Source of the DNA: Solirubrobacteraceae bacterium
Lineage (GTDB): Bacteria; Actinomycetota; Thermoleophilia; Solirubrobacterales; Solirubrobacteraceae
Direction: 5' to 3'
DNA: 64,000 nt
Assembly (NCBI GenBank): GCA_017882455.1
Contig: JADGPL010000001.1
Location: 124,001 to 188,000, forward strand
Positions 1 to 64,000 of the stretch are shown here, in pieces. Every line of letters begins with the position of its first letter. Positions within the stretch are counted from its first letter, which is position 1. Both the position numbers and the translations under genes were made by a program. The notes under the pieces were generated by a model. It was not told the origin of the DNA. It did no database searches and was given only the letters and a program-made list of their open reading frames with translations.

Positions 1-2
1 GC

Positions 3-272
3 CACATCCAGGTTGGCCGCGAATACCCGGGCGTGGACAATCACACGACCTACTCCTTCGGCCTCGACGATCAGGAGTTCGTGGTCGCCTTCGACACCGA
101 CGACGTGGGCACGTTCCTCGACCTCGTGCAGCGGCTGCGCACGACGGAGGCCTCACGCTTCACGATCCGGGACACCCCCAGCTTCACCTGCCTGGCGATG
201 TCGCTCGAGCGCACACTGAACGCGCTCGACGGCGAGCCCGTGGCTCTCGAGACACCCGTGCCGACGGTCTGA
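3..272 (+). CDS. HemQ-like chlorite dismutase family protein, C-terminal part
   Basis: Only the last 89 codons are inside the window; the reading frame is open from base 3. The tail contains TTYSFGLDDQEFVVAF, then an LR-TE-S-R-F-T-RDTP-FTC pattern, which is the conserved C-terminal end of the HemQ (coproheme decarboxylase)/chlorite dismutase family. Known role of that family in Gram-positive bacteria: the last step of coproporphyrin-dependent haem synthesis, in the cytosol. The haem-ligand histidine lies upstream and cannot be checked. The next gene starts 8 nt after the stop, so the two are probably co-transcribed. The family call is firm; HemQ versus another haem peroxidase of the family is inference. 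Confidence 0.8.
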   Translation, partial: HIQVGREYPGVDNHTTYSFGLDDQEFVVAFDTDDVGTFLDLVQRLRTTEASRFTIRDTPSFTCLAMSLERTLNALDGEPVALETPVPTV

Positions 273-280
273 GGCCCCGC

Positions 281-982
281 GTGGCCAAGCGCGCCGGCAG
301 GCTGACCGCAGCAGCACCCGCCAAGAGCGCGCCCGAACCCGCCCGCCGGGCGCGGACCTCGACGCGAAAGGCGCTCGCGGCGCTGAGTGGCGCGGACCCG
401 GTCCTCGCGAGGCTGATCGAGCAGGTGGGCCCTCTTCCCGACGCGAGGGAGGGACGCCCCGACCCCGAGAACCACTACGGGGCGCTGGTTCGCTCGATCA
501 CCGGACAGCAGCTCTCGGTGCTGGCCGCCCGCGCTATCTATGGGCGCCTGACGGCGCGCTTCGGCGAGCGCCCGCCCACTCCGCAGGAGCTCCTCGACGA
601 CGACCCCGAGGAGCTGCGCGCGGCCGCCGGACTCTCACGCGCCAAGGTGAGCTACCTGCGCTCGCTGGCCGAGCACGTGCTCTCGGGGGAGCTCGAGCTC
701 GAGCGTCTGGACGAGCTGGGCGATGAGGCGGTGATCGCCGAGCTGGTGGCGGTCAAGGGCCTGGGCCTGTGGACCGCCCAGATGTTCCTGATGTTCCACC
801 TCGAACGCCCCGATGTCCTGCCCGTGGGAGACCTCGGCATCAGGCGCGCCATCGAACGGGCCTACGATCTCCCCGAGCTTCCGCTGCCGGCGGCGATGGA
901 GGAGATAGCGCTCCCCTGGCGCCCGCACCGGACGCTCGCGTGCAGGTACCTTTGGCGCTCCCTGCAGAACGAGCCCGGGTGA
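281..982 (+). CDS. DNA-3-methyladenine glycosylase II (AlkA-like, HhH-GPD)
   Basis: A 233-residue protein starting at GTG. It has the helix-hairpin-helix GPD fold: an NHYGALVRSITGQQLS segment near residue 67, hairpin VKGLGLWTAQMFL near 164-176, and the catalytic aspartate in PVGDLGIRR at about residue 184. The family excises alkylated bases such as 3-methyladenine to start base-excision repair. The first ~40 residues are Ala/Arg/Pro-rich and look like a disordered extension. There is no C-terminal Cys4 cluster, which argues against an EndoIII/MutY-type enzyme. It lies 8 nt after the HemQ-like gene and may share its transcript. Confidence 0.85.
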   Translation: MAKRAGRLTAAAPAKSAPEPARRARTSTRKALAALSGADPVLARLIEQVGPLPDAREGRPDPENHYGALVRSITGQQLSVLAARAIYGRLTARFGERPPTPQELLDDDPEELRAAAGLSRAKVSYLRSLAEHVLSGELELERLDELGDEAVIAELVAVKGLGLWTAQMFLMFHLERPDVLPVGDLGIRRAIERAYDLPELPLPAAMEEIALPWRPHRTLACRYLWRSLQNEPG

Positions 983-1003
983 GGCGCCCGGGCGCCTCCC
1001 GGC

Positions 1004-4000
1004 CTATTTCTTCTTCTTGCTCGTGGTCTTCTTCTTGGCGGCCTTCTTGGGGCCGTAGAGCTTGCGGGCCTTCTTTTCGCAGGCCGCACGCTTGCTCTTC
1101 TGCTTCATCTTCCTACAGACCTTGAGGGCTTTGGCGAGCTTCTGGGCCCGCGTCACCTTGAAGGAGGCCACGCCCTGGCATCCACTCGCCACGATGTTCG
1201 TGGTCTGTTTGATCACCGCGCCGCTCTGGGCGGTGATTTCGGTTGGCATCGTGAGGTTGGCGCCGCACAGGCTGTAGTTCTTGCTCGCCGGCACGTAGGC
1301 CGTGAGGGCCGAGTGCGGCCCGGTCGGCAAGAAGGTTTCGAAGGTCGTGAAGGGTGCGTCCGGCGCCGATTCGAAGCGCGAATAGGTGATGCCTTTTTTG
1401 ATGTCGGTCTTGCCGTCGAGGATCAGCGTGATGCCTTCACCCTGGAGCACGAACTCGACGTCCGGGAATGCCGCGCCGCCGTGGGAGACCAGGTAGGCGG
1501 GTCCCGTCAGCGGGCTCCCCAGCACCGGCGTGTGGATGACCGCGTAGCCGATGTTCGAGCCTTCGTCGCAAGTCGCAGGGTTGGCTTCGAAGACCGCCGC
1601 AACGCAGGCTTTCTGGATCGTGCTGAGGCGCGAGGGGAGCTGGAGCGGCAGGGTCAGGTCGACCTTGTGGATGTTCGCCTGACCGAGACCGCTCGATTCG
1701 ACCTTCACGCTGAGGCTCGCGCCGTTGGCTTTGCTCGCCTGCGCGCCGACGCTGGCGGTCAGCTTGGGCGTGAAGGGGAGGCTCGCGCAGTTGCCCACCT
1801 GGTAGGGGGTGGAAACGGCCGCGCTTGCCCCTTCATAGCCGCCCAGCGTGCCCGTGACGCTCGTGGGGGTGCAGTTGGTCGGGTTGAACTCGAAGCCTTC
1901 GCGGTCGACGGTCACGTTCAGTTCTTTGATCTGCGCGGGAGCGCCTTTGACGATCTGCGGCAGCGCGTCGCTCGTGATCGTGGCGGCCGCCGTGTTGGGA
2001 TCGATCGTGATGGTCGATCGGACCGGAATGTCACCGAGGTTGAACGGGCCGGCTTTGGCGTGCGTGACGGCGAGGATGCCGAACGGCGCACCCCTGTAGG
2101 GGCCGGTCAGATACACGTCACCTCCGAGCGAGACGGGCTTGCCGCCGAGCCCTGACAGCGCGGTCGAGTGCCCGATGTGGCTTTCGGGGCCGCATTCGTC
2201 TTTGGATGCCTGCGGTTCCGGACACGGCGTCACGGACGCGAGCATCGCGGCGGCGCCCGGAGGCAGGTGCATTTCGATCGTCTTCAGCGCCTGGTTGCCG
2301 TCCGGCCGTTTGATGTTCAACGTGAACGGGGCGAAGCTACCGGCCTGGACGTTGGTCGGTCCGGCTTCGAAGCTGGGGCCGAACGGAAGCGAGCTGCCGG
2401 GGCAGGCGCTGCCGTTGGGGCCCGAGGTGATCTGGAAGCTCGAGCCCCTTTCGGTCACGGTTTCTCCCGACCAGGTCGTGAAGTAGGCCCGGGCTCCGTA
2501 GCCGCCGCAGAACGCGGGCGTGGCCTGGGTGGCGCGTTCGGTGTTGAACAGGTGCAGGGTCAGCGTTTCGAAGGGCGTCTGGGGCGAGTTGGCGAACCTC
2601 GAGACGATGTGGCCGGTGTTCGGGTCGATCTTCACTTCGCCGGCGAGCTTGACCAGCACCTTGGAGTCTTCTTCTTCGGCCACCACGTAGAGCACCAGCG
2701 GCGACTGGAAGGGGTTGGTGTCCTGTTCGGCGAGGTAGACCGCGCCCTTCAGTTCCTTGGGCAGCAGCGGCGTCTTGATGTTGACGGTGCCGATCTTGGC
2801 GGCGTCGGGGCACGTGGCCGCGGCCGACGTGAAGTGCTGTTCGCCGAGCTCCGTTTCGAGCGCCGATCCGGTGTCGGAGCCGGCGCCGCCGAAGCCCGCC
2901 TGACCCACGCCGCATGTCTCGAGGCCGGTCGCCGCGCCAGCGGCTGTCTGCATGCCCACAGGCAGTTCGAGCGTCGTCGAGCGAATGTCGGCCTCGGCCC
3001 TGCCTTCGGCTTCGAGCGTGGTCTTCTGGGGCATGTTGACGTTGACCGTGAGGCCTGTGGGAGTGCTCGCCGCGTGCTTGTCGGGGCTGACTTCGATCGA
3101 CGGGTCGAAGGGCAGTTCGTCGCAGCCGGTGAGGGCGCTGGGAAATTCGTAGGGCACCTTGAATGAGCTGGGTGCCCCTTCTTCTTTGAGCTCGAGGGCG
3201 TTCCACGCTTCCCCCGTTGCGACCGTCTGCGGAGCGCGTTCACACGAGGTGGGCAGCATCAGGAACGGTGAGGGCTGCGAGATCCCCGACGGTTCGCACC
3301 CGAGGGGCGGCTTGAAGCCCGCCACGTAGCCGCCCCGGCCGAGACAAGCCCAGCCGCGGGCGTGATCGTGACGCGGGTCGCCCGGCACGCCCCAGAACGT
3401 GACCCTGCTTCCCAGAACCTGCACGGACTGGGAGGCGTAGTGGATGCTGACGTTCACTCCATAGTCTTCGCCGGTGCGAACCGATGTGTTGAGGACGATC
3501 GGGACGTGCGCCACCTCGAAGCCGAACTTGGCGGGCTCGCCCGGGGCGGGTACGAGGTTGAAGACCGGGACGATGTAGTCCTCGTAGAAGAGCGTGATCG
3601 GGTCGTTGATGGTGACCGCCGCCACCCCGATGGCGGTGTCGGGTGCACAGTTGTTGATGGATTTTTCGTCCCCGGCACCGAAGTCGACATCGGAGCACTG
3701 CGGCACCGCGTTGGGATTGCCCAGCAGGCCGGCCGGCAGCTTGAATTCGAGGTTCTTCTGCAGAGCCGGCGCCGACGGCAGCGGGTGTTCCTGGAAGGGA
3801 TACGATTCGTAGGTCTGGTTGAGATTGAAGGTCGTCGTCAGCTGGAAGGGGTGGCTGCCCGCCTGGGTGGCGGATTCGAATTCTTCGGTTTCGGGCGTGA
3901 GTTCATAGGATTCGACCCCGAACCTGGAGGGTTCACCGTTGACTTTGAGCTTCTGGTTGAGCGAGTCGCTCGACGGAGTCGCTCCACCGCCCGTCACCGT

Positions 4001-4480
4001 TACGTCGTTCTCGGGTTCCGACGCGACGGTGTTGTTCGTCTTGACGAGCATTTCGATTTCGAGCGCTTCGTATTCCGCGAGACCGCCGACGTAGGTGCAT
4101 TCGATCTGTTTGGGCGAGGCCAGAGTGCAGGTGAATCCAGCTTTGTTCAGTTCCGATCCGGCCGCCCCTGGGACGCTGCGACTCGTGGCTACTATCTTCG
4201 TGGCCGTCACTTCCCCGGTGAGGGTGTCTGTGATCGTGACCGGTTCTGCGACGGTGCTGTGCGCTTCGGCGTCGCCGATGTTGCTGGCCGTGACCATGAT
4301 CATGCCTTCGCCTTTGAGCGGCAGGTTCGTCGGCGCCGGACGCGATTCGAGCCTCCAGTGCGGTGCTGCGGGAGCCGCGGCAAGGGCCGGGGCAGCACCG
4401 AGGAGCGCCACCAGCAGCGTGCCCAGCGCCAGCCCTGTGCCGAGCGAACGGCTTCTTATCCGTTGCGGTCGGCTCATCAT
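1004..4480 (-). CDS. Giant secreted protein with LPxG/IG/TP repeats and lysine-rich tail
   Basis: 1158 residues. A signal peptide occupies residues ~1-35 (hydrophobic stretch ending APALAAA). Residues ~45-150 resemble a DUF11-type extracellular beta domain. The rest holds about four copies of a module: an LPxG-like strand, paired cysteines, an S/A-x-IG motif, TPLL/TPVL and a VYL segment, starting near residues 248, 505, 770 and 975. The last ~60 residues carry TRAQKLAKALKVCRK followed by an ACEKKARKLYGP segment and poly-lysine. The same tail ends the preceding gene, whose stop overlaps this start in ATGA, so the two form an operon. No enzymatic motif is visible; a cell-surface structural or adhesive role is inference. 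Confidence 0.75.
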   Translation of the reverse strand: MMSRPQRIRSRSLGTGLALGTLLVALLGAAPALAAAPAAPHWRLESRPAPTNLPLKGEGMIMVTASNIGDAEAHSTVAEPVTITDTLTGEVTATKIVATSRSVPGAAGSELNKAGFTCTLASPKQIECTYVGGLAEYEALEIEMLVKTNNTVASEPENDVTVTGGGATPSSDSLNQKLKVNGEPSRFGVESYELTPETEEFESATQAGSHPFQLTTTFNLNQTYESYPFQEHPLPSAPALQKNLEFKLPAGLLGNPNAVPQCSDVDFGAGDEKSINNCAPDTAIGVAAVTINDPITLFYEDYIVPVFNLVPAPGEPAKFGFEVAHVPIVLNTSVRTGEDYGVNVSIHYASQSVQVLGSRVTFWGVPGDPRHDHARGWACLGRGGYVAGFKPPLGCEPSGISQPSPFLMLPTSCERAPQTVATGEAWNALELKEEGAPSSFKVPYEFPSALTGCDELPFDPSIEVSPDKHAASTPTGLTVNVNMPQKTTLEAEGRAEADIRSTTLELPVGMQTAAGAATGLETCGVGQAGFGGAGSDTGSALETELGEQHFTSAAATCPDAAKIGTVNIKTPLLPKELKGAVYLAEQDTNPFQSPLVLYVVAEEEDSKVLVKLAGEVKIDPNTGHIVSRFANSPQTPFETLTLHLFNTERATQATPAFCGGYGARAYFTTWSGETVTERGSSFQITSGPNGSACPGSSLPFGPSFEAGPTNVQAGSFAPFTLNIKRPDGNQALKTIEMHLPPGAAAMLASVTPCPEPQASKDECGPESHIGHSTALSGLGGKPVSLGGDVYLTGPYRGAPFGILAVTHAKAGPFNLGDIPVRSTITIDPNTAAATITSDALPQIVKGAPAQIKELNVTVDREGFEFNPTNCTPTSVTGTLGGYEGASAAVSTPYQVGNCASLPFTPKLTASVGAQASKANGASLSVKVESSGLGQANIHKVDLTLPLQLPSRLSTIQKACVAAVFEANPATCDEGSNIGYAVIHTPVLGSPLTGPAYLVSHGGAAFPDVEFVLQGEGITLILDGKTDIKKGITYSRFESAPDAPFTTFETFLPTGPHSALTAYVPASKNYSLCGANLTMPTEITAQSGAVIKQTTNIVASGCQGVASFKVTRAQKLAKALKVCRKMKQKSKRAACEKKARKLYGPKKAAKKKTTSKKKK

Positions 4481-7400
4481 CCCCTGCTCCCGGTCGAGCT
4501 TTTCTTGGCGGTCGATTTGATCGGCCCATATTTCTTGCGTGCCTGCTTTTCACACGCAACGCGCTTGCTCTTGCTCTTGTTCTTCTTGCACGCCTTCAGC
4601 GCTTTCGCGAGCTTCTGGGCGCGCGTCAGCGGTTTCGTGGCTGGCTTGGCGGATTCTTTGCTGCCGAGGACCTGCACCTGCCCGAGGACGTTGCCGGGGC
4701 CCGAGAACGTCGCGGTCGCAGCCGCCGGGGAGGCGGGCGCAGAGTTGTAGGCGCCCTGGCACGCTTCGTTTTCACATGACTGCACCGGCACGGGCGGAGG
4801 CGGCGGACAGGGCGAGGACGCTTCGCAGATGTGAGCGTCATATACGTCGAAGTTGCCGTCCACGTCCTGGACCCCGAGTTTGGCCGCGGTGAGGAAGAAC
4901 ACGTCGTTGCCGCTCGCGCTGGCGTCGAGGAAGGCGGATTCGTGTTCGGAGGTGCCCGAGGAGATCAGCCCGACGCAGCCGCCTTCGCTGTGGCAGGCAC
5001 CCACTTCGCTTGGCTGGTACTCGTACACGTTCTCGATTCCGATCTGCTGTTCTTCCCCCTTCACCGTGACGGTCTTGGTGGCCTTCGCCAGCGGCACGAG
5101 CGCATCGGCGCTGTTGAAGAACAGCCGACCGCTGTTCGAGAGGTAATGCGACTGGTAGAGCGCGCGGTTTCGTTCGAGCGATGTCCATCCCGGAAGGCTC
5201 CCCGCCAGCCACCGGTCAGCCCCGAATGCTGGACCCCAGACCTGGGACCTGTCGACGACCAGGCCGAGACCTTCGCCGGACCCTCCTCCGTTGTTGGATC
5301 CAACGTCGAACACGCCCGTCGGTCGTGCGCCGGTCGGGTTGCACGAGGCGCAGATCAGATCCTGGTTGACAGCGTCATAGAGATAGACCTCCTCGTCGAG
5401 TCGTTCGCCGGGGGCCTTGCTGCTCACGTCTTCGTTGTCGTAGCCGGTCAGGCTCCTGTTCGACATGAACGCCAGGTATCGGCCGTTGGGTGAGACGCGC
5501 GCGGTCATGTAGCCGAGATCGCCCGGGATGCCGGCGCCACCCCAGTCGGGCCGATCTTGCGAGGAGAGGACGGCGAGGAGCGTGGTCGGCGACCAGGTGC
5601 TGCCGTTGAAGTGGCGCATGTAGAGGTTGCACGTCGTGGTGGCCGGTTGTACTTCTTCTTCGGTGGTGCAGCTACCCCGGGTCGCACCCGGCGTGAGCGC
5701 CCCGTTGGCCGCGAAGTAGACGTAGGAGCCGTCTTCGCTCGCGCCGATCACACCGCCGCTCACCGTATGGTCCACGAGCAGATACCCGCTACCGCCGTTC
5801 GGGCCTTCCGGAGTCAGGTCCCTGAGCGTGCCCGTCAGTGGCGAGCCAGGAGCGTTGCCGCCGCTCAGTTCGTAGACGTATAGATCGGCCTCTTCGTTCA
5901 CGCCGGCCCCGGCCTTCGAATCGGCGGTCAGCCGCTGCGGATCGGTGAAGAACACCTTCGACCCGTCGGCACTGGCCGTCTGGTAGATCGCGTTGGCCTT
6001 GCCTCCGCCCGCGGGCGCGCCGGGCTGAGGCAGGTCGAGCTGGAGCGTTTCCTGCGTCACGGTGTCCCGCACGTAAAGATGCGCCGCGCTCGTCCAGAAG
6101 ACGCGCGAACCGTCGTTCGAGATCGCGTGCCTGACGTCCTTGTTGGCGACGCCGCCCAGTCCCACAAGCCCTGGTTCGACGTGTGTTTCTCCCTGAGCCT
6201 TCGGGAGGACGCTGATGAGTTCGAGCGGCTGTCCGGGACCCGACCACTCGTACAGACCGGGGGCGGCCGTGAACGAGTCGAAGGCGACATGGCTCAGGTC
6301 GGGCGTGGCTCCCACGAATTCGAGGCCTTCAGAGAGACCGCCGCCAAACGGCACGCCACCTGGAGCATTCGCTTTGGTGACGAGCGCGAGGTAGCCCGGG
6401 TTTGCCGGACTCATGAGCGTACCGTTGTGCACGGCCGCGTTGTAGTTGCCTTCTTCGGAGGACGTCGGCTGCAGCGGCGCGTCGTCACGCAGGTAGATCG
6501 TCTTTTCCTGAGCTTCGCCCGTTGTCAGCGGGGGCGAGAGCGGCGGCTGTTCCAGCGTGCCGGTGTGCGAGTTCCCCGACGACGGTTCGACGAGCGAGAG
6601 CGCGAGGTTGGGAGAGAAGAACTGATACTCGGGGGCCGCTCCGCTCAGAATGCCAGTGCCGGCCCTGTTGGGCGTGACGATGTCTTTCGAGAGCCATCCC
6701 TGCGAGCCGCGAATCGAGAGGATCTGGGTCAGTTCCGGGCTGCGGTTGCCTTCGGGTTCGTCCTTGGCCGGCATCGGCCCGTCCGCCACGAAGCTGATCG
6801 AGCGGCCATCTTCGGAAGCTTGGATCACGCCGCCTTCTTTGGTGATCGCTTCTGGTTCCGCGCCGTCCTTTTCCGGCGGAGAGACCATTTCCCATCCGCG
6901 CCCGTCGGGAAGTCCGCTGAGCAGCACAAGGATCGCGAACGTCTGTTCGGAGCTCGTCACCGTCCCGAATTTGTTTTCCGCGATGACCCGATAGCGGTAG
7001 CTACCGGGGGGCAGGCTCTGCACTTCCACGCTCGCCTGCTGGTTGCCGAAGCCTGCGGCTATGTCGGCCGACGCCGTCTTGGTGCAGGGCGAGGGCGTGG
7101 CGGCGCAGCTGCCGGGTCCGTATTCGAAGTAGTAATGGGTGTCGGCGCCGCTCGGATCGATCGTGGCGTTGAGCTGGGTCGCATTCGTGGCCGGCGCTTT
7201 CGGCGCGAGGCTCTCGGCCGAGGTGGCTTCGATCGCCGGCGGCCCCGGCGCTTCGCGCGCGAACAGGTAGACCTTGTTGGACGCGGCGTCGGCTACGTAC
7301 ACCGAACCGTCGGCGGGATCCACCGCAACGGCGTCCCCTTCGGTCAGGCCGGGGGCGCTCAGGCGCTGGATCAGCGTTCCGCCGGCGCTGAACACCCCGA

Positions 7401-8319
7401 CCGTGTTGCGGGGTTTGCCGGCGACGGTCGTGGTGTTGTCCACGTACACGGAGTTGTCGGCGAGGTCTACGGCCACGGCGGTGCTGTTTTCGTTGTCGAG
7501 TTCCGCTTTCAGCACTTTCCCCGTGGTGCCGAGCTTCGCGACGACCGCGAGTTCGGTTCGTTCTTCCTCGGCCCATCGTTCGCGAGCGCTCGAGCCTTCG
7601 GTTGCTTCGGCGCCGGCATAGAAGTTGCCTTCGGAGTCGAGCGCGAAGCCCGGCCTCGGCTTGACCACTTCGGTCTGCACTTCACCCTGGAGTTCATTCG
7701 CCACGGCGTCGCTGAACTTCAGGATCGTGTGATTCGCCTGGTAGACGAGCAGCGTTCCCTGCGGGTCGATCGCCATGCCCTCGACCGTTTCGAGGGTTTC
7801 CTTTTCGCCTTCGCTCAGGAATTTGTGAATTTCGCCGAGCGGAGCGCCTTCGGCGCTGAACTTGTAGATGTACTTGCCGTTGTTGCCGACGACATACACG
7901 TCGCCTTTGGAGGGATCTCCGGCTTCCGTCGAGTTGTCCACGGCGATAGCCCCGACTCTCGCGACGGTGAATTCGGACACGAATTCCTCGTTCGTGATTT
8001 CGCCTTCTGTGCCGCGCACGGGCTTGAACTCCTCGACCCGTTTGTTTTTGTGGTCGGCCACATAGACGTTGCCGGTGGAATCGTTCACGGCCACCCCGAC
8101 CGGTTCCGATAGCTGCCCGGCGCCTTTGCCGGTTCCGCCGAAGGCGAAGCTGAAGGTGTGCCCTCTCTGGCTCAGCGCCTGCGCTGGGACACTCCACACC
8201 AGCAAGGCCAGGATGAGAGCCACGAAGAACGCAAACGGGCTCAGCGCCTGTCGGACGACACCCGCGCGACCAGCATCGCTGTCAACCCGCCCTTGACCCC
8301 TCATCCCCTGCGCGTACAT
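4477..8319 (-). CDS. Giant secreted beta-propeller protein (NHL and TolB/PD40-like repeats)
   Basis: 1280 residues. The N-terminal hydrophobic segment (~residues 27-49, ending VPAQA) is a signal peptide or anchor. Residues ~55-350 contain NHL-type blades (GVAVNDSTGNVYVAD and similar repeats). Residues ~360-465 look like a fibronectin-III-like sandwich (THYYFEYGP ... YRYRVIAENKFG). From ~480 to ~1160 follow TolB/PD40-type propeller repeats (GRSISFVADG, SHVAFDS, SRVFWTSA, SKVFFTDP, SYVYFAANG, RYLAFMSNR). The C-terminus repeats the TRAQKLAKALKACKK ... ACEKQARKKYGP tail of the downstream gene. ATG at 8319 is used here; an internal ATG at 8304 is possible. Function is unknown; a surface ligand-binding or scaffold role is inferred. 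Confidence 0.75.
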   Translation of the reverse strand: MYAQGMRGQGRVDSDAGRAGVVRQALSPFAFFVALILALLVWSVPAQALSQRGHTFSFAFGGTGKGAGQLSEPVGVAVNDSTGNVYVADHKNKRVEEFKPVRGTEGEITNEEFVSEFTVARVGAIAVDNSTEAGDPSKGDVYVVGNNGKYIYKFSAEGAPLGEIHKFLSEGEKETLETVEGMAIDPQGTLLVYQANHTILKFSDAVANELQGEVQTEVVKPRPGFALDSEGNFYAGAEATEGSSARERWAEEERTELAVVAKLGTTGKVLKAELDNENSTAVAVDLADNSVYVDNTTTVAGKPRNTVGVFSAGGTLIQRLSAPGLTEGDAVAVDPADGSVYVADAASNKVYLFAREAPGPPAIEATSAESLAPKAPATNATQLNATIDPSGADTHYYFEYGPGSCAATPSPCTKTASADIAAGFGNQQASVEVQSLPPGSYRYRVIAENKFGTVTSSEQTFAILVLLSGLPDGRGWEMVSPPEKDGAEPEAITKEGGVIQASEDGRSISFVADGPMPAKDEPEGNRSPELTQILSIRGSQGWLSKDIVTPNRAGTGILSGAAPEYQFFSPNLALSLVEPSSGNSHTGTLEQPPLSPPLTTGEAQEKTIYLRDDAPLQPTSSEEGNYNAAVHNGTLMSPANPGYLALVTKANAPGGVPFGGGLSEGLEFVGATPDLSHVAFDSFTAAPGLYEWSGPGQPLELISVLPKAQGETHVEPGLVGLGGVANKDVRHAISNDGSRVFWTSAAHLYVRDTVTQETLQLDLPQPGAPAGGGKANAIYQTASADGSKVFFTDPQRLTADSKAGAGVNEEADLYVYELSGGNAPGSPLTGTLRDLTPEGPNGGSGYLLVDHTVSGGVIGASEDGSYVYFAANGALTPGATRGSCTTEEEVQPATTTCNLYMRHFNGSTWSPTTLLAVLSSQDRPDWGGAGIPGDLGYMTARVSPNGRYLAFMSNRSLTGYDNEDVSSKAPGERLDEEVYLYDAVNQDLICASCNPTGARPTGVFDVGSNNGGGSGEGLGLVVDRSQVWGPAFGADRWLAGSLPGWTSLERNRALYQSHYLSNSGRLFFNSADALVPLAKATKTVTVKGEEQQIGIENVYEYQPSEVGACHSEGGCVGLISSGTSEHESAFLDASASGNDVFFLTAAKLGVQDVDGNFDVYDAHICEASSPCPPPPPVPVQSCENEACQGAYNSAPASPAAATATFSGPGNVLGQVQVLGSKESAKPATKPLTRAQKLAKALKACKKNKSKSKRVACEKQARKKYGPIKSTAKKSSTGSRG

Positions 8320-8415
8320 CGCAACTCTCTCCCGTTAATTCCTCTGCGCCCGAGTCTAGCGGCTCGGGGGGGCCTGTCAAGCCAGAAGCGGCGCTGGGCG
8401 CCTAATGTCATCCGC

Positions 8416-8454
8416 AAAGAAAAACGTGCGTGGGATCAATTGACCCCACGCACG
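8416..8454 (-). terminator. Rho-independent terminator after the 8514-9344 gene
   Basis: A perfect 10-bp stem, CGTGCGTGGG (8425-8434) with CCCACGCACG (8445-8454), encloses a 10-nt loop. Read on the minus strand it is followed at once by TTTTTCTTT. It lies 60 nt after the stop at 8514 and upstream of the gene starting at 8319, so it would separate the two transcription units. Confidence 0.85.
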
Positions 8455-8513
8455 CTTTCACTGCTGGGCCGCCGCGAAACGCGGTGGCCCGGACTATCGA
8501 TCGACTGAGCTGT

Positions 8514-9344
8514 CTACAGCCTGATCTCCACTGCGGTTGCGTATGTGTCGCTGCCGGAGGTTTCCTCCAGCGACGGGGCGGGCCCAAGCCAGCCGGCGCC
8601 TGCGTTCAGTTCGGTTTCCAGTTTCTGTTCACCGAGACCGTTTTCGAACTTCTCCGAACCCGTCGTGCTCGTCACGTTCAGCGGGAAGTCTTCCCCACTG
8701 ACGTAGCCGTGCGTACGGATCTGCGGGCCTTCACAGTTGAATTCAGAGCTGAGGCCCGTCGGTCCGCTTTTGCTCTCGAACGCGGTGCTGGCTTCGCCGG
8801 CTTTCGGCGAGCTGAGCGTACCGGCGAGGACCGGCGTCTGGATTACACCCGACGACTCACCGGCGCTGGTGCATTTTTTAGCGCTCGTTTCGCATTCTTC
8901 GAACGTGAACTGCTCTTCGACGGTCGTGGTACCGGTGATCTGGCCCGTACCCGTGCTTTTCGCACAGACGACCGGGGCACCGAAGGCCGGAGTCTTCAGA
9001 GTGGCCGTGCCGCCTTTGGCCGTGAATCCTGGGCCGGGCTCTTTTTCAAATCCACCCTTGTGAGCCTTGGCCGACTTCGTGGTGCACGCTGCGTCTGTGT
9101 ATTCGCCCTTCTTCTGAGCGATACAGGAAGGCGGCGCACCAGGCGTCCATTCGTATGCGCCCTTCGAGGCCGGCTTACCCTTCTTGAGGAAGAGCGTCGT
9201 GCAGCCGGCGTCTGCGTATTTGCCCTTCGCCTTCGCGAGTTTCACACAGCTGCCGATTTCCGGCGATGCCTGTGCCGAGGCGGCGATCGCGCTGAACGCG
9301 AACACAGCCAGGAGGCACAGCCCCACAATCCTCATGCGTTTCAT
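8514..9344 (-). CDS. Secreted protein with paired Cys repeats (paralogue of the 23678-24340 gene)
   Basis: 276 residues from ATG 9344, chosen because AAGGAG lies 10 nt upstream and a clean signal peptide follows (MKRMRIVGLCLLAVFAF ... AQA). Longer in-frame starts would put ~95 unlikely residues before the signal. After the signal come two short repeats of the form Cys-x-GKY/EY-A/T-DA-CTT (near residues 27-50 and 70-90). A beta-rich domain follows with VVCAKSTGTGQITG and a FEEC element, closely resembling KVSCTKDSGSGEITG and FEGC in the secreted protein encoded at 23678-24340. No catalytic motif is visible. It is probably an exported protein of a lineage-specific family; function unknown. Confidence 0.75.
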   Translation of the reverse strand: MKRMRIVGLCLLAVFAFSAIAASAQASPEIGSCVKLAKAKGKYADAGCTTLFLKKGKPASKGAYEWTPGAPPSCIAQKKGEYTDAACTTKSAKAHKGGFEKEPGPGFTAKGGTATLKTPAFGAPVVCAKSTGTGQITGTTTVEEQFTFEECETSAKKCTSAGESSGVIQTPVLAGTLSSPKAGEASTAFESKSGPTGLSSEFNCEGPQIRTHGYVSGEDFPLNVTSTTGSEKFENGLGEQKLETELNAGAGWLGPAPSLEETSGSDTYATAVEIRL

Positions 9345-9721
9345 CTGTCCACTGCTCCTTTTCCCTCTAGGGTTAGATCGACCGACCCCGGTAATTCCCC
9401 TCCTCAGGACAGAGATGCCCCGAGACCAGTCGTAGCCGTCGGCCGTACCCCAGCCAACAGTGCTGTACGCCCGACCTTGGCAGAAAACACTTCCTGCGTC
9501 AAGGTCAAGCCCTTGCGACGTCGAGACTCCCCGGCGCCGATTCCCCCATGGGAATGCGAACGTTGCCGAAGGCCTGGGCCATCCTCTCCCCTTGCGACGC
9601 TTGACATCATGTCGCGGCGACGGTACCACAGCTCTAGCGCTCTCGTCAACCCCGCCGTATGCGGGGGTTTCACCGTTTTAACCGGCTGGCCGTCCAGACA
9701 GTTCCTGGCTGTACGACCAGC
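9345..9721. other. 377-nt intergenic region with an imperfect hairpin
   Basis: No convincing gene is visible between the minus-strand methyltransferase (stop at 9722) and the secreted-protein start at 9344. An inverted repeat AACCCCGC / GCGGGGGTT (9648-9669, one bulged G, loop CGTAT) sits 53 nt after the methyltransferase stop and could end its transcript, but no T-run follows on the minus strand. The decamer CCTTGCGACG occurs twice (near 9510 and 9592). The segment next to 9344 must hold the promoter of the secreted protein; I could not assign -35/-10 boxes with confidence. Confidence 0.5.
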
Positions 9722-10390
9722 TCAGGCTCGGCGCTGCACCACCACTGTGCGGTCGGCCTCCGCGACGATCCCCCACCCCTGGGCGGCGGACCCGCGAAAC
9801 AGCTCGTTTACAACCTCGGTTGGGCCGGGCAGCCCGCGCCCTCCCGGACGGCCCGCCCTGGCGTCGTGGAAGACGGCGCGCCCAGAAGGAGCGACGAAGC
9901 ACTCCCACGAGCTCCAGTCCAGCTCGCACCCGGCCTGCGAGTGATCGCCGTCGATGAACAGGAGGTCCACCTGCTCTCCCGGCCACGCGGCGGCGACCTC
10001 GTGCGACAGGGCGACATGCCAGCGCACCGTGGGAGCATCGCCGCGCCGCGCGCGCAGCGCCCGGGTGACCGCGCGGCGAGTGGCCCACTCGGTCGCGCCC
10101 CAACCGCCGGGAAGCGCATCCGGGTGAGCCCCGAACGGATCGATCAGATGCAGCTCGGAGTCGCTCGCGAGCGCTCCGCAGAGCGCCACGGCCGAAGAGC
10201 CCTCATAGACTCCGATCTCGACCGCGCGACGGGCACCCGCGGCAGCATCGAGCAGCAGCCGGGCGTCGTCCTCGGAGTGCATCTGCCGCGGCGGGATCAA
10301 GCCGAGCCCCACCCCCAGCGCTCGCAGGCGCACGTCATCGCGCAGGCGGGCCGGCGTGAGGCTTCGCAGCTGTTGCGGCAGGATGGCCAT
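9722..10390 (-). CDS. Class I SAM-dependent methyltransferase (Methyltransf_24 type)
   Basis: 222 residues from ATG 10390. Motif I is AVEIGVYEGSSAVAL (about residues 53-67), followed by an acidic strand end (ELHLIDPFG), then VDLLFIDGDHSQAG and an HDAR motif, the layout of the Methyltransf_24 group that includes small-molecule and sugar methyltransferases. The start lies 10 nt after the stop of the upstream secreted hydrolase gene, so the two are probably co-transcribed. A frame extending to 10537 overlaps that gene and was not used. The substrate cannot be told from sequence. Confidence 0.75.
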   Translation of the reverse strand: MAILPQQLRSLTPARLRDDVRLRALGVGLGLIPPRQMHSEDDARLLLDAAAGARRAVEIGVYEGSSAVALCGALASDSELHLIDPFGAHPDALPGGWGATEWATRRAVTRALRARRGDAPTVRWHVALSHEVAAAWPGEQVDLLFIDGDHSQAGCELDWSSWECFVAPSGRAVFHDARAGRPGGRGLPGPTEVVNELFRGSAAQGWGIVAEADRTVVVQRRA

Positions 10391-10400
10391 TGACGCCAGC

Positions 10401-11699
10401 CTATGCGCACGCCGCGCCCGTCGGCGGCGGCTGCCCCTCAGCGCGCAGGCGCGACCAGGACAGCCACAGGCCGTAGGCCGGAAAGACGCGCGAGAGATCG
10501 GCGCTGGCCAGTCCCACGGGGAAGGCCGGATCGTCACGGAAGGTGTACTGGAAGACAGCCTGCACGCGCGGGTCGCCGTACCAGCTCAGCAGCTGTCGAT
10601 CGAGCTCGCGGCAGCCCTCCTGTTCGCCGCCCGGGTCCTGGCCTCTCGGCTGGCCGGGATGCGGCGCGCCGACGCCCGCCTCTGTCACCCAGATCGCGGC
10701 GCTCCGCGCACAGCCGCCGCGCGCATCCAGCGCGTCCTCGAGCGCGCCCACGGCGTCCACCGACGGCCCGGCGGCGGGGCCGTAGCGGGCGTAGGCGTGG
10801 ATCGACCATACGTCGCCAAGGCAGAGCACGTCCGCGGGGAGCGCCCCCACGAACTCCTTGACGCTCGTGGTGTGGGGCGAGCCCACTTCGAGGTCGTTGA
10901 GCTCGCCCAGCAGGAGGTGGTGGATCCCGCCCGCACCCCGCAGCTCGACTGCCATCGTGCGGGCCAGCTCGCCATAGACGGCCGGCGAGAGCGCGGAGGC
11001 GCTGGCATCGCAGCTCGCCCGCTGGGGCGAGATGAAGCGAGGATCGTTGGGCTCGTTCCACGGGCTCCACCATTCAAGCGCCACGCCCTGCGATGCAGCC
11101 ATCGCCAGCAGCGAGCCGATCAGCGTCCGGTAGCCGGCCAGCGCCGCGGTCCGCAGCGGTCGTGCGAAGGTGCTCGTACCCGGCAATTCACAACCCGACG
11201 GGCCGATTGCCGCCCACGCGGGAGCGCCGAACACGTCGACCACCACGCGGAAGTCACGCGCGTCGCCCGCGGCCCGCTGCTGTGAGGCGATTGCGGCCAG
11301 CTGCGCGCGGATCCCCGCGTACGGTGCGCACGGGCTCACGCCGCGCGCGCACCCGTCCATCCGCGCTTCCAGGCGCGGCGGCGCGTCGCCTCGCGGCTGC
11401 AGGGCGGCCCAGTCGACGAGCAGCCGCAGGTAGGTGGGATGCAGCGCCGTGAGCTCCCTGCGGGCGATCTGGAACGCCGGCGAGGCCGACGGCGCGGCCC
11501 CCGGCGCCCACAGCAGGTTCACGTTGTCCTCGGTGATCCCGAGGGCCGGACCGCGTGGCGGCGGGGCGGGCGTGTTCCCGATGGAGACGTGCAGCGCAGC
11601 GGCTGATCCGCAGCCGACGCACACCAGGGCGAGAACCGCGGCGATCGCTGCCGAGACTGCACAGGGCGCGCGCGGCGCGCCCCGACCCAGCCGGGTCAG
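10401..11699 (-). CDS. Lipoprotein glycoside hydrolase, TIM-barrel clan A (GH5/GH39-like)
   Basis: About 432 residues. The mature protein shows the two signatures of retaining clan-A hydrolases: WSPWNEPND with acid/base Glu at ~216, and IWVTEAG with nucleophile Glu at ~340, plus strand VVVDVFGAPAW. The N-terminus has Arg residues, a hydrophobic stretch and a lipobox-like CVGC (Cys ~30), so it should be lipid-anchored outside the membrane. No ATG, GTG or TTG fits; the only sensible start is CTG at 11699, overlapping the iscA stop as CTGA. Start confidence is therefore low. The substrate is unknown; it resembles in layout the secreted hydrolase at 59306-60313. Confidence 0.7.
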   Translation of the reverse strand: MTRLGRGAPRAPCAVSAAIAAVLALVCVGCGSAAALHVSIGNTPAPPPRGPALGITEDNVNLLWAPGAAPSASPAFQIARRELTALHPTYLRLLVDWAALQPRGDAPPRLEARMDGCARGVSPCAPYAGIRAQLAAIASQQRAAGDARDFRVVVDVFGAPAWAAIGPSGCELPGTSTFARPLRTAALAGYRTLIGSLLAMAASQGVALEWWSPWNEPNDPRFISPQRASCDASASALSPAVYGELARTMAVELRGAGGIHHLLLGELNDLEVGSPHTTSVKEFVGALPADVLCLGDVWSIHAYARYGPAAGPSVDAVGALEDALDARGGCARSAAIWVTEAGVGAPHPGQPRGQDPGGEQEGCRELDRQLLSWYGDPRVQAVFQYTFRDDPAFPVGLASADLSRVFPAYGLWLSWSRLRAEGQPPPTGAACA

Positions 11700-12049
11700 A
11701 CCGCTGAGACCTGCTCCTCCTCGGCGACCCGGAAGGAGGAGCCGCAGCCGCAGGCTGCCACCACGTTGGGATTGTTCACCTTGAATCCGGCGCCCTGGAG
11801 GCTCTCCTCGTAGTCGATCGTGGAGCCGCTCACGAACTGCAGGCTCTCGCCGTCCACCAACAGCTTCAAGCCGTGGCTCTGGAAGACGATGTCGCTCTCG
11901 CGCTCCTCGTCGAAGGCGAGCTGATATTGAAAGCCCGAGCATCCCCCGCCGCGCACGCCCACCCGTAGCCCGGCCACGCTCACGTCCGCCTGCTGGGAGG
12001 CAAGAAACTCGTGCACCTTCTCGGCGCCCTTGTCTGTGATCTCGATCAT
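11696..12049 (-). CDS. A-type Fe-S carrier protein (HesB/IscA family)
   Basis: 117 residues from ATG 12049, preceded by AGGAG at 7 nt. The three cluster-binding cysteines are present: Cys37 in GGGCSGFQY and Cys100/Cys102 in ACGCGSSF. The family carries [2Fe-2S] or [4Fe-4S] clusters to client enzymes in the cytosol; respiratory ErpA-type and IscA-type members cannot be separated here. Its divergent neighbours are a BolA protein and a monothiol CGFS glutaredoxin, which are known partners in Fe-S delivery. Clients nearby could include biotin synthase at 34637. A longer start at 12085 is possible but lacks conservation. Confidence 0.9.
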   Translation of the reverse strand: MIEITDKGAEKVHEFLASQQADVSVAGLRVGVRGGGCSGFQYQLAFDEERESDIVFQSHGLKLLVDGESLQFVSGSTIDYEESLQGAGFKVNNPNVVAACGCGSSFRVAEEEQVSAV

Positions 12050-12146
12050 CGCTCTGCTCCTGTGGACGGCTCCAAGACTTTCCAAAGTATAGCGCCCGCG
12101 CGGCCGCCCCTGAAAGCGTCTGCCGATCCTCTACGCTAGGAGCAAG

Positions 12147-12392
12147 GTGCCCTCTGCCGAGGACATAAAGCAGCGCATCGAGTCCGCCATCCCGGGGGCG
12201 CGCGCCGAGGTGCAGGACACCACCGGTGGCGGCGATCACTTCAGCGCGACCGTGACCGCCGATGCGTTCGACGGACTCACGCGCATCCAGCAGCACCGCC
12301 TCGTCTACGAGGTCTTCGGCGCGGAGATCGGCGGAGCGATCCACGCCCTCGCGCTCAAGACACAGATGCCCACGAAGATCCAGACCCACTGA
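12147..12392 (+). CDS. BolA family protein
   Basis: 81 residues starting with GTG. The sequence fits the full compact BolA fold: an N-terminal helix (AEDIKQRIESAI), a central sheet (HFSATVTADAF), QQHRLVYEVF and the conserved histidine in GAIHALALKT. BolA proteins bind CGFS glutaredoxins through a bridging [2Fe-2S] cluster and act in Fe-S trafficking or iron sensing. The glutaredoxin gene begins 15 nt downstream and is clearly in the same operon. The divergent iscA lies 97 nt upstream. Confidence 0.9.
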   Translation: MPSAEDIKQRIESAIPGARAEVQDTTGGGDHFSATVTADAFDGLTRIQQHRLVYEVFGAEIGGAIHALALKTQMPTKIQTH

Positions 12393-12407
12393 AACCAGGA
12401 GCCTGCC

Positions 12408-12788
12408 ATGTCCGCCAGCCAGTTCGAGCCGATACCGATGTTGAGCAGCGAGCCCGCTGCCGCGCCGGCGCCCAGCGACGATTCCAACCCGATCCGCGAC
12501 GCGATCGCCGAGGCGATCGGCGAGCACAAGGTGATCCTGTTCATGAAGGGGACCCCGGAGGCCCCGGCCTGTGGCTTCTCAGCGCGCACCGTCGCGATCC
12601 TGCAGTCGCTGGACGCGCCCTTCGCCGCCGTCGACATCCTGCCCGACCCGAGGATCCGCCAGGAGCTCTCGGCGATCTCCAACTGGCCCACGATCCCGCA
12701 GCTGTTCGTCGATGGCGAGCTGCTCGGGGGCTGTGACATCGTGACCGAGATGTACGAGTCGGGAGAGCTCGCGCAGGCATTGCTGTAG
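12408..12788 (+). CDS. grxD: Monothiol CGFS glutaredoxin (Grx4 type)
   Basis: 126 residues from ATG 12408 with AGGAG 7 nt upstream. The monothiol active site ACGFSART has its cysteine at residue 55. Other Grx4 marks are the KGTPEAPACGFS segment, WPTIPQLFVDGELLGGCDI with the cis-proline TIPQ, and GGCDI for glutathione binding. The family binds a glutathione-ligated [2Fe-2S] cluster and hands it on with BolA. The first ~27 residues (Ala/Pro-rich) exceed the usual ~105-115-residue length. Directly downstream of bolA. Confidence 0.92.
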   Translation: MSASQFEPIPMLSSEPAAAPAPSDDSNPIRDAIAEAIGEHKVILFMKGTPEAPACGFSARTVAILQSLDAPFAAVDILPDPRIRQELSAISNWPTIPQLFVDGELLGGCDIVTEMYESGELAQALL

Positions 12789-12801
12789 CTTCTGGCGCCG
12801 C

Positions 12802-13665
12802 ATGGCTCCCGTTGCGGTCGCGACCGACAGCACCCACTATCTCCCTCGAGCGCTCGCCGACGAGCTGGGCATCCACCAGGTCAGCCTGTACGTGGGCTGG
12901 CAGGGTCAGCCCGAGCCTGAGCTTGAGATGGACGGCTTCGACGCCTTCTACAAGCGTCTCGGCCGCGACCCGGAACTGCCGATCACCTCGCAGCCCTCGA
13001 TCGGCGACTTCCTGAACGCGTGGGAGCCGCTGCTCGACAGCGGCCACGACGTCGTCTCGGTGCACCTCGCCGGCGGGATCTCGGGCACCTGCGAGGCGGC
13101 GCGCCAGGCCCACGGGCTGCTCGGCGAGCGGGGGCTCAGCGAGCGCGTCGAGGTGATCGACGGCGAAACGGCCTGCGGCGGCACCGGACTGCTGCTGCTC
13201 GCCGCCGCCGCCGCCGCTCGCGCCGGCGCCGACAAGGACGCGGTCGCAGAGCGTGTGCGCGAGGCACGGCGGGCGCTGCGCATATGGTTCTGCCTGGACA
13301 CGCTGGAGTACCTGCGCCGCGGCGGGCGCGTGGGCAAGGCTCAGGCCTGGCTCGGAGGCACGCTGAAGATCAAGCCGATCCTCTCGCTGGAGTATGAGAT
13401 CGTGCCTGTCGAGCGGGTGCGCACGGCCGGGCGGGCGTTCGAGCGCATGGTCGCCTACGCCCAGGATCTCCACGACGCCGGATCCGACGGCTGGGTGGTG
13501 CAGCACATCCAGGCCGGCGATCAGGCCCAGCGGCTGATCGACCGCTGCCGGGAGATATTCGACTCCGAGCCGCTCTTCTGCTCAGAGGTCGGGCCCGTGA
13601 TCGGCACCTACACCGGTCCCGGGCTCATCGGCGTGGGCGCGCTTCCACGCACGCTGCTGAGCTGA
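12802..13665 (+). CDS. DegV family fatty-acid-binding protein
   Basis: 287 residues, full length for DegV. The N-terminal signature VAVATDSTHYLP, the SQPSIGDF segment, the ISGTCEAARQA region and C-terminal VIGTYTGPGLIGVG are all in place. DegV proteins (FakB-like) bind a fatty acid and in Firmicutes present it to the FakA kinase; no FakA homologue is seen here. It begins 13 nt after the glutaredoxin gene, so co-transcription is likely. It converges with the DUF3618 gene, with adjacent ends (13665/13666). Confidence 0.88.
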   Translation: MAPVAVATDSTHYLPRALADELGIHQVSLYVGWQGQPEPELEMDGFDAFYKRLGRDPELPITSQPSIGDFLNAWEPLLDSGHDVVSVHLAGGISGTCEAARQAHGLLGERGLSERVEVIDGETACGGTGLLLLAAAAAARAGADKDAVAERVREARRALRIWFCLDTLEYLRRGGRVGKAQAWLGGTLKIKPILSLEYEIVPVERVRTAGRAFERMVAYAQDLHDAGSDGWVVQHIQAGDQAQRLIDRCREIFDSEPLFCSEVGPVIGTYTGPGLIGVGALPRTLLS

Positions 13666-13881
13666 TCAGCGGCGACGACGACGGCGACGCAGCAGCCGGA
13701 CGCCGATCAGCAGGCCGACGGCCGCAGCCCCCATCGCAATCTCGCTGCTGTGGCGCTCCACGTGGGCGCGCCAGTCGGTCGCGCGCGTGACCTCCCCGCG
13801 CAGGCGCTCCACCGAGATCGCCAGCTCCTGGCGGTTGCTCTCGATCGAGCTGCGGATCTCTGCGGGTGAGCGCTGAGCCAT
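13666..13881 (-). CDS. DUF3618 small membrane-anchored protein
   Basis: 71 residues. It begins with the DUF3618 pattern (SPAEIRSSIESNRQELAISVERLRGEV), an amphipathic helix, then one transmembrane helix (~residues 48-62) and a poly-arginine cytosolic end. Its ATG overlaps the stop of the holin-like gene by one base (TGATG). In actinobacteria such proteins commonly sit with DUF1469/Holin-X-like proteins, as here. Molecular function unknown; a cell-envelope role is inferred from context. Confidence 0.8.
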   Translation of the reverse strand: MAQRSPAEIRSSIESNRQELAISVERLRGEVTRATDWRAHVERHSSEIAMGAAAVGLLIGVRLLRRRRRRR

Positions 13882-14384
13882 CAGCCCTCGCCTCCCGAGG
13901 CCGCCGGATGCGGCGCTGCGCCGGCCCGCGGCGCGCTGTCGGGCGCGGGCGGGCTCGCGCTGACCGCGTCGCGGATCTTGCGTGCCTCCTCAATCGCCAT
14001 GCTCGGCACCGGCGGCGATGAGCGTTTCACTGCCCTGGCGGCGATCGCGCCGGCGAGGACGCCGAGCACGACCAGGATGACCGCCATCGCGAAGAACCCC
14101 CAGAAGTAGGTGAAGTTGTTGCCCGGCAGGTAGTAGTAGAGGAGCCACGCGCAACCCACGAGCACGAATATGAGAGCCATCAGGAAGAAGACGCCGGCGG
14201 CGACGGCGACCACGGTGCCCTTGATGAGCTTGGTCGCCTTTTCGCTCACCTCCGCCTTCGCCAGCTCGATCTCCTCGCGTACGAGCAGGGTTGCGCGCTC
14301 GGAGACTTCGGCGATGGCCGTGGCTATGTTCTGCGGCTGGCCCTCGGGCTTCTCGGCGCCAGGGGGTGGCACGGGGGTGCTCAC
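13881..14384 (-). CDS. Phage-holin-like membrane protein (actinobacterial Holin-X / DUF1469 type)
   Basis: 167 residues from GTG 14384, chosen because it overlaps the stop of the small upstream gene as GTGA. Residues ~20-60 form a charged helix (SERATLLVREEIELAKAEVS), followed by two transmembrane helices (~65-90 and ~103-125) and a Pro/Ala-rich tail. This layout is that of the actinobacterial Holin-X superfamily, which is chromosomal and not phage-linked in most cases. No phage genes are nearby. Role unknown. Confidence 0.75.
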   Translation of the reverse strand: MSTPVPPPGAEKPEGQPQNIATAIAEVSERATLLVREEIELAKAEVSEKATKLIKGTVVAVAAGVFFLMALIFVLVGCAWLLYYYLPGNNFTYFWGFFAMAVILVVLGVLAGAIAARAVKRSSPPVPSMAIEEARKIRDAVSASPPAPDSAPRAGAAPHPAASGGEG

Positions 14385-14518
14385 TCCGGCGGCTCCTCGT
14401 CGAACAGCCGCCTCCAGATCACGGTCGCCGCGCGGGTGGCTGCGATGCTCGCCAGGGCGCTCATACCCGCTAGCAGGCCCGACCACATCAGGCGCTTGAC
14501 CATCTCGTTCTGCATCAT
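14381..14518 (-). CDS. 45-residue membrane protein (DUF4235-like)
   Basis: A short gene from ATG 14518 (second ATG at 14515) to TGA at 14381, where the stop overlaps the holin-like GTG start. The product begins MMQNEMVKRLMW, has one hydrophobic helix (GLLAGMSALASIAATRAA), then VIWRRLFDEEPPE. That order (helix, TVIWRRL, EPP end) resembles DUF4235 proteins, which often precede holin-like and DUF3618 genes in actinobacteria. Tight coupling to both downstream genes supports it being real. The palindrome CCCCGCGGGG at 14533-14542 lies 14 nt upstream. Confidence 0.65.
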   Translation of the reverse strand: MMQNEMVKRLMWSGLLAGMSALASIAATRAATVIWRRLFDEEPPE

Positions 14519-14599
14519 CCGGGCAGTCTATTCCCCGCGGGGGTCGCAACTATGCGCCGAGCGGCCCACGGAGCCGAATCCCCTCCCATGGGCACTGTC

Positions 14600-15244
14600 T
14601 CAGCGCAGGATCGGCTGCTCGCCCGCGCCGGCCTCGAGACCGCCACACACGGTCTCGACCACGAGCCACTTGGCGCGCTCGAACTGCTCCTCGCCCTGCG
14701 GCAGCAGTCCGAAGATCCAGCCGGTGAGCAGCTGCTCGATCGCCCCGTAGAACGCCATCGCGGCAAAGCGCGGTTCGATCTCCGCCTTGAACACCCCTTC
14801 CGCCTGCGCCTCGGTGACGATCCCGCCGATCAGCTCGTAGGCCTCCCGGATCTGGCCGATATGGGTCTGCCCGAAGGAGTTGGCCGCGCGCGTGACCTCG
14901 ACGATGATCACCTTCATCAGATCGGGATCGTGCCGGTAGCTGTCGATGATGAACGACGCGATCGCCCTCAGCTTGTCGCGGACGGGGATCGCTTCGGCGT
15001 CTACCTCGCGGATCAGCGCGAGCATCACGTTCCAGCGCTCGAGGAAGAGCGTGTCGAGGACCTCGTCCTTGGATCCGAAGTAGTGGTAGACGAGGCCATA
15101 GGCCACGCCTGCCTCATCGGCGATGTCCGACACCCGGCATGCGTGAAAGCCCTGGCGCGCGAACACGCGCACGGCCGCATCGAGGATCACACGGCGCTTG
15201 TCCGGGGACTTGGCGCGCGGAGCCGGCGTTCGCCCCGCGCTCAC
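14600..15244 (-). CDS. TetR/AcrR family transcriptional regulator (FadR-like)
   Basis: 214 residues from GTG 15244, which overlaps the stop of the upstream hydrolase (GTGA). The N-terminal helix-turn-helix covers ~residues 17-60 (RVILDAAVRVFARQGF ... VAYGLVYHYFGSKDEVL). The ligand domain contains FIIDSYRHDPDLMKVIIVEVTRAANS, similar to acyl-CoA-responsive TetR regulators. It probably represses its own operon through the inverted repeat at 16139-16154, and may act on nearby acyl-CoA genes. Ligand and targets are inference. Confidence 0.85.
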   Translation of the reverse strand: MSAGRTPAPRAKSPDKRRVILDAAVRVFARQGFHACRVSDIADEAGVAYGLVYHYFGSKDEVLDTLFLERWNVMLALIREVDAEAIPVRDKLRAIASFIIDSYRHDPDLMKVIIVEVTRAANSFGQTHIGQIREAYELIGGIVTEAQAEGVFKAEIEPRFAAMAFYGAIEQLLTGWIFGLLPQGEEQFERAKWLVVETVCGGLEAGAGEQPILR

Positions 15245-16074
15245 GCGGGCACCTCCCCGGGCCAGCGGTAGGCGCCCGGCCGGCGGTTGGCGAGCGAGGG
15301 TAGGCGCGTGCGGATCTCCCGCTGGCGCTCGAGATCCAGATCTGCGAGGACGTAGCCCTCGCCGTCGGCGGCCTGCGCGAGCACCACCCCCCACGGGTCC
15401 ACGACCATGGAGCGTCCGCCAGAGTGCTGGCCGCCCGGATGCTCGCCCACCTGGTTGGCCGCGATCACGAAGGCCTGGTTCTCGATGGCGCGCGCCCGCA
15501 GCAGCGGCTCCCAGTGATCGCGCGTCGTCGCCAGCGTGAAGGCGGCCGGAACCGCGATGATGCGCGCGCCGAGCACGGCGAGGATCCGGTAGAGCTCAGG
15601 GAAGCGCAGGTCGTAGCAGACCGACAACCCCAGCTCCTGCCCGCCGGCGGTGTGCGAGAGGACGATCTCCTCGCCGGGCTCCTCCAGCTCGGACTCGCGG
15701 TAGACGCGCCCGCCGACCTCGACGTCGAACATGTGGATCTTGCGGTAGACAGCCCTGATCTCCCCGCTGGGGGCGACGTGCACGGAGGTGTTGGCCAGCT
15801 TCTCCTGGCCGGGGACCAGCTCCAGGATCGAGCCGGCGAGGAGGTCTATCTGCAGCTCGCGCGCGAGCTCCCGAGCCCAGCGCACCGAGGGACCGCCCTC
15901 GAGCGGCTCGGCCGCGGCCCGCATGTCCTCCTCGGAGCCCATGGCAGTCCACTTCTCGGGGAGTACGACCAGGCTCGCGCCATCGGCGGCGGCTGCGCGT
16001 GTGAGACGGTCGGCGGCAGCCAGGTTCCTGGCCCGATCGGCGCTGGAGCTAAGCTGAACTGCGGCGACCCTCAA
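15241..16074 (-). CDS. Carbon-nitrogen hydrolase (nitrilase superfamily, Nit-like)
   Basis: 277 residues from a TTG start at 16074. The catalytic triad is complete: Glu40 (VVLPEKW), Lys112 (YRKIHMFD) and Cys153 (SVCYDLRFPE). The overall layout matches the omega-amidase/deaminated-glutathione amidase branch (Nit1/Nit2-like) of the nitrilase superfamily, cytosolic enzymes that hydrolyse amide bonds. The substrate is not certain. The TetR gene starts inside its stop codon, so both belong to one transcript facing the operator at 16139-16154. Confidence 0.82.
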   Translation of the reverse strand: MRVAAVQLSSSADRARNLAAADRLTRAAAADGASLVVLPEKWTAMGSEEDMRAAAEPLEGGPSVRWARELARELQIDLLAGSILELVPGQEKLANTSVHVAPSGEIRAVYRKIHMFDVEVGGRVYRESELEEPGEEIVLSHTAGGQELGLSVCYDLRFPELYRILAVLGARIIAVPAAFTLATTRDHWEPLLRARAIENQAFVIAANQVGEHPGGQHSGGRSMVVDPWGVVLAQAADGEGYVLADLDLERQREIRTRLPSLANRRPGAYRWPGEVPA

Positions 16075-16138
16075 AGCAAGTTCCCTCCCGCGGACGCCAT
16101 GCCCGCAGAGTCCCCGGGCACAGGACCCTCGAGATAGA

Positions 16139-16154
16139 TTGACTGGTCAGTCAA
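16139..16154. promoter_or_regulatory. Putative TetR operator, TTGACTG-GT-CAGTCAA
   Basis: Perfect 7-nt arms TTGACTG and CAGTCAA are separated by GT, within the 79-nt divergent gap between the hydrolase/tetR operon (start 16074) and the DUF2804 gene. Size and symmetry suit a TetR dimer. The arms also contain a TTGACT that could serve as a -35 box on either strand, so binding would block both promoters. Assignment to the nearby TetR protein is inference. Confidence 0.6.
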
Positions 16155-17038
16155 TGCCACAGAGCATAACGCCAGAGAGCCCGCGAGTGGTGGCGCCCGC
16201 GCAGCTCGCGCCGGTCGGCTCCCGGCTCTTCCACGGCGCCCGGCCGCTGAAGCGCTGGCGCTACGTGGGCGTCTTCTGCGAGGAGCTGATGGCGTGTGCG
16301 GCGCTCGTGCAGATCGGCCTCGCACGGCAGTCGTTCTGGGCGCTGCACCTGCGCGACGGGTCGGGAATGCGCGAACGCACCAGGCTGTTGCCGCGCCGCG
16401 GCGAGGTGGAGCTCGTCCACGGCCGCCCCGACGCCGGAGCGCCTGTCGGGTCGGCCACGCCGGGAGCGGTACGGGTGCGCGACCGCGGGGTGCGCCTCGA
16501 TCTGCGCCTGGAGGAGGAAGCGGGGATCGAGGCGCTGTGCGCCGATGGTCGCTCGCGGGTGTGGACCCGCAAGCAGGCGGGGATCGCGGTGAGCGGCACG
16601 CTCACGCTCGACGGCGGGCCGGAGCGCCGGATCGAGGCGCTGGCGGTAATAGACGACACCGCCGGCTATCACTCGCGCGTGACCGAGTGGCGCTGGAGCG
16701 CGGGCGTCGGCGAGGGACCGGACGGCACCCCCCTGGCCTGGAACCTCGTCAGCGGCGTCAACGATCCTCCGGCGGGCAGCGAGCGGGCGGTCTGGGTCGA
16801 CGGACGCCCCACGGAGACCGAGCCGGTCAGCTTCGCCGAGGATCTGTGTTCGATCCGCTGCCAGGACGGCGGCGAGCTTCGCTTCCACCCCGAGGTCGAG
16901 CGCCGCCGGCACGACAACCTGGTGCTGCTCTCGAGCGACTACCGGGCGCCCTTCGGAACCTTCTCGGGAGTCCTGCCCGGTGGCGTCGCGCTCGCGCGCG
17001 GCCTGGGCGTGGTCGAGCACCACCGGGCACGCTGGTAG
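16154..17038 (+). CDS. DUF2804 domain-containing protein
   Basis: 294 residues from ATG 16154; TTG 16139 and GTG 16187 are alternative in-frame starts, and GTG 16187 would leave more room for a promoter in the operator. The sequence runs through RWRYVGVFCEELMACAALVQIG, FHPEVERRRHDNLVLLSSDYRAPFG and a closing FSGVLPGG motif, the typical DUF2804 pattern, a lipocalin-like/AttH-type beta barrel. Biochemical role unknown. It is divergent from the tetR operon and may share its operator. Confidence 0.75.
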   Translation: MPQSITPESPRVVAPAQLAPVGSRLFHGARPLKRWRYVGVFCEELMACAALVQIGLARQSFWALHLRDGSGMRERTRLLPRRGEVELVHGRPDAGAPVGSATPGAVRVRDRGVRLDLRLEEEAGIEALCADGRSRVWTRKQAGIAVSGTLTLDGGPERRIEALAVIDDTAGYHSRVTEWRWSAGVGEGPDGTPLAWNLVSGVNDPPAGSERAVWVDGRPTETEPVSFAEDLCSIRCQDGGELRFHPEVERRRHDNLVLLSSDYRAPFGTFSGVLPGGVALARGLGVVEHHRARW

Positions 17039-17063
17039 GCAGGCCACCTGCCGGGCACTCGGC

Positions 17064-17903
17064 TCAGCGCTCGGCTCCTCCGCGGTGGTCGCGCAGCGCT
17101 GCGAGCAGGAGCTTGGAGTGCATGGCGCCGATCAGCTCGCGCAGCGGCTCGACGCCCGCGGCCACGATCTCCATCGCACGCTCGACCTCGACCTCGCCCG
17201 CCAGACGCCCCAGCAGCGCCCGGACCTCCTCCTGCACGAGCGGCTCCAACGCCTTGCGGTAACGCAGCGTGTCGTACACGGTGAAGCCGAGCGCCTCCTC
17301 ATAGCCGCCGGCGCGGAAGTTGGCGATGGCCTCGATGATCTTGACGTCGTCCTTGTCATAGCCGCGCTGATTGGGCGTGAGCACGCCGATCTCGGTGAGG
17401 CGCTCGAGCACGTTGCGCGGAACCCCGTAGCGCTCCTGGACGGACTTCCTGGATACCCGGCCGCGATCCTCGGCTGTGGTCAACGCGCGCTCGAGGATGC
17501 GGTCCTCGAGCTCGATCAGCGCTCGCACCCGCTCGGGGTCGTCCTCGAGGGCTCCCTTGATCACGCGCAGGGGCATGAAGCGCTCCTCCTGCAGACGCTT
17601 GATCAGCGCAATCCGCTCGACATACTCTGGCGGGTAGTAGGCCATGTTGCGGCTCGTCCTGAGCACGTCCTCGCCGGCGCCGAGCAGGCCCTCGCGCAGG
17701 TAGTAGCGGATGGTGCCCGGGCTGACGCCAGAGCGCTCGGCCAGCTCGCTCATCTTCAGCAGCGGCCGCTGGGCATCCTCGGGCTCGGCCGCCACGGCGG
17801 TCACGGCCGCCTTCGCCTCCGCGGCACTCGCGCGCACGCGCGTGCGCGCGCGAGTGCCCTCTCCCGCACTGACACCGGCACCCGCCACGGCTGGCCGGCT
17901 CAC
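17064..17903 (-). CDS. MerR family transcriptional regulator
   Basis: 279 residues from GTG 17903, overlapping the CoA-transferase stop (GTGA). After an Ala/Arg-rich N-terminus of ~45 residues comes the winged helix (KMSELAERSGVSPGTIRYYLREGLL) and a long helix (EYVERIALIKRLQEERFMPLRVIKGAL). The C-terminal ~180 residues are larger than in metal-sensing MerR proteins and carry a second helical region (VPRNVLERLTEIGVLTPN) plus an effector-like domain without cysteines. It is the last gene of the BKACE operon. It is a candidate to bind the quasi-palindrome at 20057-20074 (inference). Confidence 0.85.
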   Translation of the reverse strand: MSRPAVAGAGVSAGEGTRARTRVRASAAEAKAAVTAVAAEPEDAQRPLLKMSELAERSGVSPGTIRYYLREGLLGAGEDVLRTSRNMAYYPPEYVERIALIKRLQEERFMPLRVIKGALEDDPERVRALIELEDRILERALTTAEDRGRVSRKSVQERYGVPRNVLERLTEIGVLTPNQRGYDKDDVKIIEAIANFRAGGYEEALGFTVYDTLRYRKALEPLVQEEVRALLGRLAGEVEVERAMEIVAAGVEPLRELIGAMHSKLLLAALRDHRGGAER

Positions 17904-19150
17904 GCCCGCAGCGTGGCGTCCTGGCGAGACTCGGCCGGCCCCGCCGCCGCGCCGCTCGCCAGCAACTCGGCCACCTCGGCCCCGGAGTAGCCGGCCGCGA
18001 GCAGCACCGCCTCGGTGTGCTCGCCGAGCGCCGGGCCCGGCAGGCGCGCGTGGTCGCCGGGAGTGCGGGTCAGCTTGACCGGGACGCCGAGCTGGCGAAC
18101 CGTGGCCTCGGCGCCCGGCTGGTCGATCTCGACGACCATCTCCCGCGCGCGCACGAGCTCGGAGTCCATCGCCTCGTCGAGCTCGAGCACTGGCTCCAGG
18201 CAGCAGTCGTGCTCCCCGGCAAACGCCTCCCACGCGGCGCGCGTGCGCGAACGGAAGATCTCCTGGACCTGGACGTGAGCCGCCGAGCCCGGGCGCTCGA
18301 ACTGCGCAGCGATGAGCTCCTCGCGTCCCACCCCGCGGCACCACGCCTGCCAGAACTTCGGCTCGAGCGCTCCCAGGCTGACCCAGCCGTCGGCGCATTC
18401 ATATGGGCGGTAGCAGATCAACGATCCGGCCAGGGGGAGCTCGCCGCGGCGCGGAACGGTGCCATCGGCGAAATAGGCACCGGCCACCATCGCCAGCCAC
18501 GACAGCGCGCCGTCGGCCATCGAGACATCGACCATCTGGCCTTCGCCGGATCCGGCCCCGTGCTCGCCGCCGTCACGCTCGCGCAGCGCCGCCAGGATCC
18601 CAAAGGCCGCCATCAGCGCCCCACCACCGAGGTCCGCGATCTGCCCTGCGGCCTGGACCGGCTCGCCACCGAGCTCGCCCGTGAGCCCCAGCAGGCCGAT
18701 CAGGCCGAGGTAGTTCATATCGTGCCCGGAGGCATCCCGCTTGGGGCCGTCCTGACCGTAGCCGCTGATCGCGCAATAGACGATCCCGGGGTTCTCCTCG
18801 CGCATGCGCTCATAGCCCACGCCGAGACGGTCGAGAACCCCGGGCCTGAAGGACTCGAGCACCACGTCGTGTTCGCGAACGAGCCGCAGCAGCGCCTCGC
18901 GGCCGCCGTCGCTCTTGAGGTCCAGGCGGATCGAGCGCTTGTTGCGGTTCAGCGACAGGAACAGAGCAGAGCGCGCGCTCTCGTGCGCGCCCTCGTAAAA
19001 GGGCGGCGACCAGCGAATGTAGTCGCCCATGCCGGTGTCCTCGACCTTGAGCACCTCGGCGCCGAAGTCGGCCAGCAGCAGCGAGCAGAAGCCCCCGGGC
19101 AGCAGGCGCGAGAGGTCGAGAACGCGGATGCCCCGCAGTGGCAGGCTCAC
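17900..19150 (-). CDS. Family III CoA-transferase (CaiB/BaiF type)
   Basis: 416 residues, full length for CaiB/BaiF enzymes, starting at GTG 19150 within the BKACE stop. The N-terminal IRVLDLSRLLPGGFCSLLLADFGAEVLKVED is diagnostic. The catalytic aspartate sits in ASGHDMNYLGL (Asp144). The family includes CoA-transferases for carnitine, oxalate and aromatic acids, and alpha-methylacyl-CoA racemases; the racemase-like branch is possible because of the LxxLGLTGELG region. With BKACE upstream it would shuttle CoA between acids of a catabolic route. Substrate unknown. Confidence 0.85.
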   Translation of the reverse strand: MSLPLRGIRVLDLSRLLPGGFCSLLLADFGAEVLKVEDTGMGDYIRWSPPFYEGAHESARSALFLSLNRNKRSIRLDLKSDGGREALLRLVREHDVVLESFRPGVLDRLGVGYERMREENPGIVYCAISGYGQDGPKRDASGHDMNYLGLIGLLGLTGELGGEPVQAAGQIADLGGGALMAAFGILAALRERDGGEHGAGSGEGQMVDVSMADGALSWLAMVAGAYFADGTVPRRGELPLAGSLICYRPYECADGWVSLGALEPKFWQAWCRGVGREELIAAQFERPGSAAHVQVQEIFRSRTRAAWEAFAGEHDCCLEPVLELDEAMDSELVRAREMVVEIDQPGAEATVRQLGVPVKLTRTPGDHARLPGPALGEHTEAVLLAAGYSGAEVAELLASGAAAGPAESRQDATLRA

Positions 19151-20028
19151 GCGCCCACCTGCTCACGCTGGGCGATCCCGAGCATCGCGCGGGCCTCCTG
19201 CACGGTCGCCGGGCGCCGGCCCATGTCTTCGGTCATGCTCCTCGCCTTGGCGATCAGCTCGCCGTTCGATTTCGCCATCTCACCGCCCGGCAGGTACAGG
19301 TTGTCCTCGAGCCCCACCCTGATCGAGCCGCCGAGCGTGAGCGCGGCTGCCACCAGCATCCACTGGTCGCGCGAGATCCCGATCACGCCCCAGTGCGAGC
19401 CCTCGGGAATGTTCTCGACCATCGCCGCCAGGTTGCGGGCGGTGGGCGGTATGCCTCCCACCACGCCCATCACGCAGTCCACGTGCAGGGGAGTCTTCAG
19501 CACCCTCATGTCGATCAGCGGCGCCAGGCTGCCCACGTGACCGATGTCGAAGCACTCGTGCTCCGGTTTGATGTCCAGCTCGTTCATCGCCTCGAGCAGC
19601 TGGATGATCTCCTCGAAGGGGTTCTGGAAGACCATTGCGAACACGAACTCCTTGCGCGAGCGCGAGTACTTGGCGTAGTTCATCGAGCCCATGTTCAGGG
19701 CGGCCACCTCGGGACGGCACTCGCGCAGGTAGGCGATGCGCTTCTCCACCGGCACGCCGATCGTGCCGGTCGAGTAGTTGACGATCACCTCCTCGCCCAC
19801 CTCGGCGCGGATCGCCGCGGTGATGGCGGCGAAGTCCTCTATCTCATAGCTCGGCGTGCCATCCGGTTTGCGCGCGTGGATGTGGATCATCACGCCGCCC
19901 TCGTCCACGATCCGCCGCGCCTCGGCCGCATACTCGGCCGGCGTGTAGGGGATCGCGGGGCACTGCTCGCGGTTGGCGATCGCCCCCGAGATCGAGCAGG
20001 TGATCACGACAGGATGATCGAGGCTCAT
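19147..20028 (-). CDS. BKACE family beta-keto acid cleavage enzyme (DUF849)
   Basis: 293 residues with AAGGAG 5 nt before ATG 20028. The zinc site is visible: His49/His51 in MIHIHARK and Glu241 in GLEDNLYLPGGE. The family condenses a beta-keto acid with acetyl-CoA to give acetoacetate and a new CoA ester (first described as the lysine-fermentation enzyme Kce); members differ in substrate. The CoA-transferase and MerR genes are translationally coupled downstream. A quasi-palindrome at 20057-20074 lies 29 nt upstream, so this part may have its own promoter inside the longer operon. Confidence 0.88.
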   Translation of the reverse strand: MSLDHPVVITCSISGAIANREQCPAIPYTPAEYAAEARRIVDEGGVMIHIHARKPDGTPSYEIEDFAAITAAIRAEVGEEVIVNYSTGTIGVPVEKRIAYLRECRPEVAALNMGSMNYAKYSRSRKEFVFAMVFQNPFEEIIQLLEAMNELDIKPEHECFDIGHVGSLAPLIDMRVLKTPLHVDCVMGVVGGIPPTARNLAAMVENIPEGSHWGVIGISRDQWMLVAAALTLGGSIRVGLEDNLYLPGGEMAKSNGELIAKARSMTEDMGRRPATVQEARAMLGIAQREQVGA

Positions 20029-20056
20029 CGGTGCTCCTTGTTGCTGGACGAGAGGT

Positions 20057-20074
20057 GTATAGCGATGGTGATAC
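20057..20074. promoter_or_regulatory. Quasi-palindrome upstream of the BKACE gene (copy 1 of 3)
   Basis: GTATAGCGATGGTGATAC differs at two positions from the 18-mer GTATAGCCATGGTTATAC found identically at 30343-30360 and 48101-48118. It lies in the 61-nt gap between the carboxyltransferase stop and the BKACE start. Like copy 3 it is followed on the plus strand by GGCG. An operator role is inferred. Confidence 0.5.
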
Positions 20075-20089
20075 GGCGAGCGGAGAGCG

Positions 20090-21670
20090 TCATACGGGCA
20101 CCACGCCGTGGCGCTTCCACGGCCGCTCGATCTTCTTTCCGGCCGACATCTCCAGGGCCCTGCAGATCGTCTCGCGGGTCTCGCGCGGGTCGATCACGTC
20201 GTCGATCACGTCGTTGCCGGCGGCGACGTACACGTCGAAGATCTTGCGGAAGCCCTCGATCAGCTCGGCCTTCTTGGCCGCGGGGTCCTCGGCCGCTTCG
20301 ACCTGCTTGCGGAAGGCGATCTCGACGACGCCCTCGGCGCCCATCACGCTGATCTCGGCGCTCGGCCAGGCGACGATCAGGTCGGGCTCGTAGGCACGGC
20401 CGTTCATCACGTAGTAGCCGGCGCCGTAGGCCTTGCGCGTGATCACGGTGATCTTGGGCACGGTGGCGTTGGCGACCGCGTGGAGCATCTTTGCCCCGTG
20501 ACGGATGATGCCTTCGGCCTCGACCTTGGTGCCGACCATGAAGCCGGGTACGTCCTGGATGAAGACGAGCGGGATGGCGAAGGCGTTGCAGAGGTTCACG
20601 AAGCGCGCGGCCTTGTCGGCCGAGTCGTTGTCGAGGATCCCGCCGAGCTGCTTGGGCTGGTTGGCCACGATCCCGACGGGGCGTCCGCCGAAGCGGGCGA
20701 AGCAGGTGATGATCGTCTTGGCCCACTGGCCCTTCATGTCGAAGTGCTCGCCGTCATCCACGATCCTGCGGATCACCTCGTACATGTCGTAGGGCTTGCG
20801 ATTGGACTCGGGCAGGACGTCCAGCAGCTCCTCCTCGCGGCGGTCGATCGGGTCGGAGACCTCGCGGATGGGGGGCTTCTCTTCACAGTTCTGGGGCATG
20901 AACGACAGGTACTGCTTGATCCGCTCGACGCACTCCTCGTCGCTTGCCACCTCGAGGTCGCCCACGCCGGACTTGCGGCAGTGCACGCGCGAGCCACCCA
21001 GTTCCTCCTGGGTGACCTCCTCGCCGATGGCCGCGCGCACGAGGTGCGGGCCGGCCAGCGCCATCGAGCCGCGGCCCTTGACCATCGGGACGAAGTCGGC
21101 GAGGCCGGGGATGTAGGCGGTGCCGGCCGCGCACGGACCCATCAGGGCGGCGACCTGCGGGATCACCCCGCTCATCACGACCTCCTCCCGGAAGAGGTGC
21201 CCGGAGCCGGCGAACAGGGCGCCTGCGGCCTCCTGCACACGAGCGCCGGCCGAGTCGAGCAGCCACACGAACGGCATCCGCTTGGTGAGGGCGAGCTCGC
21301 GCAGACGCGTGACCTTGATCTCCCCGGTCATTCCCATCGAGCCGGCCATCACGGTGAAGTCGTAGGCGCACACCGCGGTCAGGCGTCCGTCCACCTTGCC
21401 GTAGCCGGTGATCACGCCGTCGGCCGGTGCATCCACGCCGTCCATCGCGCGCTGGGAGAAGTGGGGCTTGCCGTGGATGCCGAGCTCGACGAAGGTGCCG
21501 TCGTCGATCAGCAGGGCAATGCGCTCGCGCGCGGTGAGCTTCTCGCGAGCGTGCTGGGCCGCGATCTTCTCCTCGCCGCCGCCGAGCCTGATGCGGGCGC
21601 GGCGGGCCTCGAGGTCCTCAACCAGAGGACGCAGCAGCGAGGTTGGGGCTGTCGTGTCGGGGGCGCTCAT
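20090..21670 (-). CDS. Acyl-CoA carboxylase, carboxyltransferase (beta) subunit
   Basis: 526 residues from ATG 21670, chosen because AAAGGA lies at SD distance and the hydratase stop is 2 nt upstream; ATG 21688 would add six residues. Both crotonase-fold halves are present (e.g. DSAGARVQEAAGALFAGSG and FIQDVPGFMVGTKVEAEGI, then TRKAYGAGYYVMNG). This is the propionyl-/acetyl-/methylcrotonyl-CoA carboxylase beta type that moves CO2 from biotin to an acyl-CoA. No biotin carboxylase gene is in the window; a 70-residue biotin carrier is at 33508. Acyl specificity is not deduced. Confidence 0.92.
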   Translation of the reverse strand: MSAPDTTAPTSLLRPLVEDLEARRARIRLGGGEEKIAAQHAREKLTARERIALLIDDGTFVELGIHGKPHFSQRAMDGVDAPADGVITGYGKVDGRLTAVCAYDFTVMAGSMGMTGEIKVTRLRELALTKRMPFVWLLDSAGARVQEAAGALFAGSGHLFREEVVMSGVIPQVAALMGPCAAGTAYIPGLADFVPMVKGRGSMALAGPHLVRAAIGEEVTQEELGGSRVHCRKSGVGDLEVASDEECVERIKQYLSFMPQNCEEKPPIREVSDPIDRREEELLDVLPESNRKPYDMYEVIRRIVDDGEHFDMKGQWAKTIITCFARFGGRPVGIVANQPKQLGGILDNDSADKAARFVNLCNAFAIPLVFIQDVPGFMVGTKVEAEGIIRHGAKMLHAVANATVPKITVITRKAYGAGYYVMNGRAYEPDLIVAWPSAEISVMGAEGVVEIAFRKQVEAAEDPAAKKAELIEGFRKIFDVYVAAGNDVIDDVIDPRETRETICRALEMSAGKKIERPWKRHGVVPV

Positions 21671-21672
21671 GG

Positions 21673-22458
21673 TCAGCGTCCTTTCCATTGGGGGTCGCGC
21701 TTCTCGAAGAATGCTGTGACGCCCTCGACTATGTCTTCTGTGGAGAGCGCCAGGCTGAGCTGCGCGCGCAGGTAGTCCAGCGCGTCGTCCAGCCCCATGT
21801 CCATCTGGCGGCGCATGGCCTGCTTGCCGAGGCGCATGATCACGGGGGACTTGCCGGCCAGCTTGCCCGCCCACTCGGCCACTGCGCCGTCGAGCTGATC
21901 GTCGGGCACGACCTTGTTGACGATGCCCGCCGCGAGCGCCTGCTCGGCACTCCAGCGCTCGCCCAGCAGCAGCAGCTCGTTGGCCTTCTTGCGGCCCACG
22001 TTTCGGTAGATGAGCGCCATGATCATGAAGGGAAAGGTGCCGATGTTGATCTCGGGCGTTCCGAATGAAGCGCCCTCGGAGGCCACGATCAGATCGCAGG
22101 CCAATGCAATCCCGAGGGCCCCGGCGAGCACATGCCCACGGGCGGCGCAGATGGTGGGCTTGCCCAGCTCGCCGATGAGCTTGAAGAGCCCCACGAAGAG
22201 CTCAGAGCCGAAGTGCTTGTGCACAAGCGAGTCATCGCCGGCGAAGCCCCCGAGGTTGGCGCCCGAGGAGAACGTCTTCTCATGGGAGGAAGCGAGCACT
22301 ACGCAGCGCACCTGATCCTCATCGCGCGCCCGCTCAAAGGCCTCGATCAGCCCGGCCAGCAGCTCGGGCGAGAGCGCGTTGCGGGTGTCGGGGTCGTTGA
22401 GCGTGATGGTCGCGACGCCGGCTCCGTCGACGTCGTAGAGAACCTTGTCGGTGGGCAC
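21673..22458 (-). CDS. Enoyl-CoA hydratase/isomerase family protein
   Basis: 261 residues, GTG start. Crotonase hallmarks: the oxyanion-hole segments SSGANLGGFAG and AARGHVLAGALGIALACDLIVAS, and TPEINIGTFPF. In this last motif a glutamate (PEI) occupies the usual catalytic position. It is the first gene of an operon running into the carboxyltransferase (2-nt gap) and on to BKACE. A 27-bp operator-like element lies 33 nt before the start. It could be a hydratase or a methylglutaconyl-type enzyme; the carboxylase next door makes a branched-chain (leucine-like) route possible, as inference. Confidence 0.85.
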   Translation of the reverse strand: MPTDKVLYDVDGAGVATITLNDPDTRNALSPELLAGLIEAFERARDEDQVRCVVLASSHEKTFSSGANLGGFAGDDSLVHKHFGSELFVGLFKLIGELGKPTICAARGHVLAGALGIALACDLIVASEGASFGTPEINIGTFPFMIMALIYRNVGRKKANELLLLGERWSAEQALAAGIVNKVVPDDQLDGAVAEWAGKLAGKSPVIMRLGKQAMRRQMDMGLDDALDYLRAQLSLALSTEDIVEGVTAFFEKRDPQWKGR

Positions 22459-22490
22459 GGGCGCATCCTATCCCGATAGCCGTCACGTGG

Positions 22491-22517
22491 GAAGTGCGCA
22501 GCTCTACTACTTACTTT
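22491..22517. promoter_or_regulatory. Operator-like element upstream of the enoyl-CoA hydratase operon
   Basis: An 11-nt left arm GAAGTGCGCAG, spacer CTCTA and right arm CTACTTACTTT; 7 of 11 positions are symmetric. The spacer and right half nearly match the element at 24990-25016 upstream of the acyl-CoA dehydrogenase. It lies 33 nt upstream of the GTG at 22458, where a regulator could block transcription. Confidence 0.5.
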
Positions 22518-22534
22518 GCGTCTACCGGCCGCCG

Positions 22535-23449
22535 TCAGCCGACGGTGCTGACCACTTCGACGCTGCTGGCACCCTTGGAGGCAAGTTCCCTCAGGCGGGA
22601 GACCGAGACGACCTCCCTCGCGGGAGGCGGCTTGACGTGCACGGGGATGTTGACGGCAAGGATTTCCACTGTGGTCGTGGTCTTGAGGTCCTGCGTTTGA
22701 AGGAAGCCGACGACCCGGATGGGCAAGCCGGATTCGGTCACGAAAATGTGGAGGGTCTCGATTGGCGCATCGGAGTTGAAGCCGGCGATGTCTTGGGCGG
22801 TTATGCCCTTGATCAGGAGGCGAGGTTCGACGGCGGCGGTGAACTCGGTGGTCGGCTGACCCTGGACAGGGACCGGGCCGTCGACGCTCACGGGTCCCAC
22901 GGCGGTGGTCAGCAGATTGATGAGACCGGCGAATGGTCCGGTCCCGCCGGCGTCCACTTCGAATGGGCCGCCGCCGTGCATGGAGAGGAGCTGCGCGGCG
23001 GGCGATTCGTGGGGACTTTGCGAGCGCACCCATGGCCGGCGTCCGGGCGAGTGCTTGCCGTGCCCTCTGTAGCGGTAGGTGGTGGAGCCGATTGCAATCA
23101 GGGAAGGCCTGCGCTTGGAGTTGATGAAGAGCTGGCCCTCGGCCGGGGAGACGCTCACTTCGCCCAAGGCGCTGCCGTTGAGCGATGTGCGGATGACATG
23201 TTCGGGCTTGCCGCTGGTCGAGCTGTTGGGTGAGCCGAGGGCGTAACCGCGGGAGACGTCGGAGAAGCGCTCGCTGCTGATCTGAAGCTGCTCCATCTTC
23301 TGCTCCAGCGCCTGAAGCTGCGGCGGGATGAGAGCAGTCGGCGCGAGAGCGGAGGCGGAGGCACCGGCGAAGGCGGCCACGGCCAGCAGGCCCGCCACCA
23401 GGACGAGCGCTCGCGACATGGGCCTGCTGAGGGCAGACGCAACAATCAT
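22535..23449 (-). CDS. Secreted protein, LppX/LolA-like fold possible
   Basis: 304 residues; ATG 23420 is an alternative start. A signal peptide is clear (MSRALVLVAGLLAVAAFAGASASA). The mature part begins with a helix (LQALEQKMEQLQISSERFSD) and continues with alternating beta strands (GQLFINSKRRPSLIAIGSTTYRYRG, LHIFVTESGLPIRVVGF). The order helix, curved sheet and a VTESGLPIRV strand recalls LppX/LprG-type lipid-binding proteins, but without a lipobox Cys. That comparison is tentative and no function is claimed. It lies downstream of the hairpin at 23606-23645. Confidence 0.6.
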   Translation of the reverse strand: MIVASALSRPMSRALVLVAGLLAVAAFAGASASALAPTALIPPQLQALEQKMEQLQISSERFSDVSRGYALGSPNSSTSGKPEHVIRTSLNGSALGEVSVSPAEGQLFINSKRRPSLIAIGSTTYRYRGHGKHSPGRRPWVRSQSPHESPAAQLLSMHGGGPFEVDAGGTGPFAGLINLLTTAVGPVSVDGPVPVQGQPTTEFTAAVEPRLLIKGITAQDIAGFNSDAPIETLHIFVTESGLPIRVVGFLQTQDLKTTTTVEILAVNIPVHVKPPPAREVVSVSRLRELASKGASSVEVVSTVG

Positions 23450-23605
23450 GGCCCGATCAGGCTATCCGCGGACCCGGCGATCAGCGGCGCGACTCGCGGG
23501 AGCGGATCTGTGAGCGCCGGCTCAGACCCACCGCACAGCGTCGTGGACCGAGCGCTCCCACGAACGCCGGTCGGGCGCCTTGAGTCTTCGAGGATCGCCA
23601 GAAGC

Positions 23606-23645
23606 ACGGGTGTGCGTGGCGCAACATGGTCCCACGCACACCCGT
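23606..23645. other. Perfect 14-bp hairpin downstream of the secreted-protein gene
   Basis: The arms 23606-23619 and 23632-23645 are perfectly complementary (14 bp, 12-nt loop), with core GTGCGTGG / CCACGCAC. No T-run follows on either strand, so it is not a standard intrinsic terminator. It lies 33 nt after the stop at 23678, and its core matches the terminator after the paralogous gene (8425-8454). Confidence 0.65.
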
Positions 23646-23677
23646 TGAGTCGGAAGCGGCCCAGGCCACGTGCCTGG

Positions 23678-24340
23678 CTACGCTTTGATTTCCCCTTCCG
23701 TGGCGAGGGTGAGCGTCTCGGTGCTTTCCAGCCCCGACTGTTCGAATCCAAAGGATTTCAGACCTTCGCCTTTGGTTTCGGTTATGTCTTTGACTTTTTC
23801 GCCTTTTTCGTTTTCGTATTCAGTCGGTTCCTGTACGCCTTTTTTCTGTTTGCAGCTGAGCGTGAGCGTTTTGGTTTTGGTGTTGATCGGCGATATGGGA
23901 CAGACCGTGGAGCCCTTCACCTTGAGCGTCTCAAGGCTGCTGCATTTGATCGTCAGTTCTTTCGCCAGCACCGAGTCCAAGCCGACTTCTTTTTTGGATT
24001 TGTTGATGTAGGCGAGTTCGTTTTTGAGTTCGGTTACAATGTTTCCTTCTGTGGCGCCGGTCTGGCATTTGATTTTGATGCCGATTACAGTCGCCGTGCA
24101 GCCTTCGAAGGTGACCGTCGCCGTGCTCGTTTTCGCACCGGTGATTTCGCCAGAGCCGGAGTCTTTCGTGCACGACACTTTTTCGCCGGCTTTGGTTTCG
24201 AACACGCTGGCGCCGCTAGAGATTGTCAATTTGCCCGAGGCGGGAACCTGTTCGGGTAGAGCCGCCGAAGCCGATGCCGAAGCCACGGCACCGATCACGC
24301 ACATGGCCAAGAGGCTCAAGACCATTGTCCTGATATTCAT
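23678..24340 (-). CDS. Secreted protein, paralogue of the 8514-9344 gene
   Basis: 220 residues from ATG 24340 (MNIRTMVLSLLAMCVIG, signal peptide ending near ASA). The body has KVSCTKDSGSGEITGAKTSTATVTFEGC, matching VVCAKSTGTGQITG and a FEEC element of the secreted protein at 8514-9344, then further paired cysteines (IKCQTG, IKCSS, TVCPIS, LSCKQK). Base composition is noticeably less G+C-rich than its neighbours and rich in AAG/ACG codons. The start region is a perfect 24-bp tandem duplication, so ATG 24364 gives an alternative form eight residues longer. Function unknown. Confidence 0.72.
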   Translation of the reverse strand: MNIRTMVLSLLAMCVIGAVASASASAALPEQVPASGKLTISSGASVFETKAGEKVSCTKDSGSGEITGAKTSTATVTFEGCTATVIGIKIKCQTGATEGNIVTELKNELAYINKSKKEVGLDSVLAKELTIKCSSLETLKVKGSTVCPISPINTKTKTLTLSCKQKKGVQEPTEYENEKGEKVKDITETKGEGLKSFGFEQSGLESTETLTLATEGEIKA

Positions 24341-24382
24341 ATTCTCACTCACCCTCCGATTCATATTCTCACTCACCCTCCG
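24335..24382. repeat. 24-bp perfect tandem duplication of SD and start codon
   Basis: Units 24335-24358 and 24359-24382 are identical. On the minus strand each carries GGAGGG, then GTGAGTGAGAATATG, so both the Shine-Dalgarno and the ATG of the secreted protein are doubled. The unit length (24) keeps the frame, adding eight residues (NRRVSENM) if the upstream ATG is used. Confidence 0.9.
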
Positions 24383-25070
24383 TGTTGTGGTATCGATTGG
24401 CTCCAGAGTGCGGGCCCGGTGAACTCGGGAGCGGTGCATGAGACTAACCCAAGTCTCATAACAGATCTAGTTCATGGAATCTCACCGGGTGTGGAGTAAT
24501 CGTAACCGGGACACTGACATAAGAGAAGAGATGCCTCTCACACCTTTGCCATCCAAATCTGCCACGTTGTCTCTCATTTGGGGGCTCTCCCTCGCCCGGC
24601 ATTCATTGGGTTATGTGTTTACCTTGAGTGCCTTGTGCCCCTGATTCCGACCAATCTGTCTCTTACTCAATTAGCCTGCTATCCGGGGCGGGTACGCCTG
24701 TCGCCGTGTCAATAGCTGCGCGCCGGCCGGGGGTTACACGTCGCCCGCTGGACTGGCGGCTGAGCGGACCGTCGACCTGGCGGTGGCACGGCTACCACGG
24801 CGGCGGTCCCTGGTCAGCGCTGCGGACCAAGAGGCCAGACATCACGCGAACGAAACTGTCGCCGGCGGTCGCGTGCCGTCGGGCGGCGATCCACGCGCGA
24901 GGTCGGCTGCGAGCACTTCGCGGGCAGCGAGGGAGCGTGGCGCGTACAGGCGAGAGAGAAGATGGACGAGTCGCATGGGCCGTCCGCCGAAAGTAGATAG
25001 CTCTACTATTTACTTTTGCAACGGGCTGCGCTAGCGTGTGGCCCGACCTCGACCAAGGAGAAAGTCCCCG
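24383..25070. other. Long intergenic region (~690 nt) between divergent genes
   Basis: No credible gene found: frames here are short, lack SD sequences and show no family motif. The left two thirds (to about 24680) are less G+C-rich than the surroundings and must contain the promoter for the secreted protein on the minus strand. The right end holds the operator-like element at 24990-25016 and the AAGGAG of the acyl-CoA dehydrogenase. The remainder shows nothing recognisable. Confidence 0.5.
24990..25016. promoter_or_regulatory. 27-bp inverted repeat upstream of acyl-CoA dehydrogenase
   Basis: Arms AAAGTAGATAG and CTATTTACTTT (10 of 11 complementary) flank spacer CTCTA, ending 54 nt before the ATG at 25071. 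Spacer and right arm recur at 22491-22517. The length and symmetry fit a dimeric repressor site, for example TetR-type; the cognate protein is unknown. Confidence 0.65.
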
Positions 25071-26261
25071 ATGGCCGCCACAGCAGAGAGCGTGCGCAAG
25101 CCCGACCACCAGAGCGCCCGCAAGCACTTCATCTTCACCGACGAGCACGAACAGCTGCGCGAGTCGATCCGCAACTTCGCCACCAAAGAGCTGGCGCCGC
25201 ATGCGGAGGAGTGGGAGGAGACGACGTTCCCCGACTCGGTGTTCGCGCGGATGGGCGAACTGGGCTTCCTCGGCCTGGACAAGCCGGAGCAGTACGGCGG
25301 CCAGGGCGGCGACTACTACACGGCCCTGGTGCTGGCGGAGGAGATCACCAACGGCAACTCGGGCGGCCTGGCGATGGGCGTGGCGGTGCACACCGACATG
25401 GCGATGCCGCCGATCCTGGCGTTCGGCTCAGAGGAGCAGAAGCAGGAGTGGGTGGTGCCGGCGATCAAGGGCGAGAAGATCCTCTGCCTGGGCATCACCG
25501 AGCCGGATGCCGGCTCGGATGTCTCGGGGATCAAGACACGGGCGGTCAAGGACGGCGATGACTACGTCATCAACGGCTCCAAGACCTACATCACCAACGG
25601 CCACCGCGCCGACGTGATCGTGCTGGTCACCAAGACCGATCCGGACGCCGGATATGACGGCTTCACGCTGTTCCTCGTGCCGATGGACGCCCCGGGCGTG
25701 ATCCGCGAGAAGCGCCTCGAGAAGCTCGGCATGCACGCCTCGGACACGGCCCTGCTGGCCTTCCAGGACGTGCGCGTCCCCTCGACGGCGGTCCTCGGCC
25801 AGGTGGGCAAGGGCTTCTACCACATCATGTGGGAGCTCCAGGGGGAGCGCCTGATCGGCGCCGCCGGCATGGTGGCGGGGGCACAGAAGTGCTTCGAACG
25901 GACGCTGCAGTACGCCCACGAGCGCAAGGCCTTCGGCCGTGAAATCGGCAAGTTCCAGGTGATCCGCCACAAGTTCGCCGAGATGGCCACCAAAATCGAG
26001 TCCGCGCGGCAGATGACCTACATCACGGCCTGGCGCTTCAACAACGGCGAGTACCCCGTGCGCGAGATCTCGATGTCAAAGCTCCACGCCTCGCGGGTGC
26101 TCTGCGAAGTGGCCGACGAATGCATCCAGATCCACGGCGGCGCGGGCTACATGAAGGAGTACGGCATCGAGCGCGTCTGGCGAGACGCACGCCTGAACCG
26201 TATCGGCGCGGGCACCGACGAGATCATGCTCGACGTGATCGGGCGCTCCTACGGGCTGTAG
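25071..26261 (+). CDS. Acyl-CoA dehydrogenase (long-chain/IVD-like subgroup)
   Basis: 396 residues from ATG 25071 with AAGGAG 8 nt upstream. FAD and substrate motifs are in order: LCLGITEPDAGSDVSGI (about 143-159), FGREIGKFQVIRHKFAEMATKIE, and QIHGGAGYMKEYGIERVWRDARL. The C-terminal position that is Glu in MCAD reads Ala-Gly (RIGAGTDEIM), while Glu259 in QGERLIGAAG occupies the helix-G position used as base in LCAD and isovaleryl-CoA dehydrogenase, so it should be active. It oxidises acyl-CoA to enoyl-CoA, passing electrons to ETF. Paralogue of the gene at 27158. Confidence 0.92.
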   Translation: MAATAESVRKPDHQSARKHFIFTDEHEQLRESIRNFATKELAPHAEEWEETTFPDSVFARMGELGFLGLDKPEQYGGQGGDYYTALVLAEEITNGNSGGLAMGVAVHTDMAMPPILAFGSEEQKQEWVVPAIKGEKILCLGITEPDAGSDVSGIKTRAVKDGDDYVINGSKTYITNGHRADVIVLVTKTDPDAGYDGFTLFLVPMDAPGVIREKRLEKLGMHASDTALLAFQDVRVPSTAVLGQVGKGFYHIMWELQGERLIGAAGMVAGAQKCFERTLQYAHERKAFGREIGKFQVIRHKFAEMATKIESARQMTYITAWRFNNGEYPVREISMSKLHASRVLCEVADECIQIHGGAGYMKEYGIERVWRDARLNRIGAGTDEIMLDVIGRSYGL

Positions 26262-26288
26262 GGCGAGTCGCCTCATCCATCGGGAGGA

Positions 26289-26352
26289 CATGGCGCATGC
26301 TCAATCGTGAAGTTGAGGGCCATGGCGCATGCGCGACCTTGAAGCCAAGGGT
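26289..26352. repeat. Two 32-bp direct repeat units beginning CATGGCGCATGC
   Basis: Units 26289-26320 and 26321-26352 share CATGGCGCATGC, then GAAG and AGGG at equivalent positions (22 of 32 identical). A third CATGGCGCATGC starts at 26353, exactly 32 nt further on, inside the first palindrome of the array. The diverged middle of each unit can pair with itself (CTCAA/TTGAG in unit 1, CCTTG/CAAGG in unit 2). Confidence 0.8.
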
Positions 26353-26446
26353 CATGGCGCATGCGCCATGACCGGGAGGGCCGCATGCGGCCCTCCCCCG
26401 GAGCCGCACATGTGCGGCTCCGCCGGTCGGTGCATGCACCGACCGG
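26350..26446. repeat. Array of four abutting 24-bp perfect palindromes with CATG centres
   Basis: Palindromes at 26350-26373, 26374-26397, 26399-26422 and 26423-26446 each consist of a 10-nt arm, CATG and the exact complementary arm. Left arms are GGTCATGGCG, GGGAGGGCCG, CGGAGCCGCA and CCGGTCGGTG, so arm sequence differs but all 40 pairs are complementary. A single C (26398) separates the second and third. They lie between convergent genes: acyl-CoA dehydrogenase (ends 26261) and the PIN toxin (ends 26481). They have no T-tracts. In RNA they would make four consecutive 10-bp hairpins with CAUG loops. Confidence 0.95.
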
Positions 26447-26480
26447 TACAGCAAAAGCATCAAAGGCAGCGGTGAGCGGC

Positions 26481-26891
26481 TCAGATCTCCAGGTAGGAGA
26501 CGTCCACACCCATCGCGTCGTAGGCCTCCCGCGCGCGGCGGTCGGCGCTGAGCAGCGTCGCGCCGTGCTCGCGCGCGGTCGCGGCGATCAGCGCATCGTA
26601 GAGCGCGCCGCCGCGCAGGCCGGCATCGACCGCGCTGCGCAGACAGGCGCGTTGACCGTCGGCGTCGAGCGCGAGCCACGGAGCCGGGAAGTCCTGATCG
26701 ATCGCGTCGCGCACTGCCACCGGAGCCATTCGAACCCCTTCGGGCATCCGGCCGAGCGCCGAGGTCGTCTCGAACGCGACGTGGGAGATCAGCCATGGCG
26801 AGCGGCCGGCCAACGCCGCGAGGCATCGCTCGTGCCCCTCGCAGGAGGCCGCAAGCGCCGGGATCAGCACGCTGGAGTCGGGCGAGATCAA
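26481..26891 (-). CDS. PIN-domain toxin (VapC-like)
   Basis: 136 residues. PIN-domain acidic residues are in place: Asp5 (MISPDSS), Glu41 (FETTSAL), Asp99 (ALYDALIAATA) and Asp117 (LLSADRRA), the Mg2+-dependent RNase site. VapC toxins cleave tRNA or rRNA when freed from the antitoxin. Its ATG overlaps the stop of the AbrB-type antitoxin (26888-26891), as expected for a toxin-antitoxin operon. The pair faces against the two flanking acyl-CoA dehydrogenase genes. Confidence 0.88.
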   Translation of the reverse strand: MISPDSSVLIPALAASCEGHERCLAALAGRSPWLISHVAFETTSALGRMPEGVRMAPVAVRDAIDQDFPAPWLALDADGQRACLRSAVDAGLRGGALYDALIAATAREHGATLLSADRRAREAYDAMGVDVSYLEI

Positions 26892-27133
26892 CGGCGCGAG
26901 CGTTCGATCGCTTCGCGGACCATCTCCGTCGTCATCGGAGGCACGGGCTCGTCCGGGACGATCACCGTGAACCCATCGCGATCCTCCAGATGCACCTTGA
27001 TGTACGGCACGGTCAGCTCGAGCTTCCCGTCCACGGCGGTCAGCTCGAGCTCGGTAGGCCCGTCGATCCCGAGCTCCTCGCGCATCGGCTTCGGGATCAC
27101 GATCCGTCCGACCTTGTCGATGGCAACTCGCAT
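26888..27133 (-). CDS. AbrB/MazE-type antitoxin (SpoVT-AbrB fold)
   Basis: 81 residues. The N-terminal swapped-hairpin DNA-binding motif is plain (VAIDKVGRIVIPKPMREELGI), and the C-terminal half (VIVPDEPVPPMTTEMVREAIERSRR) would wrap the toxin. It should neutralise the PIN toxin encoded directly downstream and autoregulate the operon. The gap to the divergent acyl-CoA dehydrogenase start is only 24 nt, so promoters of both must overlap or extend into the coding parts. Confidence 0.87.
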   Translation of the reverse strand: MRVAIDKVGRIVIPKPMREELGIDGPTELELTAVDGKLELTVPYIKVHLEDRDGFTVIVPDEPVPPMTTEMVREAIERSRR

Positions 27134-27157
27134 ACCATCAGATTACCAATCGCTCTC

Positions 27158-28309
27158 ATGAGCACTCTCACACCACCCTTCTCCGACGAGCACGAGCACC
27201 TGAGACAGTCGATTCGCGGCTTCATCGAGCGCGAGCTCACCCCCCACGCGCAGCAATGGGAGGAGGATCGCTGGTTCCCGGACGAGGTCTTCGGAAAGCT
27301 GGCCGCGCAGGGTCTCCTCGGGCTGAAGTACCCCGAGTCCTATGGCGGGCAGGGCGGGGACTACCTGCACGAGGCCGTCCTCTGCGAGGAGCTCGCGCGC
27401 ACGGGCTCAGGCGGCACCGCCGCGGGGATCGGCGCGCACGTCAACATCGCCACCCCTCCGATCTGGAAGTTCGGCACCGAGGATCAGAAGCAGCGCTATC
27501 TCGTGCCGGCCATCCGCGGCGAGAAGATCGGCGCGCTCGGCATCACAGAGCCCGGAGCCGGCTCGGACGTGGCCGCCCTATCCACCCGGGCCGAGCGCGT
27601 GGACGGTGGCTGGGTGGTCAACGGCGAGAAGACCTACATAACCAACGGCGTGCGCGCGCACTTCATCGTGACCGCCGTCAAGACCACCCAGGAGGGCGGC
27701 CACCACGGCACCTCCTTCCTGATCGTCGAGCGCGGCGAGGACGACGGGATCACCACCTCCAAGCTCGAGAAGCTCGGCTGGCACGCCTCCGACACCGCCA
27801 CCATCAGCTTCCAGGACACCTTCGTGGCGGAGGAGAACCTGCTGGGGGAGCTCGACGGCGCCTTCAAGCTGATCATGGCCAACTTCCAATGGGAGCGCCT
27901 GGCCATGTCCCTCGGAGCCGTCGGGGCCATGCAGATCGCCTGGGAGCGCACCGCCCAGTTCGCGCGCGACCGTGAAGCCTTCGGACGTCCCCTCTCCGGC
28001 CATCAGGCCATCCGCCACAAGCTCGCCGACATGGCCACCTCCGTGTACACGTGCCGCTGCGCCACCTACGACGCGCTGCGGCGCTTCGTCGCCGGTGAGG
28101 ACCCGCTGCGCGAGGTCACCATGGCCAAGCTGCTCACCCAGCGGGCGTCCTTCGAGCTGATGGACCAGTGCCTGCAGATCCACGGCGGCGCGGGCTACAT
28201 GCGCGAGTACTGGGTCGAGCGCGCAGCCCGGGACGCCCGTCTGGGCCCGATCGGCGGCGGCTCGGACGAGATCATGCGCGAGATCCTCGGGCGCGTGCTC
28301 GGGCTGTAG
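27158..28309 (+). CDS. Acyl-CoA dehydrogenase (second paralogue)
   Basis: 383 residues from ATG 27158. The motif order is the same as in the protein at 25071: GALGITEPGAGSDVAAL, QWERLAMSLGAVG with the helix-G Glu, FGRPLSGHQAIRHKLADMAT, QIHGGAGYMREYWVERAARDARLGPIGGGSDEIM. The MCAD-type C-terminal Glu is Gly here, as in the long-chain/branched subgroup. No SD sequence precedes the ATG and the gap to the divergent antitoxin is 24 nt, so translation may be leaderless. Substrate unknown. Confidence 0.9.
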   Translation: MSTLTPPFSDEHEHLRQSIRGFIERELTPHAQQWEEDRWFPDEVFGKLAAQGLLGLKYPESYGGQGGDYLHEAVLCEELARTGSGGTAAGIGAHVNIATPPIWKFGTEDQKQRYLVPAIRGEKIGALGITEPGAGSDVAALSTRAERVDGGWVVNGEKTYITNGVRAHFIVTAVKTTQEGGHHGTSFLIVERGEDDGITTSKLEKLGWHASDTATISFQDTFVAEENLLGELDGAFKLIMANFQWERLAMSLGAVGAMQIAWERTAQFARDREAFGRPLSGHQAIRHKLADMATSVYTCRCATYDALRRFVAGEDPLREVTMAKLLTQRASFELMDQCLQIHGGAGYMREYWVERAARDARLGPIGGGSDEIMREILGRVLGL

Positions 28310-28399
28310 GCGAGCGCAGGCACGATCACGCCCAGCGGACGTGCGTCTGCCCGGGCCCTCGCCACTCATGATCCTCCCCCCAAGCACCGATAGGAGAGC

Positions 28400-29155
28400 A
28401 TGGCTACTCCGCGCCCTGCTTCTCTGGCTGCTCTCACCGCCGTCCTCACCGGCCTCTGCGCCTGGGCCTCCCCGGCGCTCGCCACGACCCCCCACGCCCG
28501 CCACGCCGCCCGCTGCAGCCGCACAGGGCGCCTCCACGGCAAGGCCGGCAGCTTTCGCGCCGGTCATGCTCCCGTGAGCTCCAAGCGCCGCCGGCCCAGC
28601 TGTCGGCACAAGCCCGTCCGCCACAAGCCCGTGCCTCCCAAGGCGCCCGTCAACAGCTCGGCCCTGAGTGGCTACGGCGCCTGCGACAACACCACGCTCA
28701 GACCGACTGTGCGCAACCTCGAAGTCATCCGCACGGCCACCATCTGCCTGGTCAACCGCGAACGGATCGCCCACGGCGAGACACCCCTGCGGGACAACTC
28801 CAAGCTCGGAGCTGCCGCCCAGGGGCACACCGAGAGCATGGCCTGGAGCAACTACTTCGAACACCTCGGCCCCGGTGGGCAGACGCCGCTCGACCGGATG
28901 CGCGCCGCCGGCTACATCTACAGCTCGAACCTAGGCTACGAAGTGGGTGAGAACATCGCCTGGGGAACCGGCTCGCTGGGTACCCCCAGCGCGATCGTGG
29001 CAGCCTGGATGGCCTCGTCGGGCCACCGCGCCAACATCCTCGACGCCCACTACCGCGACACCGCCGTCGGCGTCTCGCCCCACCCGCCGAAGTCATTGGC
29101 CCACGACCAGCTCGGCGGCATCTACACGCAGGATTTCGGCGTCATCACCGGCTGA
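28400..29155 (+). CDS. Secreted CAP (SCP/PR-1-like) domain protein
   Basis: 251 residues; AGGAGAGC directly precedes ATG 28400. Signal peptide: residues 1-28 (LAALTAVLTGLCAWASPALA). A Lys/Arg/Pro-rich linker follows to ~95, then a CAP domain: INRERIAHGE-like helix (VNRERIAHGETPL), HTESMAWSNYFEHLGPGG with the first conserved His, VGENIAWG, WMASSGHRANILDAHYRDTAVGV with the second His, and YTQDFG. CAP domains in bacteria are secreted and may bind lipids or act as hydrolases; their exact activity is mostly unknown. It follows the dehydrogenase with 90 nt between. Confidence 0.88.
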   Translation: MATPRPASLAALTAVLTGLCAWASPALATTPHARHAARCSRTGRLHGKAGSFRAGHAPVSSKRRRPSCRHKPVRHKPVPPKAPVNSSALSGYGACDNTTLRPTVRNLEVIRTATICLVNRERIAHGETPLRDNSKLGAAAQGHTESMAWSNYFEHLGPGGQTPLDRMRAAGYIYSSNLGYEVGENIAWGTGSLGTPSAIVAAWMASSGHRANILDAHYRDTAVGVSPHPPKSLAHDQLGGIYTQDFGVITG

Positions 29156-29476
29156 GTCGCGTCGCGGCGCGTTCGGTTCAATCGCCTGCTGCCAGGGCGA
29201 TCCCGTGACGGGGAAGGTCGCCAACCCCTGCCCATCAGACCGCCTCCGGCCAGGGACAGGCGGTCGGTCAGGTCTATCGCCTGGCCGACGGACAGCTGAT
29301 CCTCGTCAAGCCCAAGGGCGGTCCCGCGACCTCGACTCCCTGAGCCCGCTCGAGGCGCAGCGGCAGTAGCCGGCGCCGGCGCCCTGAACGGTGGCACGCG
29401 AGCACACGCCACTGGCCACCCAGCCAGGCATATATAACTTCGGCTCCCTCGACCAATAGAAGGAGACCTCGAAACT
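29156..29476. other. 321-nt intergenic region with a possible coding remnant
   Basis: From 29209 to 29344 a plus-strand frame without any start codon ends in TGA and reads GQAVGQVYRLADGQLILVK before the stop; it looks protein-like and may be a gene remnant, but it is short and could be chance. Near the right end, CATATATAAC (29427-29436) offers a -10-like box, and AAGGAG at 29461-29466 is the SD of the dehydrogenase gene. Nothing else was recognised. Confidence 0.35.
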
Positions 29477-30304
29477 ATGGGAGTACTCGACGGCAAGTCG
29501 GCGATCGTCACCGGCTCTGCACGCGGCATCGGCCGCGCCACCGCAGAGCTGCTCGTCGCGCAGGGCGCCCAGGTCCTGATCAACGACCTCGACGGCGACA
29601 TCGCCGAGCAGGCAGCCGGTGAGATCGACGGCGAGACCGCCGTGTTCGCCGGCGACCTCACCAAGCCCGGCATGTGCGATCAGCTCGTCCAGAGGGCGGT
29701 GGACTCGTTCGGCAAGATCGACATCATCGTCAACAACGCCGGCTACACGCTCGACGCGCCCATCCACAAGATGACCGACGAGCACTTCCAGGCGATGATC
29801 GACATCCACACCGTGGTGCCCTTCCGCGTGATCCGCGCCGCCGCCCCGCACCTGCGCGAGCCCGCCAAGAAGGAGCGCGAGGAAGGCAAGGAGGTCTTCC
29901 GCAAGATCGTCAACGTGTCCTCCACCTCGGGCACCTTCGGCAACGCCGGGCAGGCCAACTACTCGGCCGGCAAGGCCGCCGTGGTAGGCCTCACCAAAAC
30001 CGTGGCCAAGGAGTGGGGCCAGTTCAAGGTCAACGTCAACGCCGTGGCCTTCGGCTTCATCGACACCCGCCTGACGCAGGCCAAGGTCGACGAGAACACG
30101 ATGGAGAAGGATGGCGAGAAGATCCAGCTGGGGATCCCTGAGCAGATGCGCCAGATGGCCTCCATGCTGATTCCGCTCGGGCGTCCCGCCTCCCCGGAGG
30201 AGGCAGCCGGCGGCATCTTCTTCCTGTGCACCCCCTGGTCCAACTACGTACACGGCCAGACCCTGCACATCACCGGCGGCCTGTTCGGAGGCATGACCGG
30301 CTGA
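29477..30304 (+). CDS. Short-chain dehydrogenase/reductase (FabG-like)
   Basis: 275 residues, AAGGAG 10 nt upstream of ATG. The Rossmann motif is TGSARGIGR (12-20), followed by NNAG (86-89) and the catalytic set Ser149, Tyr162, Lys166 (NYSAGK). Residues ~128-141 (REPAKKEREEGKEV) form a charged insertion absent from typical FabG. Such proteins reduce or oxidise 3-hydroxyacyl-CoA or -ACP with NAD(P)H. With the dehydrogenases and hydratases nearby, a 3-hydroxyacyl-CoA dehydrogenase role is likely but inferred. An intrinsic terminator follows at 30336-30372. Confidence 0.87.
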   Translation: MGVLDGKSAIVTGSARGIGRATAELLVAQGAQVLINDLDGDIAEQAAGEIDGETAVFAGDLTKPGMCDQLVQRAVDSFGKIDIIVNNAGYTLDAPIHKMTDEHFQAMIDIHTVVPFRVIRAAAPHLREPAKKEREEGKEVFRKIVNVSSTSGTFGNAGQANYSAGKAAVVGLTKTVAKEWGQFKVNVNAVAFGFIDTRLTQAKVDENTMEKDGEKIQLGIPEQMRQMASMLIPLGRPASPEEAAGGIFFLCTPWSNYVHGQTLHITGGLFGGMTG

Positions 30305-30335
30305 GAGGTCGCCGAGGGTTCAGCTCTCTCTCTAG

Positions 30336-30372
30336 ACGCTCTGTATAGCCATGGTTATACAGAGCGTTTTTT
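30336..30372 (+). terminator. Rho-independent terminator containing the shared quasi-palindrome (copy 2)
   Basis: A perfect 12-bp stem ACGCTCTGTATA (30336-30347) with TATACAGAGCGT (30356-30367), loop GCCATGGT that can pair further, followed by TTTTTT (30367-30372). It ends the SDR transcript. The inner 18-mer GTATAGCCATGGTTATAC (30343-30360) is identical to that at 48101-48118. Confidence 0.9.
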
Positions 30373-30384
30373 GAGCAACTACGT

Positions 30385-31053
30385 CTACGGACGCGCCTCG
30401 GGGCCCCTGAGGTCCAGGACGCAGCCTGAGAAGTAGTCGCCAGCGGGCGAGGCGAGGTAGGCGGTCAGCGCCGCCACCTCGCCGCTCGCCGTGTCCACGC
30501 CCGGCGCTATCGCCACGGGGGTGATCCCGTAGCGAGCCCACTCGATCGAGAGCGTGCGCGCGAGGTTCTCCAGGCCCGCGGCCGCCGCGCCGGCGTGGAC
30601 TCCCGCGCTCCGGGCCGGGGCCAGATACACGATCCGCCCACCGCTCTCCGACGCGATGAACGCCCGCTCGGCCACCGCGCGGGTGACGATCCACGCCGCC
30701 TCCAGACACGCCACGAGCGCATCCCGGTCCTCCCGCTCGAGGCAAGCCGCCGCGAACAGGCTCGCGCCGTCCACGAACAGCAGATCGATGTCCCCCATCT
30801 GATCGAGCGCCTGCGTGGCAGCGTCCCCGGCCGACTCCCCCTGCGCATCCCCCCCTGCGAGAACGCGGGAGCAGACTCGCGCTCCCAGCGCCGCGCATGC
30901 TCCGCGAACGGCCATCGCCGGCGATTCGCCGGTGGGCGCCGCCGAATCGACCCCGTCGAGGGCCGAGGGCGGGGCGGGCGCTCCTGCCACCAGGATGCGA
31001 ACACCATCCAGCAGGCCTGCGCGAAGCAGCCCGGTCGCGTGCGTCTCAGCCAT
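30385..31053 (-). CDS. SDR-fold protein lacking catalytic residues
   Basis: 222 residues. The C-terminal half follows the SDR pattern (GGRIVYLAPARSAG, LENLARTLSIEWARYGITPVAIAPG, ASPAGDYFSGCVLDL), but the Tyr-x3-Lys site is replaced (AGVHAGAAAAG) and the N-terminal glycine-rich nucleotide motif is absent (VRILVAGAPAPP). It is therefore probably non-catalytic, perhaps a partner subunit of an active SDR such as the one encoded convergently at 29477. The reading frame is intact with normal G+C-rich codon use, so it is not a decaying pseudogene by inspection. Confidence 0.65.
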   Translation of the reverse strand: MAETHATGLLRAGLLDGVRILVAGAPAPPSALDGVDSAAPTGESPAMAVRGACAALGARVCSRVLAGGDAQGESAGDAATQALDQMGDIDLLFVDGASLFAAACLEREDRDALVACLEAAWIVTRAVAERAFIASESGGRIVYLAPARSAGVHAGAAAAGLENLARTLSIEWARYGITPVAIAPGVDTASGEVAALTAYLASPAGDYFSGCVLDLRGPEARP

Positions 31054-31085
31054 GCCAGCACCCTAATGGGGCCGGCGCCGACGCG

Positions 31086-31805
31086 TCAGACGGCGCCCGG
31101 GGGCTCCGTCTCCGGCGTCGTGATCGTCGGCGCCGGCTCGGACGACAGGCCTCGCAGGTCGAAATACAGGACCGCCGCCGCGAGGGCTGTGAGCGGCGCG
31201 GTGAGCACTCCCACGATCACGCGCACCACGATTCCAGCCCCTGTGCCGGCCGAGTTGGCGATCCCATCCAAGACGACGGCCACGATCGTGACCAGGACGT
31301 CGAGCACCACGATCACGCCAAAGACCTGCCAGCCGTTGCCTCGCACGAGCTCGCGACTGCGCCCGAGCGCTCCCAGGCCGGCCGGTCGCTCGAGCACCAC
31401 CACGGGTGCCGCGACCGACCAGATCGTGATCAGGATGAGCCCGGGAACGATGATCAGGAAGAAGCCGATGACGATTCCCAGCCCGGCCACGATCCCCACC
31501 AGGATCAGCTGGCCGATCACGGGCGTGGCCGCTCGCAGCAGCTGACCCGGGGTGGCGTCGCGACGACCGTCCTGGACATCGGCCACGAGCTCAACGACCA
31601 TGCCCGTGAAGAGCGTTCCCGCGACGATGCTGATCACGAGCGCCAACAGCACCGCGATAAACGAGCCGGTAGCGGCGAGCACCGCCGAGACGATTCCCGT
31701 GATCACGAACACGACGGCCGCCGCCGGCATCAGCACGGAGGCCTGGTCGATATAGATGTGGAAGACGCGGCGGATCACGGCGCCGACATCGAGTCGAGCC
31801 TGCAT
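31086..31805 (-). CDS. Polytopic membrane protein (YciC / GDPD-membrane-domain-like)
   Basis: 239 residues with about six hydrophobic helices (e.g. VLMPAAAVVFVITGIVSAVLA, ILVGIVAGLGIVIGFFLIIVPG, VFGVIVVLDVLVTIVAVVLDG). Between helices sits RSRELVRGNGWQVFGV, a motif of the YciC-like/glycerophosphoryl-diester-phosphodiesterase membrane domain family. There is no catalytic domain. It is an inner-membrane protein of unknown role. An acyltransferase gene lies 68 nt upstream on the same strand. Confidence 0.7.
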   Translation of the reverse strand: MQARLDVGAVIRRVFHIYIDQASVLMPAAAVVFVITGIVSAVLAATGSFIAVLLALVISIVAGTLFTGMVVELVADVQDGRRDATPGQLLRAATPVIGQLILVGIVAGLGIVIGFFLIIVPGLILITIWSVAAPVVVLERPAGLGALGRSRELVRGNGWQVFGVIVVLDVLVTIVAVVLDGIANSAGTGAGIVVRVIVGVLTAPLTALAAAVLYFDLRGLSSEPAPTITTPETEPPGAV

Positions 31806-31873
31806 CTTCTACCCCCTCGTTGGCACGGTCATTGCGCGCAACCTTAGGCGAGCATCCCGACGGTGCGCCCGCG

Positions 31874-32662
31874 TCAGGCCACGGCCGCGCCCTTGGGCGC
31901 CCGGCGCTCGGCCCGCCGCTGCTCGCGCACGCGCCTGAGCACTCCCTTGCGGCCATGCTGCTCCAGGCCCGCGTACAGCGCGCGAATCTCGAGCAGGATC
32001 TGATCGGCCACGGCCTGCTGCTGCTCGCGCGTCGGATCCTCGATCCGCTCCCAGCGGATGGCGTCGCCGTACTGCACGGTCACCTTGGGGAACTGCAGCC
32101 GCTTCCAGTTGCGCACGCGCGAGGAGCCGTGGATCGCGATCGGAACGACCGGCGCCCCCGTTTCGAGCGCCAGGCGCCCGATCCCGCGCTTGGCCTGCTC
32201 GGCCACTTTGCCCGTGCGCGAGCGCCCGCCCTCGCAGTACATCGTGATGGCACCCTCCCTGGCGAGCACCTTCCTGGCGGTTATGAAGGTCTCCTCGTCG
32301 CGGGCGCCGCGTCGCACGGGAAAGACGCCGCCGTGGGTGTAGATGAACTGCATCGGGCCTTTGAACAGCTGCGACTTGGCCATGAAGCGGACCTTGCGCC
32401 TGATGTAGCAGCCCATCAGGAAGTGGTCCATGAACGAGAAGTGGTTGGGCGCGAGGATCACGGCGCCGCGGCCCGGCACCTTCTCGACGGAGATCGCCCG
32501 GGCGCGCAGGAACGCGTAGGCGTACAGCGAGGTGATGATCCGGGTCAGCTCGTAGGCCCAGTCCGGTTCACGCGTGCGCGCGCGCTCGTGGAAGCGGTCG
32601 AAGTGCTCCTTCGGCCGGGGATCCGAATAGACCTGCTCGCGCATCGGGGCCAGATCGCTCAT
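31874..32662 (-). CDS. 1-acyl-sn-glycerol-3-phosphate acyltransferase (PlsC family)
   Basis: 262 residues. The four acyltransferase blocks are present: NHFSFMDHF with the HX4D catalytic pair His74/Asp79, GGVFPVRR, EGGRSRTG and VVPIAIHGSS. The family makes phosphatidic acid from lysophosphatidic acid at the membrane. The N-terminal ~60 residues hold one hydrophobic segment (RIITSLYAYAFLRA). The arginine-rich C-terminus may aid membrane contact. Same strand as the neighbouring membrane protein and glycosyltransferase. Confidence 0.88.
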   Translation of the reverse strand: MSDLAPMREQVYSDPRPKEHFDRFHERARTREPDWAYELTRIITSLYAYAFLRARAISVEKVPGRGAVILAPNHFSFMDHFLMGCYIRRKVRFMAKSQLFKGPMQFIYTHGGVFPVRRGARDEETFITARKVLAREGAITMYCEGGRSRTGKVAEQAKRGIGRLALETGAPVVPIAIHGSSRVRNWKRLQFPKVTVQYGDAIRWERIEDPTREQQQAVADQILLEIRALYAGLEQHGRKGVLRRVREQRRAERRAPKGAAVA

Positions 32663-32743
32663 CTACTGCGCACTACCTCCGCCGCCGCAAAACGTTACGC
32701 GCAACCCTCGCCCCCGCCGCTCCCGTGTCATCTCCGCCGCAGC

Positions 32744-33424
32744 CTACCTCCGCGCGAGATACACGCGCACGAAGTCCACGAGCTGGGCGGAGCGGTGGGC
32801 AAAGCCCGAGAGCGTGCGCCCGCTCGCACGATGGGCAAGATCGAGCTCGATCTCGAGCACGCGGTTGCCGGCGCGCACCGCGTCGATCGTCATCCCGACC
32901 TCCATGCCATAGCCGTGCGCCAGCGGCAGAACGTTCTCGAGCGCTTGCTGGCTGAGCGCCCGCTGCCCCGAGATCGGCGCTGTGGTCTGCAATCCACAGC
33001 GCTGGGCGATCGCCCAGCGGGCGAACCCCAGCGCCAGCCCCAGGCCGCCGCCGACCCGCCGGGCGAAGGCGGCGACAGCGACGTCCGCCTGCCCCTCGAG
33101 GACCGCGTCGGCCAGCGGGCCCAGTCGACCGGCCGACTCGGCGAGGTCCCCGTCGCACAGCACGAACACAGCCGGCGCAAGGTCCTCGTCCGTGCTCGCG
33201 CGAGCCTCCTGGAGCGCCTGGCGCGCGGCCGGGGTCACCGCTCCGCCCTTGCCGATCACCCGCTCGCTGCGCACCACCCGCGCGCCCGCGCCGCGTGCGA
33301 TCTCCGCCGTCCGGTCGGTGGAGCCGTCGTCTGCCACCCACACCAAAGCGCTGGGAAACGCGCTTGCCAGGGCGGCCAGCGTGGCGCCGATGCGATCGGC
33401 CTCGTTGTAGGCGGCCACCACCAC
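32744..33424 (-). CDS. Family 2 glycosyltransferase (GT-A fold)
   Basis: 226 residues from GTG 33424; there is no start further upstream in frame, so the N-terminus is as short as the GT2 fold allows. Motifs: VVAAYNEADRIGATL, VWVADDGSTDRTAE, GKGGAV, and LCDGDLAESA as the DXD-like metal site. The order resembles dolichyl-phosphate-sugar synthase/GtrB-like enzymes, but there is no C-terminal membrane segment. It may transfer a sugar to a lipid or polymer; donor and acceptor unknown. Divergent from the biotin-carrier gene with 83 nt between. Confidence 0.8.
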   Translation of the reverse strand: MVVAAYNEADRIGATLAALASAFPSALVWVADDGSTDRTAEIARGAGARVVRSERVIGKGGAVTPAARQALQEARASTDEDLAPAVFVLCDGDLAESAGRLGPLADAVLEGQADVAVAAFARRVGGGLGLALGFARWAIAQRCGLQTTAPISGQRALSQQALENVLPLAHGYGMEVGMTIDAVRAGNRVLEIELDLAHRASGRTLSGFAHRSAQLVDFVRVYLARR

Positions 33425-33507
33425 GAATGTGCGTCGCCGCGGCGATCGGTCTGTCGCGCTGACTATTGTCCCGATCCAGTGGACGCGAGCGGCGGACGGA
33501 GGATCAG

Positions 33508-33720
33508 ATGACTGACGTTGAGGCTCATATCACCGGCACGGTATGGAAAATCGAGTGCGCCGTCGGCGACACCATCGAGGAGGGCGACACTGTGGCCATC
33601 CTCGAGTCGATGAAGATGGAGATGCCGGTCGAGGCAGAGGACTCGGGCACGGTGACCAAGATCCTCTGCGAGGAGGGCCAGGCGGTCAACGAGGGCGACA
33701 CCCTCGTCGTGCTCGAGTAG
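33508..33720 (+). CDS. Stand-alone biotin carrier protein (biotinyl domain)
   Basis: 70 residues from ATG 33508 with GGAGG 6 nt upstream. It is a minimal biotinyl/lipoyl domain with Lys36 in ESMKMEMP as the biotinylation site. Such single-domain carriers serve acyl-CoA carboxylases or related enzymes whose biotin carboxylase lacks the domain. The carboxyltransferase at 20090 is a possible partner; no biotin carboxylase is in the window. An enoyl-CoA hydratase follows 58 nt downstream and biotin synthesis begins at 34637. Confidence 0.9.
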   Translation: MTDVEAHITGTVWKIECAVGDTIEEGDTVAILESMKMEMPVEAEDSGTVTKILCEEGQAVNEGDTLVVLE

Positions 33721-33778
33721 CACGCCGCCGTCCCGAGCTCGGGTCGCGCGCGCGGGCGCTCGACTAGCCTGTCGGTCC

Positions 33779-34606
33779 GTGTCATCCAGCGCTCCCCCAC
33801 GCGAGCTGGCCGACGGCAAGCTACTGATCGACGAGCCGGCCGACGGGGTGGTGCGACTGACGATCTCGAACCCGGCCAAGCGCAATGCGCTCGACCACCC
33901 GATCCTCGACGCGATCAGCGCAACGCTGGCCGAGCTCGGCCAGCCCTCGGCGGGCGCCCGCTGCATAGTGGTGACGGGCGCCCACGGGATGTTCTCGGCG
34001 GGGTATGACATCGGCGAGATCCCTACGGAGGGGTTCGAGGAGCGGGCCGAGAAGCTCGTCGCCCACCCCTTCACCGAAGCAATCGACGCGCTCGAGGCAT
34101 TCGCCTACCCCACGGTTGCGATGCTGCCCGGACACACCATCGGCGGCGGCCTCGAGCTGGCGCTCGCGTGCGACCTGCGCGTCTCACTGGATGTGGTCAA
34201 GCTGGGAATGCCGCCGGCCAAGCTCGGCCTCGTCTACTCCCACACGGGCCTGCGCCGCTTCATCGACGCGATCGGCGTGCCGCGCACGCGCGAGCTGTTC
34301 CTGCTCGGCAAATACATCGACGCCCCCACCGCGCTCAGCTGGGGGCTGGTCAACCGGCTCGCCCCCGCCGAGCGCCTCGAGGCGCTCACGCTCGAGATCG
34401 CGGCCGAGATCGCGGGCAACGCGCCGCTCGCGCAGAAGGGGAACAAGCGCGTGATCGCGGAGCTGCTTCGCGCCGAGAGCCAGCTGACGGCCGAGACCGA
34501 GAGCGAGCTGATCGAGCTGCGCCAGGCCTCGTTCGCCTCGCAGGACATTCGCGAGGGGATGCGAGCGTTCGCCGAGAAGCGCCCCGCGCGCTGGCGCGGC
34601 GAATAG
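33779..34606 (+). CDS. Enoyl-CoA hydratase/isomerase family protein
   Basis: 275 residues, GTG start. Oxyanion-hole segments MFSAGYDIGEIP and LPGHTIGGGLELALACDLRVS are present. The second catalytic position reads MPPAKLGLVYS where hydratases carry a Glu; the Glu is missing, so this may be a decarboxylase-, isomerase- or dienoyl-type crotonase. The C-terminus ends FAEKRPARWRGE, the usual crotonase closing motif (FxxKRxPxW). It lies between the biotin carrier and bioB. Confidence 0.82.
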   Translation: MSSSAPPRELADGKLLIDEPADGVVRLTISNPAKRNALDHPILDAISATLAELGQPSAGARCIVVTGAHGMFSAGYDIGEIPTEGFEERAEKLVAHPFTEAIDALEAFAYPTVAMLPGHTIGGGLELALACDLRVSLDVVKLGMPPAKLGLVYSHTGLRRFIDAIGVPRTRELFLLGKYIDAPTALSWGLVNRLAPAERLEALTLEIAAEIAGNAPLAQKGNKRVIAELLRAESQLTAETESELIELRQASFASQDIREGMRAFAEKRPARWRGE

Positions 34607-34636
34607 CCGTCCGCCACACCTCATAACTTGTGGCGC

Positions 34637-35797
34637 ATGGCGTCGCTGATCACTCGCGAGGAGGCACTTCGACTCGGCGAGATCGAGGACCACGACCAGA
34701 TCGAAGCGCTGATCCAGCGCGCCTGGGAAGCCCGCGTGGAGCGCTTCTCGGACTCGACCGACATGTGCTCGCTGGTCAACGCCAAGTCTGGCGGCTGCGC
34801 CGAGGACTGCGGCTTCTGCGCCCAGTCGCGCTTCGCCGATGCCGAGACCCCGATGCACGCGATGATGGAGCCCGAGCAGATCCTCGAGCATGCCCGCGCG
34901 GCCGAGGCGGCTGGCGCCCACCGCTTCTGCATGGTCACCCAGGGCCAGGGGCTCTCCAGGCGCGACTTCGAGAAGTACCTCGACGGCGTGCGCCTGGTCT
35001 CAGAGCACACCAACCTCAAGCGCTGCGCCTCCGTGGGGCACATCTCGGCCGAGCGCGCCAGGGCGCTGCGCAAGGCGGGCATCCAGCGCGTGCACCACAA
35101 CGTGGAGACCGCGCAGAGCTACTACGACGAGGTCACGAGCACGGTTCGCTACGAGGGTCGCCTGCGCACCATCGACGCGGTCCGCGAGGCCGGCCTGGAG
35201 ACGTGCGTGGGGGGCATCCTAAACCTCGGCGAGACCCGCGCCCAGCGCGTCGAGATGGCGTTTGAGCTCGCCGCGATCGACCCGACGAGCGTGCCCGTCA
35301 ACATGCTCAACCCGCGCCCCGGCACCAAGTTCGGCGACCGCGACTACATGGACCCGTGGGAGGCGGTCAAGTGGATCGCGATCTTCCGCCTGATCCTCCC
35401 CAATGCGCTGTTCCGGCTGTGCGGTGGCCGCGTGGAGAACCTCGGCGAGCTGCAGCGCCTGGCCGTAAGGGCGGGGATCAACGGCGTGATGATGGGCAAC
35501 TTCCTGACCACGCTCGGCAACGAGCCGGAGGCCGACCGCGAGATGTTCGAAGAGCTCGGCCTGAACGTGGCGCGCCAGCCCGACAACGCCGCCAACCCCC
35601 GCCCCGACAACCGCTCTGGGTGGCTGGAGGGCGAGACTCCGGACGTGGTCGAGGATCTGCTCGAGGCCGAAGCCGCACCCGGGCCGGTGGACCTCGGTGT
35701 GCGGCTGTGGGACCCCTCGACCCAGCTCCGCTATCACGCCAAGCGCTCCGTGCCGCCCCGCCCGGACGGGGCCCCCAACCGCGTGCCGGTCGGCTAG
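34637..35797 (+). CDS. bioB: Biotin synthase
   Basis: 386 residues from ATG 34637 (TTG 34628 is possible). The radical-SAM cluster is Cys54-x3-Cys58-x2-Cys61 (SGGCAEDCGFCAQS), followed by TQGQGLS, HNVETA, GGILNLGET and NMLNPRPGTKF. It inserts sulfur into dethiobiotin using two Fe-S clusters, and so depends on Fe-S delivery. The core ends near residue 330 (GNFLTTLGNEP). About 50 further residues (WLEGETPDVVEDLL ... RLWDPSTQLRYHAKRS) form an extension not usual for BioB. First gene of bioB-bioF-bioD. Confidence 0.95.
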   Translation: MASLITREEALRLGEIEDHDQIEALIQRAWEARVERFSDSTDMCSLVNAKSGGCAEDCGFCAQSRFADAETPMHAMMEPEQILEHARAAEAAGAHRFCMVTQGQGLSRRDFEKYLDGVRLVSEHTNLKRCASVGHISAERARALRKAGIQRVHHNVETAQSYYDEVTSTVRYEGRLRTIDAVREAGLETCVGGILNLGETRAQRVEMAFELAAIDPTSVPVNMLNPRPGTKFGDRDYMDPWEAVKWIAIFRLILPNALFRLCGGRVENLGELQRLAVRAGINGVMMGNFLTTLGNEPEADREMFEELGLNVARQPDNAANPRPDNRSGWLEGETPDVVEDLLEAEAAPGPVDLGVRLWDPSTQLRYHAKRSVPPRPDGAPNRVPVG

Positions 35798-35808
35798 CCG
35801 GCTCAGCG

Positions 35809-37212
35809 ATGAGCGAGATCGAAGCGCGCCTGCAGGAGCTGGAGCGACTCGGCCTCGGCCGGCGCCTGCGCCTGATCAGCGGGCCGCAGGGGCCCACGGT
35901 CCTGCTGGAAGGCAAGCCGGTGCTGCTGCTCTGCTCCAACAACTACCTCGGGCTCGCCGACCATCCTCGGGTGCGCGAGGCAGCGGCAGACGCTGCGATG
36001 CGCTGGGGAGTCGGGGCGGGCGCCTCACGTCTGGTGTCGGGGACGATGACCATCCACGGTCGCCTGGAGGAGCGCCTCGCGGCCTTCAAGCGCAGCGAGG
36101 CATGCGTCCTGTTCGGGTCGGGATACCTGGCCAACCTCGGCGTGATCGGCGCCCTGGCCGGTAGCGGAGACGCAATCTTCTCCGACGAGCTCAACCACGC
36201 CTCGATCGTGGATGGCTGCCGGCTCTCGCGAGCAGAGGTGATCGTCTACCGCCACCGCGACGTCGAGCACCTCGAGTGGAGCCTGCGCCGTCATGGCGGC
36301 GGGCGCGACGGCCAGGGACGGCGGCTGATCGTCACCGACTCGGTGTTCTCGATGGACGGCGACGTGGCGCCGCTGGCACAGCTGGCCGACGTGGCCGACG
36401 CCTATGACGCACGCCTGGTGGTCGACGAGGCGCACGCGCTCGGCAACCTCGGGCCCGACGGACGCGGCGCCGTGGCCGAGGCCGGGCTGGAGGGCGAGGT
36501 CGACGTGGTGATCGGCACCCTCGGCAAGGCGCTCGGCTCCTATGGCGCCTACGCGTGCGCGAGCGCCGAGATGGTCCGCTACCTGATCAACACGGCGCGC
36601 TCGCTGATCTTCTCGACGGCTCCCTCCCCGCCCGCCGTGGCTGGAGCGTTGGCCGCGCTGGACCTCCTGCGCGAGCGACCCCATCGCGTCCAGAGACTGC
36701 GCTCCAACGCCCGCGCGCTGCGCAGGGCGCTCGCCGCCCAGGGATTCCCGATACCGGAGAGCGAGATGCAGATCGTGCCGCTGATCGTGGGCGAGGAGCG
36801 AGCCGCGCTGCGCCTCTGCCAGGAGGCCATCGAGCACGGCGTATTCGCTCAGGCAATCCGACCTCCCACGGTGCCCAGCGGGACCTCGCGCCTGCGCCTG
36901 ACGGCGATGGCCTCCCACACGGCCTCCGAGCTGCGCATGGCCGGTGAGCTGTTCGGCAAGCTCGCCCGCCGGATCGGCCTCGATCCCGCCTCGATGGTGC
37001 CCCCTCACAGCGAACGCGAAGCGGCACCCGAGCCGGCCGGGTTCGAGGCGGAGCGCTTCGAAGGCGAGCCGGTGCTCGCACGACGCCCGGGCGCACCCTT
37101 CGACCTCGAGCGCGAAGGCCGGCCCGTACCCGCGGCCGCGGCCGCCCAGACGGCTCCGCCCGCGCCGTTCGATCTCGAGCGCGAGCTGTCCTCGGGCGCA
37201 CGCGCGGCCTAG
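35809..37212 (+). CDS. bioF: 8-amino-7-oxononanoate synthase with C-terminal extension
   Basis: 467 residues from ATG 35809, 11 nt after bioB. The PLP fold is complete: SNNYLGLADHP, ASRLVSGT, DELNHASIVDG, Asp206 in VVDEAHALG and PLP lysine Lys240 in GTLGKALGSYGAY. It condenses pimeloyl-ACP (or -CoA) with alanine. The catalytic part ends near 383. The last ~85 residues are Pro/Ala/Glu-rich and contain the heptad PFDLERE twice, an extension not typical of BioF. A glycine C-acetyltransferase is an alternative, but the bio context decides. Confidence 0.92.
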   Translation: MSEIEARLQELERLGLGRRLRLISGPQGPTVLLEGKPVLLLCSNNYLGLADHPRVREAAADAAMRWGVGAGASRLVSGTMTIHGRLEERLAAFKRSEACVLFGSGYLANLGVIGALAGSGDAIFSDELNHASIVDGCRLSRAEVIVYRHRDVEHLEWSLRRHGGGRDGQGRRLIVTDSVFSMDGDVAPLAQLADVADAYDARLVVDEAHALGNLGPDGRGAVAEAGLEGEVDVVIGTLGKALGSYGAYACASAEMVRYLINTARSLIFSTAPSPPAVAGALAALDLLRERPHRVQRLRSNARALRRALAAQGFPIPESEMQIVPLIVGEERAALRLCQEAIEHGVFAQAIRPPTVPSGTSRLRLTAMASHTASELRMAGELFGKLARRIGLDPASMVPPHSEREAAPEPAGFEAERFEGEPVLARRPGAPFDLEREGRPVPAAAAAQTAPPAPFDLERELSSGARAA

Positions 37213-37226
37213 CGCGGCCACGCATA

Positions 37227-37943
37227 GTGCGCGGCCTGTTCGTCACGGGAACCGACACGGGCGTCGGCAAGAGCGTTCTGAGCGCATGCCTGCTGGCCGC
37301 GATGGCCGCCGCCGGCGAGCCGGTGCGCGCCTACAAGCCCGTGCTCACCGGGCTGGACGACGAGACTGACGCGACCGGCACACCCGGGGCCGGCGCGCGA
37401 TGGCCGCCGGACCATGAGCTGCTGGCGGCAGCTTCGGGGATGCGGCCCGAGCAGGTGGCGCCGTTGCGCTTCGGGCTCGCCGTCTCGCCGCACCTCGCCG
37501 CGGCGCTGGCGGGCGAGCGGATAGAGCCGAGCGAGCTCGTCGCCCTCGCGCGCGGGCGCGGTCGCGAAGGGACGCTGATCGTGGAGGGCGTTGGCGGCCT
37601 GCTCGTGCCCCTCGCGGACTCCTACACCGTGCTCGACCTCGCCGCAGACCTGGCCCTGGGGCTGGTGATCGCGGCACGGCCGGGCCTTGGCACGATCAAC
37701 CACACGCTGTTGACGCTGCAGGCGGCGCGCGCCGCCACCCTGGACGTGCGCGCCGTGGTGCTCACGCCTTGGCCCTTCCAGCCTGGAGAGATCGAGCGGT
37801 CGAACCGGGACACGATCGCGCGCCTCGGCAGCGTCGAGGTCCACACGCTCGCCGCCCTTCCCGGCCCTGATCCAGCCGCGATGGCGGAGGCCGGTGAGGT
37901 CCTGCCATGGCGGCGGTGGCTCGGCGAGCATGCGATCGGCTGA
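37227..37943 (+). CDS. bioD: Dethiobiotin synthetase
   Basis: 238 residues, GTG start 14 nt after bioF. The Walker A-like loop is FVTGTDTGVGKSVLSA, followed by YKPVLTG and the EGVGGLLVPL motif, all diagnostic. It closes the ureido ring of dethiobiotin from DAPA, CO2 and ATP. Third gene of the bio operon; the DAPA-forming bioA is convergent at 40138-41385, separated by a secreted-protein gene. Confidence 0.94.
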   Translation: MRGLFVTGTDTGVGKSVLSACLLAAMAAAGEPVRAYKPVLTGLDDETDATGTPGAGARWPPDHELLAAASGMRPEQVAPLRFGLAVSPHLAAALAGERIEPSELVALARGRGREGTLIVEGVGGLLVPLADSYTVLDLAADLALGLVIAARPGLGTINHTLLTLQAARAATLDVRAVVLTPWPFQPGEIERSNRDTIARLGSVEVHTLAALPGPDPAAMAEAGEVLPWRRWLGEHAIG

Positions 37944-38063
37944 CGCGCCCGAGGTGCCGCGTGTGCTTCTCTATGTGCCTGTATCGCGCCCGGCTGGCCG
38001 CAGCTACCGGCGCCAACCGCTGCGATGTCGTCGATCCCCCACCCCACTCCCAGGAGGCCGTTC

Positions 38064-40118
38064 GTGCTCTCAGGTCGTGCCCGCCTCACGCTGCTGCTGA
38101 TCGCTGCCTCGCTGGTGCTCACAGGAGCGCTCGCGTCGAGCGCCGACGCGGAAGTCACCGCCTCGCAGATCACCTCGCCGGCCGATCCGACGCTGCCGCC
38201 GCTGGTCAAACAGCCGCTGAAAGCGACGAGCAGCCAGACGCTGACCGTGAGCGGGACCACCACGACGAACGACGCGAACGCCTCCGACACGGTGGAACTG
38301 GGGTGCTTCTACACGGGCGTCGAAGGAGCCAAGAAGGAGACCGTCCTCAAGAAGGTGAACGGCGAAGCCCTCACGATCCCGGTGAGCACCTTGGACGGGT
38401 CGTTCACGACCTCGGAAGCTGCGCTTGAAGGCCTGCTGCACCAACAGCCGTGCATGTTGCGGGCCGTTCCCCCAGCGACCCCGGAAACAGCGTCGGTGAC
38501 GGCATTCGCCGGTCCGCGGCTCGGCGACGCCGGGATTGCGACCGTGGGCACCGAAGCGAGCAAGCTCACGGACGACGAACTGTCAACCACGACCTTGCAG
38601 GGCTACTGGCTATGGAAGTCCGCAGGCAGTTGCGGACCATCCAGCAATGTGTTCGAACCGTCCAGCTTCCAAAGGGCCGTGCCGCCGATCTTCCATTGCG
38701 CCGCCACCCTGTCCGAGACGACCGAATTGAAAGAACCGTCGATCGTCGTAGACGCCCACAACGGCTACGCCGTGGCCGCAGCATCCACCATCAACGCGGG
38801 CGCTGTCGGGCAGCCGTTCCTGGAGCTCGGGGCTCCAAGCTTCAACGAAGCTACCGGCGTCCTCACACAGACCGAGACCGAGCCCATCGTCCACTGTGAG
38901 AAGGCCGGGGGCGAACCTGTGGACGTGCCCGAACCGACCTCCGCCGAATGCGTCCAGTTCGCCTCCACGGGCGTGGAGCTCGTCCGCACAGTGACGACCG
39001 GCGAAGGTGGTCTGCAGGCAACGGTGACCGACGAACTCAAGAGCACCGAAGCGAGCGGCGCTCACACGATCACCCTGCGCTACCGCGAGCAGCAGGGCGG
39101 CATTGAACCCAGCTATAAGTTCCCGGGCGAATCGGCGTTCAAGCGGTACAAAGCCACCGAATCTGCGCCCACCGGGTCATCGGCTCCCGAGACCGTGTAC
39201 TTCCAGGCGAGCGAAGAATCGGCGGAACCGGAAAGCCCGCATGAAAACCCTCGGGGGGCGATCACCCTGTCGGCAACCCCGACCGCCGTCAAGTTCGCGG
39301 GCCCCAACGCCTTCGAACTCGTCTACTCCGGACAAACAGTCCCCGCCTCGGGCGCGTTGACCCTCACCCAGGCGCTCTCGCAGACCCGAGCCGCGGAACC
39401 ACCAACGCTGAGCGTCGCCTCGCCGGTCTCCGGCACGACGGTGTCCACTTCAACGATCAACGTCTCCGGGAGCGCCTCCGGCAACTTTGGGATCGCCTCC
39501 TTGAGTGTGAACGGCTCCGCCGTCACCGTCGCCAACGACGGCACCTGGTCCACGAGCGTTCCGCTGAGCAGCGGCGCCAACACCATCTCGGCTGTGGCGA
39601 CGGACAACGCCGGCAAGACCACATCGCGCTCCATCACCGTCACCTACACCCCCCCGGTCACCGAAACCCCGGCCGGCAAAACGCCCCCGGTGGAAACACC
39701 GCCGAGCTCGACGCCGGTGCGCGCACGCGCCTCGCTCTCGGGCAAGGTCACCGGCACCGGCGGCAAAGTGGCCTACACCCTGGCCTGCGTTGGCACGGCG
39801 GGGGAGCGCTGCAACGTGACGGTGACGCTGTACACCGTCGAGAGGCTGCGCGCTGGGAAGCTCCTCGGCCTGACCGCGAGCCAGAAGACCCGCACCAAGC
39901 GGATCGTCCTCGCCTCGGGCACGCTGTCGATCCCGGCGGGGCTGCGCGTGAACGTGTCGGTGAAGCTGGACGCCACCGGGCGCAAGCTGCTGGCCCGCTT
40001 CGGCAAGATCCCCGCCCGCCTCAGCACGATCCTGAGCGCGAGCGCGGGAGCGCCCGCGGAAACTGTGGTCGCGCAGAACGTGACGATCACGCCCGTCAAG
40101 AAGCCCAAGAAGAAGTAG
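38064..40118 (+). CDS. Secreted protein with bacterial Ig-like domain
   Basis: 684 residues from GTG 38064, chosen because AGGAGG ends 6 nt upstream and a clean signal peptide follows (RARLTLLLIAASLVLTG ... ADA); ATG 38025 would add 13 odd residues. Residues ~30-440 are Thr/Ser/Glu-rich beta-type sequence with six or so cysteines. Residues ~443-530 form an Ig-like domain (SGSASGNFGIASLSVNG, SSGANTISAVATDNAGKT), then a Pro/Thr linker and a final all-beta domain (KVAYTLACVG ... NVTVTLYTV). The C-terminus is basic (PVKKPKKK). It interrupts the bio cluster; no link to biotin is visible. Confidence 0.75.
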   Translation: MLSGRARLTLLLIAASLVLTGALASSADAEVTASQITSPADPTLPPLVKQPLKATSSQTLTVSGTTTTNDANASDTVELGCFYTGVEGAKKETVLKKVNGEALTIPVSTLDGSFTTSEAALEGLLHQQPCMLRAVPPATPETASVTAFAGPRLGDAGIATVGTEASKLTDDELSTTTLQGYWLWKSAGSCGPSSNVFEPSSFQRAVPPIFHCAATLSETTELKEPSIVVDAHNGYAVAAASTINAGAVGQPFLELGAPSFNEATGVLTQTETEPIVHCEKAGGEPVDVPEPTSAECVQFASTGVELVRTVTTGEGGLQATVTDELKSTEASGAHTITLRYREQQGGIEPSYKFPGESAFKRYKATESAPTGSSAPETVYFQASEESAEPESPHENPRGAITLSATPTAVKFAGPNAFELVYSGQTVPASGALTLTQALSQTRAAEPPTLSVASPVSGTTVSTSTINVSGSASGNFGIASLSVNGSAVTVANDGTWSTSVPLSSGANTISAVATDNAGKTTSRSITVTYTPPVTETPAGKTPPVETPPSSTPVRARASLSGKVTGTGGKVAYTLACVGTAGERCNVTVTLYTVERLRAGKLLGLTASQKTRTKRIVLASGTLSIPAGLRVNVSVKLDATGRKLLARFGKIPARLSTILSASAGAPAETVVAQNVTITPVKKPKKK

Positions 40119-40137
40119 GACGTCCGCGCGCAGGGCG

Positions 40138-41385
40138 CTACGTCAGCAGCGCCCGCGCAGCGGCCACCATCGCGCTGGTCACCTGCGCCAGATCCTGCTC
40201 GTCGATCACATAGGGCGGCATCGCGTAGATCAGGTCGCGGAAGGGACGCAGCCACACGCCGTGCTCGATCGCGGTGGCGGTGGCGGCCGCGACGTCCACG
40301 TCGCGCTCGAGCTGGATCACGCCGATCGCTCCCAGCACACGGACGTCGGCCACGCCGGGAAGCTCGCGAGCGGGCTCGAGCCCGGCACGCAGCCCCTGCT
40401 CGATCGCCGCAACCCGCTCGCGCCAATGACCATCGGCCAGCAGCTCCAGCGATGCCAGCGCCACGGCGCAGGCGAGCGGGTTGCCCATGAAGGTGGGCCC
40501 GTGCATCAGGCCTCCGCCCTCCCCCGAGGAGATCGCGTCGGCCACGGCCGGCGTGCAGACGGTGGCGGCGAGCGTCATGTAGCCGCCCGTGAGCGCCTTG
40601 CCCACGCACATCACATCCGGACTCACCCCGGCGTGCTCGCTGGCGAACATCGCGCCCGTGCGCCCGAAGCCGGTGGCGATCTCGTCGAGCACCAGCAGCA
40701 TCTCGTACTCGTCGCACACCGCCCGCAGGTGCGCGACGCAGGCGGGCGAGTGAAAGCGCATGCCGCCCGCTCCCTGCACCACCGGCTCGACGATCACCGC
40801 GGCCAGCTCGCCCGCGTGGGCCGCGGCCAGCTCTCTGACCTGCTCGGCCCACGCCTCATCCAGACCCGCGTGGAATCCGTCGGGGGGGCGCTCGGCGAAC
40901 ACGTGCTGCGGAAGAACGCCCGCGAACAGGCTGTGCATGCCGCCCACCGGGTCGCACACCGCCATCGCACCGGCGGTGTCGCCGTGATAGCCGCCCCGGA
41001 CGGTCAAGAGCCGGGTGCGCTCCGTTCGTCCCTGCGCGTGCTGGTACTGCAGGCAGATCTTGATGGCCACCTCGACCGACACCGAGCCCGAGTCGGCCAG
41101 GAAGACCCGCTCGAGCCCCGCGGGCGCGATCTCGGTGAGGCGCTCGGCGAGGCGGATGGCGGGCTCGTGGGTGAGGCCGCCGAACATCACGTGCGCCATC
41201 CGGCCCAGCTGATCGGTCACGGCATGATCCAGGGCCGGGTGGCGATAGCCGTGGATGGCGCACCACCACGAGGCCATCCCGTCGATCAGCTCGCGCCCGT
41301 CGGCCAGGCGCAGCCGCACTCCCTCCGCCGAGACCACCGGCAGCGAGGGCATCGACGCCGGCAGCGCCCCGTAGGGGTGCCACAC
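40138..41385 (-). CDS. bioA: Adenosylmethionine-8-amino-7-oxononanoate aminotransferase
   Basis: 415 residues from GTG 41385; the family usually has a few more residues before WHPY, but no upstream start fits. Diagnostic segments are [55 protein letters not shown] and PLP lysine Lys263 (VGKALTGGY). It makes 7,8-diaminopelargonate from KAPA with SAM as donor. It is convergent to the secreted-protein gene (19 nt) and 49 nt after rubredoxin on the same strand, so likely transcribed with it. Confidence 0.93.
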
Positions 41386-41434
41386 GCGCTCGGCGTCGAG
41401 CGCGAGCAGCTCCTGCCAGGACGAAGCGGCCGTG

Positions 41435-41620
41435 TCAGTCCTCGTAGAGGGTGAAGTCGCGCTTACGCGCCCCGCACACCGGGCAGAACCAGGTGTCGGG
41501 AATGCCCTCGAACGGGGTTCCGGCCGGGATTCCTCCGTCCGGGTCGCCCTCGTCGGGGTCGTAGATGTAGCCGCAGGACTCGCAGATCCAGCGCTGCACT
41601 GTCTCGGTGGGGGCGCTCAT
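41435..41620 (-). CDS. Rubredoxin
   Basis: 61 residues with both iron-binding knuckles: [10 protein letters not shown] and [11 protein letters not shown], plus the aromatic core ([20 protein letters not shown]). It is a small one-electron Fe(Cys)4 carrier in the cytosol. Position directly upstream of bioA is unusual; a redox partner cannot be named (alkane hydroxylase and other oxygenase systems are the known users). Confidence 0.95.
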
Positions 41621-41682
41621 GCGCAGGGGTTCTCGTTGGTGTGGCTCATGCGAGAAAGATTACCGACAGGTAGGGTCAGCCG

Positions 41683-42318
41683 ATGCGCTCACGCGAGGAG
41701 GGAGAGCGTCCGGGGCCCGGGGAGCAGTACAACCCCGGCGAGCCCGTGCGCCCGCGCCAGGCCGCAACCGTGATCTTGCTGCGGGGAGGCGCCGAGGAGC
41801 TCGAGGTCCTGCTGGTCAGACGCACGCCGCAGGCCCGCTTCATGGGCGGCGTGTGGGTGTTTCCGGGAGGCGCCGTCGATGCCGAGGAGGGCGATGGCGA
41901 CGAGGCCCACCGGGCGGCTGCCATCCGTGAGCTGAGCGAGGAGGCGGCGATCGCACTGGACGACCCCGCAGCGCTCGTGAAGTTCTCGCGCTGGATCACG
42001 CCAGCCGAGGTGCAGATCCGCTTCGACACCCATTTCTTTCTCGCCCCGCTGCCTGCGGGGCAGGACCCGAGGATCGACGGCGAGGAGTGCGTGGACCTTG
42101 GCTGGTTCACGCCGTCCGGTGCCCTGGAGGCCTACCGGGCAGGGAACATCGAGCTCGTCTTCCCGACGATCAAGCACCTCGAACAGCTGCGGGAGTTCTC
42201 CTCGGTCGAAGACCTGCTCGAGCATGCCCGCGGGCGCGAGGTGCTGCCGGTCCAGCCCAGAGTGGTGCTCGAGGGCGAGGTCGCCCGCATCCTGCTGCCG
42301 GGCGAGCCCGGCTACTGA
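41683..42318 (+). CDS. NUDIX hydrolase (NUDT19-like)
   Basis: 211 residues. The Nudix box is present as GGAVDAEEGDGDEAHRAAA followed by IRELSEEAAI, slightly longer than the consensus between the first Gly and REL. FMGGVWVFPGG precedes it. Downstream residues ITPAEVQIRFDTHFFLAPLP and the late VFPTIKHLEQL segment match the NUDT19/CoA-pyrophosphatase-like group. It may hydrolyse CoA or acyl-CoA derivatives, which would fit the surroundings, but substrate is inference. Confidence 0.85.
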   Translation: MRSREEGERPGPGEQYNPGEPVRPRQAATVILLRGGAEELEVLLVRRTPQARFMGGVWVFPGGAVDAEEGDGDEAHRAAAIRELSEEAAIALDDPAALVKFSRWITPAEVQIRFDTHFFLAPLPAGQDPRIDGEECVDLGWFTPSGALEAYRAGNIELVFPTIKHLEQLREFSSVEDLLEHARGREVLPVQPRVVLEGEVARILLPGEPGY

Positions 42319-42337
42319 GGGGCTTCGCCCGCCGGCC

Positions 42338-44269
42338 TCACGCCTGCTGCGCGTCGATCACGTGCGTGACGGCGTTGATCAGCGCGAGGTGAGTGAAGGC
42401 CTGCGGGTAGTTGCCCAGGTGCCGGCCAGATGAGGCCTCGAGCTCCTCGGCGTAGAGCTCAAGCGGCGAGGAGTAGGAGAGCAGCCGCTCACACAGATGC
42501 TCGGCCTCGCGATGCTCGCCGATCTCCGAGAGCGCGGAGACGAGCCAGAAGGAGCAGATCAGAAATGTCCCCTCCTCGCCGTGCAGGCCGTCGTCGGTCG
42601 CGTCGGTGCGGTAGCGCAGGACCAGGCCGCCCTCGGTGAGTTCCTCGCGGATCGCCATGACCGTGGCGCGCACGCGCTCGTCCTCGGGTCCCAGGAAGCG
42701 CACGAGCGGCACCAGCAGGTTGGATGCATCGAGCGCGTCCGTGTCGTAGTGCTGGCGGAACACGCCGCGCTTGTCCACGCCGCGATCGAGGATGTCCGCC
42801 CGGATCTCATCGGCCAGCGCCTGCCACTCCTCGGCGTCATCGCTGTGCCCGCGCCGTTCGGCGAGGCGGGCGCCGCGATCCATGGCCACCCAGCACATCA
42901 GCTTGGAGGAGACGTAATGGCGGGGCTCCCCCCGCGCCTCCCAGATCCCCTGGTCGGGTTCCTTCCACGCCTTCGCGGCGCATTTCACCTGATCGCTCAG
43001 CACGGGCCACAGCCGCTCGGGAATGTGGTCGCGCTTCTTGGAGTGCAGGTAGACCGAGTCGAGCACTGCGCCGAAGACGTCGTTCTGGCGCTGGCTGTAG
43101 GCGCCGTTGCCGATGCGCACCGGGCGCGCGCCCTCGTAGCCCTTGAGATGGTCGAGGGTTGACTCCTCGAGGTCCTTGTCGCCCTTGATCCCGTACATGA
43201 TCTGCAGCGAGCCGTCCTCGTTGCGCTCCATGTCGGCGAGGTACTGCACGAAGTCGTCCGCCTCCCAGTTCAACCCGAGAGCGTGCAGCGCCCACAGCGT
43301 GAATGACGCGTCGCGCATCCAGCAGAAGCGGTAGTCCCAGTTGCGCTCGCCCCCCGGCGTCTCGGGCAGCGAGGTGGTCGGGGCAGCCACGAGGGCGCCC
43401 GTCGGCATGAACGTCAGGCCCTTCAGCACCAGCGCCGAGCGCTGCAGGTGAAAGCGCCAGGGGTGATCGGGATAGGTCCCTTCGGCGAGCCAGCTGCGCC
43501 AGAAGTGGCCGGTGCGCTGCATGTGGCCTTCTGCCTGCTCAACCGTGTGCGGGCCGCCTCGGCCCTCCGTCCAGGAGAGCGCGCAGAAGCGCTTCTCGCC
43601 TTCGCTCATCGTGTGACGCCCGTGCGCGCGGTTGCCCTCGATGCCCATGCGGATGTCGCTGAACAGCCTGAAGGCGGTCGCGTCGTCGGTGGCGTCCATC
43701 ATGCACACGCCCTCCTCCCCCGTCTGCACCACGCTCCAGCGCGCGGGCGTGGCGCCGTAGTCGAGCATCGGCTCGCACACGATCTCCACCTGAACCTGCC
43801 CCTGGATGCATTCCATCATCCGCACCACCAGGTGATCGGCGTCGTAGTCGGTCGGCGGTCGGGTGTGGCTCGAGCCGTGCTTGTTGTCGTGCCAGGGCCC
43901 GATCGTGAGAGCGTCCACGACCCGCAACCAGCCCTGGGGCGTCATCCAGGTCGTCTCGATCATGTTGGTGCCCGGGATGTAGCGTCGACCCGCGGGCACA
44001 TAGATGCCATACGGCCCCACACGCCAGCTGCCCGCGCCGCGGTCGAGCAGCGCGCCGAACACCGATGGCGAGTCGAAGTGCGGCAGGCACATCCACTCGA
44101 TCGAGCCGTCGGAGGCCACCAGCGCACCGGTGTGGCAGTCGGAGAGGAAGCCGTAGTCGGCGATCGGCGGGAACGGCGAGTCAAGCGAAGTCGCGCGCAG
44201 GCCCGCCACGGCGGGCGCGGAGCCGTCGGCGCTCATCTCGGCGCCGGGCGCCCGGGCCTCGGTGCTCAC
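42338..44269 (-). CDS. Glycoside hydrolase family 15 protein (trehalase/glucoamylase-like)
   Basis: 643 residues from GTG 44269, which overlaps the MBL stop as GTGA; ATG 44236 is the alternative. The N-terminal beta sandwich begins PIADYGFLSDCHTGALVASDGSIEWMCLPHFDSPSVF, typical of bacterial GH15. The (alpha/alpha)6 barrel has WDYRFCWMRDASFTLWAL, PDQGIWEARGEPRHYVSSKLMCWVAMDR with the catalytic Glu in IWE, and LGNYPQAFTHLALI. Actinobacterial relatives include trehalases that work in the cytosol; no signal peptide is visible. Substrate (trehalose or alpha-glucan) is not settled. Confidence 0.9.
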   Translation of the reverse strand: MSTEARAPGAEMSADGSAPAVAGLRATSLDSPFPPIADYGFLSDCHTGALVASDGSIEWMCLPHFDSPSVFGALLDRGAGSWRVGPYGIYVPAGRRYIPGTNMIETTWMTPQGWLRVVDALTIGPWHDNKHGSSHTRPPTDYDADHLVVRMMECIQGQVQVEIVCEPMLDYGATPARWSVVQTGEEGVCMMDATDDATAFRLFSDIRMGIEGNRAHGRHTMSEGEKRFCALSWTEGRGGPHTVEQAEGHMQRTGHFWRSWLAEGTYPDHPWRFHLQRSALVLKGLTFMPTGALVAAPTTSLPETPGGERNWDYRFCWMRDASFTLWALHALGLNWEADDFVQYLADMERNEDGSLQIMYGIKGDKDLEESTLDHLKGYEGARPVRIGNGAYSQRQNDVFGAVLDSVYLHSKKRDHIPERLWPVLSDQVKCAAKAWKEPDQGIWEARGEPRHYVSSKLMCWVAMDRGARLAERRGHSDDAEEWQALADEIRADILDRGVDKRGVFRQHYDTDALDASNLLVPLVRFLGPEDERVRATVMAIREELTEGGLVLRYRTDATDDGLHGEEGTFLICSFWLVSALSEIGEHREAEHLCERLLSYSSPLELYAEELEASSGRHLGNYPQAFTHLALINAVTHVIDAQQA

Positions 44270-45120
44270 CACTCGGTCCGCTCGAAGCGTGGGCGCTCGA
44301 CGCCGGTGGGCAGGATCTGCTCTTCCTCGAGCTTGTCCAGGTGCGCGGCCAGGGTTGCCGTGGCGAGCGGACGCAGCTGCTCGGGCACGTCCGACCAGAC
44401 GGCGCCCAGCAGCTCTGAGACCGTGCGGGCGCCTTCGCCCAGCGCCACGATCAGGTGGTTTTCGCGATCGATTCGATGTCCGACGTATTCTTCGAGCTTG
44501 GTGTGCGCATCCCATACCGGCGGGCCGTGACCGGGACACAGGACGTTGAAGTCTTCGCGCAGCCGCAGGCGCGTGAGCGCCAGCAGGTAGCCCGCCATCG
44601 CTCCGCGGTAGGGGCTGATGAACACGCTGCCCTCGCCCAGCACGGCGTCGCCGGTGAAGCAGGCGCCGTCGGCGACCAGCGCGAAGTGGTCCGCCGCGTG
44701 GCCCGGGGTGGCGACCGCCTCGAACGGGCCGAAGCGGACTTCTTCCCCCAACTGCACGTCCACCGCTCCCCGCCCGCCTGCGATCGGAGCGGAGTAGCGC
44801 TCCACGAGCGGATCCACGGCTTCGGAATGGTCGCGGTGATCGTGTGTCAGCACCGCGCCGCCGAGCCCGCCGCGGGCGTCGACCGCGGCGTACAGACGGG
44901 TGAGGTGCTCCTCGATCAGCGGTCCCGGGTCGACGACCCATGCCGGGCGACGGCCCACAACCCAGGTGTTGGTGCCGGAGAGGGTCACCGGCCCCGGGTT
45001 GGGAGCCCGCAGGCGCAGGATGTCGTAATGGGTGAGCAGATCGGCCTCGGATCCGGCCTCCGAATTCTCGCCGTTGACCGCGTCCTCCGCGTCAGGATCG
45101 GGCGGATGCGACATGCTCAT
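44266..45120 (-). CDS. MBL-fold metallohydrolase with C-terminal winged helix (LACTB2-like)
   Basis: 284 residues. The metal site is THDHRDH (His93, His95, Asp97, His98), followed by TPGHAADHF, FTGDAVLG and CPGHGPP. The last ~75 residues (HRIDRENHLIVALGEG ... LAAHLDKLEEEQIL) form the winged-helix cap found in LACTB2-type hydrolases, some of which are RNases. The GH15 gene starts within the stop. Function remains open: thioester hydrolase or nuclease. Confidence 0.85.
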   Translation of the reverse strand: MSMSHPPDPDAEDAVNGENSEAGSEADLLTHYDILRLRAPNPGPVTLSGTNTWVVGRRPAWVVDPGPLIEEHLTRLYAAVDARGGLGGAVLTHDHRDHSEAVDPLVERYSAPIAGGRGAVDVQLGEEVRFGPFEAVATPGHAADHFALVADGACFTGDAVLGEGSVFISPYRGAMAGYLLALTRLRLREDFNVLCPGHGPPVWDAHTKLEEYVGHRIDRENHLIVALGEGARTVSELLGAVWSDVPEQLRPLATATLAAHLDKLEEEQILPTGVERPRFERTEW

Positions 45121-45167
45121 GCGCGCGACGTTAGCTGAGAGCGCGGCGCACTGGCCGGCTGGCCGGT

Positions 45168-46457
45168 TTACCTCGAACGGCCCGAGGCCCGTCCGCGGCG
45201 CGATCCGCTGCCGCGCGAGGCACCGCCGGGGCGCTCAGAGCCGCCCTTGGCGGGACCGGATCGGCGATCGCCCGAGCGCGAGCGAGCCCCTCCGGCGCTC
45301 GGACGGGGACGCGACGAGCCCCCGCCCTGGGGACGCGCGGTGCTCATTCCGGCGAGTTGAAGCTCGCGATCCAGACCCAGCTGGCCGACCATTCCGGCCA
45401 GCTCGTGAGCCTGATCGTGCGCAACGAGCGTCACTCCGGTGCCGGTCGCGCCGGCGCGGGCCGTGCGCCCGATGCGGTGGACGTAGTCCTCGCGCGTGGC
45501 CGGGATGTCGTAGTTGATCACGTGGGTGATTCCGGCCACATCGATGCCCCGTGCGGCGACGTCGGTGGCAACCAGGGTGTCCACCACTCCGGCCTCGAAG
45601 TTGGCGAGGGCCCGCTCGCGCTGGCCCTGGGACTTGTCGCCGTGCATCGCCACCGCCTTGACGCTGCTGGAGGCGAGGCGTTTGACGAGGCGGTCGGCGC
45701 CGCGCTTGGTGCGCACGAACACGAGCGTGAGCCCGCGCTCGGCCTCGCTCAGCTCGGATACGAGCTTTGCGACCTTGCCCTCGTGGCTGACCATCACGAA
45801 GCGATGGGACACGTCGGCCTTCTGCGCGACCGGGTGGGCGTGCTCGTGACGGCGGGGATTGGAGGTGTAGGCCTTGGCGATCCGCCCGACCTCACCCTCG
45901 AGCGTCGCCGAGAAGAGCAGCGTCTGGCGCTCGGAGCGAGTCATCTTCACGATCCTGTCGACGACCGGCTTGAAGCCCATGTCGAGCATCCTGTCGGCCT
46001 CGTCGAGGATCAGGATGCGGACCTTGGCCAGCGTGATGTCGCGGCGCTCGATCAGGTCGAGCAGCCTCCCCGGCGTGGCCACGAGGATGTGGGCGCGGCC
46101 GGCCAGGCGCGCCTGCTTGACGATGCCGGCGCCGCCGTACACGGCCGCGATCGACAGCGCCCGGGCGTGGGCGATCGGGCGCAGCTCGTCGACGATCTGG
46201 ATCGCGAGCTCCCTGGTCGGCGCGAGGATCAGCGCCGAGGGGCGCGCGTCGGAGTCTTTCAGGAGCTCCACGAGCGGCACGCCGAAGGCGAGCGTCTTGC
46301 CCGAGCCGGTGGGCGACTGCGCGAGCACGTCGTGGCCGGCGAGCACGTCGGGGATGACCATGTTCTGAACTGCGAAGGGCTTGGCGATCCCGCACTTGGC
46401 GAGCTCGCTCACGACGACCTCGGACACGCCGAGATCGGCGAAAGATTCATGCTGCAT
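45168..46457 (-). CDS. DEAD-box RNA helicase (RhlE-like)
   Basis: 429 residues from ATG 46457 with AAGGAG 9 nt upstream. The helicase core is complete: Q motif (FADLGVSEVVVSELAKCGIAKPFAVQ, split), Walker A SPTGSGKT (48-55), PTRELAIQ, ATPGRLLDL, DEADRMLD, SATLEGE, VATDVAARGIDV and HRIGRTARAG. The tail from ~375 is Arg/Ser/Gly-rich, a flexible RNA-binding extension. It unwinds structured RNA, for ribosome assembly or mRNA decay. Its long leader carries two strong hairpins (46475-46525). Confidence 0.93.
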   Translation of the reverse strand: MQHESFADLGVSEVVVSELAKCGIAKPFAVQNMVIPDVLAGHDVLAQSPTGSGKTLAFGVPLVELLKDSDARPSALILAPTRELAIQIVDELRPIAHARALSIAAVYGGAGIVKQARLAGRAHILVATPGRLLDLIERRDITLAKVRILILDEADRMLDMGFKPVVDRIVKMTRSERQTLLFSATLEGEVGRIAKAYTSNPRRHEHAHPVAQKADVSHRFVMVSHEGKVAKLVSELSEAERGLTLVFVRTKRGADRLVKRLASSSVKAVAMHGDKSQGQRERALANFEAGVVDTLVATDVAARGIDVAGITHVINYDIPATREDYVHRIGRTARAGATGTGVTLVAHDQAHELAGMVGQLGLDRELQLAGMSTARPQGGGSSRPRPSAGGARSRSGDRRSGPAKGGSERPGGASRGSGSRRGRASGRSR

Positions 46458-46474
46458 GTTGTGATGCTCCTTCT

Positions 46475-46525
46475 GGCGGCCCTGTGGCCGCCGCTGCGGA
46501 TGGAGATTCGACTGACCCCATCCGC
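46475..46525 (-). promoter_or_regulatory. Structured 5' leader of the DEAD-box helicase
   Basis: Two consecutive hairpins on the minus strand: GCGGATGG/CCATCCGC (46496-46503 with 46518-46525, 14-nt loop) and GGCGGCC/GGCCGCC (46475-46481 with 46486-46492, 4-nt loop). The second lies 4 nt before the AAGGAG. It could occlude translation until melted, by the helicase itself or at certain temperatures; that regulation is inferred. Confidence 0.6.
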
Positions 46526-46614
46526 GCTTCAGAGCGCCAACAAAGACAAAGAACCTCACGGACGACTTCGCCGCCCGTAGGGTGACCGTAGCAGCCTTTT
46601 GGCTGCAAACCGGC

Positions 46615-48054
46615 CTACTGCAAGCTGGCCATCACGTGCTTTACGACCGTGTAGTCCTCGAGCGAGTACACGCTCAGGTCCTTGCCGTAGCCGGACTCCT
46701 TGAAGCCGCCATGGGGCATCTCGGAGACGAGCGGGATGTGGTCGTTGATCCACACGCAGCCGAAGCGCAGCGCCTTGGCCACACGCAGAGCGCGCCCGAC
46801 GTCGCGCGTCCACACCGAGGAGGCCAGCCCGTAGCGCGTGGCGTTGGCCCACGCGATCGCCTGCTGCTCGTCGCTGAAGCGCTGGACGGTGATGACCGGC
46901 CCGAAGATCTCGCGCTGGATCATCTCGTCGTCCTGCTGCAGTCCCGCGACCACGGTCGGCTCGAGGTAGAAGCCGGGGCGATCGGGCTGCGCGCCGCCGG
47001 TCACGATCTCGGCGTGTGCGGGGCGGCGCTCCAAGAAGCCCGCCACGCGCTCGCGCTGACGGGCCGAGTTGACCGGTCCGAGGGTGGTCTCGGGCGCGAG
47101 CGTGTCGCCGATGACGAGACCCCGCGCCTGCTCGACCAGGCCAGAGACCACATCGTCATAGACCTTGCCCGCGGCCAGCACGCGCGTGGCGGCCGTGCAG
47201 TCCTGCCCGGCGTTGTAGTAGCCGGTGCCCGCGATCGTTTCCATGGCGCTCTCCATGCTCACGTCGTCGAAGACGACCACGGGCGCCTTGCCACCGAGCT
47301 CCAGGTGCACGCGCTTGAGCGTGTCGGCGGCCGTGCGGGCGAAGTGCTTGCCCGTGTCCACCGAACCCGTCAGGCCGAGCATGTCGACGTCGGGGTGGCT
47401 GATCAGCGCCTCGCCGGTGGGGCGGCCGGGTCCGGTGACCACGTTGAGGACGCCCTTGGGCAGGATGTCGGCCGCCAGCTCGGCGAAGCGGACGGTCGTG
47501 ATCGGCGTGGTCTCGGCCGGCTTCAGCACGACCGTATTGCCGGCCGCGATCGCCGGGGCAAGTTTCCAGATCGCCATCATCAGTGGGTAGTTCCAGGGCG
47601 TGACCTGCCCGATCACGCCGACGGCCTCACGCCGTGTGAACGAGGTGTAGCCCTCCATGTACTCGCCCGCGGCCCGGCCCTCCAGGCAGCGCGCGGCGCC
47701 CGCGAAGAAGCGAAGGTTGTCGGCCATCACGGGGATCTCGTCGTTCCTGACGGCTTCGATCGGCTTGCCCGCGTTCAGAGCCTCCAGGCGGGCGATCTCG
47801 CCGCCGTGCTCCTCGATCAGGTCGGCCAGCGCGAGCAGCGCCTGGGAACGTTGAGCCGGCGTGGTGGTGGACCAGCCGTCGAAGGCCGCCCGCGCAGCGC
47901 GCACGGCGCGATCCACGTCCTCGGGTCCGGACACGGGCGCGTGGGCGAGCTCCTCACCAGTGGCGGGGTTGAGCACGGCTTCGGTCTCGCCGCCCGCGAA
48001 GGGCACGCTCTCGCCGTCGATGAAGTTGCTGAGGGTCTCCGCTGTGCTCGCCAT
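46615..48054 (-). CDS. NAD(P)-dependent aldehyde dehydrogenase (aminobutyraldehyde dehydrogenase-like)
   Basis: 479 residues. Catalytic Cys286 ([11 protein letters not shown]) and Glu252 ([11 protein letters not shown]) are present, as are [25 protein letters not shown] and [18 protein letters not shown]. The ...[14 protein letters not shown] and GQDC-TA pattern is typical of gamma-aminobutyraldehyde/betaine aldehyde dehydrogenases. In the cluster with a class III aminotransferase and permease it should oxidise the amino-aldehyde or semialdehyde produced from an amine. A quasi-palindrome at 48101-48118 lies 46 nt upstream. Confidence 0.88.
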
Positions 48055-48100
48055 CTGGTCTCTCCGCTCCTCTGGGGTCTCTATTCAAGATCTCGACTGT

Positions 48101-48118
48101 GTATAGCCATGGTTATAC
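48101..48118. promoter_or_regulatory. Quasi-palindrome upstream of aldehyde dehydrogenase (copy 3)
   Basis: GTATAGCCATGGTTATAC, symmetric except for one position in each arm. It lies in the 80-nt gap between the ald stop and the aldehyde dehydrogenase start. It is identical to the 18-mer in the terminator at 30343-30360 and similar to 20057-20074. TATAAC/TATACA elements in it could overlap a -10 box on the minus strand. Confidence 0.55.
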
Positions 48119-48134
48119 GGCGCCTGAAAGTCGA

Positions 48135-49256
48135 TTACTCCCGCACAGCTCCCGCGCCAGCCCCTGCCGTCGAGAGCCCAAGCGCCTCGGCCACTGCCGG
48201 GTGCATGATCTCCCCGTCCTGCACGTTCAGGCCGGCCCGCAGGCCGGCGTTGACCTCGAGCGCCGCGTCGATCCCGCGCTCCGCCAGCTCGATCACATAC
48301 GGCAGCGTGGCGTTGGAGAGGGCGTAGGTGGAGGTGATCGGCACCGCGCCCGGCATGTTGGTGACGCAGTAGTGGGTGATCCCGTCGACCTCGTAGGTGG
48401 GGTCGGAGTGAGTCGTCGGGCGCGAGGTCTCAAAGCAGCCGCCCTGGTCGATCGAGACGTCGACGAGCACCGCGTGGGGCTTCATCAGCTTCAGCTGCTC
48501 GCGCGTGATGACCCGGGGGGCGCGCCCGCCAGGGAGCAGCACCGCGCCGATCACGAGATCCGCCTGGGGCAGCATCTCCTCGATCGCGAGCGTCGAGGAG
48601 TAGACGGTGGAGGCGCGCCCGGCGAAGGCCACTTCGAGGTCCCGCAGGCGGTCGATGGAGCGATCGAAGGTGAACACGTCGGCCTGCATCCCGATGGCGA
48701 TGAAGGCGGCGTTCATCCCCACGACCCCGCCGCCGATCACGAGCACCGTCGCAGCGGCCACACCGGGAACGCCGCCGAGCAGGATTCCCCGCCCGCCGAG
48801 CGGCTTCTCGAGCATGAACGCTCCCGCCTGGGTGGCGATCTTGCCGGCCACCTCGCTCATCGGCGCGAGCAGCGGAAGGCGTCCCTCGGAGTCGACGACC
48901 GTCTCGTAGGCGATGCAGCGCGCGCCCGAGGCCATCAGGCCGTGAGCCAGCTCGAGCTCGGCAGCGAGGTGCAGGTAGGTGAAGAGGGTCTGCCCCTCGC
49001 GCAGCAGCCCCACCTCCTCGGCCTGGGGCTCCTTGACCTTCAGGACGAGCTCGGCCTCGGAGAACACGGCCTCGGCGTCGGGCACGATGCGCGCGCCCTG
49101 CGCGCGGAACTGCTCGTCGCTCATCGCGCTGCCCTCGCCTCCGCCGGCCTCGACGAGCACCTCGTGTCCGCGCGAGGTCAGCTCGCGCACTCCCGCGGGG
49201 GTGATGGCGATGCGGTACTCGTCGGTCTTGATCTCACTCGGAACTCCGATCCTCAT
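48135..49256 (-). CDS. ald: Alanine dehydrogenase
   Basis: 373 residues, full length. Family marks: [40 protein letters not shown], the NAD-binding [15 protein letters not shown] (~172-186) and [19 protein letters not shown]. It interconverts L-alanine and pyruvate with NAD+ and releases ammonia. Its ATG overlaps the pucR stop. In this operon it would regenerate pyruvate, the usual acceptor of omega-aminotransferases, from the alanine they produce (inference). Confidence 0.93.
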
Positions 49257-50395
49257 CGTGCCAACTCTCTTCCTCTTAGGGCCAGCCAGAACTCGATCCG
49301 GTCGCGGGCGCTGGAGAAGTCCCGCCCGGTCAGCTGCTCGATGCGCCTGATCCGGTAGCGCAGCGTGTGCCGATGGCAGAACAGGGCTCCCGCTGCCTTC
49401 TCCCAGTGGCCGTTGTGCTCGATGAAGACGTCCAGCGAGCGGACCAGCTCGTCGCCGTACTCGCCCTCGCCCTGTTCGATCGGTCCGAGCACGCTACGGC
49501 AGTAGGAGAGCAGAGCCTCGTCGTCCTGCAGTGAGAGCAGCAGCTGAAACGCTCCGAGGTCCTCGTAGGAGGCCACATCGGGCGCATCGCCGTTGCGCAA
49601 TCGCACGGCCTCCAGCGCACAGCGCGCCTCGTGGAAGCTCATCCGCAGCGAGTGCGTGGCCGCGGGGCGGCTTGCCGCAGCGCGCACCTCGCCGAAGCGC
49701 TCGCTCAACTCGCCGCGGATCTTGCGTGCGAGCGCGATCGGCTCGAGCGGCGCCGACCCGCTCGTCCCAGTGGGATCGACCACCGCGCACAACAGCCCCC
49801 CGCGAATGGCCACCAGGCCAGGGACGCCCTCGGACGCGAGCGTCCGTTCCACGGTCGCCGCGGCCGCGCTCGGATCGGGGGTCCTGAAGGCGAGCACCGC
49901 GACCTGCTCGCCGATTCCGAACGGGCGCAACCGCGCCTGGAGATCCTCCGGATAGAGATGGCCGGTCAGCGCCTCGGAGAGCACGTCGCCGACCATGTTG
50001 CGCTGGAGCATTTCGTAGCGTTCGTCGAGGAGGTGCGCAAAGGCGCGCTCGGTTATCGCGATGAACGGGAGCTCGTAGGGAACCTCGAACAGGGGGAAGG
50101 CACGCTTGCGCGCGGCTGCAAGCAGCGCCGCCGGCACCCGTCGGTGGGCAAAGCCCGTGCCGAAGCCCAGGCCGGCGATCTGGTGGTCGGCCAGGCGGTC
50201 GATGAACTCCCGCTGCGCCTTCGGTCCCGCCAGCTGCAGGCCGGTGCTCAGCAGCAGCTCGCCGCCTTTCAGCCACGGGATGGGATCGGCGAGCTCTGTG
50301 CTGTGCACGAAGCGCACGTGAGCCTGGGCGGCCTCCTGCCCCGAGACGAGGCTCAGGCCGAGCTCGCCGATCAGGCTCGCGACAGTGAGCTCCAT
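49253..50395 (-). CDS. PucR family transcriptional regulator
   Basis: 380 residues. N-terminal PucR sensing domain ~1-125 (LTVASLIGELGLSLVSGQ, STELADPIPWLKGGELLLSTGL, AGLGFGTGF), a GGDEF-like middle segment, and the C-terminal HTH_30 (DVFIEHNGHWEKAAGALFCHRHTLRYRIRRIEQLTG). Such regulators control purine, amine or amino-acid catabolism. It overlaps the aminotransferase by 25 nt and ald by 4 nt, so it is embedded in the operon it probably regulates. Confidence 0.9.
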   Translation of the reverse strand: MELTVASLIGELGLSLVSGQEAAQAHVRFVHSTELADPIPWLKGGELLLSTGLQLAGPKAQREFIDRLADHQIAGLGFGTGFAHRRVPAALLAAARKRAFPLFEVPYELPFIAITERAFAHLLDERYEMLQRNMVGDVLSEALTGHLYPEDLQARLRPFGIGEQVAVLAFRTPDPSAAAATVERTLASEGVPGLVAIRGGLLCAVVDPTGTSGSAPLEPIALARKIRGELSERFGEVRAAASRPAATHSLRMSFHEARCALEAVRLRNGDAPDVASYEDLGAFQLLLSLQDDEALLSYCRSVLGPIEQGEGEYGDELVRSLDVFIEHNGHWEKAAGALFCHRHTLRYRIRRIEQLTGRDFSSARDRIEFWLALRGRELAR

Positions 50396-51744
50396 CTCTC
50401 CATCCGCTCCGACGCCTCGCTCAGCACCGGGCGCAGGATCGCCTCGATTTCCTCGAACTGCTCCTCGCCGGCGATCAATGGAGGCGAGAGCTGAACGATC
50501 GGATCGCCGCGGTCATCGGTCCGGCAGATCAACCCGCGCCGGAAGAGCTCGCCCGAGAGGAATCCCCTGAGCAGCTCCTCGGACTCATGTGAGCTGAACG
50601 TCTCCTTGGTGTCCTTGTTCTTGACCAGCTCGATCGCGTGGAAGTAGCCGGCGCCGCGCACGTCCCCCACGATCGGCAGGTCGCGCAGGCTGTCGAGTAC
50701 TTCGCGGAAGCGTCCCTCGTTTTCGCGCACGTGCCCGCACAGGTCCTCGCGCTCCATCACGTCGATGTTGGCCAGGCCGACCGCGCACGCCACGGGATGC
50801 CCGCCGAAGGTGAAGCCGTGGTTGAAGATCGCCTTGCCGTGCAGGAAGGGCTCGGCGATGTGATCGGCCGTGATCACGGCACCGAGCGGCGCGTATGCCG
50901 AGCTGATGCCCTTGGCCGTGGTGACCATGTCCGGCGCGTAGCCGTAGCGCTCGCAGCCGAACCAGTGGCCCAGTCGTCCCCATGAGCAGATGACCTCGTC
51001 GGAGATCAGCAGCACACCATGGCGATCGCAGATCTCGCGCACGCGCTGGAAGTAGCCGTCCTGGGGCACGAAGCACCCGCCGCCGTTCTGCACCGGCTCG
51101 AGGATCACCGCGGCCACGGTCTCGGGTCCGGCGAATTCGATCGCCTCCTCGATCGCGTCCGCGGCCCACAGCTGATCGCGGTCTTCCTCCCAGCGGTAGG
51201 AGTTCGTGTTGGGCACGTGGATGCCACCCGGGGTCAGCGGCTCGAAGGGCTGGCGCAGCGCGGTCAACCCGGTCGCGGTGAGCGCGCCCATCGTGACTCC
51301 GTGGTAGGCCAGCTTGCGCGAGATGAGCTTGTGGCGCAAGGGCTCACCCTTGGCGGCGTGGTAGGCCTTGGCGAGCTTCCATGCGGACTCGACCGCCTCC
51401 GAGCCACCGGAGGTGAAGAACACGCGGTTGAGGTTGCCGGGCGCGAGCCCGGCGATGCGCGTGGCCAGCTCGATCGAGCGCGGGTGCGCGTAGCTCCAGT
51501 TGGTGTAGAAGGCGAGCTCCTTCGCCTGCGCCGCCGCGGCGTCGCCCAGCTCGGCGCGACCGTGGCCGATGTTGACGCAGTAGAGGGCGGAGAGCCCGTC
51601 GAGGTAGCGGTTGCCGTGCTCGTCGTAGACGTAGCAGCCCTCGCCCCGCACGATCACCGGGACGTCGGCGTCGGCGTAGGAGCCCATCCGCGTGAAGTGC
51701 ATCCACAGGTGTCGCTTGGCTTGGTCTTGGAGGTCACCGCTCAT
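50371..51744 (-). CDS. Class III omega-aminotransferase (amine/beta-alanine:pyruvate type)
   Basis: 457 residues from ATG 51744 (TTG 51771 would add nine residues; no clear SD for either). PLP features: FTSGGSEAVESAWKLAKAYH, LAYHGVTMGALTATGL, LEPVQNGGGCFVP, LISDEVICSWGRLG and Lys278 (TTAKGISSAYAPLG). It resembles putrescine/beta-alanine:pyruvate transaminases. Together with Ald (recycles alanine), the aldehyde dehydrogenase and the divergent permease it suggests use of a diamine or omega-amino acid. The specific substrate is inferred from context only. Confidence 0.9.
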   Translation of the reverse strand: MSGDLQDQAKRHLWMHFTRMGSYADADVPVIVRGEGCYVYDEHGNRYLDGLSALYCVNIGHGRAELGDAAAAQAKELAFYTNWSYAHPRSIELATRIAGLAPGNLNRVFFTSGGSEAVESAWKLAKAYHAAKGEPLRHKLISRKLAYHGVTMGALTATGLTALRQPFEPLTPGGIHVPNTNSYRWEEDRDQLWAADAIEEAIEFAGPETVAAVILEPVQNGGGCFVPQDGYFQRVREICDRHGVLLISDEVICSWGRLGHWFGCERYGYAPDMVTTAKGISSAYAPLGAVITADHIAEPFLHGKAIFNHGFTFGGHPVACAVGLANIDVMEREDLCGHVRENEGRFREVLDSLRDLPIVGDVRGAGYFHAIELVKNKDTKETFSSHESEELLRGFLSGELFRRGLICRTDDRGDPIVQLSPPLIAGEEQFEEIEAILRPVLSEASERMERWSSLSRA

Positions 51745-51982
51745 GGAAAAACACGCTTTCTCGATAGCCAACTAGACAGTGCGGACAACGGTATCCGCTG
51801 CGTATGTGCGTAGCAAGGCCCTGCATGTTCAAGAACCCCGATACCAGTTGTACCAAGTGTATAGTCGCGCACCGCGGTTTTGGGACACTTGAACCTTGCG
51901 CGCCCGCCGTGCAACCGCGTACCTTCCGGAGGACTAGGATGCTGCAACTTCTGTAACGACCTTACGGGGAGGAACCGAGAGA

Positions 51983-53530
51983 ATGGCCACCGAGTCAACC
52001 GCAGCATCCCAAGCCAACGGTTCCTCGGGAGTGATGGACAAGGGCCTGAAAAAGGGCGCCATCGGATACGTCTCGAACATCGTCATCGGCGTGGCCTCGA
52101 CCGCCCCCGCCTACTCGCTGGCGGCCACCCTCGGGTTCGTGGTGGCGGTCAAAGGCGTTGGCGTTCACGCCCCGGCGGTGCTGATCGTGGCGTTCATCCC
52201 GATGCTGCTGGTCGCCTCGGCCTACAAATACTTCAACCGCGCCGACCCGGACGCGGGCACCACGTTCGCATGGACCACCCGCGCGCTGGGGCCGATCACC
52301 GGCTGGATGAACGGCTGGGCGATCTTCCTGGCCGACCTGATCGTGATGGCGTCGCTGTCGGACATCGCCGCGATCTACACGTTCAAGCTCTTCGGCTTCA
52401 CCGAACTTGGCAACTCCAAAGCAGCGACCATCGTGGCCGCGGTTCTGTGGATCGCGCTGATGACCTGGATCTGCTATCGCGGCATCGAGCTCTCGGCTCG
52501 CATCCAGCAGGTGCTGCTCGGCACCGAGGTCCTCATCCTGGCGCTGTTCTCGGTCGTGGCGCTGGTGAAGGTCTACGGAAGCCATCCGCCGAGCGGCTCG
52601 GTCAAGCCTTCGTTCTCGTGGTTCGACCCCACCGCGATGAAGTTCAGCGACCTGGTCGTGGCAGTCCTGCTCGGGGTCTTCATCTACTGGGGCTGGGACT
52701 CGGGCGTGGCCGTCAACGAGGAGTCCGAGGATCCAGCAGAGGGGCCGGGCAAGGCCGCGGTCGTCTCGACGCTCCTGCTCGTGCTCATCTACGTGATCGT
52801 CTCGGCGGCCTCGCAGTCATTCCACGGCGTCGGCTTCCTGACCAGCGAAGAAAACCAGGGTGACGTGCTCAACGCGCTCGGCAAGGGCGTGCTCGGCGGC
52901 ACCTTGAACAAGCTCTTGATCATCACCGTGCTCACCTCCGCCTCGGCATCGACACAGACGACGATCCTCCCCACCGCCCGCACCACCCTGTCGATGGCCC
53001 ATTGGAAAGCGGTCACCGCGCTGCTCTCGCGCGTCCACAAACGCTTCCTGACCCCGACCGTGTCCACGCTCGGCTTCGGCGCGCTCTCGGTCATCGTCAC
53101 CGTTGTCCTGCTGCTGCTCTCGGAAAGCGTCCTCGAAGACTCGATCGCCGCGATCGGCTTCCCGATCTGCTTTTACTACGGCTTCACCGGCATCGCCTGC
53201 GCGGTCTATTCCCGCGACGAGCTGATGAAGAGCGCACGGAACTTCCTGCTGCTCGGCGCGGGGCCATTGATCGGCGGGCTGATGCTGTGGGGAGTGGGCG
53301 TCAAGGGAGCCATCTACTACGGCCACGCCGCGAACGTGTCATCGAAACCGATCCTCGGCATCACCCTGGTGCTGTGGATGGGAATCGGAGGGATGATCCT
53401 CGGGTTCATCCTGATGCTCGTCTCGCGCCCGTTCTTCCGCCAGTTCTTCTCGCGCAAGCTCGAAACCGCGCCGGCGGGCATCCTCGAGCGCCCGCCAGCG
53501 CCGACGGTGCCCCCCCAGGTCGACTTCTGA
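51983..53530 (+). CDS. APC family amino acid/polyamine permease
   Basis: 515 residues, SD GGGGAGGA before ATG 51983. About 12-13 transmembrane helices with the APC signature near helix 1 (GYVSNIVIGVASTAPAYSLAATLG) and FAWTTRALGPITGWMNGWA. Hydrophilic N-terminus of ~25 residues. It would import the amine or amino acid consumed by the divergently transcribed aminotransferase operon; the shared 238-nt divergent region should hold the PucR-controlled promoters. It converges with a vapC-type gene, 8 nt apart. Confidence 0.9.
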   Translation: MATESTAASQANGSSGVMDKGLKKGAIGYVSNIVIGVASTAPAYSLAATLGFVVAVKGVGVHAPAVLIVAFIPMLLVASAYKYFNRADPDAGTTFAWTTRALGPITGWMNGWAIFLADLIVMASLSDIAAIYTFKLFGFTELGNSKAATIVAAVLWIALMTWICYRGIELSARIQQVLLGTEVLILALFSVVALVKVYGSHPPSGSVKPSFSWFDPTAMKFSDLVVAVLLGVFIYWGWDSGVAVNEESEDPAEGPGKAAVVSTLLLVLIYVIVSAASQSFHGVGFLTSEENQGDVLNALGKGVLGGTLNKLLIITVLTSASASTQTTILPTARTTLSMAHWKAVTALLSRVHKRFLTPTVSTLGFGALSVIVTVVLLLLSESVLEDSIAAIGFPICFYYGFTGIACAVYSRDELMKSARNFLLLGAGPLIGGLMLWGVGVKGAIYYGHAANVSSKPILGITLVLWMGIGGMILGFILMLVSRPFFRQFFSRKLETAPAGILERPPAPTVPPQVDF

Positions 53531-53538
53531 GGAGACGC

Positions 53539-53943
53539 TCAGCTCTTCGCCGAGAGACGCCTGATGCCCGCGATGGCGTCGAATCCTCGGTCAAAGCTCA
53601 GGATCTCCGTGATCTCGCGGCGTCGCATAACTGCGACATGGAGTGCGTCGCGCGCCGAGCAGCCTCTGTTCGCGTGAACGATGTCCTTTGCCGCGAACAC
53701 GTCTGCCTCCTCGACCGCGAATACGTCATCGACGATCTCCCGCAGGAGCCCAAATCCAGGCTCGATCTTGTCGCGACGATCGATCGACAGATAGCGGTGG
53801 AGGATCTCCTGGAAGACCTCGCTGCTGCTGGTCAACCGCCGTCGTTCACCAACGAGCCGCTCGACCATGTACCGGGCATCGACCTTATGGGGATGGTCGC
53901 GTCCGATGAGATACATCGGCACATTCGCATCGACGAAGATCAC
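53539..53943 (-). CDS. PIN-domain toxin (VapC-like)
   Basis: 134 residues. Acidic site residues: Asp5 (MIFVDANVPMYL), Glu42/46 (SSSEVFQEIL), Asp99 (SARDALHVAVM) and Asp118 (ILSFDRGFD). The ATG overlaps the stop of the RHH antitoxin by 4 nt. It is of a different sequence type from the PIN protein at 26481, which is paired with an AbrB-type antitoxin. Target RNA unknown. Confidence 0.9.
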   Translation of the reverse strand: MIFVDANVPMYLIGRDHPHKVDARYMVERLVGERRRLTSSSEVFQEILHRYLSIDRRDKIEPGFGLLREIVDDVFAVEEADVFAAKDIVHANRGCSARDALHVAVMRRREITEILSFDRGFDAIAGIRRLSAKS

Positions 53944-54227
53944 GCGTCGTCCGCGCTGGCGAGCCCTGCCTCGATCTCGCTCGAGCGTCCCGCCTCGGTC
54001 TCGGCCAGCATCGTGTCGATATCGACTTCACGCCCACCAATTTCGTAGCTGACTGCCTTGCGAATGGCGGTCAGCTTGGCCTCCACGTCGCCGCTCGACG
54101 CTTCGCGCTCGGCCACCCTGAGAGCCTGGCGGGTCCACTCAGACACGCTCAGACCAGCGGCCTCAGCGGTCCGTGCGTAGCGCTCGAGCTCCTCGTCTCC
54201 TACGACAACCTGCAATCGCTTACTCAT
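53940..54227 (-). CDS. Ribbon-helix-helix antitoxin (VapB-like)
   Basis: 95 residues. The N-terminal ribbon-helix-helix is RLQVVVGDEELERYARTAEAAGLSVSEWTRQALR; the C-terminal half is acidic (DIDTMLAETEAGRSSEIEAG), suited to masking the toxin. The start is 3 nt from the operator at 54231-54249, and a TATACT box 6 nt before the ATG implies a leaderless mRNA. Confidence 0.87.
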   Translation of the reverse strand: MSKRLQVVVGDEELERYARTAEAAGLSVSEWTRQALRVAEREASSGDVEAKLTAIRKAVSYEIGGREVDIDTMLAETEAGRSSEIEAGLASADDA

Positions 54228-54230
54228 GTT

Positions 54231-54249
54231 GGTAGTATAACGTACTACC
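54231..54249 (-). promoter_or_regulatory. Operator/promoter of the vapBC-type pair
   Basis: Perfect 7-nt arms GGTAGTA and TACTACC around TAACG. On the minus strand the site contains TATACT, ideally placed as a -10 box with transcription starting at or next to the ATG at 54227. Antitoxin binding here would shut off its own operon. Confidence 0.75.
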
Positions 54250-54291
54250 TCGAATCATCCACGGGCCCTCGCAGCTCCAGGCCCCGTCTCC

Positions 54292-55509
54292 TCAGGCTTG
54301 CGGCACCTCGATCTGCCCGTGCGGCGAGCCCATCTCCTCGAGGAGATCGAGGAACGGCCGCGGCGGGAAGGCCTCTGGGCCCAGCACACCCACGCCCTTC
54401 CAGTCGCCGCGGTCGAGCAGCTCGAGAGCGACCACGGGGTTGATGGCCGTCTGCCAGACGACCGCCTGGCTTGAGTACTCGCGCATGGTGAGCTCGTTGT
54501 CGACCAGGTGATAGAGGTAGGTAGAGCGCGGCTGTCCGTCTACGCCCGTGCCCCTGACCCACGTGCCCGCGCAGGTGCGCCCGCTCATGCGCCCGCCGAG
54601 CGTGGCGGGATCGGGAAGCGCGGCGGCCACCACGTCGCGCGGAGCGACGAGCGTGCCGCGCACGGAGACCGGCTCGGTCGAGTCGAGGCCCAGTTTGTGC
54701 AGGGTGGAGAGCACGTCGATGAACTCCTGCCCGAGGCCGTACTTGAAGGTGACCCGCCCGCAGGGCACCCAGCGCGGGACCAGCACGACCTCCTCGTGCT
54801 CGACGTTGACGCACTCCACCGGCCCGATGCCCTCGGGGAAGTCGAAGATCTCCGGCTCGGAGAACGGCGCCGTGGTGTAGAACCCGCGCTCGCGCTCCCA
54901 GATCAGCGGAGGGTTCAGGCACTCCTCGATCGTGGTCCAGATAGAGAACGTGGGCGCGAAGTCATAGCCCTCGACGACCAGATCGGCGCCGTCGCGAACC
55001 CCGACCTCATCGATGCTCGAGAACAGCTCGTCGGCGGCGTGGCGGGCGAACACGTCAGAGAGACCGGGCTCGACTCCGATGCCCACCAGCGCCAGCACTC
55101 CCGCTCGCTCCCACTCCTCGTGCGCCGCGAGCTGAAGATCGCCGAGCATCTCGCCGGGTAGCTCATATGGGCGCTCGGGATGCGGATGCGAGAGGGTCAT
55201 GGCCATGTCCAGATAGGTGACCTTCGCGTCGAAGGCCGCACCGAAGATCGGCTCGTTGAAGCGCGGGTCGCAGGCATTGAGCACCGCGTCGGGATGCACG
55301 CGACCGATCAGATCGACGAGATCCTGGCGGCTCGAGGCATCGACGCGCTCAGCGCTGAAGCGATCGGGCTCGCCGAGACGACCGGCGGCCGCCTGGGCAC
55401 GCTCGAGCGCCACGTCGGCGAGCACCACATGCTCGAAAACCGCTCGTCGCTGGGCGATCGCGGCAAAGGCCGCGCCGACTCCGCCCGCTCCGACCGCCAG
55501 AACCCTCAT
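54292..55509 (-). CDS. Saccharopine dehydrogenase family protein
   Basis: 405 residues. Nucleotide-binding VLAVGAGGVGAAFAAIAQRR (4-23) with VVLADV at the end of the second strand, then VLNACDPRFNEPIF and YLDMAMTLSHP. The central region VGIGVEPGLSDVFARHA is typical of the family (saccharopine reductase and carboxynorspermidine/homospermidine-type enzymes). The substrate is uncertain: lysine and polyamine routes are both possible, the latter attractive near the amine cluster but not shown. Confidence 0.85.
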   Translation of the reverse strand: MRVLAVGAGGVGAAFAAIAQRRAVFEHVVLADVALERAQAAAGRLGEPDRFSAERVDASSRQDLVDLIGRVHPDAVLNACDPRFNEPIFGAAFDAKVTYLDMAMTLSHPHPERPYELPGEMLGDLQLAAHEEWERAGVLALVGIGVEPGLSDVFARHAADELFSSIDEVGVRDGADLVVEGYDFAPTFSIWTTIEECLNPPLIWERERGFYTTAPFSEPEIFDFPEGIGPVECVNVEHEEVVLVPRWVPCGRVTFKYGLGQEFIDVLSTLHKLGLDSTEPVSVRGTLVAPRDVVAAALPDPATLGGRMSGRTCAGTWVRGTGVDGQPRSTYLYHLVDNELTMREYSSQAVVWQTAINPVVALELLDRGDWKGVGVLGPEAFPPRPFLDLLEEMGSPHGQIEVPQA

Positions 55510-55625
55510 GGGTGGCAGTCTGACGGATCGCGAGACCTCGGAACGTCACAACGGCAACGTGTCCGTGCGCCGCAATGTCGCAGGCGCCTCCCGTATGCTG
55601 CGCCGATCCGCGCGGCTCCGAACAC

Positions 55626-57632
55626 ATGCAGACCATGAGCACCGGTCTCCCGAGTCCGCCACGCACCCCTCGAGGATCTACCGCGCCCGCCGGTGCGGGC
55701 GGCGTGGCGGGCGGCGAGCAGGGCTCGCGCTCCTCCAGCCGAGAGGGCGCGCGGCCGCGTGGCTGGGCTGCCTCCCCCGCGTTCAGCGGGCGCGAGCTCG
55801 CCCTCGTGGTGCTCTCCGGCGTGCTCTTGGCCGTGCTCACGAGCTGGCCGCTCGTGCTGCATCTGCCCACCCGCATCGCCCCCGACCTGGGCGACCCCGT
55901 GCGCACCGCTTGGGAGATCGCGTGGGTGGGCCACGCGATGCTGCACGACCCGCTGCACCTGTTCGACGCCAACGCCTTCTACCCGCACCCGCTCAGCCTG
56001 GCCTTCTCGGACTCCCTGCTCGGCTACGGCCCGGCGGCATTCTTCGGCTCGGGCACCGTCGCAGCCCTCGTCCGCTACAACCTGCTCTTCCTCTTCGCCT
56101 GGTCGCTGTGCTTCATCGGCGCCTACCTGCTCGCCCGCGAGCTCGGCCTCGGTCGGCTCGGCGGCGCCGCAGCAGGCGTGGCGTTCGCCTATGCGCCCTA
56201 CCGCGTCACCGAGGCCGGGCACCTCCACGTGATCTCCTCCGGGGGGCTGCCGCTGGCGCTGTTCCTGCTTCTGCGCGGCTACCGGCGCTCCTCGCGCAAG
56301 CTGGTCCTCGCCGGCTGGCTGGTCTCCGCCTGGCAGGTGAGCCTCGGCTTCACGCTCGGCCTGCAGTACTGCTACCTGCTGGCGGTGCTCGCGCTGCTGG
56401 TGCTCCTGTATTGGTGGCGTGGGCGCCTGACCCCCGGCGAGGGATGGAGCGGGCGGGAGCAGGTTTCCCCGGAGGGCGAGAATGTCGCCCCGAGCGCTGA
56501 CTCGCGCGCGCGCGCGGGCGCCCCTTCGCCCGACCGCCGCGAGCACCCCTCGCGCACCGCCCGCGGGCCGCTGATTCCCCGCCGCCTGCTGATCGTGACG
56601 ATCGTCGGGGCGACCCTGCTCGGGGGGGTGGCCATCTACCAGGCGGCGCCCTACCTCCAGGTCGCCCACGACTATCCGACGGCCAAACGCACGCTCAAGG
56701 AAGTCAAAAACTACTCATCCGGCCCGGCCGCGCTGTTGTCGGCCTCCTCGGAGAACCGCGTTTGGAGCGGAGCCACGTCGGGCATGCGGGCCAAGGTCCA
56801 TTCCCAGAACGAGGACGTCTTCTTCCCCGGCGGCCTGGTCCTCCTGCTGGCGCTGATCGGGCTCGCCGGCGTCGGCGGAGCCGCCTACACGCGCAACCTG
56901 CGCCTGGGGCTGTTGGCCGGGGTGGTCGTCTGCTCGGTGCTTGCCATGGGCCTCGGACTGACCGGATACGGGTATCCCTATCGCCTGCTCTACAACTACG
57001 CCCCGGGCTGGAACGGCGTGCGTGTGCCCGGCCGGGTCTTCACGCTGGGCACCCTCTTCTACGCGCTGCTCGCAGGCGCGGGAGCGCAATTGCTCGTGTT
57101 GCGGATCGGCCCCTGGGGACGGCGCCACTCGCTGCGCGCGCTCCCGGCGCTCCTCGGCGGCGTCCTGCTCGTCGGGCTCCTGGGCGAAGGCGCCGGGCAC
57201 CTCGCCCATCCCGTGGTGCCACAGCCGGCCAAGGCCGAGGTGGGACTGCCCGGCCCGCTCCTCGACCTGCCGACCGACGGGGCCGCAGACCGCGTCTGGC
57301 AGTACTTCTCCACCAACGGCTTCTACAAGATCCCGATCGGCAACAGCACCTTCGACATCCCGGCCGTCGATGACCTACGCGGCGGCATGAGCGGATTTCC
57401 CGATCGCGCCAGCATCGAAAAGCTGCGCTGGTACGGGATCCGCACTGTGGTGCTGCACCTGACGATGCCCAAGCTCCCGGGCCTGCACGGCTACGCGCTG
57501 GCCGAGCCGGCCGACACGGCGAAGGCTGCCGCCAAACCGGTGACCGGCCTGGGGGTCACCCGCAGGCAGGTCGGCTCGCTCGTGATCTATGAGATCGGTC
57601 CCGGGCCGAAGGCCCTGCACGGCAGCGACTGA
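55626..57632 (+). CDS. Polytopic membrane protein, GT-C-like (putative glycosyltransferase)
   Basis: 668 residues from ATG 55626 (ATG 55575 and 55635 also in frame; no clear SD). A disordered ~60-residue N-terminus is followed by about ten transmembrane helices. The first periplasmic loop contains DLGDPVRTAWEIAW and HDPLHLFDANAFYPHP, a layout of GT-C-type proteins with acidic residues in loop 1. A Ser/Arg/Pro-rich insertion lies at ~285-325. The C-terminal soluble part has YFSTNGFYKIPIGNSTF. Lipid-linked sugar transfer is a guess. The next gene overlaps by one base (TGATG). Confidence 0.65.
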   Translation: MQTMSTGLPSPPRTPRGSTAPAGAGGVAGGEQGSRSSSREGARPRGWAASPAFSGRELALVVLSGVLLAVLTSWPLVLHLPTRIAPDLGDPVRTAWEIAWVGHAMLHDPLHLFDANAFYPHPLSLAFSDSLLGYGPAAFFGSGTVAALVRYNLLFLFAWSLCFIGAYLLARELGLGRLGGAAAGVAFAYAPYRVTEAGHLHVISSGGLPLALFLLLRGYRRSSRKLVLAGWLVSAWQVSLGFTLGLQYCYLLAVLALLVLLYWWRGRLTPGEGWSGREQVSPEGENVAPSADSRARAGAPSPDRREHPSRTARGPLIPRRLLIVTIVGATLLGGVAIYQAAPYLQVAHDYPTAKRTLKEVKNYSSGPAALLSASSENRVWSGATSGMRAKVHSQNEDVFFPGGLVLLLALIGLAGVGGAAYTRNLRLGLLAGVVVCSVLAMGLGLTGYGYPYRLLYNYAPGWNGVRVPGRVFTLGTLFYALLAGAGAQLLVLRIGPWGRRHSLRALPALLGGVLLVGLLGEGAGHLAHPVVPQPAKAEVGLPGPLLDLPTDGAADRVWQYFSTNGFYKIPIGNSTFDIPAVDDLRGGMSGFPDRASIEKLRWYGIRTVVLHLTMPKLPGLHGYALAEPADTAKAAAKPVTGLGVTRRQVGSLVIYEIGPGPKALHGSD

Positions 57633-59302
57633 TGCGCGCCAGGCGCAGGACCGTCCTTGCGATCGTGCTGGTGGGGGTGGCCTACGCGACCCTGATTCAG
57701 AGCTTCTCCTGGAATCAGACCTCCCACTACGACCTGATCCGAGCGCTGAACAACGACAGCACGACGATCGACGCCAACCACACCAACACGGGAGACGAGG
57801 TCTTCTACAAGGGCCACTGGTACTCGGCCCGCGCTCCCGGCCTGGCGCTGTTCGCGCTGCCCTTCTACGACACGATCACCGCGCTCGGGGCGGACTCACT
57901 GGCCAAGGAATCGCAGGCCCAGCGGGGCGACGACGAGATGATCTACTTCACGGGGCTGTGGGGCAACGTGCTCCCGGGCCTGCTGCTGCTGCTGCTCGTG
58001 TGGCAGGTCTCCGAGCGCTTCGAGCCCGGCTACGGCGTGGCGAGCGCCGTCGTGCTGGGGCTCGGCACGATGGTGCTGCCGCTCTCCACGCTGCTCTTCT
58101 CCCACGTCTTCAGCGCCCTCCTGGGATTCGCGGCCTTCGCCCTGATGCTGCGCGAGCGCGACGGGCCGCCCAGCCCGATGCTGCTCGCGCTCGCCGGCCT
58201 GGCCATGGGTTACGCGGTGGCCTCCGAGTACCCGCTGTTCTTCGTCGCGCTGGTGCTCGGGCTGTTCCTGCTCTCGCGACGCGACGCGCTGAACCCGACC
58301 GCCGTGATCACCCGCGCGGGCGCCTACATCGCCGGCGGCGTGGTCGGGATCGTGCCACTGCTGCTCTACAACCACTACGCCTTCCACTCCTGGACGCATC
58401 TGGCCTACTCCGATGTGCCCCGCCAGCAGAAAGGCTTCTTCGGGATCGGCGCGCCGAGCCTGAAGGTGCTGAGCACGCTGCTGCTGGACTCGCGCGGGCT
58501 GCTCACGATCTCCCCCGTGCTGATCATGGCGGCGATCGGCACCGTGCTGCTCTACCGGCGCGGCCGCCGCGCCGAGGCGCTCACGATCGCGGGCGTCTGC
58601 CTCTGCTACGTGGGCTACAACTCCGGCTACTACCTGCCTTTCGGCGGCGGCTTCATGGGGCCGCGCTTCCTGACGACGATGCTGCCCTTCCTGGCCTGTC
58701 CGTTGGGGCTCGCGCTCAAGCGCTTCCCTGGACCCACGATCGCGCTGGCGGCAGTCTCGATCACGACCACGCTGATCGCGACCATGACCCATCCACTCGT
58801 CGGCTACGAGAACGAGGTCGTCGTGTGGGAGCGCCTGCTCAGCAACGGGGAATTCCAGCCGACGATCGCCTCTGCCTTCGGGCTCGGGCACAGCCAGTAC
58901 GGGAGCAACTGGGGCGGGATCTGGCCGTTGCTCCTCGCGGCCGGGGGAGCGATCGTCCTCGCGGCCTGGGCGACGCCGAGGCTTCGCCTCACCGGCCGGC
59001 AGATCGGAGTCGGGGTCCTCGCGCTCCTCGCTTGGGGCCTGTTCGCGTGGCTCGGGCCGACGGTGCTCGGAATCGACCACCAGGGGCTGCTGAGCATCGT
59101 CAAAGCAGGCGACCACACCGCACTGAACCTCGAGCTCCACCACGGAGCCCGGTACCCGTTGAAGAAGCTCGCGGAGATCGCCGCCGCGGCCGGGCTGCTG
59201 GCGCTCCTGGCGATGGCCCTGCTGCGCAGCCGGCACAGCGCGCCGCGGCAGCCGCGGGCGGCCCGCGCCGACGCGATTTCGCAGCCGGCACCGAGCGGCT
59301 GA
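57632..59302 (+). CDS. Polytopic membrane protein (GT-C/PMT-like)
   Basis: 556 residues, about eleven transmembrane helices. The N-terminal loop reads SWNQTSHYDLIRALNNDSTTIDANHTNTGDEVFYKGHWYSARAPGLAL (split by helices), similar to many actinobacterial envelope glycosyltransferase-like proteins. It is translationally coupled to the preceding GT-C-like gene, so the two probably act together in cell-envelope polysaccharide synthesis. No donor or acceptor can be named. It ends 3 nt before the convergent secreted hydrolase. Confidence 0.65.
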   Translation: MRARRRTVLAIVLVGVAYATLIQSFSWNQTSHYDLIRALNNDSTTIDANHTNTGDEVFYKGHWYSARAPGLALFALPFYDTITALGADSLAKESQAQRGDDEMIYFTGLWGNVLPGLLLLLLVWQVSERFEPGYGVASAVVLGLGTMVLPLSTLLFSHVFSALLGFAAFALMLRERDGPPSPMLLALAGLAMGYAVASEYPLFFVALVLGLFLLSRRDALNPTAVITRAGAYIAGGVVGIVPLLLYNHYAFHSWTHLAYSDVPRQQKGFFGIGAPSLKVLSTLLLDSRGLLTISPVLIMAAIGTVLLYRRGRRAEALTIAGVCLCYVGYNSGYYLPFGGGFMGPRFLTTMLPFLACPLGLALKRFPGPTIALAAVSITTTLIATMTHPLVGYENEVVVWERLLSNGEFQPTIASAFGLGHSQYGSNWGGIWPLLLAAGGAIVLAAWATPRLRLTGRQIGVGVLALLAWGLFAWLGPTVLGIDHQGLLSIVKAGDHTALNLELHHGARYPLKKLAEIAAAAGLLALLAMALLRSRHSAPRQPRAARADAISQPAPSG

Positions 59303-59305
59303 CGG

Positions 59306-60313
59306 CTAGTTCCTGGCGACCCTCGCGTTGCATCTCGCCGCGTGCAGCGCTTTGCACACGACGATATAGCCGGCTCGCGGCTGATCGTGAGCGTTCATCA
59401 GGCCGGCGTCGAAGCGTGTCCTGCTGTTGCCGCCCGTCCAGTCGTAGACGTAGAGGCGCTTGATCTGAGGCTGCGAGCCGGCCACCGCGAACATGTACTT
59501 GAGGACCCTGGCCGCGCGCGTCAGACCCGAGCCGTTGCGGTTGGGGAAGGCCCCGCCGAACTGCACGAGCCCGCCGGTCTCGGTGAGCCACACCTGCCCG
59601 CCGAGGGCGCGCACGAGGGCGCGCGTGCGCCAGCTTTCGAGGCGGTTGATGTCGGAGTAGTTGTGCAGCCCCCAGATCTTCGGCATGACCGTGCGCAGGC
59701 GGCCGACCTCGCGCTTGAATTCGGAGATGTATTCGAGCGTGGGCGAGATGTTGGCCGCGTCGAGCACGTCAAGGCCGATCACCGTGCAGCCCTTGCACAC
59801 ACGAAGCAGCGCCTGGTAGTAGCGCGCCGAGGCCGATGCCGAAGGGCTTGCGAGCACGTGCGGGATGTTGCCGCGGTTGGCCTCGTCCCAGGACTGGTAC
59901 TGCCTGACGTGCGGGAAGTACTTGACGAATCTCTGCACGTCGTGCTGGTAGGTGGCGACGCTCGGGAGCCTGGTGGGGGTGCTCTCGGAGTGGTAGAAGG
60001 CGACCAGCACCTGCTGGTGCGCGATTTCGGCGGCCTGGATGAACGTGATCGCCTGGTTGAGCGTCGCGCGGCGCGTGACGGCGTCATAGGGGGCGACGTA
60101 GCGGACGATCTTCGTGTGCAGCTGCTCGAACAGGGGCTGGCGGAACATCTGAGCACTCTCGTCGCCGATGCCCGTGATGTAGGAGCCGGCCGCGTGGGCG
60201 TGTGGCCTGGAGCTGCGGCCGATGGCGCTTGGCGCGCTCAGCGTGCCCAGCAGGAGCGCCAGCGAGGCGAGGATGCCGAGCAGCCGTGGAATTGTTGGGC
60301 GCGATGTGTTCAT
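59306..60313 (-). CDS. Secreted TIM-barrel hydrolase (clan A glycosidase-like)
   Basis: 335 residues from ATG 60313. Signal peptide residues 1-30 (LLGILASLALLLGTLSAPSA). Glycosidase marks: YQSWDEANRGN with candidate acid/base Glu144, and VWLTETGG with candidate nucleophile Glu245, plus WGLHNYSDINR. The acid/base motif is DEAN rather than the usual NEP, as in some GH39-like proteins. Paired cysteines (VCKGC) and a Cys pair at the C-terminus suggest disulfides. Activity is not proven; it is similar in plan to the hydrolase at 10401. Confidence 0.7.
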   Translation of the reverse strand: MNTSRPTIPRLLGILASLALLLGTLSAPSAIGRSSRPHAHAAGSYITGIGDESAQMFRQPLFEQLHTKIVRYVAPYDAVTRRATLNQAITFIQAAEIAHQQVLVAFYHSESTPTRLPSVATYQHDVQRFVKYFPHVRQYQSWDEANRGNIPHVLASPSASASARYYQALLRVCKGCTVIGLDVLDAANISPTLEYISEFKREVGRLRTVMPKIWGLHNYSDINRLESWRTRALVRALGGQVWLTETGGLVQFGGAFPNRNGSGLTRAARVLKYMFAVAGSQPQIKRLYVYDWTGGNSRTRFDAGLMNAHDQPRAGYIVVCKALHAARCNARVARN

Positions 60314-60421
60314 GGCTCGTGGTTGGAACAGTCCTCGGGGAGCAGATGTTGCGGGTTGGGGGGATGGTAGTGAGATTCGGCGACGCTCCCGGCACCCCGA
60401 CATTCGAGGGGCTCGAATCGG

Positions 60422-61657
60422 TCACCCGGCGCCGCTGCTCACACCTTCGTCGCCGTCCGGGGCGAGTCCTCTTGAAGAATCACGGAATTCCTCGCTCGGG
60501 GCGGCTTGGCGCAGGGTGGGGTCGGCGACGATGCGCACGTCCACGCCCGGCAGGTCCCGCAGCAGGCGCATGATCAGCGGGCGCTCGGAGAACGAGCCGA
60601 GGCGCGTCAGCCCTCGCCGCGGCGAGGGTGTGCCCATCAGCACATAGGTGCTGCCCAGCGAGCGCGCGGTTCTGACGGCCACCGTGGCCACATCCTCGCC
60701 CTCCTCCACGCGCAGGCGCGCCCCGAACATCGACACCAGCCGCCGCAGCTCCTCCAACCGGCGCCGGTCCTCGAGGCTGGGCGGACGTCCGGGTGGTCGC
60801 ACCACGAGCACGTCGAGCTCAGCGTCCAGCCGCTGCGCAGAGCGCCAGGCACGCCGCACCACGAGCTCCGAGTGGGGAGCGAGCGACACCAGCGCGAGCA
60901 GGCGCTCGGCGATCGCCTGGGGCCCGGGCTCGCGGGCGAGCGGCTGGCCTTCCTCGTCGCGGCGCACCGGCAGGTCCGCGACCTGCGCGCCGGGACGGCG
61001 CAGGAGGCGCTTGACCTCGACGTCCTCGGCCACCTGGCGCAGGGCGGTCTCGCGCAGGGCAGCCAGATTCTCGATCTTGAAGAAGTTGTTGAGCGCTGCC
61101 TGCACGCGCTCGGGCCGGTAGACCTTGCCGGCTCGCAGGCGGGCTATCAGCGCCTCGGGGGTGAGGTCGATCAGGACGATCTCGTCGGCCTCGAGCAGCA
61201 CCTCGTCGGGAATCGTCTCCCGCACTCGCGCACCGGTCAGGCGGGTGATCTGATCGTTGAGGCTCTCGAGATGCTGCACGTTGACCGTGGAGTAGACGTC
61301 GATACCCGCCTCGATCACGTCGCGGATGTCCTCGTAGCGCTTCTCGTGCTCGAGTCCCGGGGCGTTGGTGTGGGCGAGCTCGTCGATCAGGCACAGCTCG
61401 GGCCTGCGAGCGAGCACGCCCGGCAGGTCCATCTCCTCCAGCGGCGTGTCGCGGTAACGCACGTGCCGTCGCGGGATCAGCTCGAGCCCCTCGGCCTGCG
61501 CCACCGTCTCGGCGCGGCCGTGCGGCTCCAGGTAGCCGATCGCCACGTCGCGGCCGCTCTCCGCTTCGGCCCGGCCCTCCTGGAGCATGCGGAAGGTCTT
61601 CCCCACTCCCGGGGCCATACCGATGAAGACCTTGAGGTGTCCTCGCTCGCCGGACAT
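60422..61657 (-). CDS. KdpD-like sensor N-terminal region without kinase domain
   Basis: 411 residues. It begins with the KdpD sensor domain, HLKVFIGMAPGVGKTFRMLQEG (Walker A ~13-21), EPHGRAETVAQAEGL, LCLIDELAHTNAPGL and STVNVQHLESLNDQI, and continues into a universal-stress-protein domain (LLALVSLAPHSELVVRRAW ... TYVLMGTPSPRRGLTRLGSFSERPL). The four membrane helices and the histidine kinase of full KdpD (~900 residues) are absent, and no kdpE/kdpFABC is nearby. It diverges from a Na+/H+ antiporter gene with 26 nt between. A K+/Na+-linked or c-di-AMP-type sensory role is inferred. Confidence 0.85.
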   Translation of the reverse strand: MSGERGHLKVFIGMAPGVGKTFRMLQEGRAEAESGRDVAIGYLEPHGRAETVAQAEGLELIPRRHVRYRDTPLEEMDLPGVLARRPELCLIDELAHTNAPGLEHEKRYEDIRDVIEAGIDVYSTVNVQHLESLNDQITRLTGARVRETIPDEVLLEADEIVLIDLTPEALIARLRAGKVYRPERVQAALNNFFKIENLAALRETALRQVAEDVEVKRLLRRPGAQVADLPVRRDEEGQPLAREPGPQAIAERLLALVSLAPHSELVVRRAWRSAQRLDAELDVLVVRPPGRPPSLEDRRRLEELRRLVSMFGARLRVEEGEDVATVAVRTARSLGSTYVLMGTPSPRRGLTRLGSFSERPLIMRLLRDLPGVDVRIVADPTLRQAAPSEEFRDSSRGLAPDGDEGVSSGAG

Positions 61658-61683
61658 CGTGACCCGTATGGGACGCTACACAA

Positions 61684-62886
61684 GTGAGCTCCTTCCAGAC
61701 GGACGCTGCCGTGCTCGGGGGGCTCCTGGTGCTCGGATCGCTGCTCTCGGGTCTGGCCCGCCGCAGCATCCTCTCCCTGGCCGCCCTGTTCGTGCTCGCC
61801 GGGTTCGTGCTCGGCCAGGGTGTCCTCGGGGCGGTGCACTTCAGGTCAGACTCGGGCTTCGTGGCCGACCTGGCCACGGTGGCCCTGATCGTGATCCTGT
61901 TCCGCGACGGCCTGGAGGTCGAGGGCGAGCTGCTCCAGCGCCACTGGCAGCTGCCGCTGCGCAAGCTCGTGATCGCGATGCCGATCACGGCCGTGATCGT
62001 CGCTCTGCTCGCCCGCGCGCTGATCGGCCTGGGCTGGACCGAGGCCTTCCTGCTCGGCGCCCTGCTCTCACCGACAGACCCCGTGCTCTCCTCGGGGGTC
62101 GTCACCGATCCGCGCGTGCCCCGCATCGTCCGCCACTCGCTGAACCTCGAGTCTGGCCTCAACGACGGGCTGGCGCTGCCGGCCGTTCTCGCCTTCGCCG
62201 CGGCGCTCGAACCGGACCACGGGCACTTCGTGTGGTGGCACTTCGTGCTCCAGGACGTCGGCCTCGGGCTTGCCTTCGGGCTGGTCTGCGGCGTCGTGGG
62301 CTCGCTGCTGATGCCCCGCGCCGGCGAGCACGCCGACCGGCCGATACCCGCCCATCAGCGAGCGCTCTACGGACTGGGCCTGGCGTTCGCGACCTATGGT
62401 CTGACGGTGCTGCCACCGCATGGCAACGGCTTCATCGCCGTATTCGTCGCGGCCATCGTACTCGGCAACCGCCGCCCGGATCTGCGCAGCTGCTTCGCCG
62501 AGCGTGCCGAGGAGCTCGTGGAGATCGTGAAGCTCGGGATCTTCACCGTGTTCGGCGCGCTGCTCACCATCGACGGCCTGTTCGGCGACGGGTGGGCTGC
62601 GGTGGCGGTGGTCGCCGCCACCTTCCTGATCGCGCGACCGCTCGCCGTGTGGATCGCGCTGGCCGGCACCCGTATCGGCGCTGTCAGCAAGGCGTTCATG
62701 GCGTGGTTCGGCCCGAAGGGGGTCGCCACGATGGCCTTCTCGCTCCTGATCCTCTCTCGCCACATCCACTCGGGGCAGCGCATCTTCAACATCGCCGCGC
62801 TCGCCGTCTTCGCCTCGATCCTCGTGCATGGCGTGACCGACACACCCGGCACCCGCTGGATCGGGCGACGCGCGCAGGAGGCGTGA
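61684..62886 (+). CDS. Cation:proton antiporter (CPA family, NhaP-like)
   Basis: 400 residues, GTG start, about 12 transmembrane helices. Core motifs: LLSPTDPVLSSGV (unwound helix) and LNLESGLNDGLALP with the ND pair, typical of Na+(K+)/H+ exchangers. The late GPKGVATMAFSLLIL segment is also conserved in NhaP/CPA1 members. It would exchange Na+ or K+ for H+ across the membrane. Its divergent partner is the KdpD-like sensor fragment, suggesting joint control of cation balance. Confidence 0.88.
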   Translation: MSSFQTDAAVLGGLLVLGSLLSGLARRSILSLAALFVLAGFVLGQGVLGAVHFRSDSGFVADLATVALIVILFRDGLEVEGELLQRHWQLPLRKLVIAMPITAVIVALLARALIGLGWTEAFLLGALLSPTDPVLSSGVVTDPRVPRIVRHSLNLESGLNDGLALPAVLAFAAALEPDHGHFVWWHFVLQDVGLGLAFGLVCGVVGSLLMPRAGEHADRPIPAHQRALYGLGLAFATYGLTVLPPHGNGFIAVFVAAIVLGNRRPDLRSCFAERAEELVEIVKLGIFTVFGALLTIDGLFGDGWAAVAVVAATFLIARPLAVWIALAGTRIGAVSKAFMAWFGPKGVATMAFSLLILSRHIHSGQRIFNIAALAVFASILVHGVTDTPGTRWIGRRAQEA

Positions 62887-62890
62887 GGGC

Positions 62891-64000
62891 TCAGGCTGCC
62901 GGCGGGCTCGCCTCGGCGGACACGGCTGCCGCCAACACGGCGTCATACCGGCGACGCACATCGACGCGATCGGCCTGCTCGGGCACCGACTCCTCGCTCG
63001 CCCGTAGGATCATCTCCGCCTGCGCGAGCAGCAGATCGCGCTGTCCCGGGGAGCTCGTGTACGCCATCACCTTGGCGAGACCGTCCAGCTGGCGAATCAT
63101 CACCGCCGGCATGCCGCGGCTCGCCTGGCGGATCTTGTCGTGAGCACGCTCGACGAGACGACGAAAGCTGATGGTCACCGTGATCACGCGCAGGTGGCCT
63201 GCAGCGTCGCGATGCACCGTTGCGGGGCGCCAGCGGCTGGCGATCTTGCCCAGACCGTCACCGAGCCAGTCGATGCAGGCCAGCGCTGTGAAGGTGTCGT
63301 TCACGGCGGGGGAGAGCGCCCGGATGGCTATCTCCACCAGCTGGTCCACGGCAAACGAGAGATCCTGGGTGAGCGTTCTGTGCGGACCCGTCGCGTGCGC
63401 TCCGCCGAGCGCCCGCGCGACACCCGGCGCAGCAGCGGCGGGCCAGACGTTCGCCAGAGGCTCACCCTCCATCACGAAGTGGCCCGGGCGATGCAGCAGG
63501 CGGATCACGGCGTGGCCCTGGCGAGCGATGTCGATCAGGGTGCTCATGCTCACGTACTGCAGATAGCCGCTGCTCGGCGCGCGCACCACGGCGCTGTCCT
63601 CGTCCAGTCGTACCAGCATCTCCGACAGCGACGGACCGGCCTTCGGTACGCCGGCGCCCGGCGCAGAGACCTCAGCCTCGATCGCCCTGGAGAGATCCCC
63701 GGCGATGCTCGCGATGACCTGCGGCAGTTGGATCGATTTGGCGATGTGATCGATGAACAACACCAGCACCGCCACATCGATGACCACGAGCGCCATCGTC
63801 ACGGTGATCGACAGGTGCGGGACGAATTCACCATGGCGCCCCGGGCCGATCGTGACGAGTGCGAGGATCGCGTAGACGAACGTCGCCACGAAGCTCCCGA
63901 GCGTGAGCTGAGTGATGCGATCCCGGATGAAGTTGCGCAGCATCCGCGGGCCGAACTGGGTCGAGGCCAGCGTGAGCGTGACGATCGTGATCGAGAAGAC
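62891..64000 (-). CDS. DUF2254 membrane protein, N-terminus beyond window
   Basis: The frame is open to the right edge; the residues before MLRNFIRDR read VFSITIVTLTLASTQFGPR, so the true start lies outside. DUF2254 marks are VFSITIVTLTLASTQFGPRML, AVLVLFIDHIAKSIQLPQVI, ALSPAVNDTFTALACIDWLGD and the long soluble C-terminal domain. There are hydrophobic helices near the N-terminus. Predicted inner-membrane protein of unknown function. The stop is 5 nt from the convergent antiporter stop. Confidence 0.85.
   Translation of the reverse strand, partial: VFSITIVTLTLASTQFGPRMLRNFIRDRITQLTLGSFVATFVYAILALVTIGPGRHGEFVPHLSITVTMALVVIDVAVLVLFIDHIAKSIQLPQVIASIAGDLSRAIEAEVSAPGAGVPKAGPSLSEMLVRLDEDSAVVRAPSSGYLQYVSMSTLIDIARQGHAVIRLLHRPGHFVMEGEPLANVWPAAAAPGVARALGGAHATGPHRTLTQDLSFAVDQLVEIAIRALSPAVNDTFTALACIDWLGDGLGKIASRWRPATVHRDAAGHLRVITVTISFRRLVERAHDKIRQASRGMPAVMIRQLDGLAKVMAYTSSPGQRDLLLAQAEMILRASEESVPEQADRVDVRRRYDAVLAAAVSAEASPPAA

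What the first reader, a model, noticed from the sequence alone, without database searches (positions are those of the whole stretch)
1004..8319. Two giant secreted proteins share a cysteine-containing lysine-rich C-terminal tail
Both end with TRAQKLAKALK, a Cys, a K-S-K-R segment, ACEK-ARK-YGP and then lysine runs, although their bodies are unrelated (repeat modules versus beta-propellers). A shared tail on different exported bodies suggests a sorting, anchoring or polymer-binding signal not described to my knowledge. The two conserved cysteines could form a disulfide or a covalent link.
Basis: partly seen in the sequence, partly recalled or inferred. Interest (0 to 1): 0.65.

Follow-up and report, generated by a model that had tools for sequence, protein, structure and literature searches.

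The report
Basic two-cysteine hairpin on secreted proteins
Two neighbouring giant secreted proteins of a soil actinobacterium end in the same small, strongly positively charged two-cysteine helical hairpin, an uncatalogued module that this genus has placed on dozens of exported proteins, most likely to hold them on negatively charged polymers outside the cell rather than to sort or process them.

Summary
p2 (4477-8319, minus) and p1 (1004-4480, minus), exported proteins with unrelated bodies in one operon, share a C-terminal tail far above chance (z about 18 against shuffles). No Pfam, NCBIfam or PDB sequence matches it. AlphaFold2 predicts an alpha-hairpin with one Cys per helix. It is an expanded module of one Solirubrobacterales genus (19 of 24 genomes, up to 20 copies); no match outside the order among 396 genomes sampled across the phylum. 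Of 70 full-length carriers, 69 hold it within 30 residues of the stop, nearly all with signal peptides. It is not a C-terminal sorting signal: it also sits at mature N-termini (cupredoxins), in tandem, and internally in gene fusions; there is no LPXTG, no transmembrane segment, and presence does not track sortase. Homologous bodies carry other ends instead: plain Lys/Arg runs, basic Ig-like domains, or a different two-Cys basic tail in a sister genus. The common factor is positive charge. Best explanation: a disulfide-stapled cationic module that retains giant exported proteins on anionic envelope or matrix polymers. Export and module status are well supported by sequence; the disulfide and the polymer binding are inferred and untested.

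The parts
4477..8319 (-). p2: 1280-aa exported protein, NHL/PD40 beta-propeller body, ending in the hairpin tail
   Evidence: ORF; Pfam NHL and PD40; body cluster of 60 propeller/FN3 relatives
8176..8319 (-). p2 N-terminus with Sec-type signal peptide (hydrophobic core FAFFVALILALLVW, probable cleavage after AQA)
   Evidence: sequence; hydrophobicity 3.22; heuristic, no dedicated predictor
4510..4632 (-). p2 hairpin module
   Evidence: profile match
4585..4623 (-). p2 helix 1 of the hairpin (RAQKLAKALKACK)
   Evidence: AlphaFold2, 10-sequence alignment, pLDDT about 94-96
4528..4572 (-). p2 helix 2 of the hairpin (KSKRVACEKQARKKY)
   Evidence: AlphaFold2
4588..4590 (-). p2 first conserved Cys codon
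   Evidence: sequence; invariant in alignments A2, A4 and A7
4552..4554 (-). p2 second conserved Cys codon
   Evidence: sequence; invariant in alignments A2, A4 and A7
4480..4527 (-). p2 basic, probably disordered end after the hairpin
   Evidence: pLDDT about 59-67
1004..4480 (-). p1: 1158-aa exported protein, beta-rich body without Pfam match, ending in the hairpin tail; start overlaps the p2 stop by 4 nt
   Evidence: large paralogous family in the order
4373..4480 (-). p1 N-terminus with Sec-type signal peptide (GLALGTLLVALLGAAPALA)
   Evidence: sequence; hydrophobicity 2.38
1037..1159 (-). p1 hairpin module; its Cys codons are at 1115-1117 and 1079-1081
   Evidence: profile match; two helices at residues 1111-1123 and 1128-1142 also in the otherwise poor full-length model
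1007..1036 (-). p1 lysine-rich end after the hairpin
   Evidence: sequence; net charge of the last 30 residues +14

Best explanation
The tail is a small exported module, not a sorting signal: two short antiparallel alpha-helices, each carrying one cysteine that can be joined by a disulfide, with net charge about +14 and usually followed by a flexible Lys/Arg-rich end. After Sec export the body (propeller, FN3-like, p1-type beta-rich, cupredoxin) does its own work, and the cationic hairpin holds it by electrostatic, avidity-type binding to anionic polymers outside the cell (wall glycopolymers, exopolysaccharide or extracellular DNA), so that the giant proteins are not lost by diffusion. Well supported from sequence: sharing of the module, export of carriers by signal-peptide heuristics, predicted hairpin, conserved Cys, position independence, replacement by other basic ends. 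Inferred: the disulfide, polymer binding, retention.
For: Predicted alpha-hairpin, helices 18-30 and 35-49, pLDDT about 94-96. Hairpin net charge +11 to +17, mean +14.1, with about one acidic residue. Both Cys in all 97 hairpins, spacing 10-17, at mean pairwise identity of only 48%. VKOR in 21 of 24 genus genomes. 69 of 70 full-length genus carriers have it within 30 residues of the stop; 62 of 70 pass a strict signal-peptide rule against 9 of 36 control genes, several of which are membrane or secreted proteins. Swapping of ends: p1-family bodies stop at a common GC landmark and then carry the hairpin (10), an Ig-like basic domain (about 10-13) or a plain Lys/Arg run (about 20-25), mean net charges +21, +18 and +12; G184:C20, 71% identical to p1, has the Ig-like end. 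p2-type propellers of sister genera carry CxxGxxxxxGKCVKK-type or plain basic ends. The module also occurs at N-termini and in tandem, as a binding module would.
Against: No binding partner is shown and no protein data exist. The helices are not significantly amphipathic, so how the hairpin packs apart from the Cys is unclear. A few p1-family members end in only TRRR or AKKRK, so a long basic tail is not obligatory. Strong conservation of L, A, R, Y and the Cys pair suggests something more specific than charge alone. The nearest tail has the same body class in 72% of cases (44% expected), so most tails were inherited with their bodies rather than exchanged.
Confidence: 0.52

Rival explanations
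1. C-terminal sorting or processing signal: a dedicated enzyme recognises the tail, cleaves it and attaches the protein to the surface.
For: 69 of 70 full-length genus carriers have it at the C-terminus and nearly all look exported; it is shared by unrelated bodies.
Against: Also found at mature N-termini, in tandem, and internally in gene fusions. No transmembrane segment and no LPXTG. No NCBIfam C-terminal signal model matches. Presence does not track sortase. Bodies of the same family occur with quite different ends.
Confidence: 0.1
2. Assembly module: hairpins of operon partners pair with each other (helical bundle or intermolecular disulfide) and hold propeller and p1-type proteins in one complex.
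For: Several tandem gene pairs in which both partners carry the module, with overlapping or abutting genes; two fused ORFs L101 and L111 suggest the partners belong together.
Against: Very high like charge on both hairpins disfavours pairing without a counter-ion. In L055 and L062 the hairpin gene's neighbour has only a plain basic end. Many carriers are single in the fetched stretch.
Confidence: 0.18
3. Nucleic-acid or membrane-active module: the hairpin acts on DNA or on membranes of other cells, like cationic plant alpha-hairpinins.
For: Foldseek's list is rich in alpha-hairpinins (7lxk, 7uv4, 6o3q, 2nb2, 7lvf, 5lm0); cationic hairpin; a paper in the library studies DNA binding of the maize hairpinin MBP-1 (PMC6273665, title and start of abstract only).
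Against: All Foldseek E-values are above 1. The module is fused to bodies of up to about 1600 residues, and no release site was found. Little amphipathicity.
Confidence: 0.1
4. No function: a lysine-rich C-terminal extension spread by duplication of paralogous genes and tolerated.
For: Carriers are heavily duplicated paralogues; other basic ends occur on the same bodies.
Against: The Cys pair and the Leu, Ala, Arg and Tyr positions stay nearly fixed at 48% mean identity; spread over several unrelated bodies including cupredoxins.
Confidence: 0.07

Closest known systems
Plant alpha-hairpinins (C-X3-C-Xn-C-X3-C peptides, vicilin-buried peptides)
   Same: Two antiparallel short helices, cationic, inner Cys spacing within the X4-20 range of that family; they recur among the Foldseek hits.
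   Different: One Cys per helix instead of two or more, no sequence relation found, bacterial, fused to giant exported proteins; Foldseek E-values above 1.
Lysine-rich C-terminal domain of mycobacterial HBHA
   Same: Basic, lysine-rich C-terminal domain of a surface protein that binds sulfated polysaccharide (PMC3293801).
   Different: HBHA's domain is a Lys-rich repeat; no two-Cys hairpin is described in what I read; body unrelated. The likeness is to p1's lysine-rich end in particular.
LPXTG/sortase and PEP-CTERM-type C-terminal sorting signals
   Same: C-terminal tag shared by unrelated exported bodies, with positive charges.
   Different: No motif, no transmembrane helix, not restricted to the C-terminus, and presence independent of sortase.
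CxxGxxxxxGKCVKK basic tail on homologous propellers of a sister genus (f2:g34)
   Same: Same place on the same kind of body, two Cys, followed by a Lys/His run.
   Different: Different sequence and a Gly-containing spacing that does not look helical; lineage-restricted.

Membership tests
Sortase (LPXTG) substrate | LPXTG-like motif near the C-terminus | tested here: not met
   No LPxT[GA] in the last 80 residues of 70 carriers
Sortase (LPXTG) substrate | hydrophobic membrane-spanning segment before the basic end | tested here: not met
   Maximum 19-residue hydropathy in the last 80 residues: mean 0.45, highest 1.55
Sortase (LPXTG) substrate | cognate sortase in the genome | tested here: not met
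   No PF04203 hit in tail-rich G168, G170, G171, G173 or in G014; present in G035, G050, G177 and G186 without tail. G168 and G170 are only 72-74% complete; G171, G173 and G014 are 91-94%
PEP-CTERM, GlyGly-CTERM and similar C-terminal signals | match to a curated C-terminal signal model | tested here: not met
   No such NCBIfam match for p1, p2 or six tails at E 1; p2's body gives a sub-threshold hit to ScyF only
Any C-terminal-only signal | always at the C-terminus | tested here: not met
   N-terminal in L073 and in f2:g26 cupredoxins; internal in fused L101, L111
Plant alpha-hairpinin | helix-loop-helix fold | tested here: met
   AlphaFold2 helices 18-30 and 35-49; predicted, not solved
Plant alpha-hairpinin | four Cys as CX3C-Xn-CX3C with two disulfides (PMC11591084) | tested here: not met
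   Only one Cys per helix in p1, p2 and in the aligned tails
HBHA-like Lys-rich adhesin domain | binds sulfated or anionic polysaccharide | not testable with these tools
   Needs a binding assay
HBHA-like Lys-rich adhesin domain | exported or surface-displayed protein with basic C-terminus | tested here: met
   Signal peptides by heuristic and strongly charged C-termini
Disulfide-bonded exported hairpin | two Cys joined by a disulfide | tested here: inconclusive
   Invariant Cys pair and VKOR in 21 of 24 genus genomes are consistent; no distance or redox measurement

The most novel reading that the evidence does not exclude
One soil actinobacterial genus runs a sortase-independent display system: an exchangeable set of cationic end modules (a two-Cys alpha-hairpin, another two-Cys tail in a sister genus, basic Ig-like domains, plain Lys/Arg runs) sits on dozens of giant propeller and p1-type proteins and holds them reversibly on an anionic extracellular polymer.
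Probability: 0.38. Interest if true: 0.6.

Novelty: new variant of a known kind. Interest (0 to 1): 0.45.

Why it matters
The module matches nothing in Pfam or NCBIfam, so carriers can be annotated by body only or as hypothetical proteins. It marks dozens of giant exported proteins in a soil genus known here only from MAG records, and suggests that Solirubrobacterales keep large proteins near the cell through interchangeable cationic ends rather than sortase. A 40-residue, one-disulfide cationic hairpin would also be an easily tested surface-retention tag.

Tried and rejected
Curated families: Pfam and NCBIfam gave nothing credible for the tail. PDB sequences: nothing at E 1. Composition artefact: rejected by the shuffle test for the core, but not for the final lysine run. 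Sortase dependence: rejected. Wide distribution in Actinobacteriota: rejected at the sensitivity used. The first signal-peptide rule was unspecific (18 of 36 controls passed) and was replaced. Amphipathic helices: not significant. The full-length p1 model has low confidence (pLDDT 42.5) and was not used for a fold search. The literature searches found nothing describing this tail; the library lacks most subscription papers.

Full report
What is there. On the minus strand, p2 (4477-8319, 1280 aa) and p1 (1004-4480, 1158 aa) are consecutive genes; p1's start overlaps p2's stop by four bases. p2 has NHL and PD40 propeller matches; p1 has none. Both begin with Sec-type signal peptides. Their bodies do not cluster together by BLAST, yet their last 50 residues align with a score of 161 against 42.3 +/- 6.5 for shuffles. 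The shared part is the 36-residue core; the final lysine-rich run by itself is only a likeness of composition.

Who carries it. The window lies in a 3.3-Mb genome with six clear copies and a probable seventh, weak and N-terminal, in L023. In the order, 19 of 24 genomes of the same genus have matches at E 0.01, one of them (G181) only a weak one, and up to 20 per genome. With a 40-row profile, 21 of 349 genomes of the class have matches at E 0.001, and of 396 genomes sampled across the phylum only two, both of the same order. In the class sample the only match outside the order (G432) is weak and lies in a 100-residue open frame with no sign of being a real gene. Named public records are Solirubrobacterales MAGs, one labelled palsa_744; the identity of the genus is otherwise not given. 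Homologues outside the genus are weaker and lie in a few genomes of the same family and in genus g26 of a sister family.

Anatomy. In 70 full-length genus carriers, 69 have the module within 30 residues of the stop. Bodies include propellers and FN3-like proteins (a linked cluster of 60), the p1 family, a family with an ITDEVGEKAH motif, a small secreted family, and a cupredoxin. A strict signal-peptide rule passes 62 of 70 carriers and 9 of 36 control genes, several of those being membrane or secreted proteins; at least two of the eight failures (L065, L105) show obvious signal peptides by eye, and several others look like frames cut by assembly or frameshift, which was not tested. Both Cys are present in all 97 hairpins, 10 to 17 residues apart, most often 11. 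AlphaFold2 on a ten-sequence alignment gives two helices with pLDDT about 94-96; the low-confidence model of the whole of p1 shows the same two helices.

Why it is not a C-terminal sorting signal. The module lies between the signal peptide and the body in L073 and in several cupredoxins of genus g26 (L125, L132, L151, L152, L156, L157), probably also in L023 of the own genome; it is doubled at the C-terminus in L106, L114, L122, L133 and L154; and it lies internally in L101 and L111, where an upstream gene reads on into another body. A cupredoxin of the window's genus carries it at the C-terminus (L067), those of g26 at the N-terminus: the same kind of partner, opposite ends. There is no LPXTG and no transmembrane segment. 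Sortase is missing from genomes with many tails and present in genomes with none.

What replaces it. p1-family bodies end at a common GC landmark. After it come the hairpin (10 cases), a basic Ig-like domain (about 10-13) or a plain Lys/Arg run (about 20-25, the automatic classes being slightly mixed), with mean net charges of +21, +18 and +12; a few distant relatives end in only four or five mostly basic residues. G184:C20, 71% identical to p1 in the body, has the Ig-like end. p2-type propellers of sister genera end in CxxGxxxxxGKCVKK-type or plain basic tails, and that other tail is itself lineage-restricted. Nearest tails share the body class in 72% of cases against 44% expected, so inheritance with the body is the rule and exchange the exception.

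How it most likely works. Sequence evidence: an exported, strongly cationic, position-independent module, replaceable by other cationic ends. Inference: the two Cys form a disulfide that staples the hairpin (VKOR is present in 21 of 24 genomes), and the module retains the body on anionic polymers outside the cell. Overall confidence 0.52; the hairpin and module status alone I would put at about 0.85.

Comparison with what is known. It resembles plant alpha-hairpinins in predicted shape (they recur in the Foldseek list, but at E above 1) and fails their defining four-Cys motif. [quoted passage not shown] It is not a sortase or PEP-CTERM-type substrate. I call it a new variant of a known kind: a cationic retention module with an undescribed two-Cys helical form.

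Noticed in passing
L226, L229, L232, L236, L237 (C-termini): Propellers homologous to p2 in sister genera end in a different two-Cys basic tail, CxxGxxxxxGKCVKK followed by Lys/His runs, apparently lineage-restricted.
   Followed up: partly
window 1004-4480 and its relatives: The p1 body belongs to a very large paralogous exported family in Solirubrobacterales (84 of 232 genomes, up to 15 or more copies each) with no Pfam model.
   Followed up: partly
L125, L132, L151, L152, L156, L157: Small cupredoxins in genus g26 of a sister family carry the hairpin between signal peptide and copper domain, sometimes as tandem genes.
   Followed up: partly
L101, L111: Open frames in which a tail-bearing gene reads on into the next exported body, suggesting fusion of tandem partners (or an assembly error).
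   Followed up: no
window 38025-40118, + strand: Another exported-looking protein (697 aa) with a lysine-rich end (VKKPKKK) but no hairpin.
   Followed up: no
L179: A protein 71% identical to p1 in the body carries a basic Ig-like domain in place of the hairpin, a clean case of end replacement.
   Followed up: yes

What the first reader, a model, noticed from the sequence alone, without database searches (positions are those of the whole stretch)
34637..37212. BioB and BioF both carry unusual C-terminal extensions; BioF has a duplicated PFDLERE motif
About 50 extra residues in BioB and ~85 in BioF, with PFDLERE twice in a disordered, Pro/Ala-rich context. Repeated short motifs in tails often bind partners; both could dock to BioD or to each other and channel unstable intermediates.
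Basis: partly seen in the sequence, partly recalled or inferred. Interest (0 to 1): 0.5.

Follow-up and report, generated by a model that had tools for sequence, protein, structure and literature searches.

The report
Conserved C-terminal peptide on BioF
In one order of soil actinobacteria, the biotin enzyme BioF ends in a floppy tail of very variable length that carries a short conserved peptide and finishes in two alanines, which looks like a built-in handle for a partner protein or for the cell's protein-destroying machine, though neither has been shown.

Summary
bioB (34637-35797) and bioF (35809-37212) encode bona fide enzymes with C-terminal extensions, and PFDLERE occurs twice in BioF (37096-37116, 37165-37185). 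The extensions are not a quirk of this genome. Across 105 BioF orthologues of the same order the tail varies from almost nothing to about 146 residues and cannot be aligned. Even so, 53 of 105 carry [FY]D.[EQL] (shuffles: mean 2.3, maximum 8), usually 8-15 residues from the end, and 80 of 105 end in Ala-Ala-COOH (other ORFs in the same loci: 18 of 211). Codons vary synonymously, so selection acts on the protein. Outside the order neither feature is seen (0 of 73 and 0 of 11 BioF). BioB has its own order-specific tail with W[DN]P..QLR (83 of 88). AlphaFold2 leaves the BioF tail disordered and undocked. My best mechanism is a bipartite handle: an FD docking motif plus an ssrA-like Ala-Ala C-degron read by ClpX. 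This genome's tmRNA tag ends in ALAA, and its ClpX keeps the Ala-Ala-reading motifs. No interaction or degradation was tested. Real, not found described in the library searched, a new variant of a known kind.

The parts
34637..35797 (+). bioB, biotin synthase, 386 aa, with order-specific C-terminal tail
   Evidence: TIGR00433 351 bits, cut-off 225; BATS and Radical_SAM; translation
35600..35623 (+). BioB conserved RPDNRSGW segment (residues 322-329), ordered in the model
   Evidence: R322, P323, D324, N325, R326 and G328 invariant, W329 nearly invariant, in 60 rows; mean pLDDT about 90 for residues 321-330
35669..35740 (+). BioB disordered stretch (residues 345-368), linker that runs into the WDP motif
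   Evidence: pLDDT under 50; linker hypervariable in length
35708..35731 (+). BioB WDPSTQLR motif (residues 358-365)
   Evidence: W358, P360, L364 invariant in 60 rows; W[DN]P..[QA]L[RKH] in 83 of 88 BioBs of loci L001-L113; in the two wider sets 10 of 35 have it and the 25 without are outside the order or, for L169, a second cluster
35809..37212 (+). bioF, 8-amino-7-oxononanoate synthase, 467 aa
   Evidence: TIGR00858 456 bits, cut-off 426; translation
37015..37209 (+). BioF disordered tail (residues 403-467)
   Evidence: pLDDT under 50 for 403-456 and 458-467
37096..37116 (+). BioF first PFDLERE copy
37165..37185 (+). BioF second PFDLERE copy, the C-terminal one conserved across the order as [FY]D.[EQL]
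   Evidence: 53 of 105 orthologues
37198..37209 (+). BioF C-terminal ARAA-COOH
   Evidence: Ala-Ala end in 80 of 105 BioF against 18 of 211 other ORFs
37227..37943 (+). bioD, dethiobiotin synthase (AAA_26), next gene of the run
   Evidence: PF13500 E 2.4e-35; the name bioD is from context
40138..41385 (-). bioA-like class III aminotransferase
   Evidence: PF00202 E 3e-120; the name BioA is from context

Best explanation
In this order of Actinomycetota (Solirubrobacterales, by the titles of named relatives), BioF carries an order-specific disordered C-terminal appendix that works as a bipartite handle. Part one is an FD motif, consensus [AG][PVIL]-F-D-x-E-[RA]-[ED], used in one to several copies to tether a partner. 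Part two is a free Ala-Ala-COOH end that enters the ClpX pore like the ssrA tag, giving a weak, probably adaptor-boosted C-degron that lets the cell adjust the amount of the enzyme that commits pimeloyl thioester to biotin. Shown here: the motif, its anchoring near the C-terminus, the Ala-Ala end, protein-level selection, predicted disorder, order-specificity, and the presence of a ClpX with the needed motifs and of a tmRNA tag ending in ALAA. Inferred: that ClpX binds it, that BioF is turned over, and that the FD motif binds an adaptor.
For: Ala-Ala-COOH in 80 of 105 BioF and [AV]A in 91 of 105, with alanine codons GCC/GCG/GCA/GCT. Controls: BioB 8 of 77, BioD 8 of 86, other ORFs in the same loci 18 of 211. 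The Ala-Ala end persists in 31 of 52 BioFs without a strict FD motif and on very short tails such as ...VPVAA and ...SLALAA, as expected if about five residues suffice for ClpX. FD motif in 53 of 105 tails against shuffle mean 2.3, maximum 8; in the last 20 residues, 50 of 105 against 1 of 211. Internal FD copies exist without the Ala-Ala, so the two parts are separable. The tail is predicted disordered with no confident docking on BioF itself. This genome's tmRNA tag is ADSHEYALAA (L131). Its ClpX has AGYVGEDV, SITRDV and GGRKHP, the motifs that I match to the six residues that read Ala-Ala-COO- in E. coli according to PMC7652416 (passages seen). [quoted passage not shown]
Against: No degradation or binding was measured. 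Position -3 is usually Arg or His, not Leu, so the degron would be weak. 14 of 105 BioFs end in neither AA nor VA. Covariation with the tmRNA tag is poor. In genus g17 the two tags read end in ALV (G039, G045) and all five BioFs end in VA. In the three other genomes whose tag departs from AA (G011 ALAV, G029 ALVA, G035 ALV) BioF still ends in AA. No adaptor is known and none was sought. FD could serve any partner. A degron kept across an order on a biosynthetic enzyme would be unusual.
Confidence: 0.38

Rival explanations
1. Partner docking or metabolon. The FD motif, with the Ala-Ala carboxylate as part of its binding surface, docks BioF onto another biotin enzyme or onto the supplier of pimeloyl thioester, and the BioB WDPSTQLR tail does the same for BioB.
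For: Disordered linker plus conserved short motif, often duplicated. BioB has the same architecture, linker plus invariant W, P and L. Both tails are confined to the same order. The 5 tail-less in-order BioBs sit beside BioFs without FD or Ala-Ala.
Against: BioB tails persist where BioF lacks FD. The Ala-Ala end is conserved more widely than FD, which a simple FD docking site does not explain. BioF and BioB are not consecutive enzymes. No receptor was identified.
Confidence: 0.33
2. C-terminal sorting signal for a compartment, such as encapsulin cargo loading or an unknown body.
For: A variable linker plus a conserved terminal peptide is the layout of cargo-loading and PTS1-type signals (recalled). 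Fungal BioF has a peroxisomal targeting signal (recalled; only the search listing and abstract start of PMC3713238 were seen). The genome does encode an encapsulin.
Against: The encapsulin's neighbour is a short protein, which I take to be a ferritin-like cargo from its sequence (recalled), ending in the SLGIGSLRG type of loading peptide (that this is the canonical form is recalled). BioF has nothing like it. No other protein with FDxE near an in-frame Ala-Ala stop was found in the genome among the six pattern matches.
Confidence: 0.07
3. Drift: Ala/Pro-rich tails accumulate in G+C-rich genomes, and the motifs are composition or shared ancestry.
For: The linkers are near random: identity 0.28 against a shuffled baseline of 0.23. 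Alanine makes up 22% of tail residues. Relatedness inflates all the counts.
Against: Chance Ala-Ala from this composition would be about 5%, against 76% observed. FD exceeds all 1000 shuffles. The motif is 79% identical while the neighbouring linker is near random. FD is spread over families f1, f2 and f4 with at least 12 changes on the tree.
Confidence: 0.07
4. Self-regulation in cis: the FD motif folds back onto BioF and gates its active site.
For: The tail leaves the folded body at about residue 400 and could reach it.
Against: AlphaFold2 with 64 sequences leaves the tail under 50 pLDDT. The linker length varies about tenfold.
Confidence: 0.07

Closest known systems
ssrA tag and other Ala-Ala C-degrons of ClpXP substrates
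   Different: Encoded on a metabolic enzyme, preceded by R, H or E rather than L, joined to an FD motif not found in the tag; degradation not shown
8-amino-7-oxononanoate (KAPA) synthase BioF, TIGR00858
   Same: Whole catalytic body, above the curated cut-off
   Different: Adds a disordered tail with a terminal peptide; most solved KAPA synthases are 384-404 aa; 0 of 73 relatives outside the order show the peptide
BioB-BsaP, the auxiliary protein of mycobacterial biotin synthases and its Pseudonocardia fusion (PMC11099021; abstract, passages and sections 10 and 11 read)
   Same: Both are actinobacterial additions to BioB, as a downstream gene or a fusion
   Different: The BioB tail here has no cysteine, while BsaP has three conserved ones, and this BioB keeps the cysteine that BsaP-dependent BioBs lack (C130, invariant, taken by me as the equivalent of E. 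coli Cys128)
Encapsulin cargo-loading peptides
   Same: Linker plus conserved C-terminal peptide
   Different: Unrelated sequence; the genome's encapsulin neighbour carries SLGIGSLRG

Membership tests
KAPA synthase (TIGR00858) | Score over the curated cut-off | tested here: met
   456 bits against 426.45
Biotin synthase BioB (TIGR00433) | Score over the curated cut-off | tested here: met
   351 bits against 225
Ala-Ala C-degron of ClpXP | Ala-Ala-COOH at the protein end, conserved above background | tested here: met
   80 of 105 against 18 of 211
Ala-Ala C-degron of ClpXP | Accessible, unstructured C-terminus | tested here: met
   Predicted only: pLDDT under 50 over 403-456 and 458-467
Ala-Ala C-degron of ClpXP | A ClpX in the cell with the residues that read Ala-Ala-COO- | tested here: met
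   GYVG, TRDV and RKH motifs in L253, matched by motif, not by structural alignment (residue roles from PMC7652416)
Ala-Ala C-degron of ClpXP | BioF C-terminus follows changes of the tmRNA tag end | tested here: inconclusive
   Follows in genus g17, not in G011, G029, G035
Ala-Ala C-degron of ClpXP | The protein is degraded by ClpXP through that end | not testable with these tools
   Needs a degradation assay
Partner-docking short linear motif | Motif conserved above a disordered, divergent linker | tested here: met
   0.79 against 0.28 identity, 66 pairs
Partner-docking short linear motif | A receptor that binds it | not testable with these tools
   No complex prediction available; only single chains could be folded
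Encapsulin cargo | Loading peptide of the type used by the genome's own encapsulin neighbour | tested here: not met
   The neighbour ends with SLGIGSLRG...; the BioF tail lacks it
BioB-BsaP fusion | Three conserved cysteines in the added part | tested here: not met
   No Cys in BioB residues 312-386; feature from PMC11099021

The most novel reading that the evidence does not exclude
An entire bacterial order encodes an ssrA-mimicking, adaptor-tethered C-degron on the committed enzyme of a vitamin pathway, with the number of FD copies setting the gain, so that biotin synthesis is controlled by proteolysis. The parallel BioB tail would be the second half of the same control or assembly system.
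Probability: 0.22. Interest if true: 0.75.

Novelty: new variant of a known kind. Interest (0 to 1): 0.52.

Why it matters
It gives two housekeeping enzymes, thought to be uniform across bacteria, an order-specific disordered tail with conserved short motifs that survives while everything round it is scrambled. That is a clean natural signal for a missing binding partner. If the Ala-Ala end is a degron, biotin synthesis in these bacteria is controlled by proteolysis. If it is a docking site, biotin enzymes assemble. Either can be tested with a 15-residue peptide.

Tried and rejected
Encapsulin cargo: an encapsulin is present, but its neighbour has a standard-looking loading peptide and BioF does not. 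BsaP-like fusion: no cysteines in the BioB tail. Known domains in the tails: none in Pfam or NCBIfam at E up to 1. Overlap with the next gene's start as a cause of the Ala-Ala end: last codons are mostly GCC or GCG, which leaves no ATGA overlap. Shine-Dalgarno constraint as the cause of the GWGD end of some BioBs: glycine and aspartate codons vary. The same motif elsewhere in the genome: PFDxER[ED] only in bioF; FDxE followed by an in-frame Ala-Ala stop only in bioF among six pattern matches. Folding the tail back on BioF: not predicted. tmRNA-tag covariation: one genus for, three genomes against. Published account: searches for KAPA synthase with C-terminal extension, BioF/BioB/metabolon, BioF/ClpX and Thermoleophilia markers listed nothing on these tails. 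Of papers I saw only listings, abstract starts and find-passages, except the abstract and sections 10-11 of PMC11099021. PMC8512704 was opened with a term search that found nothing.

Rows dropped before counting: of loci L001-L113, eight are not in the 105 BioFs: L002-L004 (other enzymes), L006, L073, L076 (cut by a contig end), L091, L112 (match did not start within 4 residues). BioB counts are of 77 complete rows or of 88 hits with a stop codon. In one search the FD label also admits D at the last position (56 rows rather than 53). The other-ORF control (211) is a crude gene call by base composition of codon positions, from stop to stop, and may include bioB, bioD and other neighbours. Alignments A2 and A3 held 64 of the 105 BioFs and 60 of the 77 BioBs (A2 and A3 give the window's own protein in place of L001).

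Full report
Observation. The window's bioB (34637-35797) and bioF (35809-37212) are ordinary enzymes by their bodies: TIGR00433 351 bits and TIGR00858 456 bits, both over the curated cut-offs. Both carry C-terminal extensions that match no Pfam or NCBIfam model at E up to 1. BioF has PFDLERE at 37096-37116 and 37165-37185, and these are the only two matches of the P-F-D-x-E-R-[ED] DNA pattern in the 3.3 Mb genome. bioD follows at 37227 and a class III aminotransferase, taken as bioA, lies at 40138-41385 on the other strand.

Relatives. The BioF protein was searched in 61 genomes, the own one and 60 relatives, in the family (106 of 146 genomes with a match at E<=1e-90) and in the class (60 of 219). 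Regions were fetched. Of 113 loci, 105 gave complete BioFs. Tail length runs from almost nothing to 146 residues and the linkers are near random: in 12 same-genus-cluster proteins (66 pairs) linker identity is 0.28, the shuffled baseline 0.23, and the last FD octamer 0.79. In 53 of 105 tails [FY]D.[EQL] is present; 1000 shuffles gave a mean of 2.3 and a maximum of 8. The last copy usually starts 8-15 residues from the end whatever the linker length. Anchored on F the consensus is [AG][PVIL]FDxE[RA][ED], with a further preference for I, V or L at -5, R or H at -3 and Ala-Ala at the end. Among 18 proteins of the genus cluster, 14 have two or more FD copies and 4 have one.

The Ala-Ala end. 80 of 105 BioFs end in Ala-Ala and 91 in [AV]A, with four alanine codons in use at the last position. 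Controls: BioB 8 of 77; BioD 8 of 86 and other coding-like ORFs of the same loci 18 of 211; and 1 of 43 crude gene calls in the window. [FY]D.[EQL] lies in the last 20 residues of 50 of 105 BioFs and 1 of 211 other ORFs. Fisher tests are extreme but ignore relatedness. 31 of 52 BioFs without the strict FD motif still end in Ala-Ala. On a tree of the BioF bodies the FD label needs at least 12 changes and is present in families f1, f2 and f4, so it is probably old with repeated loss or gain.

Limits of the trait. Of 80 BioF loci from titled records, 79 gave a complete 3' end: 6 from the order or near it (5 end in Ala-Ala, 3 have FD) and 73 others with 0 and 0. Of 20 further regions, 19 gave a complete 3' end: 8 of the same order (6 Ala-Ala, 1 FD) and 11 others with 0 and 0; one of the 11, L251, is a distant BioF homologue from a genome of the own family. 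The 73 others include Solirubrobacter soli's second cluster (L169), whose BioF and BioB both lack tails.

BioB. After the catalytic body comes a conserved RPDNRSGW segment, then a linker of variable length, then W[DN]P..QLR. W358, P360 and L364 are invariant in 60 rows. The motif is in 83 of 88 in-order BioBs; the other five (L090, L091, L108, L112, L113) neighbour BioFs without FD or Ala-Ala. The 25 other BioBs without the motif in the wider sets lie outside the order or, for L169, in a second cluster. AlphaFold2 gives an ordered wrap to about residue 344, a disordered linker 345-368 and a poorly placed end. The tail has no cysteine and BioB keeps C98, C130 and C190, so it is not of the BsaP-dependent kind described in PMC11099021 (sections 10 and 11 read; the matching of residue numbers is mine).

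Mechanism. AlphaFold2 with 64 sequences gives BioF a confident body and a tail under 50 pLDDT. A disordered tail with a terminal peptide is a handle. Two readers fit. (a) ClpX: the own tmRNA tag is ADSHEYALAA (L131), and the own ClpX has the GYVG, TRDV and RKH motifs. PMC7652416 (passages) states that the terminal Ala-Ala is the most important element of the ssrA degron, that other proteins are targeted by similar ends, that a five-residue degron suffices for GFP, and that losing the preceding Leu costs only modestly. The Ala-Ala end being more widespread than FD, and present on very short tails, favours this. (b) A partner protein reading FD. FD copies inside the tail cannot be C-degrons by themselves, so I read FD as the tether in either case. 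Against (a): the residue before Ala-Ala is usually Arg or His, and tag covariation is one genus for and three genomes against. I put (a) at 0.38 and (b) at 0.33.

Novelty. No paper on these tails was found in searches (PMC open-licence full text only). The features are a new variant of known kinds: short linear motifs and Ala-Ala C-degrons on known enzymes.

Noticed in passing
33508-33720 +: Free-standing 70-residue protein with an ESMKM site (MTDVEAHITGTVWKIECAVGDTIEEGDTVAILESMKMEM...), which looks like a lone biotinyl or lipoyl domain, two genes upstream of bioB. No family search was run on it.
   Followed up: partly
bioB 3' ends: L020, L031, L095, L097, L099, L100, L105, L106, L242: BioB proteins of different families end in GWGD-COOH with synonymous codon variation. 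In genera g8 and g9 they end SG[ML]P[FH]G[HL] instead, so BioB may have lineage-specific C-terminal peptides of its own.
   Followed up: partly
L036, L037, L057, L059, L081 (genus g35 BioF tails): Extra conserved internal segment resembling LWD[DE]G....WVE.R.PA in addition to the FD copies.
   Followed up: no
L256 (G000:C44:117000-128000), encapsulin at 4938-5747 -, neighbour at 5744-6214 -: The genome encodes an encapsulin next to a short protein ending in a SLGIGSLRG loading peptide.
   Followed up: partly
tmRNA tags of G039, G045 (ALV), G035 (ALV), G011 (ALAV), G029 (ALVA): tmRNA tag peptides in this order sometimes depart from the usual ALAA end.
   Followed up: partly
38025-40118 +: 697-residue protein with a Glucodextran_B domain and a lysine-rich end lies between bioD and the bioA-like gene.
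   Followed up: no
1004-4480 -: 1158-residue open frame without Pfam match, ending in a lysine-rich stretch; a second long frame at 4477-8319 - has a similar end.
   Followed up: no
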